A DNA stretch of 64,000 nt. It comes from Pyrenula massariospora (taxonomy: Eukaryota > Ascomycota > Eurotiomycetes > Pyrenulales > Pyrenulaceae). The stretch covers positions 2,337,230 through 2,401,229 of the forward strand of contig JAGFMI010000001.1 of the NCBI GenBank assembly GCA_021030905.1. The letters are read 5' to 3'. Made by a program: the position numbers and the translations under genes. Shown here in pieces: positions 1 to 64,000 of the stretch (within the stretch, counting starts at the first letter, position 1; every line of letters begins with the position of its first letter). The notes beneath the pieces are model-generated. The model was not told the DNA's origin. It saw only the letters and a list, made by a program, of their open reading frames with translations, and did not search any database.

Positions 1-166
1 GACGTAATCAGCGCAAGCTGATGACTTGCGCTTACTAGGCATTCCTCGTTGAAGAGCAATAATTGCAATGCTCTATCCCCAGCACGACAGAGTTTAACAA
101 GATTACCCAAACCTTTCGGTTAAGGTGATGTACTCGCTGGCTCTGTCAGTGTAGCGCGCGTGCGGC

Positions 167-249
167 CTGCCATACGTTAGTTTCAAAGTCTTAAAAAGTA
201 CAACCAAGGGGGAAAAGGGAGAGGGTTAAAAAAAAATTGTAAAACTTAC
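167..249 (-). other. Spliceosomal-type intron inside 18S rRNA
   Basis: On the minus strand this 83-nt insertion begins GTAAGT, contains CTAAC close to its 3' end and finishes GGCAG. Removing it restores the conserved SSU junction TTCTGG/GCCGCA exactly. These are nuclear mRNA-type splice signals, not group I ends (U before the intron, G at its end). Spliceosomal introns in nuclear rDNA are known from some ascomycetes, notably lichen-forming ones. The identification is direct from sequence; splicing in vivo is inferred. Confidence 0.85.
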
Positions 250-261
250 CCAGAACATCTA

Positions 262-483
262 CACTTTTATCCCTGCCTTGACAGCGGGAGCGGGCTATAT
301 CTTAGGCGGTCGAAATATTCAACCACCCACTTCCAAGTAGTCTCTTAACCGCAGACATCAGACCATTTGTTAAATATTTTAACTGGTTTACCTGGGCCCC
401 GAGTTGCTCGTAAGAGCTTCTCAGACGAGGGAAGTGACGCGCCAATCTGGCACTCCTAAACGACTACCCCTAGATTTCTTCAA
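262..483 (-). ncRNA. Group I intron at the SSU S1199-type site
   Basis: A 222-nt insertion between SSU exon ends GATGCCCT and TAGATGTT. The upstream exon ends in U and the intron ends in G, as group I splicing needs. Core-like strings are visible on the minus strand: TTAAGAGACTA (R/P7-like) and AAGATATAGCC (S/P7 3' strand-like). The site matches the much-used fungal S1199 position. It is too short to encode a homing endonuclease. Only 12 nt of exon separate it from the spliceosomal intron. Confidence 0.85.
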
Positions 484-710
484 AGGGCATCACAGACCTG
501 TTATTGCCTCGTACTTCCTTGGGCTTGAGCCCAAAGTCCTTCTAAGAAGCCTGCGACCAACCAAAGTCAGCCTGGCTATTTAGTAAGTCAAGGTCTCGTT
601 CGTTATCGCAATTAAGCAGACAAATCACTCCACCAACTAAGAACGGCCATGCACCACCACCCACAAAATCAAGAAAGAGCTCTCAATCTGTCAATCCTTA
701 TTGTGTCTGG

Positions 711-992
711 CGAATATTACCATCTCTGGTGAGACAATCTTCTTGCAAGACGCCCGAGAAGAGTTGTAGTTAACTACAGGTCTAGCATATACCAAAACCA
801 TAGATGTCTACGGCCCACCGCTTGCTGTGCGTTACGACGACCTCGGGAACATGCCTAGAGGTTCGCCACGGGGTTAACCTTTCCGTGACAGGTGAGATGT
901 TCTCCGTAGCAGCAGGTGTTGTTGTGCTCTATGTAGAGCACATCTAACGTAAATTGTTATTCCAGGCCCAAACAATAACTAAAGATTAGTTA
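711..992 (-). ncRNA. Group I intron at the SSU S943-type site
   Basis: A 282-nt insertion between exon ends CTCACCAGGT and CCAGACAC; the exon ends in U and the intron ends in G. The location corresponds to the known S943 hot spot of fungal nuclear SSU. I did not fold the core, so the group I call rests on site, ends and size. There is no endonuclease ORF. Confidence 0.75.
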
Positions 993-1066
993 ACCTGGTG
1001 AGTTTTCCCGTGTTGAGTCAAATTAAGCCGCAGGCTCCACGCCTTGTGGTGCCCTTCCGTCAATTT

Positions 1067-1100
<34 letters not shown>

Positions 1101-1210
1101 AGAGCCCAAACGCTAATGATTTCTCGTAAGGTGCTGAACAGGTCATATAAAGGAAACACTGTCCAATCCCTTGCCGGCATCGTTTATGGTTAAGACTACG
1201 ACGGTATCTG

Positions 1211-1456
1211 CGTTCAACACCCGCGCTATTGTAACACGGGACTCGACGGTATCAGAAATCTGCTTCAAGCAAATCCACCAGCATTCAGTCTGTGGACTGC
1301 ATCTCCGGTTGAAATAGTTGAAAATCTCAACGGGAGACTTGGCTGCAGATTGCCCTTCAGAGGACTCTCTACATTTGGCTGGTATCACCGCAGGCACCGG
1401 ACCTGGGTTAAGCCGCTGTTAAGCGGCGTCCAATTTTTGACGACCAGATGGTTCAA
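1211..1456 (-). ncRNA. Group I intron at the SSU S788-type site
   Basis: A 246-nt insertion between GACGAT and CAGATACC, with exon-final U and intron-final G. A P7-like CAGTCCACAGACTGAA string is present on the minus strand. The position matches the known S788 insertion site. No homing endonuclease gene is present. Confidence 0.8.
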
Positions 1457-2452
1457 ATCGTCTTCGATCCCCTAACTTTCGTTCACTGATTAATGAAAAC
1501 ATCCTTGGCGAATGCTTTCGCAATAGTTAGTCTTCAATAAATCCAAGAATTTCACCTCTGACAATTGAATACTGACGCCCCCGACTATCCCTATTAATCA
1601 TTACAGCGGTCCTAGAAACCAACAAAATAGAACCGATGTCCTATTCTATTATTCCATGCTAAGATATTCGAGCAAAGGCCTGCTTTGAACACTCTAATTT
1701 TTTCAAAGTAAAAGTCCTGGTTCCCCACTACACCCAGTGAAGGGCATAGAGCTCCCCAGAAGGAAAGAACCGGCCGAATCCGTACGCTCGATTAGGAGGA
1801 CAGATCGGCCCGTTCCAAGGTTCAACTACGAGCTTTTTAACTGCAACAACTTTAATATACGCTATTGGAGCTGGAATTACCGCGGCTGCTGGCACCAGAC
1901 TTGCCCTCCAATTGTTCCTCGTTAAGGGATTTAGATTGTACTCATTCCAATTCCAAGACCCAAAAGAGCCCTGGATCAGTATTTATTGTCACTACCTCTT
2001 CGTGTCGAAATTGGGTAATTTGCGCGCCTGCTGCCTTCCTTGGATGTGGTAGCCGTTTCTCAGGCTCCCTCTCCGGAATCGAACCCTAATTCCCCGTTAC
2101 CCGTCGCTACCATTATAGGTCTCTATCCTATAATCGAAAGTTGATAGGGCAGAATTTTGAATGAACCATCGCCGGCGCAAGGCCATGCGATTCGTAAAGT
2201 TATTATGATTCACCAAGGAGCCCCGAAGGGCATTGGTTTTTAATCTAATAAATACACCCCTTCCGAAGTCGAGGTTTTTAGCATGTATTAGCTCTAGAAT
2301 TACCACGGTTATCCAGGTAAAGGTACTATCAAATAAATAAAAACTGATATAATGAGCCATTCGCAGTTTCACAGTATAGATTGCTTATACTTAGACATGC
2401 ATGGCTTAATCTTTGAGACAAGCATATGACTACTGGCAGAATCAACCAGGTA

Positions 2453-3621
2453 ACTATCGTTAACGACTACACAATTTTCAACGAAGAAAAATTGTGACAG
2501 CCGCAGCACCCCGAAAGGCGCAGGATTTATACTCTGGAAGGGATGACATCACAAAGACGATCATCCAATTCTCGAACGTCTTCATCCGTTAAGACAAAGG
2601 CATCTTTGAACCATCCAATTGCCCCCTCTGAATTCCCCAGGAAGTGGTCCACCACAGAGTCCAATCAACATCGTGAGACGCGTCACAGAACTGTTGTATA
2701 CACCCCCCAGATGGAGAATACCGACAGCCCGTCACGTCCGGCGGAACCAGACGGATACAGACTGCGGCTTATCTCCGAATATATAGGTGAAGATCTTAGC
2801 CAACGGCCAATAATCCACAGACCTCATCATTGCCCAACGGAACATAGCCTTTGGGAACTTCGGTTGCCACCAAATCGAATAATCCACCATGCAGTTAAAC
2901 GCGGTGAACTACTCAACCGGGGCAGAAGGCTGTCTCCAAGGCCGGAGTAATATCCCATCACTCGGCCCCCGGAAGAGAACCCTGCAAGGACGAAACACGG
3001 TGCAAGGATCGCGCACAGGCGGCGCCAGCCCCCAGCCGAGCCCGAACAAGATACCGTCAGCAACCCCGCGAGTATAAAAGTCTCGACCTCCCTCGACCTA
3101 AAGGTCTGAGGCTGTCGAGAAGTCTTCCTCAGGAGTGCCCGCACACTTGGCCCAGTTAAAACTCCGGTTGAAACTCGTAAGAGTCCCAACGGCAGTTGTT
3201 CGGCTTCAGGGACTAATGGCGCCCGCACGCGCCCGCGTAAAATTTTTACGTACAAAAAGCGGGTTCAATTTCGTGTGCAGCAGTTCTGCTGCAAATTTTG
3301 CCCAAAATTTGAGGGTTTTTTGTATGGGAGCCGATCAAAAAAAACCACTTTCTAACCCGGTTACCGGCCATGGGTAAAGGGCCAAAATAGATAGGGCAAA
3401 TAGGCGTGCCTACGTTGAGATACCACCTAACTTCGACGAAGCAGTCAAAAGATGCTGGTGCTGCCTCTGAGGTAGGTGGGATAACGCTGCCCGCCTCCTC
3501 CATTATCGAGCCTGTTAAGCTTTGGGGCGACTTTAACGGGGCAGGGCACTCCGGGCGGGGCTCGTTGAGGGGCGCGCGGCGGTCAACGGTTGGAAATTGG
3601 GGAAGTGAAAGGGAGAGATCA
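2453..3621. other. rDNA upstream spacer (5' ETS / IGS)
   Basis: This stretch precedes the 18S 5' end on the minus strand and should hold the 5' external transcribed spacer and part of the intergenic spacer. Scattered ORFs occur on both strands, but none has recognisable protein features. The Pol I promoter cannot be pinpointed. The region runs into an assembly gap. Confidence 0.6.
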
Positions 3622-3721
3622 NNNNNNNNNNNNNNNNNNNNNNNNNNNNNNNNNNNNNNNNNNNNNNNNNNNNNNNNNNNNNNNNNNNNNNNNNNNNNNN
3701 NNNNNNNNNNNNNNNNNNNNN
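3622..3721. other. Assembly gap (100 N)
   Basis: Exactly 100 consecutive N mark a scaffold join of unknown true length between the rDNA spacer and the protein-coding block. Linkage across it depends on scaffolding. Confidence 1.
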
Positions 3722-3937
3722 CACGTTCCCTATTAGTGGGTGAACAATCCAACGCTTACCGAATTCTGCTTCGGTATGATAGGAAGAGCCGACATCGATA
3801 GCTGAGATTGTCGGTGTCGCAGAACAAAGAATATATAATACAAGAGCTATAGTAGCTGTAACCGTCATAATGGCGGAGGGCCATTCTGCAACACCGGAAG
3901 ACTCGTCCATACGAGCTCGAAAGACTTGCCGACGCCA

Positions 3938-4649
3938 CTAAGGTTGGTCGTCGATGGTGGAGAGGAACCGCGGCGGAGCCTGGTAAGAACAGGTTCGTCC
4001 CGTCGTGATAGCCTTGTATACGAACTGGATATTGTTGGGGCAAACTTGCTCAGAGATGACGACGTGGAAGATATCGCCGGCGTCTTGGATCTCGGCAAGC
4101 TCATGGGTGGACCACATGCGAAGAAGTGTACATCGTTCGAGCCGCTGTGAAGAAGCTGAAGAAGCTGAAGAAGCGAGTGCTTGGTGGGGGTTGAATGGCC
4201 GTGGTGAAAAGCCAGGATCGAAAGATCGCACGTCAAAGCTTGGGTGCTTCTGTAGCTTGGTGCAGGCTTCGACGATACTCGTGATTGGCATCCCATGTCA
4301 TGACTGGATAGGTCTCTTCTCACTGCGGAGTAAATCTTCCTATGTGTAGGCACTGGTGTAGAAGCGAAAGCGAGAGAGGAGGATGACGGATCACGTAGGT
4401 TGCTTGGGCCGCGTCGTACGTTGCAGCATGAACGATGTCTTCACTTGGACCAAAATGGGCATCTGCAAGGGTGAAGAGTATGGGGAGCTTTTGGTCAGAT
4501 GCGAGAGCATGATAGAGAAGAAGACGTGTTGAGGTGAGGTTCAGAAGATCTGAGAAAGAAACGTAAGACGGAAAGAGGGACAAAGGTAGTTTAGTCGGGA
4601 GAAGGTCAAGCGCTGCAAGCGTTAGCTCGCGGACCGTGTCAGTAGACAT
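3938..4649 (-). CDS. Hypothetical protein, two-exon model
   Basis: Two minus-strand open stretches join in frame if a 46-nt intron at 4278-4323 (GTGAGA donor, GAG acceptor) is removed, giving about 221 aa. The ATG at 4649 starts MSTDTVREL. The first exon is leucine-rich and helical-looking; the second has a Ser/Ala run and ends STIDDQP. I recognise no family. An open frame continues upstream to 4814 without a clear start, so the true N-terminus could be longer. It could also be chance ORFs downstream of BRX1; no homology supports it. Confidence 0.33.
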
Positions 4650-5129
4650 TAGCGGGACTGAGTTTTGGGAGAAATGAGAGAGAAACGTAGGACTAGACTG
4701 CAAGGCGAAGTTCCTTTGGGAGAATCTTTGCAGGAGTCTTCCAAGACGACTCTTCCAACCCCTGGGACGATGAGAAGGGGCGACTGCATTGGGGGTGGAA
4801 TTTGCGCGAACCAAGGAGGGTTGCCGTGCATCGAGACTCTAAAGGGGAGTGAACGTGGCGGATACAATGCGTGCGGCATACATGCAAAGTGAATAGGAAA
4901 GCGAGTTTGTAGCTCCGTAAGATTTTTCTCAGGGTCTTGCCTTGGCGTGGATCGACTGGCTAGAGACGAATGGGGCAGAGAGGCAATGCATTGATTTGAT
5001 CGCTTGATCTTCCGTTCATGAAATGTCGATTACAGCAAGCACAATCCGCAGACTGCGAACCTCTTGTCTACCTAGATAAGTAACCAGGCGCGGGTTCTAC
5101 AACATCTGCAGCATCGAGATCCACGGTGT

Positions 5130-6155
5130 CTATCGAAAGATCACATCATTGTCCCAGACGGCCTTTTTCTTCTTGCTGCCGCCTTGTAGCCCCATCGCTG
5201 TCCTCCTTGCAGCTCTTTCTTCCACCTCGTCTCTCCTGCGCAAATGCTTCGCGGCTTTCTGAAGCCTTGCTTCTCTGCGCACCTGATTCGAGCTAACATA
5301 CTCCTTGTTCTCATAGATGATCGGTCCACCAAAGCTCCCCTCCTGGATCAAGATAGGGCTTATCACGAAGCGAATTCCAATCTCAGCCAAAGCGACGTCT
5401 GTACCTCGTTCATTTGCTGTGCCTTTCTCGGCTTCGCGAATCTCGTAGACTCTCACCCAGATCTTTCCGTCAAGACAAAAGACTCCAATGATGCGATCGA
5501 TGAAGGGTTTCATGCCTCTCACGCCGCTCTTGGGCACACAGAACACTGCCTTCAACATCTCCCTCACTAGACCTTTGTACTCTTGACCTGCCGCAAAGTC
5601 GTCCTCGAAACTCTTGTCAAAAACCACCAATCCCCGACCACCTTTTAGACAATTTCCGCCAAATCCAAGCTCCCCCATTGTGTGAATGTTGGTGACGCTG
5701 AACTTGATTGTCGGCCCGTTCGGTGCACGAGCGATCCAGAGGTACAGGTCTTGACCGTGCTTCCTCGCCTCCAGAAAGAAGATGTAATTGCATGAGTGTA
5801 GGTCGGCAAGCGCATTCAGGGCTGCGTTGTAATTGTTGGAGGATTTGGTGTCGAGCTTCGTGTCTTTGTAAGTGTGAGGGAAGAGCGAGTGTAGGTCTGA
5901 GAGGAAATGACGGTGTCTGCGATCATCAGCGCTCTCTAATCTTGGTCTAAGTCATTGCGCATGAGCCGACCTGTGCGAGACTCCTCGCGAAGTGAGCATT
6001 AGTATACGCGATTTCAACTCAAGGGGAAGGTGGGAGCTCGGGCTTGGTTCCCGCCCGACGGTGACACTGCTGTCGTCACTGAGGTCTGCAGGATCCTCGA
6101 AATCTGACGAGGAGTCATTTCGATCTCTGCTGAAGGCTTTGTATGCATGCGCCAT
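5130..6155 (-). CDS. BRX1: Ribosome biogenesis protein BRX1 (Brix domain)
   Basis: Nucleolar factor for 60S subunit assembly, binding pre-rRNA. Two exons: 6155-5971 and 5916-5130, with a 54-nt intron at 5917-5970 whose removal restores the conserved SHRHRHFLSDL stretch. The product is 323 aa, slightly longer than the yeast protein (about 290). Brix landmarks are present: LTSRGVSHR, PHTYKDTKLDTKS, NNYNAALNALADLHSCNY, FLEARKHGQDLYLW, APNGPTIKF, NCLKGGRGL, DGKIWVRVYEI and EGSFGGPIIYENKEYVS, plus a basic C-terminal tail. The start MAHAYKAF has a good context and matches the family's MxxxYKA opening. The donor GTCGGC is non-consensus. It lies downstream of NAA35 on the same strand. Confidence 0.95.
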
Positions 6156-6403
6156 GGCGGTGCGTGCTGTGCAGCAAGACCGAGTTGTGCTGGAAAACTT
6201 TTCCTGTGCGCAAGTTCCGGGGCGGCAAAACTTCGGGGAGCGCAAGGCTCAAAGCGCGGCGAGGCTGGAAAACACGAGGCTGTAAGAGGGAAATTTCGTA
6301 GAGCCTTACAATGAAGGGCGCCAACGAACCATGCCGGACTGCTCTATTGCCGATCACACACGCACACGGACCTGGTCAGACATTCGTCTCCGCGGCCCCC
6401 GGC

Positions 6404-8903
6404 CTACGATTCAACTATCTTGGGTACTGGCCAATAAGCAGAGTAAGAGCCTTTCTCGCCAGGCGCCGGTATCTCGACCTTGATGCCTAGCAGTGCTTTC
6501 TTGTCGCTTCCCTCACCGGATCGAGAGACCGCATGAGCCTTCTCCATCCATTTCTTCACTGTACTGACGGCAATGCTTGTGGCGATGCACGCCCGGATCG
6601 TGTTCTTGACGTCTGCATTCCATGCTGTAGCGATGTCGAACCTGTTACGTGAAATGTTGTCTGGACGGGACTTGGACACCGGAGTTCGTCCCATGTTCCA
6701 TTTATTGTCCCACCCGTCGCTCAACACTTCTTCCCAAGACCTTCTTGCTTCTCCAGCTGCACGAGCTGCGCGATCTATCACGGCCGTGTCGCTTTCTCCG
6801 TTGAGTTGATTCTCATGATTGAAGTCTTCAAACGGTAAGATTTGAGGGATGCCTAGAGGATGGAAAGCTTTCATGCGGAGTTCGTAGCGTAGTCTGTCCG
6901 ATGAGTAGGGCTGGGACGGAGAAGAGAGTAGATCGAATCGTTGTAGCACTACGTATAATGCGTGCAATGCTTCGGCGAGGTTATCGTGTGCGCGCACTTG
7001 ATGGAATTGACGGTCGAGCTTCCACAGTACAATATCAACCTCGTTGCCAATGTTATGTGTAGTCTCAGAGCTCGGCTTACGGGTATCTGCCTCGACTTTT
7101 CGCCTTCGTCCTGCTTCCTCGACAAAAAAGCTCATCCGGTTGAGATGTGCTAGGTGTGTTGTGCAAATGTGGCTGGTGTACCAAAGCATGCCAGGAATCT
7201 CACTGGGAACGTACACAGAGAGTTCGAAGCCCATTTGCAGTATGCAGCGAAGCTGATGCAGTTTCCAGTGATACATCCAACTGCTAAGTGAATAGGAGAA
7301 GCTAGGTTGAGAGGCACCGGAGTACTTGAGCGGTTCTTCATGAACTACCGACTGGAGCGATGTATCTAATTCCTCAACCTCAACCTGCAGATTATCCCAC
7401 TCCGTCACGAAGTGGCACAGTGTCCGGCGGACTCGGGCTCGATTTAGACATGCGGAACGAAAAATGCTCCAGTACGATTGCCCAATCTGTTGCACGAAAT
7501 CATTCATAGCTGCGGCCATCTTGAAGCGATCGCTTGATGGCGCCTCGGCCTTCTCATTCTCTGAATCTAGCAACACGCTGCATGGCAAGACAAGTGATTG
7601 CAGGTCTGCGAAAATGAATTCCTTCAAGGTTTGTCGATCGAAGATTTTCTCATGTCGGGAAAGATGTGTCTGCAGCAGAGACCGTACGTAAACTGATGGT
7701 TCAGGTTTTCGGGACATGAAAAGATGAATTGCCTGCCAAATCCTTTCATTGCCTTGTACATTTGCCACTTGGCATAGGTCCGCGGCGTCCTGACACATCC
7801 TTCGCAAGAATTCGCATGCCTCGGTAAGAGGCATGTTCACCATGGGCCGAGGAGGCGCACTACTGGCCATTGTTCTTTGGAGCTTCAGACTAAAACTTCC
7901 CTCAACACACTTTGAGTTCTCACAGGATTTGCACATCTCTCCTAGTAAAGTAAGGGCAGAGGAGTGGCTTGATGTGTTTCGAGAGTCAGTGACGCTGTTG
8001 TCCTTTTGCAAAGCCGAGAGAAATTCTTGACGGAATATCAGGCGGGTCTCGAGCGCAGACCGCATTTCCGTCGGTAGAGAGGACTCCTCCAAGTATGCCT
8101 GAGCATCGTCCAGGAGAAGGAGAATCTCATCAGCGTCAACATTGTGTAGGAGAGGTCGATTATAGACTTGACTGGAGAAATCTTCATCCTACCGAGGGTC
8201 AACGTTGAGAGTCGTTTTGAGAGCATAGGAAGCGTACCTCATAGTAATGCTGGCTGCAAACTTGTCGGTGTACAAAATCGCAAGACTTGATTGTGCCTAC
8301 ACAGTATGATCGCAGCACACGATGAACTAACGGTTTATCTCTGTGCTCGGCCTTGTTGCGCTGGAACTGAGCATCCTCGAGAGTCTTGGGCTCAGGCCAG
8401 AGCAGCCGATCAATGTAGACCGACGTATAGAGCGTTTGAGAGAGCGGATGTCCCATGTACCAGGCGACCTAGCACTTTTTCAATTCAATGTCGGATTGCG
8501 TCGGGGAATAGGGTGCCGAATCTACCTCGTGGCACAGCATTTGGTCCATGATCCCAAGTATCTCCTCTGGTAATAGCTTTTTGCATGTATCGTATTCCTC
8601 GAGGAGAGATTCGCCGGGCTCCAGCAGGCCGCTGTCCATTTTAGGGTCTCCGACCTATGGATATGTCAGACGGGCATCGCAACGTATCAATGTTGACCTA
8701 CTTCTAGGGCGCTCACGGACTCGAAGAGTGTGAAGTATTCATCCTTGACCAATTGCCCTGTGTGGAGCGCTGTGAATTCCCCTTAGCCTATGCAATAGAA
8801 TTTTGCCGCATGACGGACCTGAAGCAGCTTGGTGAAATGCTTCCGTTATGTCTTTGGCGTGCATCTTCTGCGAGAGCACACGGGTGGTGCTCTTGCTAGC
8901 CAT
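6404..8903 (-). CDS. NAA35: NatC N-terminal acetyltransferase auxiliary subunit NAA35 (Mak10)
   Basis: Scaffold subunit of the cytosolic NatC complex, which acetylates Met-hydrophobic N-termini. Five exons: 8903-8819, 8769-8702, 8654-8526, 8468-8238 and 8188-6404; introns of 47-57 nt; product about 765 aa. Family blocks confirm every junction: DITEAFHQAAS, QLVKDEYFTLFESVSALE, GDPKMDSGLLEPGE, LLPEEILGIMDQ, MGHPLSQTLYTSVYIDRLL, VLRSYCVGTIKSCDFV, then the long C-terminal part with RCILQMGFELSVYVPSEI. The intron between DQMLCHE and VAWYMGHP removes an in-frame TAG. ATG 8903 is chosen because it directly precedes the conserved DIT block. Confidence 0.95.
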
Positions 8904-9283
8904 GATGACCTTGTCAATGGATGATTTGTAGGTAGAATACAGGACATTGTAGCCTGCTGGTTGCAACAGACGGCAAAGGCAAACGTTCCGAAAATAACGA
9001 AGGAGTTTCACACAGCAGGGGTGAGTCAAGAATGGTGGTGAGCTATTGACACTTTAATCTGTGATGCAGGTGCAGCTACAAGGCTGCGAACATTGCGGAA
9101 CGTCTACTCGAAGGTGAGAGTGTGAGAATCAAGGGAGCTTTGGAGCATAGTTGGATTAATCGAGGATTTTAAATCTACGCGTGAAGTTTTCATGCGGCTG
9201 TCCGACTTCCATCCAGTAAAAGCATAGCTGACCTGCCGCACAACGTGGTTGTCATTCATCTATATGGTCACCGGCCATTCTCA

Positions 9284-9622
9284 TCACTTTGCCTCCTGCC
9301 CTGCAGACTCTGCCATTGCACTCGCATTCGCATTAGCCAAACTTGTGTTCTCTCCCTGCTTGCCATTCTGTAGAGAGTGGGAAATTAGTTGCGGATCGAG
9401 GTCAGCGGACGAGGAAACCCACCTCCCACTTTGCAAATCGCAGATCCATCTCGCCTCTTCGCTCTGCTTGTAATCTTGGACCTTCCTTGAGAGACCGGCG
9501 AACGACTCGGGCTGCAACGGCGAGGTATCGATTGTATCTGCAGGAGACATTAGTTGGCTGGGGCGACAAGATACGCAGCCGGTTGCGTACGTTAGTCCAG
9601 CAGCCTTCCAGGAAAAAGACAT
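9284..9622 (-). CDS. ATP15: Mitochondrial ATP synthase epsilon subunit (F1 central stalk)
   Basis: Small stalk subunit of mitochondrial F1Fo ATP synthase. Three exons: 9622-9591, 9537-9423 and 9367-9284; introns of 53 and 55 nt, both with CAACTAAT branch sites. The spliced product is 76 aa, the usual size. It opens MSFSWKAAGLTYNRYLAVA, followed by ARVVRRSLKEG, RLQAERRGEMDLRFAKWE and NGKQGE, all diagnostic of fungal ATP15. Unspliced, the frame reads through without a stop but loses the conserved block, so the plain ORF is misleading. No cleavable presequence is evident, as usual in this family. Confidence 0.95.
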   Translation of the reverse strand: MSFSWKAAGLTYATGCVSCRPSQLMSPADTIDTSPLQPESFAGLSRKVQDYKQSEEARWICDLQSGRWVSSSADLDPQLISHSLQNGKQGENTSLANANASAMAESAGQEAK

Positions 9623-9996
9623 GATGGGCAGTATCGTCGCTTCTGGCTGCGGTGTGCTCCGTTGAGTTGTGTTTAGGTTGAAGCTTCAACTCTTCAGCGT
9701 CCTGGAAGCTTTGGAGAGCTTCAACTGCCAATCGGAACTAGGTCTAACGGGGTAACCTCGGCTAGCGGCCCCTTTCAAGGGAGGAGAGTCAAGCGTCGAC
9801 GCCCTCGCATCGTCTACGCCTCTCTTGGGCTGGCCTGGCACCAAGATGATAGCCATCTTATTGCTGGTCAAAGATGAATGAATGCTTGCTTGCGGTGGCT
9901 CCATATCTCTTTCAACTTCAATGTACGTGCAACAAAGTCCGAGACTAACTACACCTTCCGAATAGGCCACAAAGGATACCAACCATGACAAGTCTG

Positions 9997-12130
9997 TCAG
10001 AAATCTCTCAGCACCGCAACAATGTGGTCGAGTCTGTTGAGCTCGACGAACAGCCTTTCCTCCTTCCCTCGCCATTTCGTCCACGTCTTGAACTCTCTCT
10101 TCGATAGGAACTGTTCCTCTCTCCCTACTACGTCTGTCCTTCTCGCTTTTGCCAACAGCGTCTTCTCCCTCTCTGTCTCCCTCTCTAGTCGCCGAAGACA
10201 ACGAGCCATACTCTTGTAGATGCGTTCTAGAACCATTGACTGGCATCGGTCTCTATCATAGAACCAGAAATAGTAGGTGCGGTTCGGCAGGCGCTGGTTT
10301 TCGCGTGGCACTTCTTGCACCTCAAGAAAACCCGTTTTCTGTAATTGCGCAAGGATCTTTCTTGCTTCCTTGGCGGTAACCAATGCTAACTCCTGTAAGA
10401 TGCGCTCATCCATCTTCCCCTTCTCCATCAATATGCGGACTATCCGGACTGCGACTTCTCCAAATCTGGCTTTGACGATACGGCAGATTTCGCCATCTTG
10501 AAGTCGACGCGTCAGTGGCTTGAAAGGAACATTCCACGAGACGCGCTGAGCCCCTTGATATCTGACGGTGAGTTCGTGAGGTGTCTCTGCTAGAATTGCA
10601 AGCTGCATTTCAATGTCTTTGTCCAAAGATTTTGAGGGTTCTTCATTGTCCATAGACCAATTGACGTGTCTGCTGTCACCGTTAATTAGTGTCCCCAGCT
10701 TTCCATTATCTGCAGCATAGTGCTTGCTGCGAACACTCCGAACGCTATCACCATTGATCATGTTTGGCTCATTGCTCTGTCCAGGCATGTCACTCCGATG
10801 ATGACGGCGGGGCCTACTCACCGACTGCATCTCCTGACACAGCTGGTCAACTTCCACTCCTGGTGAAATTCTGTCTTCTAAATCAACGTCTCCGAAGACT
10901 TTGTCGTCATCTGTTGCTTCCTTAGTGGGAGGCTCTTGTCTTAGCACACTTAAAAGAGACTGATAAATTTCAAATGCATGTGGGTCTACTGAACGTTTGG
11001 CGATGGACTCCAAAGCTTGATCGCGAAGAAGGATATTTGCTTTTTCGACGTCAATTTGGATTGTCAAACTCTCCTACAGTAGTCAGTTACCGTTTGTATG
11101 TTTCAATGGTAATACGTACGCTGAAGGGCAGGACTGACGGCGCTGACAAGCCCCCTGATCCTGTTTGTATGCGCTGTTCTTCACTGCTGGCCCAAAGACC
11201 GTTTGGCGTTTTTCGACGTTTACGATTCATACCAATGTCATCCTCTGCAGGACGTTTGTAACCATTTGTACGGCTCTGTGGTCTTGGGATCATGGGGATC
11301 CTGCTGTCGACGCGTTCAGACATCAATCTTTCGACCGCCGCCTGGAACTCTTGCTTTTTCTTCGTACCCTTCATCTCCCATGCCTGGCCATTATTGAGAA
11401 TCTTGGATTCCGCTGAATTGCGCGAATCGACTTCGGTCTCGAAATGCGCTGTCTTCACCCGGCGGATGAGTGATGCTTCTGCTAAAAGCTCCAAAGCTTT
11501 ACAACGTTCGTGAGCGATGGCTGCATTGCACTCCTCCGTAGTGGTTGTCACTATGGCATCCGTGTCTTCCTCATTGTTCTCTTGCTTGATACTCGGCGTC
11601 CTCGTCCCATTGGCAGGTTTTCGTCCTGATTCTTCCTTTGTATTAGACGATTGGTGCTTTGGCATGGCTGCCAGCAAGCTCGGTTGGGAATCGCCGTCAA
11701 GCAGGAGGCGTTCTGCGACCAGAGCAGCGGCATTACCATATTCCTGCTCAATGAGATGCAGAACCTTGCCTGATCTGATAAGGTTGTATGCTGCAGGCAG
11801 GTTGGCTTGGTAGAAGGTCCGACTTTCTGAAGCCGTGAAACGAAAGACGAGATGAGCTTGGAGCAGGACGCTGAGACCTGCCCTAACGTTTTGCAGGGAC
11901 AGACGAGATTTCTGGGCAAGCAGAGGGAGCTGAAGGCGGCCGTGATTCACCAGCGTGTTGAAGATGTGCTACAAAGCGTTCAGTAATTTTGTCGCTTCAT
12001 GTTAGTCTACGCACAGCGTGGAAGTGGCCGTATAGGTCTTTTATCAGGAGGAAGCAGAGCTCGCTAAGGGCCTTTCTGTGGTGAGCGATGCGCTCAGATT
12101 TGGATCTAGGGCGAGTCCTACCTGAGACAT
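9997..12130 (-). CDS. RPC82: RNA polymerase III subunit RPC82 (RPC3)
   Basis: Nuclear Pol III-specific winged-helix subunit needed for initiation. Four exons: 12130-12122 (9 nt), 12071-12015, 11968-11120 and 11073-9997, giving about 663 aa. The opening reads MSQ, then ALSELCFLLIKDLYGHFHA, HIFNTLVNHGRLQLPLL and LSVLLQAHLVF, the typical RPC82 N-terminal winged helix. The C-terminus carries ESLTIQIDVEKANILLRDQ, QKTGFLEVQEVPR, TYYFWFYD and a closing coiled segment ending IVAVLRDF. The first intron (12072-12121) uses an AAAG acceptor, chosen to keep frame; the first two exons are the least certain part. It shares a 411-bp divergent promoter region with QCR2. Confidence 0.92.
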
Positions 12131-12541
12131 CGCCGACAAACGAGCAAGAAGAGCGGGGTGGATAGGGTCTGGAAGAGATAGACGAAGGAAGGTGAGATTC
12201 CAGACATGTGGGATTGGGAGGTATGGAAGCAGAGTAGGGGTGCTAAAGAAGGCGAGGTTTGTTGTCGTTGTAAAATGACTCACACATGATCCCCGTCGAG
12301 TCTTGATATTGTTCATAGTCTGACATTCACCTTCCGCGATGATTTGGTGACTGCGGAGTAGCTTTTCGCTCCGCGAAAATTCTGCCGCCGTCTCACCGCC
12401 CGGCTAAGCTTCCAGATTCCAATTGAAGCTCCTCCACTGGTCGAAGCTCAACTCTCCTCCAAAAGTCCGCGTCAACCTTCGTTGCAGCACCAAGTCAATA
12501 CGAATTACGCTCATTAGACGCCTTTTATAAAGTTGTTCGTC

Positions 12542-14086
12542 ATGCAGAAGTGCTCGAGGGCCGCGTCACGTGCCCATCGACAGCATGGCATTCAGCGAAT
12601 AGGGCGGCGGGGCCTAGCAACACCTGCTTCAGGAAGCTTTCAATATCAGACCGGTGAAGCGTCGGGCGTGAAATATGCAAGCAGAGATCTCCCCTGGCCC
12701 ACGATCACCTTGTCGGTTATTGCAAAAGCTGGGACGCGATATCAGGTAGCACCAGGATTCAGTGACGCCCTGGAAAAGTTCGCATTCATGGTAAGCTTCC
12801 CATTGAGGATCTAATGTTGGGACCAACTGGCTGAGCTGACATTGGTGTACAGTCGACGGCGAAACGATCCGCTCTCCGTATCACGAGAGAAACCGAACTC
12901 CTAGGTGGTATCTTGTCTGCCTACCACACCCGCGAGAGCTTGGTTCTGCGATGTAAGCTTCTGAAGGAAGACTTGCCATATTTTACTGAGCTTCTGGGAG
13001 AGGTGGTCTCAAGCACAAGATATACACGTATGGCTGCCTCTTCTGATGTGAACTCGAATTCACACAATGGCTAATTGTCTGCTAGCATATGAATTGGATG
13101 AAGATGTCGTAAGAGTCATGAGAGGAGCGCAAAAAAAAGTCCTGGCAAGCCCCATGGGCCTAGCTCTTAACTCAGCCCATGGCACTGCCTTCCATCGTGG
13201 TCTTGGTTCTCCCCTGTACCCAGTGTCCTCAACACCGTTCACCAAATATCTCGACTCTGAGTCCATAGCAAACTACGCCAACAGCGCGTACGCCAAACCG
13301 AACATCGCAGTTGTCGCAAATGGTGCCGACCACGACGAATTCGCGAAATGGGTAGGAGACTTCTTCACAGACGTACCAACCGGTGGTATGAAGCTCGAAA
13401 GCAACCCTAGCAAATACTATGGAGGCGAGGAACGAATTGCCCATGGATCTTCAAACGCAATGGTTCTGGGTTTCCCAGGCTCGAGCTCCTACACGTCCGG
13501 CTCTTCTTACAAACCTGAAATATCTGTCCTTGCAGCCCTTTTAGGTGGGGAATCAAGCATCAAGTGGTCTTCCGGGTTTTCGCTACTTTCCAAAGCAGCC
13601 GCTGACGTTTCACGTGTCCATGTGATAACTGAAAATGCATCTTACTCAGATGCCGGTTTGTTGTACGTCACGCTGAGCGGAGGCGCAGCACAAGTCGCCA
13701 AGGCAGCGCGAAACGTTGTGGACGCGCTGAAGAAGGTTGCTGCAGGAGAGGTCAGCTCGGAGGACATTGCCAAAGCAACTGCCCTGGCGAAATTCACGGC
13801 GCTGGAGGCAGGACAGCAGACCAATGCTGGCATCGAGGCGACCGGAATCGGGCTCATTACGGGAGGTAAGGCTCATCAAATGGACGAGGTGGCCAAGAGC
13901 ATTGGAAATGTTAAGGAGGCACAGGTCAAGACGGTAAGTCTCTGTTCTTGAACGTGGTCTATATTTTCTTTGTGTTGACCAGGTATACAGGCTGCAAAAT
14001 CTCTACTGGATACGAAAGCTAGTGTCGCCACAGTCGGAGACCTCTTCGAGCTTCCGTTCGCCGAGGAGATTGGGCTACAGGTCTGA
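12542..14086 (+). CDS. QCR2: Ubiquinol-cytochrome c reductase core protein 2 (complex III)
   Basis: Core II subunit of mitochondrial complex III, an M16 peptidase-fold protein without catalytic function. Four exons: 12542-12790, 12853-13027, 13086-13933 and 13991-14086; introns of 57-62 nt; product 455 aa. The N-terminus MQKCSRAASRAHR is basic and Ser/Ala-rich, a mitochondrial presequence. Then come LATPASG, SVIAKAGTRYQVAPGFSDALEKFAF, RITRETELLGG, YELDEDVVRVM, NSAHGTAFHRGLGSPLYPV, ANGADHDEFAKWV and a C-terminus ending FAEEIGLQV. The longer open frame upstream uses a TTG and is not the start. The HxxEH zinc motif of active M16 enzymes is absent, as expected. Confidence 0.95.
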
Positions 14087-15102
14087 GATGAATTCTAGAT
14101 GTCTATATGTAGCAAAAGAATTTTCTTTGTCCAAACATTATCCTTGACGAGTAAGGAATCTCATACATCACTATACTGGATGTAGAATCCATTTTGTCTT
14201 GATATCAGTTGTACTCATGTTGGACGCATAGGTATCCAAATCTGTGCTTCATGACATACCTTCTTTCTCGTTACTGGCTAAGTTCAGTCACCGAACTCTG
14301 TCTCCCAATGCGGCAGAATCAAGAATCTAAGATACAAGCACCACTGTGCCTACACCCGTCTGTATGGCGAGGTAGGTCTTGCGACACTTGGCTCTTCTGT
14401 ACCCCCATCAGACAATGCTCTCGATCTAGATGTTAAAGAACCAGCCACCTAGTTAATTAGATAGAGAGGTTGGACGGCCGCGCAGCGGCCTAGAACCTCA
14501 TCTTAATCAACTATCTGCAACACTAGAGGGCAAGGTTCATTCCGTCATCACCGTTATAGATGCCATGCCCGTCCCGAAAGTACTTCGATCATCCACTTCT
14601 AATAGCCTCGCGTGATGATGAGCAAAACGAGCGACGCTTACTCACCTAGTGTCTGAGGTACTAGATGTACGCAGTACAACTCGTGAGGCATGTCACACTC
14701 GATGGAAATGCCAGGTCAGTAACATCGTACAAATTTCAATAACGTTGGTTATAGAAACGCCAGCCGCCGTCGTCACAGTTACCACCAGAAAGATAGATCA
14801 ACGTAGTAAACGCCGTCCATAAGTGCCCAACTGATGTCAATGGTCCCGCCCGCATTAGTGCCAAGTACGTGCAGAATTGAGGAAGCAGTGTTTCCTTATA
14901 GGATGCTTGGTTGCTGCCATGCGTGGTTCGCATCTCCTGAAGTCTGGCCAATTCTTTCGGATCCGATCTTGCCGCGGGCTCTCACTTGGAAATGAGAAAC
15001 TCTGTGCATATGGACCGAGGACTGTTAGGACCAGTCCATCATTCGATAAGCAAAAATGGTGCAAATGTCGAATGCCGCATTATAGCAGTCTTCCCATTCA
15101 AT
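14087..15102. other. Intergenic region between convergent QCR2 and ABP2-like genes
   Basis: Holds both 3' UTRs and an imperfect palindrome (listed separately). No credible gene is seen; ORFs here are below about 90 aa and resemble nothing. Confidence 0.6.
14452..14511. repeat. Imperfect 60-bp palindrome
   Basis: Arms pair around a central GGCCGC-GCA-GCGGCC hairpin, extended by GAGGTT/AACCTC and by outer GTTAATTAG and TTAATCAAC strings. It could be a small palindromic repeat or MITE relic, or a cruciform at the end of two convergent genes. No function is shown. Confidence 0.6.
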
Positions 15103-16671
15103 TCATGAGCCAAGCACAGCAATTTCAAGTAGTAGCTTTCTGATCTTTCGAAGTTTCAGCTTCTCCTCTTTCAATTGCTGGCTGACACGTAAAAATTTCT
15201 CCTTCCAGCTATGGTGGTTTGGATCTAGATTATCTTCGAGTTCACTTTCCTTCAGCTCGTCCTCCGTCATGCTGGAGAAGGCGCGAGAGATATCGTCAAA
15301 GCTCACATCTCGACGACTAGTAGCTGAATCGCGTCTTTGATGAGCGCCGTGCGAGTGGCGGCCATCGTCGTGAACTCGCATAAGAAGTGGTGACGGCGAT
15401 CGTGATGCACTTTCAAAGAGCATGTTTGGAGGGGTTGCAAGGCGAATCGCTGCACCTTCTCGGTAAGGTACTTGCAATTGAAGCTTGCTCGGGCGACCTT
15501 GGGTCGGGCGGTCGGAGTCTCCCGAAGGAGAAGCAGACTCCATGACGATGAGGGGTTTAGGCGGTGCGGTCGACGGTGCATCTCCATCTCGGAGATTTTC
15601 CGAGTTTTTGAATGCCACCGGAAAAGTGTTAAATTGTCCCTGTTGTGAAGCCTTATGAGACGGACGACCGCGCACTTTGCCAGAAGTCGATGACCACGCC
15701 GAAGAGACGGCCGGGCCCCGGCGTCGCTGGCGGGACTTTGGCTCCACTGCAGATTGTGGTTTGCTAGCAGAGTCATTCGGCTCCCCCCGCGGCAGAATCG
15801 CAGATTGAGGGTATGCGGTGAAAGATCCACTGTGAGTCTCGCGAAAGTCGGATCGAGCGTCGAGCACGGCCGATTGAGGACCAAAAGTCCACATGTCACG
15901 GCTCTCTTCATCATCAGGGAAAGCACTGAATGGGATAGCGCTGGAGGGGAAAACTGAGCCAGAAAAGTGGTCATAGTCTATAGCCGTCGAAGGTGTATCC
16001 ATGCGAATACGCTTTGGGGTTTCATTCTCATTGCCGCTCGCTGGCGCTATGTTCTCGTCTTCGACTCTTTTTCTACCCCTCTTCGGCTTCCACTCCGGGA
16101 GCAGGGCCCTTAAAGCTAGATCTTCTTCAGTGGGAACGCCGTCGCGAATCTGCGGGGAGTTTTCGACAGAGTGTTCCGGGATCTGAGTATGATATGAATG
16201 CGCGTTCCCGCCTAGCAGGTATTCAAAAAAGGAATCCACGTGCAGAGCCCGCATCCACCTCTGTAAAATCTTAGCCAAAATACTTGGGCGCGGAGACATG
16301 CTGTTTACCTTCAATCGCACCGCATATTGCTGTAGCTTTTGCGTGCTCTGTCCCTTTTCGGTAGACGGTGGCTCCACACCGAGCTCGGTCACGAGCTGTG
16401 CCCATGTTTTCAGCTCTTTGCTGTGGAGCTTGCTTACAAGTCCGAACAGTGTAAAGGTGGAGAAGTTCTTGCCGTCACTTCGAGGCGGGCTCCTGAATGT
16501 TTTCTTGAGCTCTGACGTGTCCGTGGCTAGTGGTACATCCGGATTGCAGTACATGATATAGGAAGCGAACGCATCATCAATGGTATTATCCGATACTTCT
16601 CTTGACGGTAGTGACCGACCGACTGGTGGCGGCGAAAACACTGGCCGGCCGACATGGGAAGAAACCGACAT
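15103..16671 (-). CDS. ARS-binding protein 2 (Abp2) family protein
   Basis: Resembles the fungal Abp2 family, named from fission yeast replication-origin binding; the DNA-binding role here is inferred. The conserved part is N-terminal (about residues 25-150): AFASYIMYCNPDVPLATDTS, GKNFSTFTLFGLVSKL, KTWAQLVTELGVEPP, QKLQQYAVRLK, then RWMRALHVDSFFEYLLG. A 48-nt intron (16261-16308, GTAAAC donor, CTAAG branch, TACAG acceptor) splits the last two blocks; it has no stop and is a multiple of three. Spliced length is about 506 aa, or 522 aa if retained. The rest is low-complexity, with basic patches (KRGRKR, RQRRRG) and a C-terminal KEEKLKLRKIRKLL helix. It is divergent from the F-box gene. Confidence 0.85.
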   Translation of the reverse strand: MSVSSHVGRPVFSPPPVGRSLPSREVSDNTIDDAFASYIMYCNPDVPLATDTSELKKTFRSPPRSDGKNFSTFTLFGLVSKLHSKELKTWAQLVTELGVEPPSTEKGQSTQKLQQYAVRLKVNSMSPRPSILAKILQRWMRALHVDSFFEYLLGGNAHSYHTQIPEHSVENSPQIRDGVPTEEDLALRALLPEWKPKRGRKRVEDENIAPASGNENETPKRIRMDTPSTAIDYDHFSGSVFPSSAIPFSAFPDDEESRDMWTFGPQSAVLDARSDFRETHSGSFTAYPQSAILPRGEPNDSASKPQSAVEPKSRQRRRGPAVSSAWSSTSGKVRGRPSHKASQQGQFNTFPVAFKNSENLRDGDAPSTAPPKPLIVMESASPSGDSDRPTQGRPSKLQLQVPYREGAAIRLATPPNMLFESASRSPSPLLMRVHDDGRHSHGAHQRRDSATSRRDVSFDDISRAFSSMTEDELKESELEDNLDPNHHSWKEKFLRVSQQLKEEKLKLRKIRKLLLEIAVLGS

Positions 16672-17379
16672 TGAAATGCACCTTAGAGGAGAGAGAGTGT
16701 GTCACTTAATTTCCGACATTGACCAAAGGTTACAAGGTCTCTTGGCCTGCGCGGGGAGAATCGTTGGTGCCCATTGCAATTAGCACCTGGCAGTGTCGAT
16801 TAGAGTAAGGGTATTGCTTTCGCGAGCGCGAACATGAAGGCGGAAGCTTCAGTGTAGACACTGAAGAGATGGTCGGGTTGGTCGAGGCTAGAAACTGACG
16901 CCGCCGTCTAACGGCTTAACATACGTAGAATCTATTCGTACTGGTTGACAGGATGCAAAGACACTCAACTGGTCGTCGTACCTCATCTGACGAGACGATC
17001 TCTCCAGTGTTGGAGCTACAGCAACGGTTGGTTCGTTGTAGAGAGGCGTCGGAGACAGACGAACCGCCAAGACGCCAAGACGCCAAGGATGACGCACGTC
17101 TGGCAAAAGCTTGGACCATCGGAGTGAAGCCGCGGCAGGCGCACGATGACGGACTCTTCTGGCCGATCTTCAGATCTTCGGATCTCACATTATTTTTGGG
17201 TCGATATTACCTATACAATTCGCCTGCAGCTTCACATTGCCGACAATAATACCTGGATGGTTAGACTACGGCCAATGTACTTTCTGCTCATTGCGATTCT
17301 TCAACGAATGAATGCTGGCCCCTGATCATATCCTTGATGCGCTCGTATCAGCATCTCCTTACCTTCAGCGCCCTACTTG
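16672..17379. other. Divergent promoter region, Abp2 / F-box gene
   Basis: About 700 bp between two oppositely transcribed starts. It contains a short direct repeat of GCCAAGAC near 17066-17090. No other gene is seen. Confidence 0.5.
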
Positions 17380-19524
17380 ATGGCGCAGATAGCGCATGCT
17401 TCGCCTGTCCCTTCCAGATCAAAGCGCGCCAGTGCACAAAACGTCTCATATGTCGAAGTGACCACCTCTGGTGAAAGCGACAGCGATTCCTCGGCGCAAG
17501 CCCAGACTGAGGTCCGACGCTCGGCTCGACAGAACAAGAGACACTCAGAGCCAAAACTCGAGAACATCAGCGATGACATCGATGTGTCCGTTCAGCCCGC
17601 AAAGAGGCTTAGACGCTCGGAACGGCGAAATTATAGAGAGTCTGACTCAGAAGACGACAGCTTGATGGACAACACAAGACCAGAATATGCTGAGGTCAAC
17701 TCCCCACCACCTTTGCGGCCTGAGCCACGAACCAGAAGGCGGCTCAGACCAGCAAATGGCAAAACAAATGGGCCACCTCGGACAAAGATTATCCGAACAC
17801 AACTCATGCTCCCTAAGCGCAACAGACCCAGTGCACACCCTCAGCGAACTAATCTATCTTGGCCGCTTTCTCAAAAAATACCTCCATGGGCAGAACTGCC
17901 GTACGAGATACTTGCACAGATACTTCGTTACGCCTCATACCCTCTCTACGATGGTCCTCGGCCGTGTTCCTCGATCAATTGGCTATTGGACGTCTCTCAT
18001 CTCTGCAAGTCCTTTCATGAAGCGGCAATTTCAACTTTGCTACGCTCTCCTCCCATCTTTCCTGCCGATCGCGCTCGTGGACTCATCGCCTTACTTGAAG
18101 ACGAGGGGTCGCATACGTTGCAATTCAGTGCCAAGATCAAAAGGCTCGACGTTGAAGTTCGCAGTCTATTGATCAAGAAGAGCGGGATTGATTTCCATCG
18201 CTTGCTTCGCTATGTGCCTGCCTTGCAACACTTGAGGCTTTACCACAGCCATGACTATTTTGGTTCTGCAATGTGGGCGCAACCTTTATCATCTCATATA
18301 AAATGGGCGTATCCGCAAGAGCTGTTCGACACCCTTGATCAAACAGGGGTAAGGCTCAAAAGCTGGACGTGGAATGGCCGATTTCCTAATTCCAATGACG
18401 TTTCTCGAGCGATGGCTGGCACACATTGTCGACCAGCATTTCAATGGCTCCGATCACTCACGCTGCTGAACCTAGCGGCTCCACATAAGGCCTCCGAACG
18501 TGCTGAAAACATCATGGAAGACTACATCACAGGTGGTCTCTCTACACTATCAGAACTCGAAGAGCTTGAGTTTGAAAATTGCACGGTCGTCAGCGAGAGA
18601 TTGGTCATGGGCCTACCGCGTACACTGCGTCGACTTGCCTTCATCAACTGCGACGATCTCACATCGCCTGCTTTAGCGGCCTTTCTCAGACTCGGCGGAC
18701 AAAAACTAAAAGAGTTGCGGCTTGACGCGAACCAATCTCTCGACTTAGGTTTCTTGAACCCTCTGGCTGAAACTTGCCCTCGTCTGTCTAAGCTTCACAT
18801 GGATCTCAGCTACTCTGATGGATCGGCTTTTCATGATGTAAGTCCACATTTTGAAGTTTTGCTACCCTCTGGCCCGCCATCATGGCCGGAACATATACAG
18901 ACAATCGATCTAGTTCAGCTACGTAACATGGACGCAGAGGCTGCGGAGAGTTTCCTCCAGTCCCTAATCGATGCCGCGCCGCGCTTACGATCTCTGAGGG
19001 TCTTAAACTTGAAATTAATTTTGAATTTAGCGTGGCGCGAAAGATCAAACATTCGAACTAGGTGGAGCACGAAACTTGAGCATACTTTCCTACGGAGAAG
19101 CCCGGATCCGAGCCCCTTTTTTCAAGCTGAACAACTCGCGCAGCCAATAACAATGCTTCAAGCTCCGAAAGTTACTACTGATAAGTTGTCTCGACCCTCC
19201 AGTAGTGGTTCGATATCTTCAACACCAGCGACCGACGACCCGGCACCGAACTCGAAGCGACGAAGCTCTCGAATAGCTCATGCCCTATCTACGCGCACAA
19301 GATTTGATGTGCCGCGGAATGGCCTCCCGGAAAGCGAGGACACATCGGACTCTGATGATTGTTCTCTGCCCAAACAAGGTATGTGCGACTTTGTGAAGCT
19401 TGCCGTGGATAATCAACGTCCGTCGGAGGTTCAGTTGACAGAGGCAAATTTTATGGATGAGGAGCCGGAGGATGAGGAATGGACCGGAAGGGATCCAGAA
19501 CCAAGGGCCGGATACGCGTGGTAG
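17380..19524 (+). CDS. F-box / leucine-rich repeat protein
   Basis: Probable SCF ubiquitin-ligase substrate adaptor. Single exon, 714 aa, from ATG 17380 (the frame opens earlier only with a TTG). Residues 1-170 are disordered, Ser/Asp- and Arg/Lys-rich, with several basic clusters (RRSARQNKR, KRLRRSERR) suggesting nuclear location. An F-box-like segment follows: PPWAELPYEILAQILRYA, LLDVSHLCKSFHEAAISTLL. Residues about 230-560 show LRR character (LRSLTLLNLAAP, LSELEELEFENCTVV, TLRRLAFINCDDLTS, LKELRLDAN, CPRLSKLHMDL). The C-terminus is acidic and ends PRAGYAW. The substrate is unknown. Confidence 0.82.
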   Translation: MAQIAHASPVPSRSKRASAQNVSYVEVTTSGESDSDSSAQAQTEVRRSARQNKRHSEPKLENISDDIDVSVQPAKRLRRSERRNYRESDSEDDSLMDNTRPEYAEVNSPPPLRPEPRTRRRLRPANGKTNGPPRTKIIRTQLMLPKRNRPSAHPQRTNLSWPLSQKIPPWAELPYEILAQILRYASYPLYDGPRPCSSINWLLDVSHLCKSFHEAAISTLLRSPPIFPADRARGLIALLEDEGSHTLQFSAKIKRLDVEVRSLLIKKSGIDFHRLLRYVPALQHLRLYHSHDYFGSAMWAQPLSSHIKWAYPQELFDTLDQTGVRLKSWTWNGRFPNSNDVSRAMAGTHCRPAFQWLRSLTLLNLAAPHKASERAENIMEDYITGGLSTLSELEELEFENCTVVSERLVMGLPRTLRRLAFINCDDLTSPALAAFLRLGGQKLKELRLDANQSLDLGFLNPLAETCPRLSKLHMDLSYSDGSAFHDVSPHFEVLLPSGPPSWPEHIQTIDLVQLRNMDAEAAESFLQSLIDAAPRLRSLRVLNLKLILNLAWRERSNIRTRWSTKLEHTFLRRSPDPSPFFQAEQLAQPITMLQAPKVTTDKLSRPSSSGSISSTPATDDPAPNSKRRSSRIAHALSTRTRFDVPRNGLPESEDTSDSDDCSLPKQGMCDFVKLAVDNQRPSEVQLTEANFMDEEPEDEEWTGRDPEPRAGYAW

Positions 19525-20023
19525 CCGTTCCGGGCTCGATAGGATGGATACTGCCCATTCACGCTTCATTGTACATATTCGGCGGTTAGCTACCATAGGT
19601 AGCTTGCCAGTAACCAAAGCGGATGGGCTAGGTGGTCGAAAGGAGAGAGATCCTGTATCACAAGCCAATCATTATTAATGAAGGATCGAGAATCTCACTA
19701 TATGTGCTTGGACATGATCGTCACGAATGAAACGCATTTACCGTGCCATCGAAAAGAAATAGACATCAGTATGCGAGATCCAAGACGCTCTCCTGTCTCG
19801 CAGCTGCGCTCCAATTGTGGAGGATTGACGGGGAAAACCTCGGCTCATTCCACATTCTTAGCGTCTTTTTTTTGGGGCGAGCATGGCCATGTCAAATTCT
19901 GGACACCGTTCGGCGCCAAAGAGATAGGCATTGAATGCCGGCATATTCGATATATTACTGATATAGCGCCTACAAGCATACCATCACCTCTTGCTGATAA
20001 TCCCGTGAGAGCCCGGCGTCGAA
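19525..20023. other. Intergenic, no gene seen
   Basis: 3' flank of the F-box gene and promoter of the carrier gene. There is a T-run near 19868. No supported coding region. Confidence 0.5.
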
Positions 20024-21218
20024 ATGGCGCCAGCCGTGGTTGAGGCCGCAGCTGGCTCCGCGGCGAAGGAGTTCAAGAAAGAATCGGCGACTGCTCGACT
20101 TCTAGGCTCCGGTGAGTGATTGGTTGATGGACCAAATGAATGCAGGTTCTGACAACAAGATCAGGGACCGCCGGTGTCTCCGAACTCTTCATCTTCCATC
20201 CAGTACACCCCGCCCAAGCTTCCTTTGACGTCCTTATCCAAGATTCTGATCTCCATAGGTCGACACAATTACGAAACGGTTGATGAGCAACCAAGGGAAA
20301 GTATCGTCGGGCTCTCAGTTGAACTCAATCATATTCAGAGAGTACGCGTCAGCGGGTATTGGGTCGAAGTTTACCTCCTTATTCCCTGGGCTTGGATATG
20401 CCGCAGGCTACAAAGTTTGACTACTTGATGAAGACTGCGTCGGCAGACCGCTAACATAGCCATAAGGTTCTCCAAAGGATATACAAGTACGGTGGACAGC
20501 CATTTGCACGAGATTTCCTTGCGAAGAATTATGGTGACAATTTCGACCGGGCGTTTGGTAGGGGCACAGGAAAGGCAATAATGCATGCCACGGCTGGGAG
20601 GTATGCTCGTGTCAGACTCCTAGCATGAGACAGACATGCTGACTTCCGATTTAGTCTGATTGGTATTGGAGAAATCATCCTCCTTCCCCTCGACGTCCTT
20701 AAAATCAAGCGCCAGACCAATCCAGAATCTTTCAGAGGGAGAGGGGTTTTTCGGATTGTCGCAGACGAAGGCATGGGGCTCTACCGGGGAGCAGGATGGA
20801 CCGCAGCACGCAATGCTCCGGGTTCTTTTGCCGTATGCCTAGCCGGATCCTGTACCAAGATTTTAGCTGACAGTCTCTTTAGCTCTTCGGAGGGTCTGCG
20901 TTCGCTAAGGAGTATATTTTCAAGCTCGAAGACTACAATAGAGCCAGCTGGACGCAAAACTTTGTCGCCAGCGTCGCCGGAGCCTCGGCATCCCTCGTTG
21001 TGTCAGCTCCACTAGATGTCATTAAGACAAGGATACAGAACCGGAATTTCGAAAACCCTGAGAGTGGATTCCGGATATTGGGCAATATGGCTCGGCATGA
21101 GGGATTCAGCAGCTTCTTCAAGGGTCTCACGCCTAAGCTATTAATGACCGGTCCAAAGCTTGTTTTCAGTTTCTGGTTGGCTCAGGTGCTTATTCCGGCT
21201 TTCGGCGCCGTGGTCTAG
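20024..21218 (+). CDS. GGC1: Mitochondrial GTP/GDP carrier (SLC25 family)
   Basis: Inner-membrane antiporter exchanging GTP for GDP. Six exons: 20024-20111, 20165-20202, 20259-20414, 20467-20600, 20655-20832 and 20883-21218; introns of 50-56 nt; product 309 aa. Matches GGC1/YHM1 throughout: ESATARLLGSGTAGVSELF, HPVDTITKRLMSNQGK, SLFPGLGYAAGYKVLQRIYK, GGQPFARDFLAKNYGD, TGKAIMHATAG, LIGIGEIILLPLDVLKIKRQ, GWTAARNAPGSFALFGGSA-type blocks (here GAGWTAARNAPGSFA), SAPLDVIKTRIQNRNFENPE and FFKGLTPKLLMTGPKLVF. Three carrier repeats with Px[DE]xx[KR] signatures (HPVDTITKR, LPLDVLKIK, APLDVIKTR) are seen. The third intron has a GTTTGA donor. Confidence 0.95.
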
Positions 21219-21620
21219 GAAGATGGCGATTGGATGGTCTAGATCATCCAAGTAGGCGAGTGCACAGTACATAAGAGGCGTCTTCTTAGCTTTTGCATTC
21301 AACACATTGTGCAACAACGCGGCTAGCTGGGCGAAACAATGGTGGCACGGAGTCGGAAAGTATATCAGACGCCATATGAGACATCTCAACTCTTACATCC
21401 ATCGGCGCAGCGCCTGTAGATGTGCTAAGGTACGAGAGGTAGATTCTTTTCCATTGCCCCAATCACCTCCGAGGTCTAGCCGAAGTGGGACTCTAGCGGT
21501 TCCCATCCGTATTTGCAGATGCTATGCAGTAGTAGCATCTCGCGATGCACCACATTTGATCAAAAGCACGCACTGCCTTCTTTCGTACTGCTTCGCCTGG
21601 CTAAGTCGTCGCTTCGGCGC

Positions 21621-21937
21621 ATGATGTCCGTCGTGCAACCATATCTGCTCTCTAAGTAAAGCTCCCGCACCCTACCTAGTATCCCCGATAATACCACCCG
21701 GTTCATCTATGTCAGACACAATGTCTACGAGACCGGCGCTGACATTGTTACAGGCTCCTAGATCCTCTTTTCGCCCTCGCTGTTGGAGGTTTCGCCGCCG
21801 CGACCCGTATCAAACGTGAACAGATGGAGAAATATCCGGAGCAGAAAGAGCTTGGTACTTGGAAAGGTATCACGGGGAAAACACTGCGCCTGGGGAAGGG
21901 CTACTGGAGACGACACAGTAACTTAAGCACAAAATAG
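21621..21937 (+). CDS. NCE101: Small NCE101-family protein
   Basis: Too short for ORF-based finding. Exon 1 (21621-21655) encodes MMSVVQPYLLSK; after a 98-nt intron (21656-21753, GTAAAG donor, GCTGAC branch, TACAG acceptor), exon 2 (21754-21937) continues LLDPLFALAVGGFAAATRIK and a charged tail. The total is 72 aa. The PYLLSKxxDPLFAxxVG pattern matches the fungal Nce101 family (one hydrophobic segment; yeast Nce101 was linked to non-classical export). It may start at the first or second ATG. It lies 400 bp downstream of GGC1 on the same strand. Confidence 0.8.
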
Positions 21938-23990
21938 AAGTATAATCAAGAGACGGTTGGTGATGAGTGGCAGAGTTCTAGACTTATTTCGACATCTATT
22001 TTGGCCGCGGGCGTAGTCGAACCATCCAACGGCTTGCTTGCTCTCTTACCTAAACTATGACAGCGCTGAATATGGCAGCTATATAATGCCACCGCACTGA
22101 TTGACCACCGAACGTATCTGTCTCGAGTTGACAGAAGTCTTCGACATGGACAAGTGCTAACCTGGTTGCTGGCTATCCGCTTGGGAGCCGCATGGCGACA
22201 TGTTGTGCCGTTGAGCGACGCCTACAACAGACGATCCCGAAGGCATTGGAAAGGGTTTCGGTCATGCATTTTTTGCGTGAATTTGGCTTGACATGAGTAT
22301 CCCCTGATGTAGACAGCGAGAAGCCTTCATAAAAGACTTTTAGCTTGTCGTACGTCTAGTTCGAGAAGCGGTTTACTGCTCGGTATAGCCGAATATGCGC
22401 ATATCGTCACTCTTCTTGCTAGCAAAATGTTGCGATTCTAAGGTATCGCCACAGCAATGAGCCATTTCGCGGCTATATGTCTCCCAATTGAATTTTTCCT
22501 CCGCTCGCCTCACTGATTCTATGAAGTCGTTGAAGAACTAATTGCACGATACCTTCTAAAAGGAAGGAGAAATGTGGGTTACGAATTGCGATCGCAATGA
22601 GTTCTGCGCTCGGCTACGTTGACAGCGCTCCATTTGGTATTGTATCGAGATGGAAGGCAATAGTGACGACGTTATTTTTACAAGCAAAAAGCCCATGCAA
22701 TTTCAGCGTGAGCTGCTGTGGAAGGGATTTCCGACATGTGCTGAAGCTGCGTCTTCAAAAGTCTAAGCCTGGTTCCACACTATTACACGATCTGTAGTCA
22801 AGATATGGTACAGTTTTCAATTAATGGTCTCATCATCTCCTTCAAAGTTTGGCTCAGGCTGGTGAATTACGCCGGAGGCAGTAGAAGGAGCTCAAGGTTT
22901 ATGGAATCGAACTTTGGCACCCACAGGAACAACAATGCGCAGTCGCACTGGAATAGGCAGACTAGGACGTCGAAAGAAAATGCTCGCTCGTCAAATTTCT
23001 TAAATTTCGCTTAAGGGTTGTCTTTAGGTACAACTTGACTGTCTTAAGTTGGGTTGTGTTGCTTGCACGCAACCCAACGTCGAGGGCTCTCGGTGGTGTG
23101 CAGCCGAACCTGAATCAATTGTTTTTCCGAGAGGGGCGGACCCATCAACCTTCTCTCTGCAAGTAGACACCGCAAGACGACTGACTATCCAGTCTCCATC
23201 TCTTGCGCAACTTACGTCCACGTTTTTCGCTCTGCATCTCAGCTCCCATCGATTCTCGAGCTAAAAGGCACAGCAGACAGGAAATTTTCAGCCTCACGTA
23301 GCAATTCCCTGATGGAAACTGGCTTACGCGTGGAGTCTGGCGTGACTGATCCATCCAACACGCCATCTAACTCCTTTGTCGCACTGCTCACCTCAGGCAA
23401 GGTAAACGCTGGCGTTATGTTCCCTCTTCCATCCTCCTTTGATGCCTATGACCTTGCCATGCCCAACGTCCCCGAACATTTGAGCTCTGGGATGCCGGTG
23501 GCTTAGTGGATTGCCTTGTTTTCACCTACCGTTTGACGTGGTGTGAGCGTCACGCTTTCATGCACACAGCAACTACCTTTAGACTGCTGTACAACACACC
23601 TTTTCGAGTGGTCTTTCTACGCTCTCTCTGAGGACTAGGATGTACGCATTCGTCATTGCTCCGGCAACTCGACGTTTTCAGGGGCTGTGTAAGAGGCACA
23701 CAACGGCTTACCTTGACGTTACCTTCTCCATTCAGGCCATTTCAACAATGCGTGCCTCGATCAGCCAACGAGAGACCGGCCTAATTCCCAATCTCTGTCG
23801 CCATAACACGCTGAAGAATGTCAGATTTTGATATAAGTACGCTTCTCTCGTGGCCCTTTGCCAAGGTTTTCCTATATTCCCAACAGTGCATTCCTAGATT
23901 TTCTGTCTTCAAGTTACATTTACTTTTTGCCCTTACTGCGGTGCCAATTCTCTGATCCATTTGACTATTACGACCGCAAGCGCAGTAAAA
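21938..23990. other. Gene-poor stretch
   Basis: About 2 kb with no ORF above 75 aa and no protein-like motif. No tRNA or 5S rRNA was recognised by eye. Near 23800-23990 lies the likely promoter of the next gene. Confidence 0.5.
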
Positions 23991-24600
23991 ATGGTTTCTT
24001 TTACGCTATCTGGAGCTGCCGTGCTCTTCCTCCTCTCTTCATCGGTCATCGCTCGTCCAGACCCAAGGGCTAACAGCAGGTCCCTTCATGGATCGCGAAT
24101 GCTTCGTAACCGTGACGACAGTGACTCTGGAATCTGTGTGCCTGGTCCCTTTATGGATCCTGTTGATAAACAATTCTGTCAGGGCGGCGGGGAAGTCGCG
24201 TCAACCAAAATTGCTCTCAAGAAGCCCATTCCTACCGTATTCTCGTCTTCGGATGCACCTGCGAAGATGAGCAGCTGGTACAAAGCTCAGGAATCACTGT
24301 ACGGGTCGGATGACAGTGTTTTATTTGGATCGGCAAAAAAGAGAGCGGCAGGCCCGACGACAGGTGTGGCGGATGCCGCGCTGGCTGCGCCAACCAGCTT
24401 GATGTACAAGACAACCCTGTCGGGAACCGTTGATATTTTCGTCTGCGGATGTAACGTAAGTGTCGTGAACTATTGATCTCGTCGTGTTTCTCATGTGCTA
24501 ATCCCGTGACAAGCCAACCTCTGGCGCTGATTTTGCTGCCGCAAGTAGCGGTGACCTCAAGGTCAGAGCTGCGAGGATCACGCCTGCGCCAGAGACATAG
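23991..24600 (+). CDS. Secreted protein of unknown function
   Basis: Two exons, 23991-24455 and 24514-24600, with a 58-nt intron (GTAAGT donor, GCTAAT branch, CAAG acceptor); 183 aa. The start MVSFTLSGAAVLFLL SSSVIA is a clear signal peptide with cleavage likely after IA. The mature part has only four cysteines (GICVPG, QFCQGG, VCGCN), a dibasic AKKRA site that Kex2 could cut, and an Ala-rich segment. No family recognised. The size, signal and neighbourhood fit a small secreted protein; any effector role is speculation. Confidence 0.7.
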
Positions 24601-27600
24601 TAATTTACGCTGTTAAATTGAATTATTTCATGCTCGAGCAGGGCTCAGTAGACCTTGTGGCCGATCCCACCTTTGTCGAAGCCCAAAGAAAGGATTCTAG
24701 TCAAAGGTAGAAGGAGATCGTGGACACTCTTTACGCTTTCCTCCGTCTTACACTTTCCCTGAGTCTGTCGTTGTCTGAGGTTTATCTGGAGTCTATTGAG
24801 CTGGCCGATGTACAGTGTTTCTTGTGACTTTGAAGCAACCAAGGTCTCTAATACTTGTTCATCGCCTGATTTCTATACAACAGCTTTTCATAGATTGGTA
24901 TTGTAGATTGTCAACGTCACCACTGTTCCCTCCTGAGTACTGGGATTTACTTCTCCTAGACCGTCCTTAATGTCTGTAACGAAAGAAACTTTGTGGGATT
25001 TGTGTCCACATTATGACATCTCTGACGCTTTTGCATCATTTATGTCCAGCGAAATTCCATTACTGGTTCGGGCTCTTGCGGAAATCGCCACGCACAAGCA
25101 CACGAGGCTAGGTGACAGAAATCGTGGCCGATCGAGACTGGCCTCCAGTTGGATATCAGAAGTCGCGGCCTATCTGACTGTAAGTATTGTAGTCCGCCTG
25201 GAACATATTGAATACATCACGATTTCTGATACCTAGCATCGATCGGCCACGATTTTTGTCACCTAGCCTCGATAAGCCTACATGCTCGGCTTCGGCTAGG
25301 CAACGCGAATCAATCCGTTCTTGATGAACTGCAGGCCCCAAAGTCGCAGCAAATATCACAGTCATGCTTCTTCTAGCAATGCGTCTTTGTCATTGTGAAA
25401 GGTCCCTTGATCTTAGTCCCAACATCAAATCGCCCTCCGAGATTGTTTCATTCAAGACCATGACGTACGCGCAGGCATGTTGATTGTGCTCACAGTCCTT
25501 CGTCTACTCCGTCTACGTCGGTCCATCTGTCTAGCGCCTGAATGTCCAGATACACCAAACCTCCATTGTGATCGCACGTCTCGTATCTCATTTCTGGAGC
25601 CTGAGGCAAAATCTCTCCGAGACAACATTCCGCTCAAACTCCACCCCGCAGCCTGACTCGTAGATTTAATAAGCAAACTACAAAATTTAGAAGGATCCAC
25701 TCCAGCGCATCCCTCGTAGTGTTTGATGATAGGCGGCCAATGTATGGACGGCGCTCCGAGGATCCAACGCAGCCCCCACCCACTTCACCAACTGTCCCTG
25801 ACGCTTGGAGAATGCAGCATAGCAAAGGATGGCTGCTAGAGCTACTCTAATATACGCAGCTTTGTGTAAGAGTGTATAGACATCATTATAGATGCTGATA
25901 GACATGGCTGTGTTGCGGTGTTACATAGTGAGCGGGGAGTGTCTAGGTTTATTCTCTTATTTACACTGCTCCGCCGATGACAATATCACAAGCGTTTACG
26001 ATGACTGAGCGTTGTTGGGTACACATGAAATGACATGTTGGCTTACGACTTCTAGCGATCGTTAGTTCAGTCTGTGGCATTTTGGTGGGACTGCGACGCT
26101 AGGGATTGGAGTGTGTTGACCTATTAGTAAAATGTCGACCGTTTCAGCGCAGCGATGAGTTCTGAGGAATCAATACATAGTCTTGCATGTATACAAATCG
26201 ATGAAGACTGTCGGGTGAAACCTGCTTTCTAACTCTGAAGTCGTAGAAGTCCTTACTGAGCGCCGCGCCAACGGTTTGGTGTTCGAGGATATGTCATGAC
26301 CAACCTGTCGTCTGACTAGAAGTGGATTTCACGATTGTTCGGTGCCACCCCAATAGCGCTGCGTGAGCGGAGCGCTACGAGCAATTTCTGTCATTGGAAC
26401 GTACGAGTACATGATCCTTCTCTTCAGTACTATGCAGCCCCGACAGGTACCTGGTGAAGTTTTTCGGTTCGTCCAACACCATATAAGCTTCATCTTGGGA
26501 CGCTGAAAACTTAAGCGTCTTGAGAATGGCTCGGGTTAATATCTGGGAGAGAGGACGGGCAATCCTTCTCATTTGTAGGCACGAGCCACTGAGATAGGTC
26601 CTTCCGGCATCTCATCCGCCGAGTCCGCTGGGTACTTTGAGTCGAGATGGTATATCGATGTGAGCATGCTGGTAAATGACGCCTCTGGCACTGCAAACTG
26701 ACAACTTTGGTACCGCATCGATGCGTAAGAACCTGCTATTGACACTGTTCAACCTGCGTAGTGCGGTGTTGTGGCCGCGGATTTGACACCTGACTTTGTG
26801 GCGGACTAGACCACTGAACTGAGAATGTGTGAGGTAGAATAGTATTCTGATAGAGGCTTGACCTAGATTTGGGCGAGATAGAAGCTCAGAGGTAGGTCAA
26901 ACTAAGAAAATGGGAGAGTTGAATGGAAGAGCAGGAACAATGGTTGGCTCACGAAGGTGATTTTGATGAGCAGTGCTTGTCATGCTTAGTAAGCGAGGCC
27001 AACAAGAAAATCATTTTGGGAGCATGTGCGAATGGCCAGCGTCATATTTGCTTGCGCTCTTTATTATGGCGACGTGGAGAAGACACTAAAAACATCTTCG
27101 GGTCGGAGTGGGTTGAAGCTTTCTGAACTTGGTTTGAGGGTTTTCCGGTGATCGCCGCTGAACCAGGGAGAGGTACTGGGGTAAGGCCACAATTCGAACA
27201 TATGCTTGGAGCAAGTCAGATTGAAGAATGACTATGAGGATGATTAAAGTTTGAACCGAGAATTATTTGTATTGGAGGCTAGCTATGAGCTGTCTATCAT
27301 GTTTTGACTGTAGCTCTCCGACTAACGCTTTAAAGCTAAGAGGGAAAGTAAGATACGAAGAGTCATGTTGGACCGAAATGACATGTAGCCCCGGGTTACT
27401 TGCATCGGCATGATTGTTACCTATGAGCCTCCGCCTCTGGCTATTCGCCTTCTCACAAGAAACCTTCATCTATTTTGGTGATTCCGAAACAAGAAAACCC
27501 CGAGCTTTCCTATGAAATTCGCGCTTTTCGTTGCATCTTTGGAGAACCGAGAGCTGATAGATCTAAAAACTTATCGATGGGAAAAATGGGAATCCAAAAG

Positions 27601-27727
27601 TCTCTTGATCCAGAGTCTTCGTGAGCTTTAGCCGTAACATGTTTTCGAAACGACGAGCCTGAAACTAGAAAATTATTTGAGGGCGATGATAGTGTGGTAG
27701 CTCGGACTCGAAGTTGAGGCTTGTGAA
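24601..27727. other. Gene-poor stretch with an inverted-repeat element
   Basis: About 3.1 kb in which I see no supported gene. The nested inverted repeat at 25103-25271 is listed separately. Short ORFs (25452-25905, 26375-26696, 26923-27126) lack recognisable motifs. Confidence 0.5.
25103..25271. mobile_element. MITE-like element with nested terminal inverted repeats
   Basis: The outer arms, 25103-25135 and 25239-25271, are 33-bp inverted copies differing at one base and beginning CGAGGCTAGGTGACA. Inside, a second pair (about 25151-25170 and 25211-25238, core TATCAGAARTCG) is related to the outer arms with mostly G/A and C/T differences. At 169 bp it is non-coding and MITE-sized. No clear target-site duplication was confirmed. 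Confidence 0.7.
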
Positions 27728-28864
27728 TCAGTGGCTACAGATGTTAGCACTTGATCGTGACCGTGGCCGCAGAGTACTCGAACCACCCGGGGCGATCGTC
27801 TCTGAATCACTTTCTTCCTCTGCGAGGATACCATGGGTACTAGGTCCATTTCCGCTGTCTTTGTTGCAATGTCTCCATGACGGTCCTTGACTAGGCAAAT
27901 ACTGCTCAAATGCAGGACCTGACAGTTGCATCTTCGGCACATAGAGCTCTAATCGGTACCAAGGCGAGTCTTTCATTTTCACGAGATGTGCAACTTGATC
28001 GCCGCACTCCTCAAGTGTGACATTTCCCGGTCCATGTATCTTGAAATCGTACGTGTTCATTGTGGCACAGTATGAGAAGATGTTGTACGGCAGATTGGGC
28101 ACGTGAAGAACGTCCTGAAGAACCATGTCATAGCTGTTCGAGCTCCTCTCGGATTTGGCCGCGTATGATTCCCAGGAGAGTCGTCGAAGCCTAACCTTGA
28201 TATCTCCTTTACCAACCACTTTTGCGGTGCTGACGACCTTCCCGTCTTTATCGAGACACTCCACGTGGCCCTTCTCGGGTATGTAGCTATTAAACATGTC
28301 TCGACTGTGTGACATATGCCATTTGGTGCCGTGCCAAGGGGAAGTTGTCAGAATCCAATCATGGCAATGCTGTCCATGTGAAGATTGTTTGGGAGTCTTC
28401 GAAGTCGGCTCTTCGGCTTGCGAATCTTCGTGCAGTAGGGCTTCTGCCTCCTTGCGCTTCGATGCTGCTACGTGGACAGCGTGCCTTCCAAATTCTGCGT
28501 GAAGTCTGTCCCAAACCGCTTTTGCCGTGGACAGATTATTCACTAGCTTTCGCGGGCCCTCGGCGCAAGAATAGAGAAGGCAACCCCTACAGCATGCATC
28601 TCGAGCTTCCCAGGCAGATGTTCCGTCTTTGTAGGGCTGTCCAAGGTAACCATACGACTCCTCCCGAGGCCAGTTAGGACATTCGGTAAAGGTCGTAAAC
28701 AGTTCATAGAGTTTGCCAGGGACAATTAGCATCCAATCCTGCATCTTTACGGACCAATACCAGTAGTCATCCGGACCAGTAAGTCTGATGTCGGAAGGAG
28801 GAACAAAGCGTTGAAAGTCGACAGGTATAGACTTCGTCTTCCCAATTAACGAACCCAAATCCAT
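27728..28864 (-). CDS. Copia Gag/protease-derived protein, type A (copy 1)
   Basis: Single-exon, 378 aa from ATG 28864 (the longer frame opens at a TTG). Residues about 18-128 look like a Ty1/copia Gag N-terminal domain: DIRLTGPDDYWYWSVKM, WMLIVPGKLYELF, SAWEARDACCRG, NLSTAKAVWDRLHAEF. Residues about 168-268 match the beta-barrel/protease-like part of copia polyproteins (DWIL, FNSYIPEKGHVECLDKDGK, AKVVGKGDIKV, MVLQDVLHVPNLPYNIFSY). The protease DSGA/DTG motif is replaced by TTSPW, so it is probably not a protease. The tail is acidic, then RPRSRS. No CCHC knuckle, integrase, RT or LTRs. Probably a captured host gene; the function is unknown. Confidence 0.75.
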   Translation of the reverse strand: MDLGSLIGKTKSIPVDFQRFVPPSDIRLTGPDDYWYWSVKMQDWMLIVPGKLYELFTTFTECPNWPREESYGYLGQPYKDGTSAWEARDACCRGCLLYSCAEGPRKLVNNLSTAKAVWDRLHAEFGRHAVHVAASKRKEAEALLHEDSQAEEPTSKTPKQSSHGQHCHDWILTTSPWHGTKWHMSHSRDMFNSYIPEKGHVECLDKDGKVVSTAKVVGKGDIKVRLRRLSWESYAAKSERSSNSYDMVLQDVLHVPNLPYNIFSYCATMNTYDFKIHGPGNVTLEECGDQVAHLVKMKDSPWYRLELYVPKMQLSGPAFEQYLPSQGPSWRHCNKDSGNGPSTHGILAEEESDSETIAPGGSSTLRPRSRSSANICSH

Positions 28865-29697
28865 GGCCCAGAGGTCGATGTCGTGATTGTAAGCGATTCC
28901 TACTTGTGCCTGTGACAACGTCTTCTGAAGATGTGGTTGCCAACTCGGTGACCAGCAAAAGATCCACATCCACGTGCTTGCCAGTGGAATTGATGCTTCA
29001 AAAGTGGACAGAGCCAAACAGACCTATTCCCTCTCGTACGCTCTTCGGAGATGCTTGTGATTGAAGTGGGAGAAGTGGGAGAAGTGGCCAAACATTCGGT
29101 TCTTTTGCAGACGCAACTAGGTACAACAAATGACCTTGCACGCCGTGGCAAATCTACCAAGGGACTGTAAGAATGAGAAAAGAAGAGAAGAGAAGGAAAC
29201 GTAGGCAAACAGTCGACGCGGTCACAGAAAAAATTTGCGAGTTGGCGTTTCAACTGGTGAGGTCTGAACGGGGTTTCTTCGGCATCGTTACGCGACTACC
29301 CGTTTCGATCACATCATCACAGAAAACTGCTCATGTCGAAATTGGATGGGCAATTTATTGATGGAGCGCGAAGAGTCGTGAGATCTTCGATGACAATCGG
29401 TGCTGTAGTTCTTCTTTGCTTGGCTCCATTCAGAGAAGTCGAGATGGAATGCAGCAAAGAGCACGCAGAGAACCCGATTTGAATAGTTGCGGCTGTCAAA
29501 TTTTTGCTTCTTCTAAGTCAATCAAATCACCTATCGATCTCACGACTGTCAATTATTTGCTCAACATATCATTTTCACCGTCATCACAATGCTCTGCTTC
29601 AGTGCTAGACGCGTCAGACTTTTGGACGGCCAGAGAAGAAGAATGGGCAATGGCTTTCGATCCATTATTACTACTGTCGTTGATAGGGTTTGGAACT
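28865..29697. other. Spacer between type A copy 1 and type B copy 1
   Basis: Upstream region of the type A gene and 3' end of type B. It contains a short GAAGTGGGA-type tandem repeat near 29065-29090. No LTR or other gene recognised. Confidence 0.5.
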
Positions 29698-30999
29698 CTA
29701 CGGGATATGACCGGAGTTTTGCTTGGCATGCGTGGTATTTTTGGTGTTTCCTCTTTCGTTTGTGACTGCGACAGAAGACGGTAGGCTTTGCTCAGTATTT
29801 CTCGGTGGTAGTGTCGCATCAATGACTGGATCATTTGGCTCGGAATGTTTGGGACGTTTTCGCTTAGAAGACTTCCGAGGTGCTGTCTCAGTGAGTCTAG
29901 GAGAATTTGCTGGACAAGATTTTGGGTTCCTTGGATTGGCAGCTGCTGCCTGTGCTCGCCGAGAAGGTACAACAACACTTGAACTGGAAGATGCCGGATG
30001 CTTAGGCTCAGCCGCGGACGAGCGCTTTGGGGCTCTGCGTAGCCAAGCTTGATGGACTTTTATCCCATGAGTTCTTTTAAGCCAAGTATGGATTTGGTCA
30101 ATAGCTCTATTAAACTCTCGCAAATCTTGTGGTGTTATTATGCGAAGGTCGTCCTCGTTCTGATGAGTTTTGAGTTCCAAAGCGAAGAAAAACAACCAAT
30201 ATAAATAGATATTGTTGGTGATAGGGTCTGCTGAAGAAGTACCCAGGTTAAGGCTTTTGGAAAGTTCTTCGGCCTCATCTGTTGGAATGCAGCGAATAAA
30301 TTCTGAGTTTTTCGAATCCCAGCTCATGAACTTGCTTTCCCAATATTCAGTACATACATTGCAACCACATATCCAATCAGCTACACGTTCAGATAGGCTC
30401 TGGCTTGCCGATTCGATCAATGATTTCAGACCGTTGTCCTCATGGAGTCGCCACCTTGGTCCAAGAAATCCCGTACATTTGTCGAGTTTCTCCTTTGATA
30501 GCGGACCATCAAAGAAACTTCCAGCAGGATCAATATTCATAGAACACAGCTGGGAGGTTTCCACAGGAGTATTGCTGGCAAGGTTTTGTAGATTGTATTG
30601 AGCACACGCTGTGATGGAGAAGACATTGCAGGTTGCCTGCGGCACATGGAGCACGTTATACAATATCACCACATTGTCCGATTGTTCTTGCGCATCTTCT
30701 GTAGTGTTGCTTCGAGAATATGGCCGGGCTTTTATATGCACTGTCCCTATGCCGACAACTTTTGCTTTGCGTAATCGATCAAATTGATCATCCAACTCTT
30801 CCACATGGGATGGACATGCTCGATATTCAGTGTAGGCGCTTCGAAAACGTGCGATGTGGAATTGCGTGCGTTGTGAAACGATCCATTTGCGGGTGTCATC
30901 CCTTGCTTGCTCAAGCTGGTTTTGCTCCACGGTATGTCCTTCAGCGGGAGCATCATGATTTGCTACACGCTCCACTGACTCGGAGCGAACTCTCTTCAT
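29698..30999 (-). CDS. Copia protease-fold-derived protein, type B (copy 1)
   Basis: Single exon, 433 aa from ATG 30999. It lacks the Gag-like domain and starts with the beta-barrel/protease-like region: WIVSQRTQFHIARFRSAYTE, AKVVGIGTVHIKARP, VVILYNVLHVPQATCNVFS. The Asp motif is absent (SQRTQF). It continues into a part not seen in type A: GPRWRLHED, ADWICGCNVCTEYWESKF (C-x-C-x2-C), IRCIP, YLYWLFFFALELKTHQN and WLKRTHGIKVHQAWLRRAP. The tail is basic with SKRKRPKH, a likely nuclear signal. Its counterpart is the type B copy at 35079-36418. The function is unknown. Confidence 0.7.
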   Translation of the reverse strand: MKRVRSESVERVANHDAPAEGHTVEQNQLEQARDDTRKWIVSQRTQFHIARFRSAYTEYRACPSHVEELDDQFDRLRKAKVVGIGTVHIKARPYSRSNTTEDAQEQSDNVVILYNVLHVPQATCNVFSITACAQYNLQNLASNTPVETSQLCSMNIDPAGSFFDGPLSKEKLDKCTGFLGPRWRLHEDNGLKSLIESASQSLSERVADWICGCNVCTEYWESKFMSWDSKNSEFIRCIPTDEAEELSKSLNLGTSSADPITNNIYLYWLFFFALELKTHQNEDDLRIITPQDLREFNRAIDQIHTWLKRTHGIKVHQAWLRRAPKRSSAAEPKHPASSSSSVVVPSRRAQAAAANPRNPKSCPANSPRLTETAPRKSSKRKRPKHSEPNDPVIDATLPPRNTEQSLPSSVAVTNERGNTKNTTHAKQNSGHIP

Positions 31000-32868
31000 T
31001 CTCAAGCTATGGAAGACGCAAGCAGAAGTGAACTGGTTCGTCTGTACGCAGGAAAGTCGATGCTTCAAATGGGCGATGCAATTGGCGGGTAAACCTAGTG
31101 TGTTGTCTCATTGAAACCTCAATAGAGAAGATAGGTGCATGGGGGAAACTTGAGACAATGAGCTGAAATGATCATACGGTCTTGAACAGACAACATATAC
31201 CGCGTTGTTTTGAAGGGTCCGAAATAGTGTTTAGACGCGGTGAGAGACTAAAAGTTAGTAGATTCGGCACGGTCCACCGATCGACGGTATTTAAGGCGAC
31301 GCTGGGTGTCGGAAGTCGTGGCGCATCTAAAGGTTAGCATTCGCGCTCGCCCGTTGTATACTAGATACGCCACGACTTCTGACCACCCAGCCTTGAGGGG
31401 ATTCCGCCCGAAATTGCACAGTGGCGTCCACAGATCTTGCGTATCGTGATATCGACTGCACAGTTTGCTTGAAATACCCTGCATTTGCATTATTGTTCGA
31501 CGGCCGACTTGGCGCTGCAGATGGAATGCGGTTCTACGATCAGCTCCTGTCCCGTTATAAGCTCGGCAATTGAAGCTTCGCAGATCTCTCGCGTCCCAGA
31601 CTTTGTAGACTTGCCATGTGCGATTACTTGAAAGCAACTTGATCTCTGTTCTCAGGGCGATTTGACCGCGCCGGCTTCAACATTAGTCGTAAGGAAGGTA
31701 ATCGTTTCTAAGGCTAGGTAAGGCTGGGGTTCAACCCAATCTGCCTTCGACGTCGGCAAAAGCGTAGCCACAGCTCGTGCATGAAGCAGCGCGCGGGTTG
31801 AGAGTGTTATTTCTGCAAGCATTTCCATTTCTTCCTAGACGGCAAGACGGCCCTGATACACTGTCATTGAGCTTATGAAGTACGATAAGACGGCTAGGCG
31901 GAGCAGCATTGTATGCGATCATTGGGTTCACAACACCCCACATACAAAGTATGGACCAGCCTTGTATCGTCATGGACCCATCTTCGTAATCAGCGCAGCT
32001 CGTGAGATGAAGGGAAGGAGACGAATGCAGGTACAATTTAAATACCTGAGGCGTCGCTGGCCGCTGTGGTAAAACAGTTCCAAGCTGACTTCTCGAAGGT
32101 CGAAGCAACCTGGCGCTTTCGTAAATTTGCTGAAAGATTTAAGAGGAGAGGAGAAGTGTATCGTGACGGGTGGAGAAGTCGAGGTGTCCTTAGTACATTG
32201 TACCTGTGGCAACGAAATATTAGAAGCTCCTGAGGTAATGAGGCCACGCCACTGTCTCTTAGAGGTGCCGGCTGTGCTACGAAAGGACGCATCAGCAATT
32301 GGCTGTCCGATCCGGCCTAAGCCTGCAGGCTGGGGAAAGCTAGAGCGACCTCGTGGCAGACTAGACTCCTGGTAGGGACATCGCACAGAATTGCAGGTAA
32401 GCTGAGCCATCGAAACTTGCAAGTGATTGATATTTAGACTTCAAATCAAGAGTTACTAACTTTGCAGTCAACTTCACCAAGCTTAGGAGCTCACGCGTTG
32501 GCATCTTCGCGACTAAAAGATCAACGTAGAAATGAAAAACCCTCACCAGCACGAATTATCAAACAGTATTAGACATTACTTGAAGACCGCCATCAATAAA
32601 AACACCCATCCTCTAGTCCTTCAAAAACCACACACTTCCAAATGAAAACTCAAAACCGTCTAGATCAACAATTGCCCTTGCATCAAATGATTTCTCATCC
32701 GTCTCCGGCGAGATGTCTGGTAGAAGCCAGAGCTCAACGAGAAGGCATCTGAGCCATAATCTTCTTACATTCCTTGAGTATCGGGTCACACAGTCTGAAG
32801 TCTTCATTGTTGCACGGTGAAGATATGAGGGCTACTGTGCCTGCAACTGTCAAAGGGGCGGAGAGGGC
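31000..32868. other. Spacer between the two A-B pairs
   Basis: Contains the short inverted-repeat element at 31293-31398 and several ORFs of 60-150 aa with no recognised domain. No LTR-like repeats flank the neighbouring genes. Confidence 0.5.
31293..31398. mobile_element. Short MITE-like inverted repeat
   Basis: The left arm GGTGTCGGAAGTCGTGGCG and the right arm, read inverted as GGTCAGAAGTCGTGGCG, enclose about 35 bp. The arms resemble those of the 25.1 kb element with mostly transition differences, so both may belong to one family. Confidence 0.6.
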
Positions 32869-34410
32869 TCAACATTCATCTTCGTCGGTGTCTGAGGAGT
32901 CGCTATTATTCTCCCCATGCTCTTCGTCGCTGTTGCTATCGACATCGCTGTCGTCATCATCCTCTTCTGCATCATCGCTATCGGTGTCCTCGCTGTCACT
33001 AACATCGCCACCTGAGCTACCATTTTCATCGAGGGCAATAGAACGCACTGGCTCAACTGGACGCTTTGTACTAGTGAGGTTGCTTGGATGCTCCCTGTCC
33101 ACGAGGCCGGAAGAACTAGGACCCAATGAATTCGCCACATACTGCTGAGTGCTGGTCTGCTGAGCAGGCTGTTGTGTGCTAGGGCGTTGAGCACTGGTTT
33201 CTTCGAGACGGCTTTGTGCGTTGGACTGTTCAGCAGGCCGATTGCTTTCAGCACCTTGGATAGACCGGTGAGCGGCAGTCTCCTTGACAAGGCAGTCGTT
33301 GCTCGTTGGTTCAGCCAAGCGCTCATTGCCTGTGCGCTCCTCAGTGCGCTCCGCCTTGCCCTTTGTTGAGTCGACCTTTTCCATTCCGATGGGGGTTTGT
33401 GTGGCACCGCCTTCATCATCGCTGTCGTCATCGCCCGTGTCGCAAAGTCTCCACATAGGTCCTTGAAGGGGCATGTCTCCTTCCGACGCCAATTCTGCGC
33501 AAGGTGAGTCCATCTTACAGATATCGAGTCGATGCCATGGTAACGTGTCGATCTTTTGAAACTGTGCCACTTGGGAACCGTTTTGCTCAAGCGTGATGAC
33601 TCCTGGGCCGTGCAGCGTGTAACTCTCGGGCTCCCTTTGCAGGGCATGGTATGAGAAAACATTGTAAGGCAGCTCCGGGACGTGAAGCGTCTCGCTCAAG
33701 ACAATGTCGAATAGTCGTCTCTTGTTCTCAGACTTGGAGGAGTTCACACCTGCGTCAAATCGTCTGACTTTGAGGTGTATCTTGCCTTTACCGACGACCT
33801 TCGCCCAGCCAATGACGTTTCCATCGCTGTCACAATTTTCTACACAGCCATCAAATGGTACATACTCCTCAAATACATCTTGATTGCGAGCAATATGATA
33901 TTCGGTACCGTTCCACATGTAGGTCGAAAGAATCCAGTCACGGCATCGCCGAGAATCCTGCCTGAGCTTCTTAGTCGACGGCTCAGAATTGTGATCCTCA
34001 TCGCTGGACAGGGTATCTGAGCGTTTGCGTTTCAGGCCATTTGAGCATGGATATTCGGTTTGGAAGCTTGATTTGAGCTTTTCCCAGAATTGCCGTGCCG
34101 TACTCAAATTTTGGGTCAGAGACTTTGCGAATGGTGAACAAGTATACAGGATAGCTCCCCTGCAAGCTTCATCTCGTGCAGTCCACGACGCCATGGCTCT
34201 TTCGAACTCTTGCATAATAGATGGGTCAGATCCTTTGGCTGGGCATTCTGGAGGGGTGGCATCTTCCCCGACCATATCATGGAGCCTTCCAGGGACGATC
34301 AGCATCCAGCCCATGATCTTAGTGGTCCAAAACTCATAGTCATTGGGACCACAAAGTTTGATGTCAGGAGGGGGGATAGCACGGTGGAAACGAGCGCTTA
34401 TTCGTGACAT
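32869..34410 (-). CDS. Copia Gag/protease-derived protein, type A (copy 2)
   Basis: Single exon, 513 aa from ATG 34410. It aligns with copy 1 throughout: PPPDIKLCGPNDYEFWTTK, WMLIVPGRLHDM, SWTARDEACRGAILYTC, NLSTARQFWEKL, then DWILSTYMWNGTEYHIARNQ, FEEYVPFDGCVENCDSDG, AKVVGKGKIHLKVRR, IVLSETLHVPELPYNVFSY and LHGPGVITLEQNGSQVAQF. The catalytic DTG is again missing (ILSTYMW). A bipartite basic stretch (LKRKRSD...TKKLRQ) separates the two domains. The C-terminal about 170 residues are unique: degenerate Gln/Ser/Thr repeats (TQQPAQQTSTQQ), then a strongly acidic Asp/Ser tail ending DTDEDEC. It is probably nuclear; the function is unknown. Confidence 0.75.
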   Translation of the reverse strand: MSRISARFHRAIPPPDIKLCGPNDYEFWTTKIMGWMLIVPGRLHDMVGEDATPPECPAKGSDPSIMQEFERAMASWTARDEACRGAILYTCSPFAKSLTQNLSTARQFWEKLKSSFQTEYPCSNGLKRKRSDTLSSDEDHNSEPSTKKLRQDSRRCRDWILSTYMWNGTEYHIARNQDVFEEYVPFDGCVENCDSDGNVIGWAKVVGKGKIHLKVRRFDAGVNSSKSENKRRLFDIVLSETLHVPELPYNVFSYHALQREPESYTLHGPGVITLEQNGSQVAQFQKIDTLPWHRLDICKMDSPCAELASEGDMPLQGPMWRLCDTGDDDSDDEGGATQTPIGMEKVDSTKGKAERTEERTGNERLAEPTSNDCLVKETAAHRSIQGAESNRPAEQSNAQSRLEETSAQRPSTQQPAQQTSTQQYVANSLGPSSSGLVDREHPSNLTSTKRPVEPVRSIALDENGSSGGDVSDSEDTDSDDAEEDDDDSDVDSNSDEEHGENNSDSSDTDEDEC

Positions 34411-35078
34411 ATTCGAAGAAGGAATCAGCCTCCGGGTCGCAATCAAGTTTTGAGGGTAAGTTCAGAGGGTTGAGTTCGGTTGATGTAGACGCGATTCCAG
34501 GCGGTGACTAGGTCCACGGGACGCGTAGGATGCTGCAAAAAATCGAGAATCTCAACTAAGGTGGGAAGCCTTTGTTGAGCGAGGTGTTTTAGGTAGATAC
34601 GCGACGCGTCGGGCAACCGTATGTCTAATTGATTGAACACGTATGCTGGCTAATTATTTACCACTGGTAAATAAGAGTGTGCAAAGAAGTGTGATCTTCT
34701 CGACGGGACAAAGAAGAATTTTTCGAGATAAAAAGTCTAGGTGAAGTTTGCTTAACCCTGACCTCTGGGCACAGAGTTTCTTCAGCACCGTGCACAGGGG
34801 TCTTTTGAATCCTTCAATTATTATTAGAATTGGTAATCTCTTGACAGAAGCCGCCAACTCGATAAGCCGAAGAAATCGAACCTTGCTAAATTGTCCACTT
34901 TGTGTTTTGTTGCTAAGCAAATCTACCATTCTCAAACGCAACAGATCTAAAAAACTGAGAGACTTGAGAAATTATGTCTATTTTTCATGGAAGCCCGAAA
35001 TTGGTCTTTTCTTCAAGCCAAACTGAGCCCGAAAGGTCTTGTTTACTTTTGCCTCATCTAATACCGCGAGCGAATCAT
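34411..35078. other. Spacer between type A copy 2 and type B copy 2
   Basis: About 670 bp, AT-rich around 34650-35000. No gene or LTR recognised. Confidence 0.5.
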
Positions 35079-36418
35079 CTACTCACTGCTCAGGTCTAGG
35101 AGACCGTGAAAATCATGTTCATCCTCATCGTCCGACTCGTCAATATTGATGATCCCTTCATTAGGAGAAGGAAGGCCAGGAGGAGTAAGTGTTGGCCGAT
35201 CCTTCGTATGCGGACTTGAGCCGGACACGGCAGGAAATACCTCAGGTCGAGATGAGAGTCCTTTCCAAGAATGACAGATATCTTGGCTCATGGTGTGATC
35301 CGAGATTGACCAAGAAGACCGTAGATCGGTTTCTGACATGTCACGATCATCTGACTTCGAAGGTGAAGGGGCTATTTGTCCCGAATGCCAGATACACGCT
35401 GGCTGGGAAGGCGTTTGCTTTGAAGAAATGGACGCAATTGGAGCCAGGCGAAGCCAAGTTGTCTGAGGTTGGAGACCATGGCTATCGCTGATCCATTCTT
35501 CCAGCTGTTCAACAGTTCTGTGGTATGACTCCCACTCGTGTTCTGATCTCAGCCTGCGGTAAAGCTCATTCCTACCAAACCGCTGGATGTCCAATGCAAA
35601 GCGAAAGAGCCAGTACAAAAATTGGTTATTCGTCGTACGCCGGGTATTTAGATCCAGATATCTCGCAAAATCCTCAGCGTCGCCGTACGGGATGCAGCGA
35701 ATACGATGAGAGCTGTACATGTTCCAGACCACGAATCTCTTCTCCAAGTAATCAATGCAGGTTTTGCAGTCACAAACATAGTCTTTCATGCGTTCTGTTA
35801 TACCCTTCTTCGTTGGTGACACCAAGGCGTCCAAGCCTTCCTCCTGAAGATGTATCCACCTGGCCCCGAATGCGTCTAAGCGATCCTCGAAGCCTATCCC
35901 CAGAGAGGTAGTTTTAACAATTGGCCATTTTGCAGAGTATCTTCCATCACGATCTGAACACGTCGAACAATCTCCTGTGAGCTCTGACCGGTAATCTCCT
36001 GAAGCTCGTATGGAGCATCCTGATGGCCGGAAAAGACGTTCTTGGTGGACTGCGGCACGTGCAGCACATTGTGCAATGCTACCTCGAAAAGGTGCAGGCG
36101 CCCGCTCTCATCTCCGGTATCCATCCGCCTTGCTCGGATCTTCATGTGGACCGTACCAATGCCTACCACCTTGACCTTTTTGAGCTGGTCGTGTCGCGAG
36201 TCAAGCTCTTCAATATGTGACGGAGGTATCCGATACTCAGTGAAAGTGTATCGGTTGGAGGCCATGTGAAAATGGGTGCGTTTCGAATAAATCCACATTA
36301 GAGGAAAGTTGGGAAGGTCTAGTGATGAGTCTGGCTGTCTTAACTTGCTGTCTTGTCCGCCGGTTGCAGTCTTGTCGTCCGCTTGATACTCGTGAGTTTC
36401 GAAGCAGGTTCTCTCCAT
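35079..36418 (-). pseudogene. Copia protease-fold-derived protein, type B (copy 2), frame-shifted or spliced
   Basis: The N-terminal frame from ATG 36418 (MERTCFETHEY) covers the beta-barrel region: WIYSKRTHFHMASNRYTFTE, KVKVVGIGTVHMKIRARRM and VALHNVLHVPQSTKNVFS, ending at a stop at 35894. The C-terminal part continues in another frame, open from about 36060 to 35079: LDAFGARWIHLQEEGLDAL, YVCDCKTCIDYLEKRF (C-x-C-x2-C), IRCIP and FLYWLFRFALDIQRFGRNEL. Both parts align with type B copy 1, so they belong together. The break could be a one-base indel, an unrecognised intron or programmed frameshifting. The C-terminus has IINIDESDDEDEHD, which resembles a SUMO-interacting motif. Whether it is functional is unclear. 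Confidence 0.6.
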
Positions 36419-36994
36419 ATTCAGGGGATCGGATGAAGATTGCAATTGACAGAATAGGCTGCAGCAAAACAAGGAGCCACCGTAAATAAAGAAAGCCGCA
36501 AGTAAAGATTCGTAAAGAACGTCAACAGCTAAGAAACAATATGAAAGAGACATCAACGAAACTTGCACATAATATCCATCTGCAAGAAAATTTTCCTCCT
36601 ACAGGGCCAAAAGCAGTCCGGCACGGTCCATTTCAAAATTTGCCATCAACAGCAAACAGCAAGCGTGGAATCTCCGAGCCTCGACAAGGAGGATATTGTC
36701 CGCGATGCCCATCATGTCGCTGATCATACCTATGAAGCAGAAATTGTTGTTTGTTTTCTGGTGGTCTACTTCTACTCATGGAGCGGACTCCGCATTTTTC
36801 CCCGCTCCAAAAAAAAATCCCCTCCTTGATGATATCAGTGGCCAATTTATCCGCTATCGAGCATGATGGAGGAAGATGTGGGCTCTAAATATCGACTCGA
36901 AATTTCCTCGAAACGGGCAAACATCACAACTCATACGCATCACCCATAGGCAATTCAATTTCCAACATCCGCAGAGACTCCTATCGCTACGAAC
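36419..36994. other. Intergenic between the Gag-derived array and the oxidoreductase
   Basis: Divergent upstream region of type B copy 2 (minus) and the oxidoreductase (plus). It includes an A-run near 36805. No gene seen. Confidence 0.5.
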
Positions 36995-38254
36995 ATGTCT
37001 TCTCCAAACACCATTCGCTGGGGCATCATGGGTGAGTTCTCAATATCCAATTGACCTGGTCTGATGGCTCTTTCTTCACGACGATATGCTGATAGATCCA
37101 TAGCCACCGGCTGGATCGCTGAAATGTTCGTCAAAGACCTCCTTATCGACCCTACTCTCCGTGGCACCAAAGATATCGTTCACACTGTCACAGCCGTTGC
37201 CTCCTCTAGCGCCAAATCTTCTGCCGACAACTTCATTGCGAAATTCGTCTCTCCCTCACAAAAGTCACCTTGTGCTACCTATGGCTCCTACAAAGAACTT
37301 GTGCAGGACTCGAATGTTGACATCATCTACGTCGCCACACCACACTCGCACCACTTTCAAAATTGTATGCTCTGCTTGGAGCATAATAAACCCATTCTTT
37401 GCGAGAAAGCCTTCACTGTCAATGCCACGCAAGCCAAAATCCTCTATGACACCGCCCGGCAAAAGAACCTTTTCCTCATGGAGGCCGTATGGACACGCTA
37501 CTTCCCGTTGAGCATCGAGATTCGCAAAGCCATCACAGACGGCAAACTGGGCGAAGTCCTTCGTGTAGTCGCAGACAACGGCTTCGGCGGATCTCCAGAG
37601 CAGAAATTCGGCACCGCACATCGGATGGTGAACATGGATCTTGCAGGCGGGGCGTTGCTGGATTTGGGCATATATTCCTTGACCTGGGTGTTCCAGTGTC
37701 TTTACCACACGCTTCCCAAGGAGAAGAGAGCAATGCCCAAAGTAGCGGCGCAGATGTCGCTCTACCCGCAGACAGGAGCCGATGACGACACGACCATGCT
37801 TCTAGAGTTCCCTCACAGCCCGCCGAACGCGGAGCGGAAAAGTCACGGTGTGGCGATGACGAGCATCCGTGTTGCTACGGATCCGGACAGTAAGAAGACT
37901 GCTAAGCCGGCGATTAGGATCATGGGTACAAAAGGAGAGATTGATGTTGATGGGCCAGCTTTTCGGCCGACGGTATATCGGTTCATTCCATACAAGGATT
38001 CTGCTAGTGACCCTGGGGAGGTTGAAGAACACACGTTTACATTCCCGGGGAACGGCCATGGGATGTACTACGAGGCGGACGAGGCAGCACGGTGCTGGAA
38101 GGACGGGAAACTGGAGAGCGATGGATTAGATTGGGAGGAGAGCACAGTGATCATGGCAGTCATGGATGAGGTGCGGAGGCAGGGCGGTTTGAAGCACCCA
38201 GACGCGATCGAGAGCATAGAGTACCCGATTGATCTGCCGGGGTTGAAGAGGTGA
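36995..38254 (+). CDS. Gfo/Idh/MocA oxidoreductase, D-xylose 1-dehydrogenase (NADP+)-like
   Basis: Cytosolic NAD(P)-dependent dehydrogenase of the dimeric dihydrodiol / D-xylose dehydrogenase group; oxidation of D-xylose to xylonolactone is the family-level guess. Two exons, 36995-37031 and 37104-38254, with a 72-nt intron (GTGAGT donor, GCTGATA branch); 395 aa. Splicing restores the Rossmann start IRWGIMATGWIAEMF. Then follow VDIIYVATPHSHHFQNCMLC, KPILCEKAFTVNA (with the family EKP-like Lys site), LMEAVWTRYFPL, DNGFGG, DLAGGALLDLGIYSLTWVF and a C-terminal beta-sheet domain with RIMGTKGEIDVDGPAF. Substrate assignment is uncertain. Confidence 0.85.
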
Positions 38255-38897
38255 GATGGTAATTAGAACTAGTTAAAAAAGGGGCGGCGAAGGATGTGCT
38301 CAGAGATGTACAGCAAGATGGTTGAACATAGCCCGTAAAACCAATAGTATCTGATCGTGATGGACCGTACGACCTCGGCAAATCTCGCCTCGCTAGAAAT
38401 CTCCTTAAGGTCTAGACTTTACCATCTCTGTGGAAAACACTATGGTGCATTGTACAGGGAGGCTTTTTCATGAATGATTCGCATCCCTTGATCGATGTAA
38501 TTGGTGGCCGACGACTTTTGAATGGCTATAGAAAGAGCTTACTTGTTAACGAAACTTTTAGTGCGATGGTAGGAATGCTTAAGAGAAAGCTTTACAATCC
38601 AACGGTGTCAGTGGTCTTACGACCTCGTAGATATCTGGTCTATGTTTTGGGATGCTGGCTTGAACCCAATTACGTGGAATTTGGAAAGGATGCAATCGAG
38701 ACTCTTCTTTTGAAGGCTGAGCGGCAACCTCGAAAACAGATAATATGTAGCATATTCACATGTCAATCGCCATGATGCTATCTTTAAAAATCGTCCTAAA
38801 TCGAACCCTTCGGGTCTCCTCGATGGACCAAAAATCAATCGTTGACAAGTTTCAAAGTCTCCCCACCGCTACCAAACCTTCGAAGGCCACTCGTGAC
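38255..38897. other. Intergenic, no gene seen
   Basis: The 3' flanks of the convergent oxidoreductase and PCF11 genes. A plus-strand ORF of about 100 aa (38470-38775) has no recognisable feature. Confidence 0.45.
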
Positions 38898-41010
38898 CTA
38901 CGTCTTTAGCTTACTCTTGGGCGTGTCCCCCTCCCCCTCCGCCTTCCGCTTCCCCAGTACCGAATCTGGCGTCGAAGTCCTCGAATTTCGCTGCATCCCG
39001 ATCATCGGCGTGCCCCCAGCCCCTTTCTCTCTGTCCTTCGCTACTTCCCTGTAGCAACTATCATGGTAGATCTTCTGTCCGATCTTGATTGCATCCCGCC
39101 AAATGAACTCCTGCTCCTGATCGCTCCACGTACTGTCAAATTTTTCCTGACAGATAGGACATGGTAGATTCCGTAAGGTCAGATCCGCAGGCGCTTTTAC
39201 GAAGGCTTCTTTCTTCACGGTTTTTGCGGCTGTGGATCGTGGAGACAGACCATTCGCAGCGGCGTTTGAAGCCTCATCTTGGGGTCCTTCACCCTCTTCA
39301 TATTCACGATTAGCTATCCAGTCTCGCTCGTCGACATACCATGAGCGGCTTTGGCCCCGCTTCTGCGCGTCCGCCAGGCGTGTATTGGTTTTGAAGTGCC
39401 AGTCTAGATGTCGCGCCTTTTTTTCCTTACCAACCGCATCGGCTGTAAAGCGCCGACCGCAAGTGTTGCACCGATTTGGGCGAGTATCGAATAAAGCTCG
39501 GATAAGATGCGGTCGTGGGATTCGAATTGACGCCGGAGTAAGCTTAATATCAATGCGGATAGGCGGCGGATCCTGACTCTTTTGGTTGGACGGTTGTCCG
39601 GCTGGAGGGGCCGTTGGTGGAAACCCAGGAAGCGATGCAGGAGGTGTGCTTGTGGGAGCAAGAAGTCCGGAAGCACGTAGCTGAGCTAAGATAGGGTTTT
39701 CGGTTACTGAAGCGGCGGCTGGCACGGCTGGAGCAGGGGTTACATTATTGAGCGGGGGAGTTGAGATGGCGGAGAGTGGAAATGGTAGAATAGAGTTGGG
39801 AGGAGGTGTCGGCTGCTGTCGGCTAGCATTCTGTTTAAGGAATTCAGCCAATTGATCACTGATTTGAGGCGTAGCTGACGGTGGAGCGGCCGCCTGTCGT
39901 GGTGTAGCATAGGTCGAAGGGAGAGTGGCCGCATTTGCCTGAGGAGGCAATTGGAATGACTGAGGGGTCGACTGTGGGTGAGACTGGGGCAAAGGTGATA
40001 GCTTGGAAACTACGTCTTGCACTGCCTGCAATTGTACCGAACCGAGAGTTTTCGTTGCAAGATGGGTTTCGAGATCTTGGAGCGTTTTCAGCTTCATCCG
40101 AATCTCTTGATTGTAAGGATTAGAGTCAACGAAACTTTGATGTTCCCGAATCTTGGTGGTCAAATCACTTCTCAAAGCGTACAGGTCGACAGAAGGCGGC
40201 GGAGGCTGATAGGGAGCAGCCAGTGGTTGCGGAGTCTGGTACGGCGGCAGTGGTGTTGGCTGAGGATAGTTTGGAAATTGCTGGACCTGGTGTAGACGAT
40301 TAGCAACCCGTTCCCCGTGCGCTTGTTTCCAACTTAAATATACCGGTGTAGTTCCATAGTACTGGCCGTTACCATTCACAGAAGGAGCGTTGGGAGCTTG
40401 ACTTGGTGGACGAAACGCAGGCTGGCTTTGCACCGGGGTATTTCTGAATTGAATAGGAGGGCTTTGGATAGGGCGGACCTGGGTGTGTTGGCGGGCTAAG
40501 GCGTTCGTTCGGGCTTTGATCAAAGCATTCTCGATCTGACGACTTTTCTCAAGTGGGAAGACTGGCCTTGTATCTAGTGAGCCGGGAACAGGCTCTTTCC
40601 ATGTTTTGAGCATCTCATCCAACTTCTTCCTAATAGCCGAGTCTACGAGGACGTATGCGTTCATAAAAGTATCGTAAAGATTGTGACCTAAATACAATGT
40701 ATAGGGCGTGCCGACATTTTTGGCCAAGGAGTCTAACACGTATAGGGCGGGGAGTTTACGAGCCGGAGGCGCCTAGGATGACGGTCAGAGTAGTTCGCAT
40801 GAGGTAAGGTGGTATAAGGCTCGCTCCACGTCTCTAACTCACGTTTCGGATGTGGTTCTCTAAGACTCGTGAAATGGCCATGGCGTGCTCTGTGTTCTCT
40901 TTTGCGATGATGGTGAGTAGACTGATCTGGTTCCTGTCATTTGTGACGAGGTCTTCAAGAGAGCTCTTGTAGTCCTCCGCGACCTCGTCCGACGGTAGAG
41001 CCGTCGACAT
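38898..41010 (-). CDS. PCF11: Pre-mRNA cleavage complex II protein PCF11
   Basis: Nuclear factor coupling Pol II CTD binding to 3'-end cleavage and termination. Two exons, 41010-40843 and 40772-38898, with a 70-nt intron (GTGAGT donor, CCTAG acceptor); 680 aa. The N-terminal CTD-interacting domain (about 1-135) reads YKSSLEDLVTNDRNQISLLT, AISRVLENHIRN, APPARKLPALYVLDSLAKNV, YTLYLGHNLYDTF. A long Pro/Gln-rich middle follows. The C-terminal zinc-finger region has CNTCGRRF with HLDWHF, the RSWYVDERDWI motif, and a second CPICQEKF finger, all typical of PCF11. It is divergent from the I9-like gene across about 940 bp. Confidence 0.93.
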
Positions 41011-41954
41011 GCTGGGCGAGGGATCAGACGAAGCCAGAGGGAAGAAGGAGGTAGGAAAAGCACAACGAGCACAATGCCGACAAGCAAAAGACAGGTCTTT
41101 TGACGAAATGCAGCTTGAGAGGGAGGATGACTGTGATGGCGGGCTTGGAATGGATAGTGGGTTGATGGCAATAAGCGGGCTGCCGCTGCGAACTCAGCAA
41201 TAGCAGAGGTTGGATGGAAAATCTTTGCTATCTATTGACCAAAAAACCCCACCGCTCCTCATGGAGGTATTGATCCCAGCCTTTGTTGTCTTGTTCAAGA
41301 TTCCATCGACCCTCCTTCGTAGCCGGGAGAGTGATCCACGACTAAGACGCTTTTACTTTCACCATTTCACCGGAAAAGATGTGTAGGTCAGCGGAGGGAG
41401 GCGAGGCGCGGATACCGGCGGTCGCTGTGGTGTGATGGAAAAGAAGGAACGGCAGAAGAGTAAAGTCAGTCGAAGGCAGTGGAGGTGGAGGTGGGGGTGA
41501 GGGAAAAGCTGGGTGTTTGATTATGGATGGTGTTCCTATTGAAGGGGAGGGTGTATGGAACAAGAATGCGGCTCCCAAAATGTCTTTCAGCTTTCCGCAC
41601 CCGTTCCCATGTCTTGGCGCCCGATGCCAGCCAGGAAACTGCGCCTCGGCTCTTCTTTTCCCCGACGCCGCCTATCAGACCTCGTGGAACGTCATTGAGA
41701 GAATCCAGGTACCCACAACCACCACCACCTCCACCACCTAGAATGATCCTCGGCTTCATTGTACCACCACTTCCCGCTTTCCAGCTTCCATCTCCGACTC
41801 AAATAAAAATCCATCCTTACACGTCTGGCACATTCTTTGCAGTGGATCTCTTTCAAGCCTCATCCCATTAATTAGTCGCGGTTGCCCCGCTACCTCTCCT
41901 TTTCTCCCACCACGGCTGACGACCTTTTCGCTCAACCACCCGAAAATCACCAAG
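41011..41954. other. Divergent promoter region, PCF11 / I9-like gene
   Basis: Pyrimidine/purine-biased stretches (GGTGGAGGTGG near 41480; ACCACCACC near 41715) could affect both promoters. ORFs on both strands around 41342-41871 are low-complexity shadows of this bias. Confidence 0.5.
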
Positions 41955-42442
41955 ATGCGGTTGCAACTGTTTGCCCTGCTTTTTGCTTTGTTTGCCCTCA
42001 GTGTAATTGCTGTAGCTCCACAAAAAGCTGTCATTGTGACATATAGCGAAGACACCCCGCCCTCCGTGATGGAAGAAGCAATGGCAGAGATTGAAAAGGC
42101 GGTATGCTTGGCGAGACATCCCTTGAAAGTCCATATGCAGGTCGCTGATCCGATCTATAGGGTGGACGAATTACTCATGTTTACCGTAAGTCTCTAATAC
42201 ACGATCTCCGCTTTCTACTTTGCCACTAATCGATGGTTTATAGAACTGATCAAGTGCACCGCTCTCATATGCCCTCTATACCCGAGAAATCACTGACAGC
42301 AAGTAGGGGCTTTGCGGCCAAGGCGACGAATAAGACCCTGGAGACGGTCAAGACTATGAACACTCGATACTTTCCCGAAATACAAGAGGACCAAATCGTG
42401 TCCGTGGATGGCGACATCATCGAGAACGGCCACGTCGACTGA
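41955..42442 (+). CDS. Small I9-type proteinase inhibitor / propeptide-like protein with signal sequence
   Basis: Resembles yeast Pbi2 and free subtilisin propeptide-like inhibitors (I9 fold). Four exons: 41955-42101, 42161-42185, 42244-42253 (10 nt) and 42307-42442; 105 aa. Splicing gives VIVTYSEDTPPSVMEEAM, AGGRITHVYQLIKGFAAKA and then a helix and FPEIQEDQIVSVDGD, the classical I9 pattern. The 10-nt third exon supplies the QLIK part of the conserved block, so its reality is well supported. Unlike cytosolic Pbi2, it opens with a hydrophobic MRLQLFALLFALFALSVIA, a signal peptide. It probably acts on secretory or vacuolar serine proteases (inferred). Confidence 0.85.
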
Positions 42443-43168
42443 GGAGGAATCAAATCGGGCCTCGGGCATTTTCTGGCGTATTCTAGTAGAAGGATACGGG
42501 GCATGGGATATTGGCCATCGACGGCTATGGAGAGACTTGTGGAACGGAGGCTTACTGCTTCGGCGGCAAAAAGTCTGGAAGAGCAAATGATCGAGATCCT
42601 GCGTTTGCACAGGCTCGCTGATATTCCATGGGAGATTTTTTCACACCGGCTCTTACCAGTCTGCATCCTGATTGTTAAGATACATGGCATTGATTGCGAG
42701 GCTGGCGTTTTGTTGACGTAGGTTTTGTGACATTGAAAAATGGATAGAAGAGATTCATCTATGCGGCCTTTGTCAGCAGCAGGTCAACATTGTAGACTAC
42801 CTGATCTAAAGGCGCTGCCTCACTGCTTGTTTGAGTGTCTATACCCTGTTATCACTGAAATTAAGTCCATGACACTGCACATTGGTTGCCGGCCTTGATG
42901 GTTCCAGCCGGGATGGCGGACATGTGAAGTCGTTCTACGCAATGCCAGTGCACTGGGAGACAAAGCTCTTGTCGGCCGTTGCGCAAGAGCCTCCCGCTGC
43001 CCCAAACCCTCGATGCATGAATTCCTTCGACAAATCCGGACTCACCAGCACAAAGGAATCTTGTTTCGGCTTTATCCACCATAATGATGCTAGTTTGTGA
43101 TTCTTGGCTCGCCGAATCTTGGAACCTATCTCGGAGAATTGAGCTGCACGCTTGCCTGCGAGATCAAG
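42443..43168. other. Intergenic, no gene seen
   Basis: 3' flank of the I9-like gene and promoter of HookA. Short overlapping ORFs on both strands carry no motif. Confidence 0.5.
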
Positions 43169-45660
43169 ATGGTGTCGGACGAGAAAATCAGCACCTTCCT
43201 CCTCAATTGGGTAGGTACATAAGCCTGTCTGCTAAAAGTGTACCTCGACTTACTGATGGAATGTCAATGCATAGATGAATGCCCTGTTGGGGACAAACCT
43301 TCGTTCAATAGGTGAGATCAGCGATGGTGCGCAGATGTGGGAGCTCCTGAGTACGAATCGTCCCTCCACTATGCGAACGAGACGAAGCTGACGCTTTCAA
43401 AGAACAAGCGTGGCCGACTGATTTTCTAGCTCAATTGCCTAATGACCCAAGTCGAGAGCGGAGTTGGCCAGCTCGGTACTCAAATCTCAAACACCTCTAC
43501 AAGCATCTAGATCCGCTCCTGAATCGTATGTGGGACAATTATTCAGTCCTCATTCCCGAACGACCAGAGCTTGCGAATGTTGCTCAGAATTCGGCACTCA
43601 AGGACACGACTATTTTGCTCAAGATGCTATTCCTTGCTGTCTACGCTTCTCCTGAGTCAGACCTTGGTAAGCGCACCAAAGCCCACGTCGAACACGTGCC
43701 TTACGAAGAAATGATGGCCATTGCCTCCCTCGTACATCCACCCGAAGAAAATATAGGAAGAGAACAGCCTCTTCCCCCGGACTCAACCCAAGAAAAGGAG
43801 GCTTCAAGTCGAACAGCGGTTTCTGGCCATGCCGATGACATGTTCTTGGAGAATTCTAGACTCAGCGAGGAAATAAACAGGCTCTACGGGCGGGTGCAAA
43901 GAGCGGAAACCGAAACAACACAAACTCGGGATGAGCTTGAATCTGCACAGAAAAAGCTGTCTAAGGCGGACGAGGAACGCAAACGGTTAGAGAGCCGATG
44001 CACTGAGTACAGGGATCGTCTGGCTCGGTTCACTAAGGGAGAGGAGGAAGCTGCTGGTTCAAAGACGTTGCAGAGTGTGTCCGCAGATTTGCAAGCACAG
44101 ATCTCCTCGCTTGAGGATCAGCTTCGGCAAATAGAGGAGGAAAAGACCGGTATCCAGAAATCTAACGAGAGTCTCAAACAAAAAGCCAACAAGTATCAAC
44201 AAGCGCAAGACGAGATTGACGAGCTGAAGATCACAATTCAAGATCTTTCGCGGCGAGCGAACGCTTCAGAGAAATATAGAGAAAAGATCAAGCGTTTCAA
44301 CGACCTCGAAACGGAGAATATTGACCTTCGTCGCAAGATTAATGAACTTCAGGAGGACATTAACAACACTGACATGTATGCTGTGTCTTCCTCGAATTTT
44401 CGTAGAGAGAACGAAGAGCTGCGAAAGCTCCATGAGCAGATTGAGCTCCACTATCAAGACGAGAAACAGAAGAACAACAATCTTATATTTGAAGTGCAGT
44501 CGCTGAACCGCAAGATGGCTAACCTTGAATCCGAAAATATGAAATTGCAAAAGGAGGTCGAAAATTTTCCCCAAGATGGCCCACTGTCAAGCCCCCAAAC
44601 TCAGCAATCAACGCCTCGTTCAGCTCAGGACCGGGCCATGGAGCTCGCGGACGAGCTTGCAGCTGTCAAAGCTGGACTAGATAATTCAGATGTAAGTTTG
44701 CGATCATTTTACGCCGTGTGACCTGCGAATTGAACGCTTACGTCTCCCAGCTTTCCCCAGATCAAGCTCAAATACGTGTCAAGCAACTTGAAAACGAACT
44801 GGCTGAACTTAATGCTAAGCTTGAAGATAGTGTTACAGACGACGAGTTACAACATCTGCTGAGCGTAGTCCGACAGAATGCGCAGAACTCAGATCTCGAA
44901 ACTGAGGAAGACCAATTCAGAATTCAGAAAGCACTTGCAGGCAAGATTGAAAACGGGAGAATCGCTTCCAAGAAACTACACCAGGTAATTGAATATGTCG
45001 CTAATAAGCACACGGCCACTATCAAAGTTTCAAAAGCCGTCGCTGGGAGCAGCGAATTTGTTCCAAGTCCCCGAATGCTCAATATGTTTCCTTCCGCTTT
45101 CCCTAATGCCTACCAAGTCACCTCCCCTGCTAGTCAATCTCCTGCTCTGCAACCTAACGCTCGCCTTGCTACACCAGCAACCCTGAGCAGTGTGCAAACT
45201 CCTGTCCGCCCAGCGTCTACTTTCAAAAACTTTTTCACCCGAGCCAAGAAATGACTTCTGTTTCACAACACATTGTATCTTTGCTGCAGCCTTTCCCACA
45301 AGCATATCCATACTGTCAATACAGCCCAGCAGGGTGGCAAAAAGCTAATAATTCATTTACCAGCACGCTATCGCTCAAGCCAGCCTCATCGCTCAGCTCC
45401 AAGCCCAAAGGACGAAGCTCTCGACCTCACCGCCAGCTGCCGAGTTCCCACCCGACCGATCTCCCGTCGTCTCTAACGAAATTGACAATAATCTTCGACG
45501 AGAGCTCAACCTTATGTCGACAGCGTGGTATGATCTCCAGTCACGGCTTCAGAGCCCGAATATTTCTGTTGCTAGAGGGAGGATCGGCGCAGCCTCAGAA
45601 CCGAAGAGCTGGATCGGGAAGCAGAGGAAGCTTGTCCACGGGGTCCTGTTGGGGAAGTAG
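43169..45660 (+). CDS. hookA: HookA-type dynein/endosome adaptor
   Basis: Cytoplasmic coiled-coil adaptor linking early endosomes to dynein in hyphae. Exons: 43169-43210, 43275-43350, 43430-44691, 44751-44984 and 45364-45660; about 636 aa. The Hook N-terminal domain opens MVSDEKISTFLLNWMNALLG and includes ISDGAQMWELL and YSNLKHLYKHLDPLLNRMW. About residues 180-470 form coiled coil (EEINRLYGRVQRAETE, QISSLEDQLRQIEEEK). The C-terminal exon gives LNLMSTAWYDLQSRLQ and EPKSWIGKQRKLVHGVLLG, which look like the conserved fungal Hook tail. The last intron (44985-45363, 379 nt) is long for this window. If it is retained, the frame runs on to a stop at 45254 with a different Ser/Pro-rich end (627 aa). 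Confidence 0.82.
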
Positions 45661-46376
45661 AGATGTATTTAGTAGACATTTGCTGGGTGGAAATGATGTT
45701 TCAGTGACTGACGGAGTCTCTTCTTGCTTTTTGGAGTCTACGGGCATATTTTGGGAATGAGAGACTTCACACTTGTCGTGCTGCGTGATACCCTTCATAG
45801 ATGGTGTGGTAATAGAATGCCAGAAAAGCGTCTTTAAGCTCTGCGAGCATGTTTTCACCATACTAACTCGTGACGACTCGTTATATGTATATAAGATAGA
45901 TCTACTAAGATTGCTAGATCTAGGGTATGCAAAATACCAATCTACTCTTACACAAGCTCAACTTCTTAAACACCTCTAAAAAAAGCTGTCAACGTATCTT
46001 CTTAGATGCCGATATACCGCAGTCACGTAGTAAATTTCTCCACCTTCTCGTTCGCATTTGAATCGTGTCGGCAACGTCTCTGTTCCACGAGCCCGCTATT
46101 CTCACAAATTGATAGTTACCCATGGAACCTGAACTTCTCTTGCTTTGTGATGCATCGAGAGTCCCAGCTCCATACAGGGCTAACTTGCCGTGTTGGGTGG
46201 GAAATGTACCCTATGGGGCCCACTTGTATAGCTAGCCATCTCCCTCTTGTTGAACACGTCAATCGGTCAAACATTTACGGTCCTGACACATGCGGGCCCA
46301 GTATCCCACCACAGCATCACGGAATATTGCGCCTGAGTAACGTTGTGGCCCTGATCGACAGGCGGCGTCCTATCTC
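45661..46376. other. Intergenic between convergent HookA and LRR protein
   Basis: The 3' flanks of both genes, AT-rich around 45880-46020. A plus-strand ORF of 124 aa (46006-46380) has no recognised feature. Confidence 0.5.
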
Positions 46377-47498
46377 TTAGAAGTAGTAATCATTGGGATC
46401 GCTGGCATATGGAAAACTTCCTGGCATGCAGCTGTTCCAAAAAAAGGCGCTGTCCGAGCCAAAGTCTCTAGGATCGGTCTCTGGCACACAGTCATCCCCA
46501 AAATAGTCATCATCCGACTCTGAAGGCATAGGATAGGTTCCCGATTCCCAGTCATCCCAGGAAAAGTCATCGTCCGACCCCGATTGTGTAGCATTGATCT
46601 TCAATTCCTTCCTTCTTTTCCTCAGCCCTTGCATCGCCTTCCTAAATGCGCTGGTCTCTCTCTGATCGCTTAGATCTAGCTCGACTAGGCGCATACCCCA
46701 TTCAGGCCTCTGTCTGAGCCCTTCCAACGCTGACCCCTGCACATGGCCTTTGGCTTCGTCATTTCCGGAGATCTCGATGAGTTGTATTCCCTGGATGTTT
46801 TCGAGAATGCCCGTCAAAGACGCGTCCGTGAGTTTAATACAGCTTTCTAGTCGTAACACCGACAGGTTTGGACAAGCTTGTGCGAGGCGAATGACGGCCG
46901 CGTCAGTTATTCGACTGCCAGATCCTGTGGTAGAATCGCCTATACGGATAGCGAAGAGCGAATGGCAGAAAAAGGGGCCAATAGCAACTATATCGTCTAG
47001 ATGAGCACTAGAGGTCGTTAGGAACTAGAGAGTTTCTCAATCTCGGGGAGCTTACTCTTGTATGTTGAAATCGTGACCAAATCTTATTTCTCTAATACCG
47101 GGTGCGACACCCGATCTCTCCTCGTATACTCTAGGGAAGAGTTTTGCCTTGGACTCGTTTTCCCATGCTTTCTCATCCTTAAATGATGCAATCTCATTGA
47201 CTTCGAAATTTCGAAGTGACACGCCTTTGAAGCGCGGCGTAGGATACCGGTCTGCCTGGCGATGTCCCTTAGCCAAGTCGAGCCTCAACCGGCGTTTCTT
47301 AGCTTTTTTCTTGGTTGTGTACGCGGGCTTTTGTCGTGGCTTCGTGGCTCGCTCTGCATCTAATCTTGGCCCTTCAATCCTTCCAGCAAAAGGGTTTTCA
47401 TGATTCGGCTCTCGATCCGATGCCCTCAAGGTGCTGTTGTTGCCATCCCGCCCTTTCCGTTCCCTATCGCGCTTGCGTCTTCTGCTTTTCCTACCCAT
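46377..47498 (-). CDS. LRR-type nuclear protein with repeated acidic/aromatic tail
   Basis: Two exons, 47498-47056 and 47007-46377, with a 48-nt intron (GTAAGC donor, CTAACG branch, CTCTAG acceptor); 357 aa. The N-terminus is very basic (MGRKSRRRKRDRERKGR, TKKKAKKRRLRL), likely nuclear or nucleolar. The middle has cysteine-containing LRRs (RITDAAVIRLAQACPNL, SVLRLESCIKLTDASL), as in F-box-type LRR proteins, but no F-box is seen. The C-terminal about 65 residues are a degenerate repeat of about 20 aa with pattern SDDDFxxDxxxPxxxP. It could be a truncated relative of fungal F-box/LRR proteins. The function is unknown. Confidence 0.72.
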
Positions 47499-48545
47499 TT
47501 TTTCCCTTCCTAGCGCCTCTGATCGGTGCAGAAATCAAGTACTTGGCAGAGATGATTTGGACTGAATAGAATTAGTGATTCAAGAAGCAAATGGTCATGA
47601 TATGAAAGACTTTGCTCAGCAGACGCGAACGCGTCTCCCTTCACGCGCTAGGCTATGCATGCACTGGCGGTGGATCCCGCTCCACCCTTCGCGATAAGCT
47701 CCCCGCTGCTCGTTATTCTTCAGGGGTTAGCAATGCTCTTGGTGCTTCGTACTCAGGCAATAAAAAACACCAGCCGTACTTACGGGGTAAGTGGTCAAGT
47801 ACTTGATGAGTTGTGGGAAGGACTCTTGAGACGATAAGTCAGGACCATAGTTTGAACAGAGGCATTCGGGCCTCATTCCAACGATGAGCTCTTTTGAAAG
47901 GCTTATTTGATTGAGTGAGGATCGCAGGCGTGCAGCCTGCGATACCCTTTATCTGAACTAGGTAACTAGGTCGCTAGTATTCTAATATGTTGTAATTGAT
48001 TAAAACTAACCCCATTTCGCAGTCGAGCGGAGTAATTAGCCCGACTAGTCGACGAAGACGATGGCACAACTACGAAGTCCGCAAAGACGGGACTTCGTCG
48101 CAGACAGATCTGGTCTTGATGATTGCTGTGGCTGCCTGAAAGGCCCTGCTCGCGGTTCTAGTTGCACGCGTAAAGCAACACTATCGTTTCTCACATCATC
48201 TAGAAACACGAGTCTTGGCAGCTCGTAAAGTAGCATCTTCTTCGTCTTTTGGTGAATTTTATCCTGACGTCCCTTTGTAAGTATCCCACCTAGCGTGGGT
48301 CAGAATCGGATATCCGAATGTTTTATACGATGGCTCATCGGCATATGTGGGATGAAAGACGATTTCATCATCGCAGTAGTTTCTGCAAATGTCTAGCTAT
48401 GAGAGTTTACATTATAAAAGAGCTACCTCCTGCCTTTACTTCGTCACTAGTCTTGGTCTTAAACATTCAATGTTCTACCTTCCACCTGTCACTCGTGGCA
48501 ATCACATATTAGACAATCCATTTTTGAACAGTCCTGTACCTCATC
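47499..48545. other. Intergenic with a small hairpin
   Basis: About 1 kb between divergently transcribed genes. It contains the perfect hairpin at 47921-47943. Other ORFs are under 70 aa and featureless. Confidence 0.5.
47921..47943. repeat. Perfect 9-bp inverted repeat (hairpin)
   Basis: The arms ATCGCAGGC and GCCTGCGAT flank a 5-nt loop. It is not placed at the end of a known gene; it could be a MITE relic. Confidence 0.55.
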
Positions 48546-49073
48546 ATGATATCTACAGCCAATCTTCTCCTACCCAGCCTCTTGCTATTCAACCTTGCTT
48601 CTACTCTTCCCGGGTCCGATGCCTCCGCCACCGCAACCGCGAGCGCCGATTCCTGGCTCAAAAGACGAGGGCCTCCCACTACATTCTTCTTGAGTGACTG
48701 CTCTGTATTCGAAAACGGATCCATAACCTCCGAAATCGACTACTATGCCGCGGAGCACGCTCCTTCCACGCCAGGCGCCGAGCGGGGCCCGGACGGGCGC
48801 TGCACTCCCCCCGACCAATCCGGTAAAGGTATCACGTGGGAAGGAACAGAACCCGGCTGCTATTACAATTCGCCTTCGGACGATGCTATCGCCTCCATCG
48901 AAGAGGATGCGGATGAACGACCGCCGCAATCCTTCGCCGGCAAACTGCGCACGGGCTCGGCCACGGACAAGCCATCGTACACGTGCAAGGTCGACAACGG
49001 GCGTGTGATCTATACGGATAAGAAGGATGGAAAGGTGTTCAGGGTCTGCAGAGCGAGGTATTACTGTCAATAG
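48546..49073 (+). CDS. Secreted cysteine-containing protein
   Basis: Single exon, 175 aa. The N-terminus MISTANLLLPSLLLFNLAS is a signal peptide. A WLKRRG dibasic site about 42 residues in would suit Kex2 removal of a short propeptide. The mature part has six cysteines (SDCSVF, GRCTPP, PGCYYN, YTCKVD, RVCRARYYCQ), an even number compatible with three disulfides, and ends in the sixth. It is GC-richer than its flanks. A long open frame on the opposite strand (48585-49070) is a shadow of this bias. No family recognised. It might be an effector-like or cell-wall protein; this is inference. Confidence 0.7.
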   Translation: MISTANLLLPSLLLFNLASTLPGSDASATATASADSWLKRRGPPTTFFLSDCSVFENGSITSEIDYYAAEHAPSTPGAERGPDGRCTPPDQSGKGITWEGTEPGCYYNSPSDDAIASIEEDADERPPQSFAGKLRTGSATDKPSYTCKVDNGRVIYTDKKDGKVFRVCRARYYCQ

Positions 49074-50766
49074 GATGTCTTTTCGCTTTCAGTTTCAATT
49101 CAATGTTCTGTCATCGTACAGCCTGGTCTGCCTGTAGCTACTTTGATTGGATGGGTTCGTCTTGAGAACAATGAATAAGGGAGCTGAGCAGCATGCACTA
49201 GAGACAGGACTAAGGAGGGAGTAAGAAATGAGGAGGCTCTCTGCCGGGAAGGCCTAGCCTTTTATAGCCTTTGACTGACCCTATGGATGTTAAGGCGATA
49301 GACGACAAGCTAAGACAATGTATGAGCTAGAGCATTCCATTCTGGTACCAGCGAATCCGCCTTGGAGAGAAGAATGGCTTGGTTAATAGCACCAGATCTT
49401 TGTTGATATCAGTTCAGGATAGAAATAGAGAGCATTCAGCATTGATACATAAGCCCACTCCGATCTTGAAAAGCAAAATATCTAGAAAATGGCGAAGATG
49501 AAGAATATCATGATGTCTGGAGACCGACATATCTGCACTGATGGCAGCCCGATGTAACATAACTTGGGGATAGATCACGGAGGCGCTCCAATAAGAAGAT
49601 TGTAAACACTCGGCAGGTGTTGAAGTATTCAATGCTATGCACGTAAAATATGGCAGTGAAGATGGCGAGAAGGTGGGTGAAAGGAAGAGAGGGAGGGAGG
49701 GCGTCGCAAAGTGACGAGGTTCAAAGGGAAGGTGAGTAGGATGCGGATATGTCAACACTCCTCGTGTCATGAACCGTGAACCAGCACGGATATTCGGCAA
49801 GTGTCCTCGCTGCTTCCACAAGTACGAATGCAAATTCCGGTAAGTCTCACTCGAGCTGCCGATGCCCACCTGAGACTTTGGAAGCTAATGGGCTTGTGTA
49901 GGGAGTCTTCAAAACAACTAGTACGACCGAAAGAGACCTTTAGACCGTTGCCTCGTAACGTGCGCACATCATATATGATGACGCACCAATTATTCCAGCT
50001 TGATATCACCTTCGCCAGCGAGATAAGATATTCTTCTTCACGGCAGTCGTCACCAGCGGATCTCGGAGCAGTGAATATCGACGGATGGTCCTCCTACAAG
50101 TCGGCAACAGCTGGCGCGTTATCGCCGGGGACAGCAACTAGCAGGTTGCGCCCCGATGTAGAAGGTGCGGACGGTGGAGGTATTTGCAAGATCCACAAGA
50201 AATATCGTTCGAGATCATCTCAACACGCGGATTACTTACTTGCGCTTGGGAGAGGAGCGTGCCCGAGGAAACGGGTCATCGAGGTAGGCAGCTAAAGGGA
50301 GAAGGGGGCATTCATACTTCAAGACGTACCTCAGCTCAGCCGACCGTCGTAGCGAAACAAGGGCTACTGCAACGCACGGTCTTCCCTGCTCCTAGGGGCG
50401 TAGCTATAAATGAGCAAGTGTTTTCTGGATGGCTGTATGAAAGAGGCTAATAATTAAATAGACAACCTTTCAAAGCTCCTTCATGTCATTTTCAGTTCTA
50501 TTTTACAGCGTGTGCTTTCTCCTGCATGTGACATGAAAAGACTGATTTACCACTTTCTTGCCAGCTCACTTCATTGACATGATCTTTCACTAGTAGAGCT
50601 CACTGTTGAGCCATGATCGCGAGTAAATGTCAGACAGCCGGGTTGCTCTCCTTTCGGGTCCGGAAGCACATGCTCTTAAACAGGATTTCTTTGCAAGCAG
50701 CTTTTGCACGCCTCACGTAGAGTTCTGGACAAGTTCACCCTGCCGAAGGCATGCCTTAATTGTTCC
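49074..50766. other. Gene-poor stretch
   Basis: About 1.7 kb. ORFs at 49414-49869 (minus) and 49801-50295 (plus) overlap without motifs or a clear splice partner. I support no gene here. Confidence 0.5.
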
Positions 50767-52155
50767 TCAATCCTCAAATCCTTTCCAGCTCTCCCCGTCA
50801 CATTCATATTGGAACCTTTTTCTCTTTTTGCTTTGGTTTTTGGTCTTGCGAGCTCTCCTCTGTGAATTCCCTTTCGCACTTTCATGTTCAATGGTGTCGC
50901 CACTTATTGCATTATGTATGGACATTTGACTCTGCTGAAGCGGCCTTGACGACGCTTCTGAGCCAATGGCGCCGTGCTGGCGATTTCTATTGTTGCTTTG
51001 GGAGCTAGCCTGCGCGGTCTGGGACCTGGTTCTCATCCGGTGAGCCCGGCCTATGCTGGAGGGCTCTTGCCTCGGCCGACCAAGGGTGACATTCAGTTTT
51101 ACACTGATGTGTGGCGTTTTACCGGAAGCTGTCGAGGTTTTATCATGCATATTCCTCTGATACCAATAAGCATACACTTGATTCTGCGTTAGTTTCTTGA
51201 CCCCGTCCACGTTCAATGTAGCTCTCAATGCGTTAAGATCCACTATGGCCACGCTTTCCGTTAATTCTGATTTGTGCTCAGGCATCTGCCCTGCCAACTT
51301 CATCTTCAGAGCCTCGATTAACTTTCTCTTGCCAGGACATTTAGTTGCATCGAGTGAAACTTCGCGTGCAACAAGGGAGCATTCATCACGCACGTCGACC
51401 AGGATCATGAGATTCTGAGTACTCGAGGGCTTAGAACGAGCAGTTGGAGTTGTACATTGTTGTTGTGTTTGGTCTCGTAGTTGATTGCTCTCATTTGGCA
51501 CTTGAGGTTTTGGGACGATACCAGTGGATTCCACGGACGGCATCAAAGAAATCATGGTATTTTTTGAGCCGCATTGGGGGCATTCTTCCATCTGTGATCT
51601 AGTCTCTGAGACGCACAGTGACCATTTCTTGCAATTGTAACAATTGACGACTTTAGTATTGTTCCAGTCTCCCCGTGGCATGTGAGCCTTAGTTGACGTG
51701 TCCGATGAGACATTGAGACGAGCTATCATCAAATCCAAGCCTTCCATTGCATCTTCGACCAATGGTGTGGCGAAAGCTTCGGTGTGAAAGTACCCCGTTG
51801 CTAGACCTGCGTCAGAGTTCATGTAACCGAAGGGGTCATGTTACCGAGAAATGAAGCTCTACTCACCAGGACCCTGGGTATTATTGCGGGCCATCTGTAT
51901 ATCCTTTGGGACAGTAATGCCGATGCTCTTGGGGTTGGGTGAGTGCGAGATGCCTTGCTCCGACTCACTTTTGACGCTTGAGAAGTTGCGGTCACAGGTG
52001 AAAATGTCAATATTTTGTGTGGACAATCGCTGGAAGAATTCCCGATGCTTGGCATCAATCGGATTGGTATTCCCGTTGCCGTCTCCGACTGTCCGCTCCG
52101 CTCTGCCGTCCCCGGAGTCGCCTGTAATCTCGGTGTCGAGAGGTTCGTCTGACAT
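50767..52155 (-). CDS. Zinc-ribbon protein of unknown function
   Basis: Two exons, 52155-51867 and 51806-50767, with a 60-nt intron (GTGAGT donor, CTCTGACG branch, CGCAG acceptor); 442 aa. Splicing joins NNTQGPG to LATGYFHTEAF. One zinc-ribbon-like pair is visible (CYNCKKWSLC followed by ECPQCGSK about 20 residues later). It is followed by a disordered Gln/Thr/Ser region, a helical segment (KRKLIEALKMKLAG), and a basic C-terminus (RRARKTKNQSKKRKRFQYEC) that suggests nuclear targeting. No known family recognised. The acidic N-terminal exon (MSDEPLDTEITGDSGDG) is disordered. Confidence 0.65.
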
Positions 52156-53446
52156 CTCGGTAGCTACGATCTTTCACGCTCGTAGTCTGTAGCTCTTCAC
52201 GCGCGCCGTTTCCCCGCTTCTGAAACACACAGCGACCACCTTACAAGCACTAATCCTGTCGTCAGCTGATAACGGGAACGCTTTTCCGTTGTGAGTGTTG
52301 CAAACGTCCGTGTCTCTCAAACCCGCTATCAACTCAAATATTGCAGATTCTGATACCAAACCTCCGCAAGAGCTAGAATCTCAGTCCCCTCGACCTAGAT
52401 GGCGCAGGGTATGAAAAGCGCGCTATACCTTGACAGACGGGACGTGCTGAAGTTCTTGGTGAAACACTTTATTTCCGAAACGAATTGGCATTTGCTCTTA
52501 CGTCTAGGCTCATGACGCGAGCTCCTCCCAGAGATACCCTCTTCTTTTCCTCAGAAACCGGCACCTAGCTTGAAAGATTAATATCTGCCAATGGACGCCA
52601 TTGGTAAGAAACCAATACGGCTACTAAGAAAAGCATAGAGCATACCCAAACATTAGAAGCTAGAGGCAGATGGTTCCTACAAATGGAAACATTGCTGCAC
52701 GAGGTGGCGACACAGAAATGAATGAAGAGCTCACGTATAATTTGAATTTGAAGGGAAGCGGAAATCCTTGGGAAAAGTGGATGCACAGCCGCGTGCTCCT
52801 CCACATGGCATGCTAAAAATTGAAGGTGGTACAGAAGGAAGGTCAGAAATTTGACTTTATTCAGACGAAGTGGAGCGAGTGAGAAACCCAGAGGAATAGA
52901 ACAGGGGAGTTAGTGTCAGATTCTGGGCTACACACATCATCTTGGAAATCTTGATAGATGTAGGAACCTCCCGATGAGCCGAGCTCATAGCCCGACCTTT
53001 TTCAGAATGCGAGACACTTGTCTAAGACGAGGCGTAACGAGGTTGTTGGGCTGTCAAAACATGTACAGAACGATAGACTGTTGTGTCCTTGTTCGGCAAG
53101 AGATCTCGGTCAAAAGAACGTCGTGATGATGATGGAGAATATGTGTCCTTTCCCTTTCAGACAACGGGTCTAGCTGATCCGCCGCTGGGCTGAACGGTCA
53201 TCTAGGCGGCTGGAGCTTTGCAAAGGAATTCGCTCAAGCTCAAAATACCAGTATTGTTTCGCATGTTTCTTCAGTAACAGAGTGTACTGCTCCTTTCAAA
53301 CTTGATCGCTACACTGGTTCAGCCTGTATAACTCTGTCGATACCGTCACCAAATCTCTTTTTATTGCCACCTATGGCGCCGTCGAAGCTTTGACATGCGG
53401 GATTAGCTCGATCATGGATTTTCACACGGCCCCATCCGATTCAATT
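52156..53446. other. Intergenic, no gene seen
   Basis: About 1.3 kb holding the upstream part of the zinc-ribbon gene and the 3' flank of the deaminase gene. ORFs are under 80 aa. Confidence 0.5.
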
Positions 53447-55227
53447 TTACGTTATAGACAAACCGGGAAGCGACATTTCTATGAGAGAAACTCCACCTCC
53501 GGATTCAACCTCCGAATCTTCATCTGAATTTAGATGATCATGAAAATCATATGGTGGACTTGATGTTGAGCTGGCTTCTTGAGCAATATTGGCGTCTACT
53601 TCTTCCGTATTTAATGACTCGTTGACAGATTCAGTTGTTTCCGCAATACCGGCAATACTGGATGTGTTCCAATCATCTTCTTCGCTCGCTATACTAAAAC
53701 CATCTTCTAAACGTTCTAGGGAGTGGACGTACCCCTTTTCGTCATTTTCGACTTCAATCGAGCCATCTGGCGGTGGTGCATCTGGAAGCGCTCTAGAACT
53801 GCTAGTCTCCGTAGTGAGTCCAGTAATTGAATCAGGATGCCAAGGATACGGCTTGCTGCGCTCTGATATCAGATGGATAGTATGCTTGCGTAATTGCGCA
53901 ATGATATTGTTCATAAGGTCGTGATGGCTTTTAATCCCCGTGCCATCTGGTAGATACGCCGGATCAGGTGGTCGCCAGTTAAGGTAAATCTTCCCGTGGG
54001 AGCTTGGCTCGACAAAATTACCTGGGTGGTTTCGGATGTAGAGCGCGCAGCAGTAGCATGCATCCTTGCTACAGCCTATATACATGTCAGCATCGGCAAA
54101 AGCAAGATCATTTGCGTAGAAATGCTCGAGCAGGATGAGTTCGCAGTGGACCCTCGGATGAAGATTTTTGTCGGTGTATGTAGCTAGAAATCGATCCTGC
54201 AATTGGACTTTGTCGTTCATAAGTGCAAGTTTCTCCCGGCATTTCCGCACTTCGCCGTTCAAATCGTGCGGAAACATTCGCCCTGCGATGCGATCAAGTG
54301 TCGTCTGGCTATCAGGGGCAGGGATTGAGAACGGCGAGGGATTGGTATGGTAGGGTCGAATTTCATATTTATCGAGATAGTGCGGCATCCTTCGCGCGAA
54401 CAAAACCAAGCTTCGTGCAGCTCGGAAATGGTACCCTAATCGTCCAATGTAATGCCTGAGGTCCCGAAAAAGTGATGCTTTTGAGCCAGTGTTGCTGAGC
54501 CGCGAAGATTCTTGACCGAGGTTGGCGAGATACTCTATGTGAGGGGATCTACATGTCTCATAGGAAAAGAGACAAACTTCGTGGGTGTTCTGCCAACGTG
54601 ACTGAAAGTCTCGTAGCCATTCCGTAAGACCATCATCTGTTTAGGCGTTAATTAAATATCCATAGGCTAGCACTGATCGGGAGAGACAGAGTAGATCAGA
54701 GTAGACGGACCTCGGTCAGATCTCCGAGAAGCCAAGACTTTAAGGCAACCCGTCAGCAGAGGCTTTAAAAGCCCTAAGTATTTCTTGATACGCTGCCTGG
54801 CGAAGGTGATACATTTGCAGGCGAGTTGTGATATTCTTTGCGATTGATCTTTTGCTGAGGAACTCGAAGATTGTTTTAGGTCATGCAAAACATGTTTCAG
54901 AATCTCTGCTTGTTTGCCTCCAGGGTTTGTGTTAGAGGCTATCCAGAAGACAAAAGCTTCCGGTCGGTCTTCCAGTGCGATCGCGGTAACTGTGTCGCCG
55001 CCCTTCTCGTAGTCGCAAAAGTAGGCTAGGTCGTTCAGGAACCCTCTAAGGTTCCTCTCGGGGGAGAAATGAGTACGCTCCCCTGTCACTTGGCTCAGCG
55101 TGCGAGATAGTACAAGAGGCTCGTAGAACCGTCTCAGTAAACGGTCCACTGGATCTAGACGGGGCTTTATGGGTGGTCCCTTTTCGGCAACCTGTTTTTG
55201 ATTCGGCTTGGGCTTTTTCTTAGCCAT
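53447..55227 (-). CDS. OTT_1508-like nucleic acid/nucleotide deaminase family protein
   Basis: Two exons, 55227-54711 and 54636-53447, with a 74-nt intron (GTCCGT donor, AACAG acceptor); 568 aa. The N-terminal half is the helical region usual in fungal members: FLNDLAYFCDYEKGGDTVTAIALE, FVFWIASNTNPGG. The deaminase core (about 330-385) has HPRVHCELILLEHF and YIGCSKDACYCCALYIRNHP, giving a His-x-Glu and CxxC zinc set, then HGKIYLNWRPPD. The C-terminal about 140 residues are acidic and disordered. The substrate is unknown. In bacteria, relatives of this deaminase superfamily occur in polymorphic toxins; fungal copies may act in defence or RNA/DNA editing (speculative). Confidence 0.8.
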
Positions 55228-55820
55228 ATTTCAGGTGAATCTTCTCAAATGCTTGACCGAGTCTTGAGAACAGTATCCAACTTCTATCAAGATTGCAGCA
55301 TAGTGTTGAATTAATGCCGCAGCTGTGCCACGCGTCGTTGCCTGCGCAGACTTGCTCGTGGCCGATTCTCGTTGGCTGTAAAATGTTGTCCTCAGGCTCT
55401 GCCATTGGTTGAGGGATAACCATGGTGGGTTACACGAAAGCCTTGCGAACTGTTTGACAGGCGGCCGCTCACACATGAAGTGTTGGAGACGGCCTCTCTA
55501 CATGCGTTCTGATGAGGAGCTAGTGGCTCAACAGCGAGAAGTCGAGGGGCCGACTATGGTGAGTATTTATTGTCGATGTGATGTTTTGGTCGATCCAATG
55601 GGAGTCTGACTCGTGGATGTCATGGTGTTGTTGTCCATGCTGCCATATTTCAGTGGTGGCGTCTCTGATGTCTTCATTTTGAGGCCGATGAAGAGGCGGA
55701 GTCCAGATGGGTTCATGCTGGTTTTGAGTTTTAATCAATTGGTATCCGCAATGAACCTGCCTGCATCTATTGCCTGGATTGTTTTGGCGTTTGAAAAACA
55801 GCAGTAGCTTCAATAATTGA

Positions 55821-55856
55821 GCATGCTCGACCCCGGTAGCGCATGCTCGACCCCCC
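55821..55856. repeat. Two-copy 20-bp direct repeat
   Basis: The unit GCATGCTCGACCCC is repeated with a 20-nt period. It is too short to call a minisatellite. Confidence 0.6.
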
Positions 55857-57933
55857 TTCGTTATCCCAAATACCATGGCTGGAAGAAATCCGCATGTAAT
55901 GGCACGCTTAACACTGTCAAAGATTAGAAGGTGTGCAGAATTTGATTCACCGCATCTCCGCCGAAGGTAAGGGATGGACGATAATTGAAATATATAGCGT
56001 CAATGCGCCGTTTGGTTCGAGTGTATTCCCCCATCGAGGCTTGGTAGACTGTCACCAAAGCCTTTTTCCTACCAAGGCTAGCGGTCAGAAGTCGAGGCAC
56101 TTCCTACCCGCTAATAATTGACCTGAGGAGCCCGAGGGCGCCGCCAGGACTACTGTCTCCCAGCCTCGTACAGTACAATCCTTCATAATCTTCATCAACC
56201 CCTACAAATTGGAAGACATTCCCCAACCGCAGTCTCCACCTCCGGTCTATGCGAAGCCTCACATTTAGCCATTCACAAGAAACAGAACTCTGTACTAGTT
56301 GCTCTGAGTGTTGCTGACGACCCCATCACTTGCGCTTTAGCGGGGTCCTGCCGTGATCATTGGCACCATGTCTCGCTTAATGATCGCATTCGCACCTTGT
56401 TCTATCTAGAAGGCTAAGGATCCTTGATTGGAGCCTTTTACATCGTAGGACCTTTCTTCATGACTCTCATATGGGCTTAGATCAGCAGCAAAAACTCGGC
56501 CGGCCAGACATACTAGCTGCTTGGACTAGTTTTTAAAATATCTAGCCACTGTGAGAAGCTAACTTGTAGCAGAGTCCCAGCTAGTAAGCCTTCGAGAACT
56601 ATTCACGACCTTCCTCCTTGATGTCAGCCTCTCGATCTGACACTGTACAGCTACTGAAGTGATTTCCTATCTCACTGTCCAGTCAATCGCTTCATTGATG
56701 ACTAATGTTCCCTTCTATCTCAAATTCCGACCCAAGACTTAGCGGAACTGGCAATCGACAAGCCCGGCTAAGAGAGCGAAGTCAAAGATATTAATGGCGT
56801 TGCGCAAGGAATCTCCACTGTCTGTGATATCCTCTACATTTTGCCGGCTATAGGCTAAACCTTTCCAGCCGGTGTTTGGATGACTGGCACCGCAGTGTAA
56901 TGAGACAATCCTAGGCTTGCATTTCCCCCGCACTTCGCATCCTCGCCGAGCTGTACCTAGAATTACCTTGGAGCTGCATTGCAGCCTTATTTCAACACCT
57001 CACAGAACGTCTTTGACGATGAAGCTTACGTGGTCAGAGCGGATCTTGGTTCCTAAGCGCAGATTAGGAAATTCCGATGGTGCAAGATGTGACACACAAA
57101 AGATCGCGGCCGGCAGCGGCCGAAATGTTACTTTCTCCCATACTCTAGCCTCCAACTTTCATGCATAGCTAATGTGATTGATTCGCTGTTCACTTGTCCC
57201 CTTTGGAACATGCCGCTTGCATCAAAGAGGCAAGGCATCTGGCACATAGCGCTATTACAGAAGACATCACGTCGATGAACAAGTACTCACGACATAGATG
57301 ACTGCATTTCCTACAAAAGATTTCATGCACCTCTGCTCATTGTTACCACCTGCCTTGGTATATTTCTTTCAGTGCCTTTACGATACTTAGGGATGCATCG
57401 CAAAGGCCCAGAAAGATCTGTGGTGGAATGATAATGGATTTACTCTATGACCCTTGCTTCTGTTCCATTTGAATACTGTATGACAAGATCTCGCATTATC
57501 TTATTCATCTCATTATGTCCAACCGAGAAGAACCCCTGGTGATCTACATCACGATGGATGACCCAGGGAGGTCCAATGCTCGATCTAAGAAAGGACCCCT
57601 TCATAACTAGCTAAGGCTGCTGCCACATTCTTTCCTCTCCAGTGCCCGCGAAATGCTTCAACCGCAATGCAGCCCTATTTCACTGCACAGAGAACAATCT
57701 ATCGGAAGTCGCCGTAAACTTTATAGCGAAGAGCATGGGCAGCGTCGTGCCTAGGTCCATCTACAAAACGCGTTGTTTGTCAGCTGCTCGCATGGTATCT
57801 CATTCGTCTTTTCGCCATAGTTCTTCCCCTATTTGATGTCATGTAGCGTTCGAGCACAGAATTGATTACAAATTAACGACAGGGATATCGCTGAGAAGTG
57901 CCTTCGTCTTTACCTTGACCGACGCGACCAACA

Positions 57934-57939
57934 TATAAA
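57934..57939 (+). promoter_or_regulatory. TATA-like box upstream of epoxide hydrolase
   Basis: TATAAA lies 88-93 nt before the ATG at 58027. Position and match are suggestive only. Confidence 0.35.
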
Positions 57940-58026
57940 CAATCGTCTTGTGCTTGATTGCCCTCAATATGCACATTTACAACACACAAAATTTTGTGCG
58001 GACAGCAATTGCTCCACACAACCACA

Positions 58027-59395
58027 ATGCGTGCTCAAGCTACTCTGTCCGTCTTATTCTTCGCCTTGAAAATTCAAGGTCAAGCATTTACGATCCCGAA
58101 TGTCAGCATAACCTTTTCAAAGGATATCCTTCCCTTTCAAATCAGTGTTGATCCTATGTTTATTGAAGATACTCGGCAACGGGTAGCCAATATTCGATTG
58201 CCCGTAAATACAGAGAGTTTTCCTTTTTCTGATGGCCCAATCATTCAAAATGCAACAGCAGTGCGTGATGTGTGGGTGAATGACTACAAATGGGAAGCTG
58301 TGCAAGAATCCATCAATGCTAAGTAAAAATTTCGGTTCCAAGTGTGTGCCAAATGCTAACCGCAAATTAAGCTTACAGCAATATACTACTATTGTTGAAG
58401 CTGATGGTTCAAACTACACTGAGCCAGTTCCTCTTCACTTTGTTCACCAAAAGTCTACCAGGCCAGATGCAATTCCTTTACTATTTGTCCACAGCTGGCC
58501 TGGTTCTTTCCTGGAAGTAGGCAACATCATCAGTCTCTTAACCAACCCACCGAATGATAGCCTTCCAGCCTTTCACGTGGTTGCGCCATCAATCCCTGGT
58601 TTCGGTTTCTCGCCCGCTCCAATAGCGCCTGGGTGCGGACCTATTGCAACAGTTCACGCCTTCAACTCTCTCATGCACAAACTGGATTATCCACGCTATG
58701 TTGCTCAAGGTGGCGATTGGGGCGGTGTACTCATCCGCTACATCGCCGCATTCTACCCAGACTCTCTCGTCACCCTCCTCGACACCTTCTACATCATCCA
58801 GCCCAATTCCACGGACCAAGCCCGCTTCGCAGCCAACCAAACCACCCCCGAAGAAACAGCGTACATCAGCACCATTAATAACTTCGACAACCATCTGTCG
58901 GGATACCGTTTTATCCAGGAAACCGAGCCCCTCTCGCTCACCTACGCCATGAACGACTCGCCCCTAGGCCTAGCCATGTGGATCTACCAGGCGATCCGCG
59001 ACGCTGTCGACTGGACCGTCCCAACCACGCCGGCCCGCTTCGACGCCGCCGAGGTGGTCACCTGGACGCTGATGTACTGGATCCAGGGGCCCTACGGCTC
59101 CAACCGTTTCTACAAGGAGGGCGTGACCGACGGGGCGTGGACGGGCCTGTCCGGCTACGCCTTTGGAGATCTGCCGTACGTCACGCAGCCGATCGCCATC
59201 TCGGAATTTCCGCACGACATCTGGTATGATCTGCCTCTGGACTGGGCGCAGAGAGAAGCCAATGTCCGCGTGAGATTCAAGCATGATAAAGGGGGCCATT
59301 TTGCCGCATTTGAGGTGCCGGAGCTGTTGGCGGAGGATTATTGGGCGTGGTTCGGAGATCGGGAGGCGAGCGGGACTAAGGTCTTTTATGAGTAG
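58027..59395 (+). CDS. Secreted epoxide hydrolase (microsomal/EHN type)
   Basis: Alpha/beta hydrolase opening epoxides to diols. Exons 58027-58322 and 58372-59395 with a 49-nt intron (GTAAAA donor, TGCTAAC branch, TTAAG acceptor) that removes a stop and joins ESINAN to LQQYTTIVE; 439 aa. A signal peptide (MRAQATLSVLFFALKIQG) is followed by the EHN N-terminal domain with VNDYKWEAVQESINA. The core has LLFVHSWPGSF (oxyanion hole), AQGGDWGG (nucleophile Asp about 214), a cap region and DKGGHFAAFEVPE (catalytic His about 410). GC content is visibly higher from about 58700 to 59250 than in the N-terminal half. Members may detoxify host or environmental epoxides; the substrate is unknown. Confidence 0.9.
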
Positions 59396-59917
59396 TGTGA
59401 GTATGCAGGTCACGTTAGGATTTCTTCGGGGGCAGTATCGCTTTAAGCTGCGTGGTCGAGGTGCGTACACTCAGTCACCTTCTTTCTCTCAGGGGTCGAT
59501 AGGTACCCGGGATAGGCTTCATTGAGTCGATCATGGGACGACGAACGGGATGGCCTAATTAGATCCTATATTGCCTTGCATTATGTTAAAAATGTTATGC
59601 TTGCCGCCCTCAATTCTTCTGAAAGCTGGAGGCTCTACCCTCCAACCCCTTAGCCCCCAACTCTTAAATGAGCATGATAGGTGGCTATGCCTAGAAATTC
59701 CAACACGTTACATCTTCCCCGCTGCAAGCACGTCATTTCTAAGTTTTACGTCTTGCTAGTCTATATATCTAATCTGTGGAAGCAGTACACCCTTTGCTCG
59801 TAAGGAATTTTCTCGCGCTTCAAAAGTAAAATTGGATTGTTAGCTTCTTGGATGCTAAATATTACGCATTGCTTCACTGCTATTAAGCCCCGAGCATCTT
59901 CTGGTGTCATTTCATGG
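59396..59917. other. Intergenic, convergent 3' flanks
   Basis: Between the epoxide hydrolase and zincin copy 1. No gene seen. Confidence 0.5.
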
Positions 59918-61282
59918 TTAAATGAGTCCCACTTCACGAACCAGCCTGCCAGCATAGGCCGCGGCTTGTGGTCGAGCCAGGCGAAAACCACGATCGGCGA
60001 GCTTAGCCAGTAAACAGAAGTGGACGTAGTTTTCTACATTTCTAAAACAGTCGGCTGGGGATAGATCCTGAGATCTTTGCCAGCCAAAGGCTAAGATCAC
60101 ATTGCCATTGGAGTCGCGTTTGTCGGTGCTTACGTCCTCCACTAAGTAATGCGGTATTAGCAAGGGCAAAGAATGCAACCAACTTTTTCTCAATGACGAT
60201 GTCAGTGGATAGGGGCCGCACGGTAAGAAGGGCAGACTTCAACATGAAGCAGGCGAAGAATTATCGCCATAAACCACTGGAATAATGGAAACAGAGACTC
60301 ACGATCAGCAGGTGGAAGATGGAAGAACTGTCGGAATTAACTAAGAGTCAGCGAGCCTTTGCTTCGTAATCTATGGCCACAAACCTCGTGAAGAAGAACT
60401 CTAGCGGTCATTGGCCAAAGCGCCTGAATCGTGCCAGACCGGTCATACCTCCCGCTGGTAACTAGCTGGGCTAGATCTTTGTTTGAGGGGATGTCTTCAA
60501 ATGAGTGAATGTGCGATCGTAGCTGATTATCACATATCTTTGAAAAGTATTCAAGTCAGCCTCTCCGTGTTCATGAAATTATGGGGAATGCCAGGTCTAC
60601 AAACAGTGACTACACCTCGCTCTTCCGGCATCAATGGTAATGTTAGTGACTCAGCTTCATCGTCCCCAAGCCACCTATCAGCAGTATAAGTTTTGGCTCG
60701 GGTTTCAGGGTCTTCGCAGCCGACAGAAGAGCCCATAACCGCACCATTATGTCTATCCTCCCATTCTTGATATTGCTCAAATTCGTTACGCCACTTCGGT
60801 CGTTCAGCCTGGGGAATGTACCATAGTGGTCTAGCATCGGGAGGTGGATCTGGACGTAAAGTCCACCTTGAGCTTCCATTTAGACTCTGAATGTCGTTAT
60901 CGCAATAAAAGCGGTAGTTTGCGCTCCATCTGTTATATGTCTCTCGCATTGTTACAAACATGCGGAGCGTTACTTACTGCTGTCAGCTGTTTATTAAGGA
61001 CTTTTTTGAGATGATGTCTTGATTCTCACACTCGACGGTATTAAACGCTACTCGGTCTGTTTTCTGCTTTTTAAACAGCCTGATGAACACATCTGCTTGA
61101 TTTAGATCATCAGGATTATGCAATCGGGTCAAAGCCCGGGTAGCTATGTCACGCGCTCCTTGAAAACCTCGTGCAAAGTTTCGTCCCTTTGTTCCAGTTA
61201 TACATGATCGATCAATCCAGTATGTGAATCCACAGGCGTATGAGCTAAGGAAAAGAGCAAGAAGACTTGAAATGTTCCTCAT
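59918..61282 (-). CDS. Secreted HExxH metallopeptidase-like protein (copy 1)
   Basis: Five exons: 61282-61030, 60972-60605, 60522-60385, 60327-60303 (25 nt) and 60141-59918; about 335 aa. The signal peptide is MRNISSLLALFLSSYA. Next come TYWIDRSC, FQGARDIATRALTRL, ADVFIRLFKK, SANYRFYCDND and AVMGSSVGC. The zincin motif HEFFH spans the exon 3/exon 4 junction (residues about 252-256), followed by LPPAD. The C-terminal exon has ENYVHFCLLAKLADRGF. Similar fungal secreted proteins are called M35-like or lysine-specific-metalloendopeptidase-like; a third zinc ligand was not identified, so activity is unproven. It pairs with copy 2 at 62324-63663. Confidence 0.75.
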
Positions 61283-62323
61283 GGAGATAGACAAGGTGTG
61301 TGGGAAACAGGATCAATATTGAGATAAGATGGACGAGACTATTGTGCGCCTTCGCATGCCAAGTGGGCGAGTGCAACGTCTGATATGACTAAGAGAGAAA
61401 GAAGATAAAGGAGCTTTCATCACAGTTTTCACTGCAGAAAGCTTCTCGGTGATTTCCGATCCGTACGTTAGCCTTCAATGCAAGGCCACAGATCCCGAAT
61501 CTTGCGCGAGACCCCGGACCGGTGGCAAGATCCGTCCAAAAGAATTGCGGCAAGGACAAGAAATGCGAGACTACTAATAGAAATCGATTGATTGGTGGAG
61601 CAAAATTGTAGTTCCGCGAATTTTAGATCAAAGAAGGGCTGAGGGATGTTGCATGAGTTGGAGGGTCGGTCTCGCCAAGCCACTCCTCACCTTAGCCAGT
61701 CTCAGCCCCAGAGTTCAAGATTTGAGTGAGATAGCATAGTCGTCCGTCAGACTGAATCATGAGTTTCCTACTAGATTAGTCGCGAAGCATTAGAATTTAT
61801 CTAATGGACTTTGTGACGGCGGTGTTTCGTTAATTTGCATAGATCTCTTGCTTCAGCCGGAGCTGTTTGGATTACGCCACTGGTATGAGCGGGAGCTCTG
61901 CTTCGACTCGTACACAAGGAGCAAGGTCCAACAGTGAGGGTCTTCGTGCAGGTTATCCATTCCATGTAGGTAAGAACGACTTTAACAGCCGACCACCAAC
62001 GAATGCTTTATACTTTGAAGATGAATACCTGCTAACCTTAAAAGGGTTTTAATCTCCTAGAAAATGGCTGGCGGTATGCTACATCTGTTCGCACCTGGAT
62101 GTTATTGAATGTAGCGAATGCCGGAATGCCAATTTTCCCAGGAAAGCCAGACTCCAACGTAAAGAAAACTGCGAATGCAATCGTGAAAGCGATATTTGAC
62201 ACCCGCTTACTGTCTTGGCTGCCAAAATCTTCGCGCACGCTGTCTTTTAATATCCACGTTATATTTTGTACATTTGAATTACATCTGCGAAAATGTTCTC
62301 CATGCCCAGATATTTCTCTTAGA
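61283..62323. other. Spacer between the tandem metallopeptidase-like genes
   Basis: About 1 kb, AT-rich, including the promoter of copy 1. Short ORFs only; no clear relic of a third copy was found. Confidence 0.5.
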
Positions 62324-63663
62324 CTAGCGCGGCTGCATCACCCTCCTATCACGCACAAGCTCCCCGGTCAATCGTCCCTGCGCGTCTTCGGTCTTAAGAC
62401 GCCAACCGCGATCGGCAAGCTTGGCAAGCACACCAAAATAGACGTAATTCTGGACATTATTCAGGGAGCGGCTAGCTGAGAGAGTTTGCACATCTTGCCA
62501 ACTCGTGGCTAAGTTGCCAGGCGTGCTCGGAGATCTATGGTCGAGGTCTAAAGTACGAGATATTAGCATATCAAGACGGGAAGGTGAGCTGTATGAGATG
62601 GGAAAGGGGACATAGCAAAGGAAACGGAAGCTGGGCATGAGAAGTTGGCGATAGGTAATTTCACTGGCGAAGGGGGACGAACGACTCCATGGAGGGAGAT
62701 GGAAGAACTGTCAGGTAGCAGTGAGAATGGTAAATAACTAGTTCTCGGACATTGGTCAGGCCGAACCTCGTGAAATATAGTAACAGTTGTCATTGAATCA
62801 AAGGCTTGTAGAGGACCTGCTTCGCTAGTCGATACATTTATGACGTAGCGCCTTAGATCTGCCGCATCGCGCAGGTCATCAAAAGAATGGAGACCTCCAT
62901 CTAACTGAAAATTACAAATCTAAAAATTTAGATCTTTTAGCTTCTTCTATTGGAGAGAAAAGTTGGATGGGGAGGACAAACAGTGATTGTGGCCCTGTCT
63001 CGTGGCAAAAACGGACTGATCTGGCTCAATGGGTAGGCGGCAAGGATGTCACGCTCCCACATCGATCGAGTGTATGTCTTCGCCCGAGTCAAAGCACGTC
63101 TACAACCCACTGAGAAACCCATCGCCATGAAATTCTCGAGATCATCCCATTCCATGAACGTATGCCCTAGGGTCACCGTAAACCATGGCCGTTGCCTTTG
63201 TTCAACGTAATCTGTTGGCCAGGGAGGTCTTGGGTCAGGCCGAAGTTTCCATCTCGAAGTCCCGTCCAGATTCTGCGTATCGTTGTCGCAGTAGAAACGA
63301 TAATTTGCAGATTCCTGGAAGGCCGTAAAGAGCATATCAGATAATTCCATTAGGGTGTCTAGCCGCTATCACGTTAGCCCAGCAACAATGGCTTTAAAAT
63401 GGATCCTCACTCTCGACTTTACTGAAAGTAGCCAGCCTAGTCGTTTCTTCTTTGAAGATTATAGAGAACACCTCTGCCATATACGTATCCCTCGGGTCGC
63501 GCATTCTTGCTAATGCTCTTGTCGCCAGATCTTGAGCTCCATAGAAGGCGGCCCAAAAGGCGTCGTACCTGGGAAGACTCGAACATGACTCATCGACGTA
63601 GTAAGAGTAACAAGAAGCTGAAGATATCAAGACAAGTGTAAAGAATAATGCGGAAGACTTCAT
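62324..63663 (-). CDS. Secreted HExxH metallopeptidase-like protein (copy 2)
   Basis: Five exons: 63663-63411, 63358-62982, 62904-62767, 62707-62683 (25 nt) and 62547-62324; about 338 aa. Exons 1, 3, 4 and 5 have the same lengths as in copy 1 (253, 138, 25 and 224 nt). The signal peptide is MKSSALFFTLVLISSASC. Shared blocks: YYVDESC, FYGAQDLATRALARM, AEVFSIIFKEE, SANYRFYCDNDTQNLDG, GFSVGC, HSFDDL, VTIFHE/FFHLPPW and QNYVYFGVLAKLADRGWRL. HEFFH is again split by an intron. Donors GTTTGT and GTTCGT are weak but conserved in position between copies. A secreted zincin-like role is inferred. Confidence 0.75.
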
Positions 63664-64000
63664 CGTGGATGAGGATACTATTTCTCATACCTACAAGAGA
63701 CGCTGAACACGCGTCATGGGAGCTCGGGGGTCCACTTTTGATGTGAGATTGTATTAAAAGAACATAAGATCAAAGCAAAGCTCCGCCGCATTTTTTTTTT
63801 CGTGCGTTTCATTGTGTTGAAGGGTCTCGTGAGACTGTCGGACGAGTCTTTTATCCTGCGAGAGGTAATTATGGTCCAGCATTCCAGGGCTCTCGAAAAG
63901 GATAGTAAAAGTGGAACGTTCACATCAGACGGAGTCATTCCTATGCTCCTGTCCGACATAATGTTCAATCCAAGATTCCAAAACCGCTTCCTCATTGACT
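63664..64000. other. Upstream region of metallopeptidase-like copy 2, window end
   Basis: Contains a T-run near 63792. A short minus ORF (63714-63995) has no motif. No gene supported. Confidence 0.5.

Follow-up and report, generated by a model that had tools for sequence, protein, structure and literature searches.

A tandem array of candidate host genes from the Gag-protease end of a copia element in the fungus Pyrenula massariospora

The 64,000-nucleotide stretch of Pyrenula massariospora DNA analysed here (the window) carries an array of four loci on the minus strand at 27728-36418, each with a copia Pol beta-barrel (PF22936, Pol_BBD). From their sequence features, we regard these loci with high confidence as probable host genes of copia ancestry. 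More tentatively, and with slightly less than even confidence, we favour the reading that they form a small old family of genes, descended from the Gag and protease portion of a Ty1/copia element, whose products would act as nuclear binding scaffolds.

RESULTS

Organization of the array and gene models

Along the direction of transcription, the loci are ordered B2-A2-B1-A1, with B upstream of A in each unit, and the spacing is 5141 bases between A1 and A2 and 5381 bases between B1 and B2. Likely ATG codons trimmed the gene models to 27728-28864 for A1, 29698-30999 for B1, and 32869-34410 for A2. A1 (378 aa; Pol_BBD 34.5 bits) consists of a Gag-like helical part, the barrel, and a short tail, and A2 (513 aa) of a Gag-like helical part, a basic linker, the barrel, and a long acidic tail. 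B1 (433 aa) runs in an open frame from the barrel through a cysteine cluster to a C-terminal part. B2 (35079-36418) has the same layout and carries coding signal, in two frames (36418-35897 and 35894-35079).

Three of the four frames had been described as intact in an earlier sequence-only reading of this DNA. The frames of A1 and A2 were indeed open. Downstream of the B1 stop codon, approximately 48 codons of coding-like sequence were found in a different frame, so B1 can be called intact with certainty only for the part common to B2. This sequence (29556-29700, minus strand; codon score 0.23) may be a continuation of B1 with an acidic end. The coding signal of B2 moved to another frame near 35900 and was retained on either side, indicating either a recent frame change or an error in the sequence. 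An intron as its cause was set aside for want of a credible GT-AG pair: of the 20 pairs (40-129 nt, donor after 36118) that preserved an open frame, not one had a canonical donor or branch site.

A beta-barrel without the retropepsin active site

The Pol_BBD profile (curated cut-off, 27 bits) matched all four loci, with E values of 8.3e-7 to 1.8e-4 in the whole-genome search and 3.8e-8 to 3.3e-5 for the proteins, which confirmed the common copia-type barrel proposed earlier. A1 and B2 exceeded the cut-off in both searches. A2 scored 27.2 bits in the genome search and 24.8 bits, below the cut-off, as a protein; B1 scored 26.7 bits in the genome search (29.8 with its neighbours) and 24.6-24.7 bits, below the cut-off, as a protein. 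Four of the five matches in the whole genome (37.8 Mb) were the array loci. The sixth barrel of the genome, B3 (Pol_BBD 26.1 bits), was recovered by protein searches.

The barrels are located at 28064-28330 in A1 (E 1.3e-6; position of the copia protease), 30598-30885 in B1 (E 1.8e-4), 33634-33912 in A2 (E 1.3e-4), and 36020-36295 in B2 (E 8.3e-7), all on the minus strand. The active site of retropepsins is the motif D-S/T-G, found at a defined position. After the W-I start of the barrel, this motif was absent from all six proteins compared (A1, A2, B1, B2, B3, and the database protein P0003, a relative of A2); A1, B1, A2, and B2 read W-I-L-T-T, W-I-V-S-Q, W-I-L-S-T, and W-I-Y-S-K there, respectively. 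DTG or DSG strings occurred away from the catalytic position, at residue 324 of A2 and residue 336 of A1, both in the tail, and at residue 100 of B2, where the DTG lies in a variable stretch within the barrel and is missing from B1 and B3. Thus, the protease-like domain of the earlier description fits as a fold and an ancestry and does not fit as an enzyme, and the A and B proteins very probably perform no proteolysis, to judge from the missing motif.

Gag-like part, basic linker, and acidic tail of the A proteins

The Retrotran_gag_2 profile (length 172; cut-off, 27 bits) gave 21.6-22.9 bits for A1, under the cut-off in both searches, 25.5 bits for the A2 protein, 27.5 bits for A2 in the genome search, just over the cut-off, and 28.7 bits for P0003. 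The match was equally placed in all three A-type proteins, one of which was above the cut-off in the protein search. When the genome search was run at E <= 0.1, one of 14 control genomes likewise gave a sub-cut-off match. In A1 the match lies at 28469-28627 (profile 28-80; E 9.9e-4), and in A2 at 34021-34293 (profile 7-87), both on the minus strand. Overall it spans at most positions 7-91 of the profile, leaving the second half unmatched, and the Gag-like sequence ahead of the barrel linker amounts to about 130 residues or fewer; residues 131-158 of A2 separate the match from W159 of the barrel. The Gag-like N-terminus reported for the A type can therefore be kept as a weak and partial match. 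No CCHC knuckle (C-x2-C-x4-H-x4-C) was present in any of the six proteins. A third sub-threshold Gag match, at C20:188722 (19.8 bits), was set aside as a low-complexity open reading frame. Residues 15-55 of A2 had a weak tblastn match at 32018-31893 (E 0.11).

The linker of A2 (KRKR...KKLR; 33961-34032, minus strand) is basic, resembles a nuclear localization signal, which may be its function, and has a similar counterpart in P0003. The acidic tail of A2 (32872-33030, minus strand) has 27 D/E among the final 60 residues, and the corresponding counts are 22 in P0003 and 7 in A1. Linker and tail are thus common to A2 and P0003; A1 has a weak linker and lacks the acidic tail.

Cysteine cluster of the B proteins and additional barrel genes

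The C-x-C-x2-C region noted earlier for the B type was seen in B1 and B2 and also in B3. B1 (30289-30369) and B2 (35694-35774) share C-x-C-x2-C-x20-C with identical spacing, on the minus strand. PF13976 did not match at the cluster at E up to 0.1, and Integrase_H2C2 reached only 10.7 bits in B2; a gag-pre-integrase/H2C2 origin is not claimed.

B3 is a third B copy, broken, 35 kb to the left of the window, and no A-type sequence was found in the 20 kb around it. A distant relative outside the window, the gene at C10:380233 (L022), which we take to be a common ascomycete protein type, resembles the array genes in its copia-type barrel without D-S/T-G but differs in an apparent intron within the barrel and in its C-terminal part. 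Besides itself, its protein matched only the barrel of B1 in the genome, and no A-type sequence was found in the 10 kb around the gene. The check for A-B pairing elsewhere therefore yielded no case, with no A near either gene and no B relative found.

Duplication, divergence, and selection

A1 and A2 were 40% identical and B1 and B2 41/34%, a similar divergence, as expected if one B-A unit was duplicated. The Gag part was confined to A1 and A2 and the cysteine cluster to B, A grouping with A and B with B, and all five DNA matches between the two units fell inside genes. Tree support was modest for A (64/86) and 87/91 for B; 28 and 19 of the 500 shuffles of the labels gave values as low, and three of four inner branches were unresolved. 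These sequence comparisons support the earlier proposal that one two-gene unit was duplicated in tandem and that the copies then strongly diverged.

In the A1/A2 core (323 codons), pS was 0.72 versus a pN of 0.41, and 66% of the 44 fourfold sites within shared residues differed; dS is saturated, so these values give no exact dN/dS. When neutral substitution of A2 was simulated at 0.05, 0.1, 0.2, and 0.3 per site, 54, 5, 0, and 0 of 1000 frames stayed open, respectively. A1 and A2 have remained open despite near-saturated silent sites, and we therefore read them as selected host genes, in agreement with the retention suggested before. On this reading, selection has preserved open frames in A1 and A2 and in the part that B1 shares with B2, and not in B2 or B3, in the absence of the other components of the element.

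P0003 (578 aa), known as a database protein alone, is identical to A2 at 253 of 459 aligned positions (55%) and is nearer to A2 than A1 is. The protein searches that gave this one A relative gave no B relative, in a collection apparently thin for fungi of which the best 7996 word-sharing candidates were scored. No relative was found in viral contigs searched with A2 or in prokaryotic genome contigs searched with the A alignment. PDB profile searches had no relevant hit, the best match of A lying in the acidic tail (E 0.065) and that of B having an E value of 0.046, and NCBIfam gave one chance-level match in four proteins. AlphaFold2 was run separately for the A set (A2 with A1 and P0003) and the B set (B1 with the two B2 pieces); the models were poor, with pLDDT of 34.0 and 31.6, and so lend no structural support to the fold, dimer, and tail roles discussed below.

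Remains of copia elements at the locus and in the genome

Reverse transcriptase, integrase, and LTRs had been reported as lacking at the locus, and our searches agreed. Neither RVT_2 nor rve matched there, and comparison of the window with itself gave no LTR-like direct repeat; between 22 and 42 kb only one 26-nt pair of 73% identity was found, in a search that strongly diverged LTRs might escape. The regions 25000-29000 and 31000-32868 were single-copy in the genome, two short repeats excepted, and there was no AT shift at the array. Genome-wide, RVT_2 matched two relics, on C17 and C18 only, both with stops and with a GC content of 14% at one locus and 50% at the other. The whole genome gave no rve match at E <= 0.001 and no intact copia element, and 23 of 24 RVT_1 matches contained stops.

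DISCUSSION

Should the array genes encode nuclear binding scaffolds, the Gag-derived helices of A would allow self-association, the basic linker would direct nuclear entry, and the dead retropepsin-like barrel would offer a platform for dimerisation or peptide binding. Through its acidic tail, A2 might touch basic chromatin proteins, and B would hold the same barrel beside its cysteine-cluster module. Whether the proteins reside in the nucleus is, on these motifs, about evenly balanced. Retropepsins work as dimers, so the A and B barrels could pair, a prospect that we consider doubtful. Still less probable, from the same features, is an obligate A-B partnership in which the two dead barrels heterodimerise and make a nuclear Gag-Pro-derived complex, with Gag helices and an acidic tail contributed by A and a zinc-binding cysteine cluster by B. 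Several observations count against the scaffold reading: B2 and B3 are broken, so that B is perhaps dispensable, no A was found near B3, and the basic linker and acidic tail of A2 have no full counterpart in A1. If the scaffold reading is true, it would suggest that reuse for binding extends to the protease barrel and is not confined to the capsid part.

Transposon restriction by A, with or without B, is an unlikely alternative drawn by analogy, in which a truncated Gag would poison copia particle assembly in the manner of Fv1, p22/p18, and Drt2. A gag gene domesticated in this way occurs in yeast, according to the available text of PMC10951436, that of PMC8458377 names CA-NTD, CA-CTD, or POL pieces as possible exapted restriction factors, and copia traces are few in this genome. 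However, no intact copia target was found in it, and the stops in RVT_1 matches together with the 14% GC relic suggest that mutation-based silencing could explain the absence of copia equally well. Moreover, Drt2 contains CA-CTD, whereas here the Gag profile has no match over its second half, with an uncertain domain boundary; the Retrotran_gag_2 domain of Ty1 maps to CA-CTD in the accessible part of PMC8458377, so the CA half kept in A is unsettled.

Rather improbable, too, is that only A is functional and B is a redundant partner being lost. Both A copies are open, the only relative found is of the A type, and among three B copies one is open in its shared part, one frame-changed, and one broken. 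Yet coding signal persists before and after the frame change of B2, pointing to a recent event or a sequencing error, and the apparent thinness of the fungal protein collection bears on the missing B relative.

It seems improbable that A-type proteins still assemble particles of the capsid-like kind formed by Arc and PEG10, and the capsid-like complexes suggested earlier are disfavoured. The consistent copia Gag match in the A-type proteins would fit such particles, and the lack of a zinc knuckle says little here, as the fission yeast Tf1/sushi Gags lack one in the portion of PMC10085805 available. But the match, judged by sequence, covers at most half of the profile, and the roughly 130 residues ahead of the linker compare with 186 for copia CA in the available text of PMC11835246. 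The A and B proteins thus probably build no closed capsid. Mere decaying retrotransposon debris is highly improbable, for although B2 is split and B3 broken, the frames of A1, A2, and the B1 part common to B2 are open at near-saturated silent divergence, no LTR, reverse transcriptase, integrase, or AT shift was found at the locus, and a 55%-identical A2 relative exists elsewhere.

Animals and budding yeast supply the best-known domesticated Gag genes. Arc, PEG10, and PNMA2 are, like A, host genes from the gag of an LTR element, but they form particles, belong to the Ty3 lineage, and contain both CA domains. The accessible text of PMC11835246 covers dArc1 and PNMA2. DRT2 of Saccharomyces, from the Ty1' gag, resembles A as a fungal host gene derived from a Ty1-type gag; it consists of CA-CTD and restricts Ty1' (PMC10951436, available part), whereas the array, known from sequence, combines a Gag piece with a dead barrel. 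Ty1 p22/p18 is a truncated Gag product like A but is encoded inside an active element, and p18m corresponds to CA-CTD (PMC8458377, available part). Ty1/copia Gag-Pol shares with the array the order of a Gag-like part followed by the barrel, with significant Pol_BBD matches; unlike it, the array is few-copy and has no zinc knuckle, catalytic motif, or detected LTR, integrase, or reverse transcriptase. In the available portions of the open-licence literature on fungal genes domesticated from copia gag, Pol_BBD, or retropepsins, no description of the family was found. We know of no domesticated gag gene that resembles a co-opted two-subunit A/B complex, and such a complex, in the improbable event that it is real, would be unlike those known. 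The array itself is probably a further case of domesticated Gag/Pro genes, an already known class, and would present an old duplicated Gag plus dead-protease family in a fungus with few copia traces, a tractable test organism.

An old gene family with a copia-type barrel

The array at 27728-36418 comprises four minus-strand loci, A1 (27728-28864, 378 aa), B1 (29698-30999, 433 aa), A2 (32869-34410, 513 aa) and B2 (35079-36418, two frames), lying in the transcription order B2, A2, B1, A1, with 47-52% GC and with starts set at the first ATG compatible with homology. By its gene content the genome (37.8 Mb, 33 contigs) is probably that of a filamentous ascomycete. A profile search of it yielded five matches to PF22936, the copia Pol beta-barrel; four were these loci, bearing out the common barrel of the sequence-only reading, and the fifth was a gene on contig C10. 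As whole proteins, A2 (24.8 bits) and B1 (24.6 bits) scored slightly below the 27-bit cut-off. Protein searches revealed a sixth barrel, B3, approximately 35 kb left of the window on the same contig, C11 (26.1 bits for PF22936).

Codon usage was scored after training on eight neighbouring ORFs (3735 codons). The score was positive in the read frame of each of the four genes, for B2 in both its parts; B1 also scored +0.02 in one other frame. Three of the four frames had been read as intact. This stands for A1 and A2, which are open, and for B1 only through the sequence common to B1 and B2, all of which is open; by the same score, a coding-like signal with an acidic end continues past the B1 stop in another frame (29556-29700). 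B2 is divided between two frames. Its codon-usage signal switches between frames near 35900, and among introns of 40-129 nt none of the 20 GT-AG pairs that keep it open had a canonical donor or branch site, so either B2 has changed frame recently or an assembly error lies at that point.

The copies have diverged as strongly as proposed: A1 and A2 shared 40% identical residues over 323 codons (pS 0.72, pN 0.41), and for B1 and B2 the figures were 41% over 168 codons and 34% over 157 codons. At fourfold sites in residues common to A1 and A2, 66% of 44 differed, indicating that silent sites are near saturation and that dN/dS has no exact value here. When neutral substitution alone was simulated 1000 times at each rate, the A2 frame remained open 54 times at 0.05 changes per site, 5 times at 0.1, and never at 0.2 or 0.3. 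Considering that both frames are open despite near-saturated silent sites, we take A1 and A2 to have been under selection.

The A2 protein search returned one relative, the database protein P0003, identical at 253 of 459 aligned positions. In the alignment, A2 was 56% identical to P0003 versus 37% to A1, and the branch lengths of a seven-row tree with modest support (A 64/86, B 87/91) and three of four inner branches open agreed that P0003 is closer to A2. This points to an A1/A2 duplication that predates the divergence of the two hosts.

Absence of a mobile element

Judged by its sequence, the array is not a mobile element, and the reported absence of RT, integrase and LTRs held. The only direct repeat of at least 25 nt in 22-42 kb of the window was one 26-nt pair (73%). 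All five unit-to-unit DNA matches lay inside genes, and 25000-29000 and 31000-32868 were single-copy in the genome except for two short dispersed repeats. Genome-wide, the integrase profile rve had no match, both matches to the copia RT profile RVT_2 were relics with stops, and gag_pre-integrs had one match, below threshold. RVT_1 had 24 matches, 23 with in-frame stops, mostly TAA.

The two RVT_2 relic loci had GC contents of 14% and 50%; the low value at one of them, together with the RVT_1 stops, resembles repeat-induced point mutation. A MITE-like element of ~170 bp (25103-25271; 33-nt terminal inverted repeats, 97% complementary) matched 22 other genome places. A dispersed palindromic repeat of ~97 bp lies between B1 and A2 (31297-31394; z-score -5.1 for the DNA fold of 31290-31405) and occurs at at least 39 other places (40 of 56 candidates scored).

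Possible pairing of A and B

B3 (L021:5439-6623) is broken by a perfect tandem repeat, a 50-bp unit present 2.2 times at 100% identity, and carries a second frame change beyond it. In tblastn with A1, A2 and P0003, the surrounding 20 kb gave just B3's own barrel and no A partner, which tells against a strict pairing of A and B. In the C10 gene (L022:4580-5363), the barrel appears to be interrupted by an intron and the C-terminus differs; tblastn found no A gene in the surrounding 10 kb. The B1 protein search found no relatives, nor did one that used B1 aligned to the two pieces of B2 as query (7996 candidates scored); this lack of B means little as the protein collection looks thin for fungi.

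Possible function of the A and B proteins

The catalytic D-S/T-G of copia protease falls at the W-I start of the barrel. That place reads W-I-L-T-T in A1, W-I-L-S-T in A2 and P0003, W-I-V-S-Q in B1, W-I-Y-S-K in B2 and B3, and W-V-W-S-N in the C10 gene (apparent first exon). By this motif, we conclude that none of the seven proteins is active as a conventional retropepsin. A DTG at B2 residue 100 lies inside the barrel in a stretch not common to B1 or B3, and the tails of A2 and A1 hold DTG and DSG, respectively.

A and B form a real, old gene family, and at least A is domesticated. As the proteins lack a catalytic motif and an RNA knuckle, and the capsid is incomplete, binding surfaces would be the remaining working parts. 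Basic linkers and acidic tails are common features of nuclear proteins. A2 (KRKR...KKLR) and P0003 have a basic linker and also an acidic tail, with 27 and 22 acidic residues, respectively, in the final 60; in A1 neither feature has a clear form. The cysteine region noted in the B types is common to B1 and B2 as C-x-C-x2-C-x20-C and could bind zinc. From these features, we favour a nuclear scaffold built upon a dead barrel. Transposon restriction is possible, with no visible target in this genome. Retropepsins are dimers, and an unproven A:B dimer could be imagined solely from this and the gene order.

Capsid-like complexes, as once suggested, are disfavoured. Retrotran_gag_2, the copia Gag profile, matched at the same place in all three A-type proteins, supporting a Gag-like N-terminus, but the match is partial (positions 28-80 in A1, 8-87 in A2 and 27-91 in P0003, of 172) and scored 21.6, 25.5, and 28.7 bits, respectively, against a cut-off of 27. 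A second search gave A2 27.5 bits, and there one of 14 control genomes also matched, below the cut-off (E up to 0.1). In A2 the match ends at residue 130 and the first W of the barrel is residue 159, whereas the Drosophila copia CA domain alone, with its N- and C-terminal domains, occupies residues 1-186 in the excerpt of PMC11835246; much of the capsid protein thus seems to be missing from A. A zinc knuckle was sought in the A and B proteins and not found; it is also missing from fission yeast Tf1/sushi Gags, according to an excerpt of PMC10085805. By position, the capsid domain kept in A looks N-terminal; the Ty1 mapping points the other way, as the Ty1 Retrotran_gag_2 domain maps to CA-CTD in the excerpt of PMC8458377.
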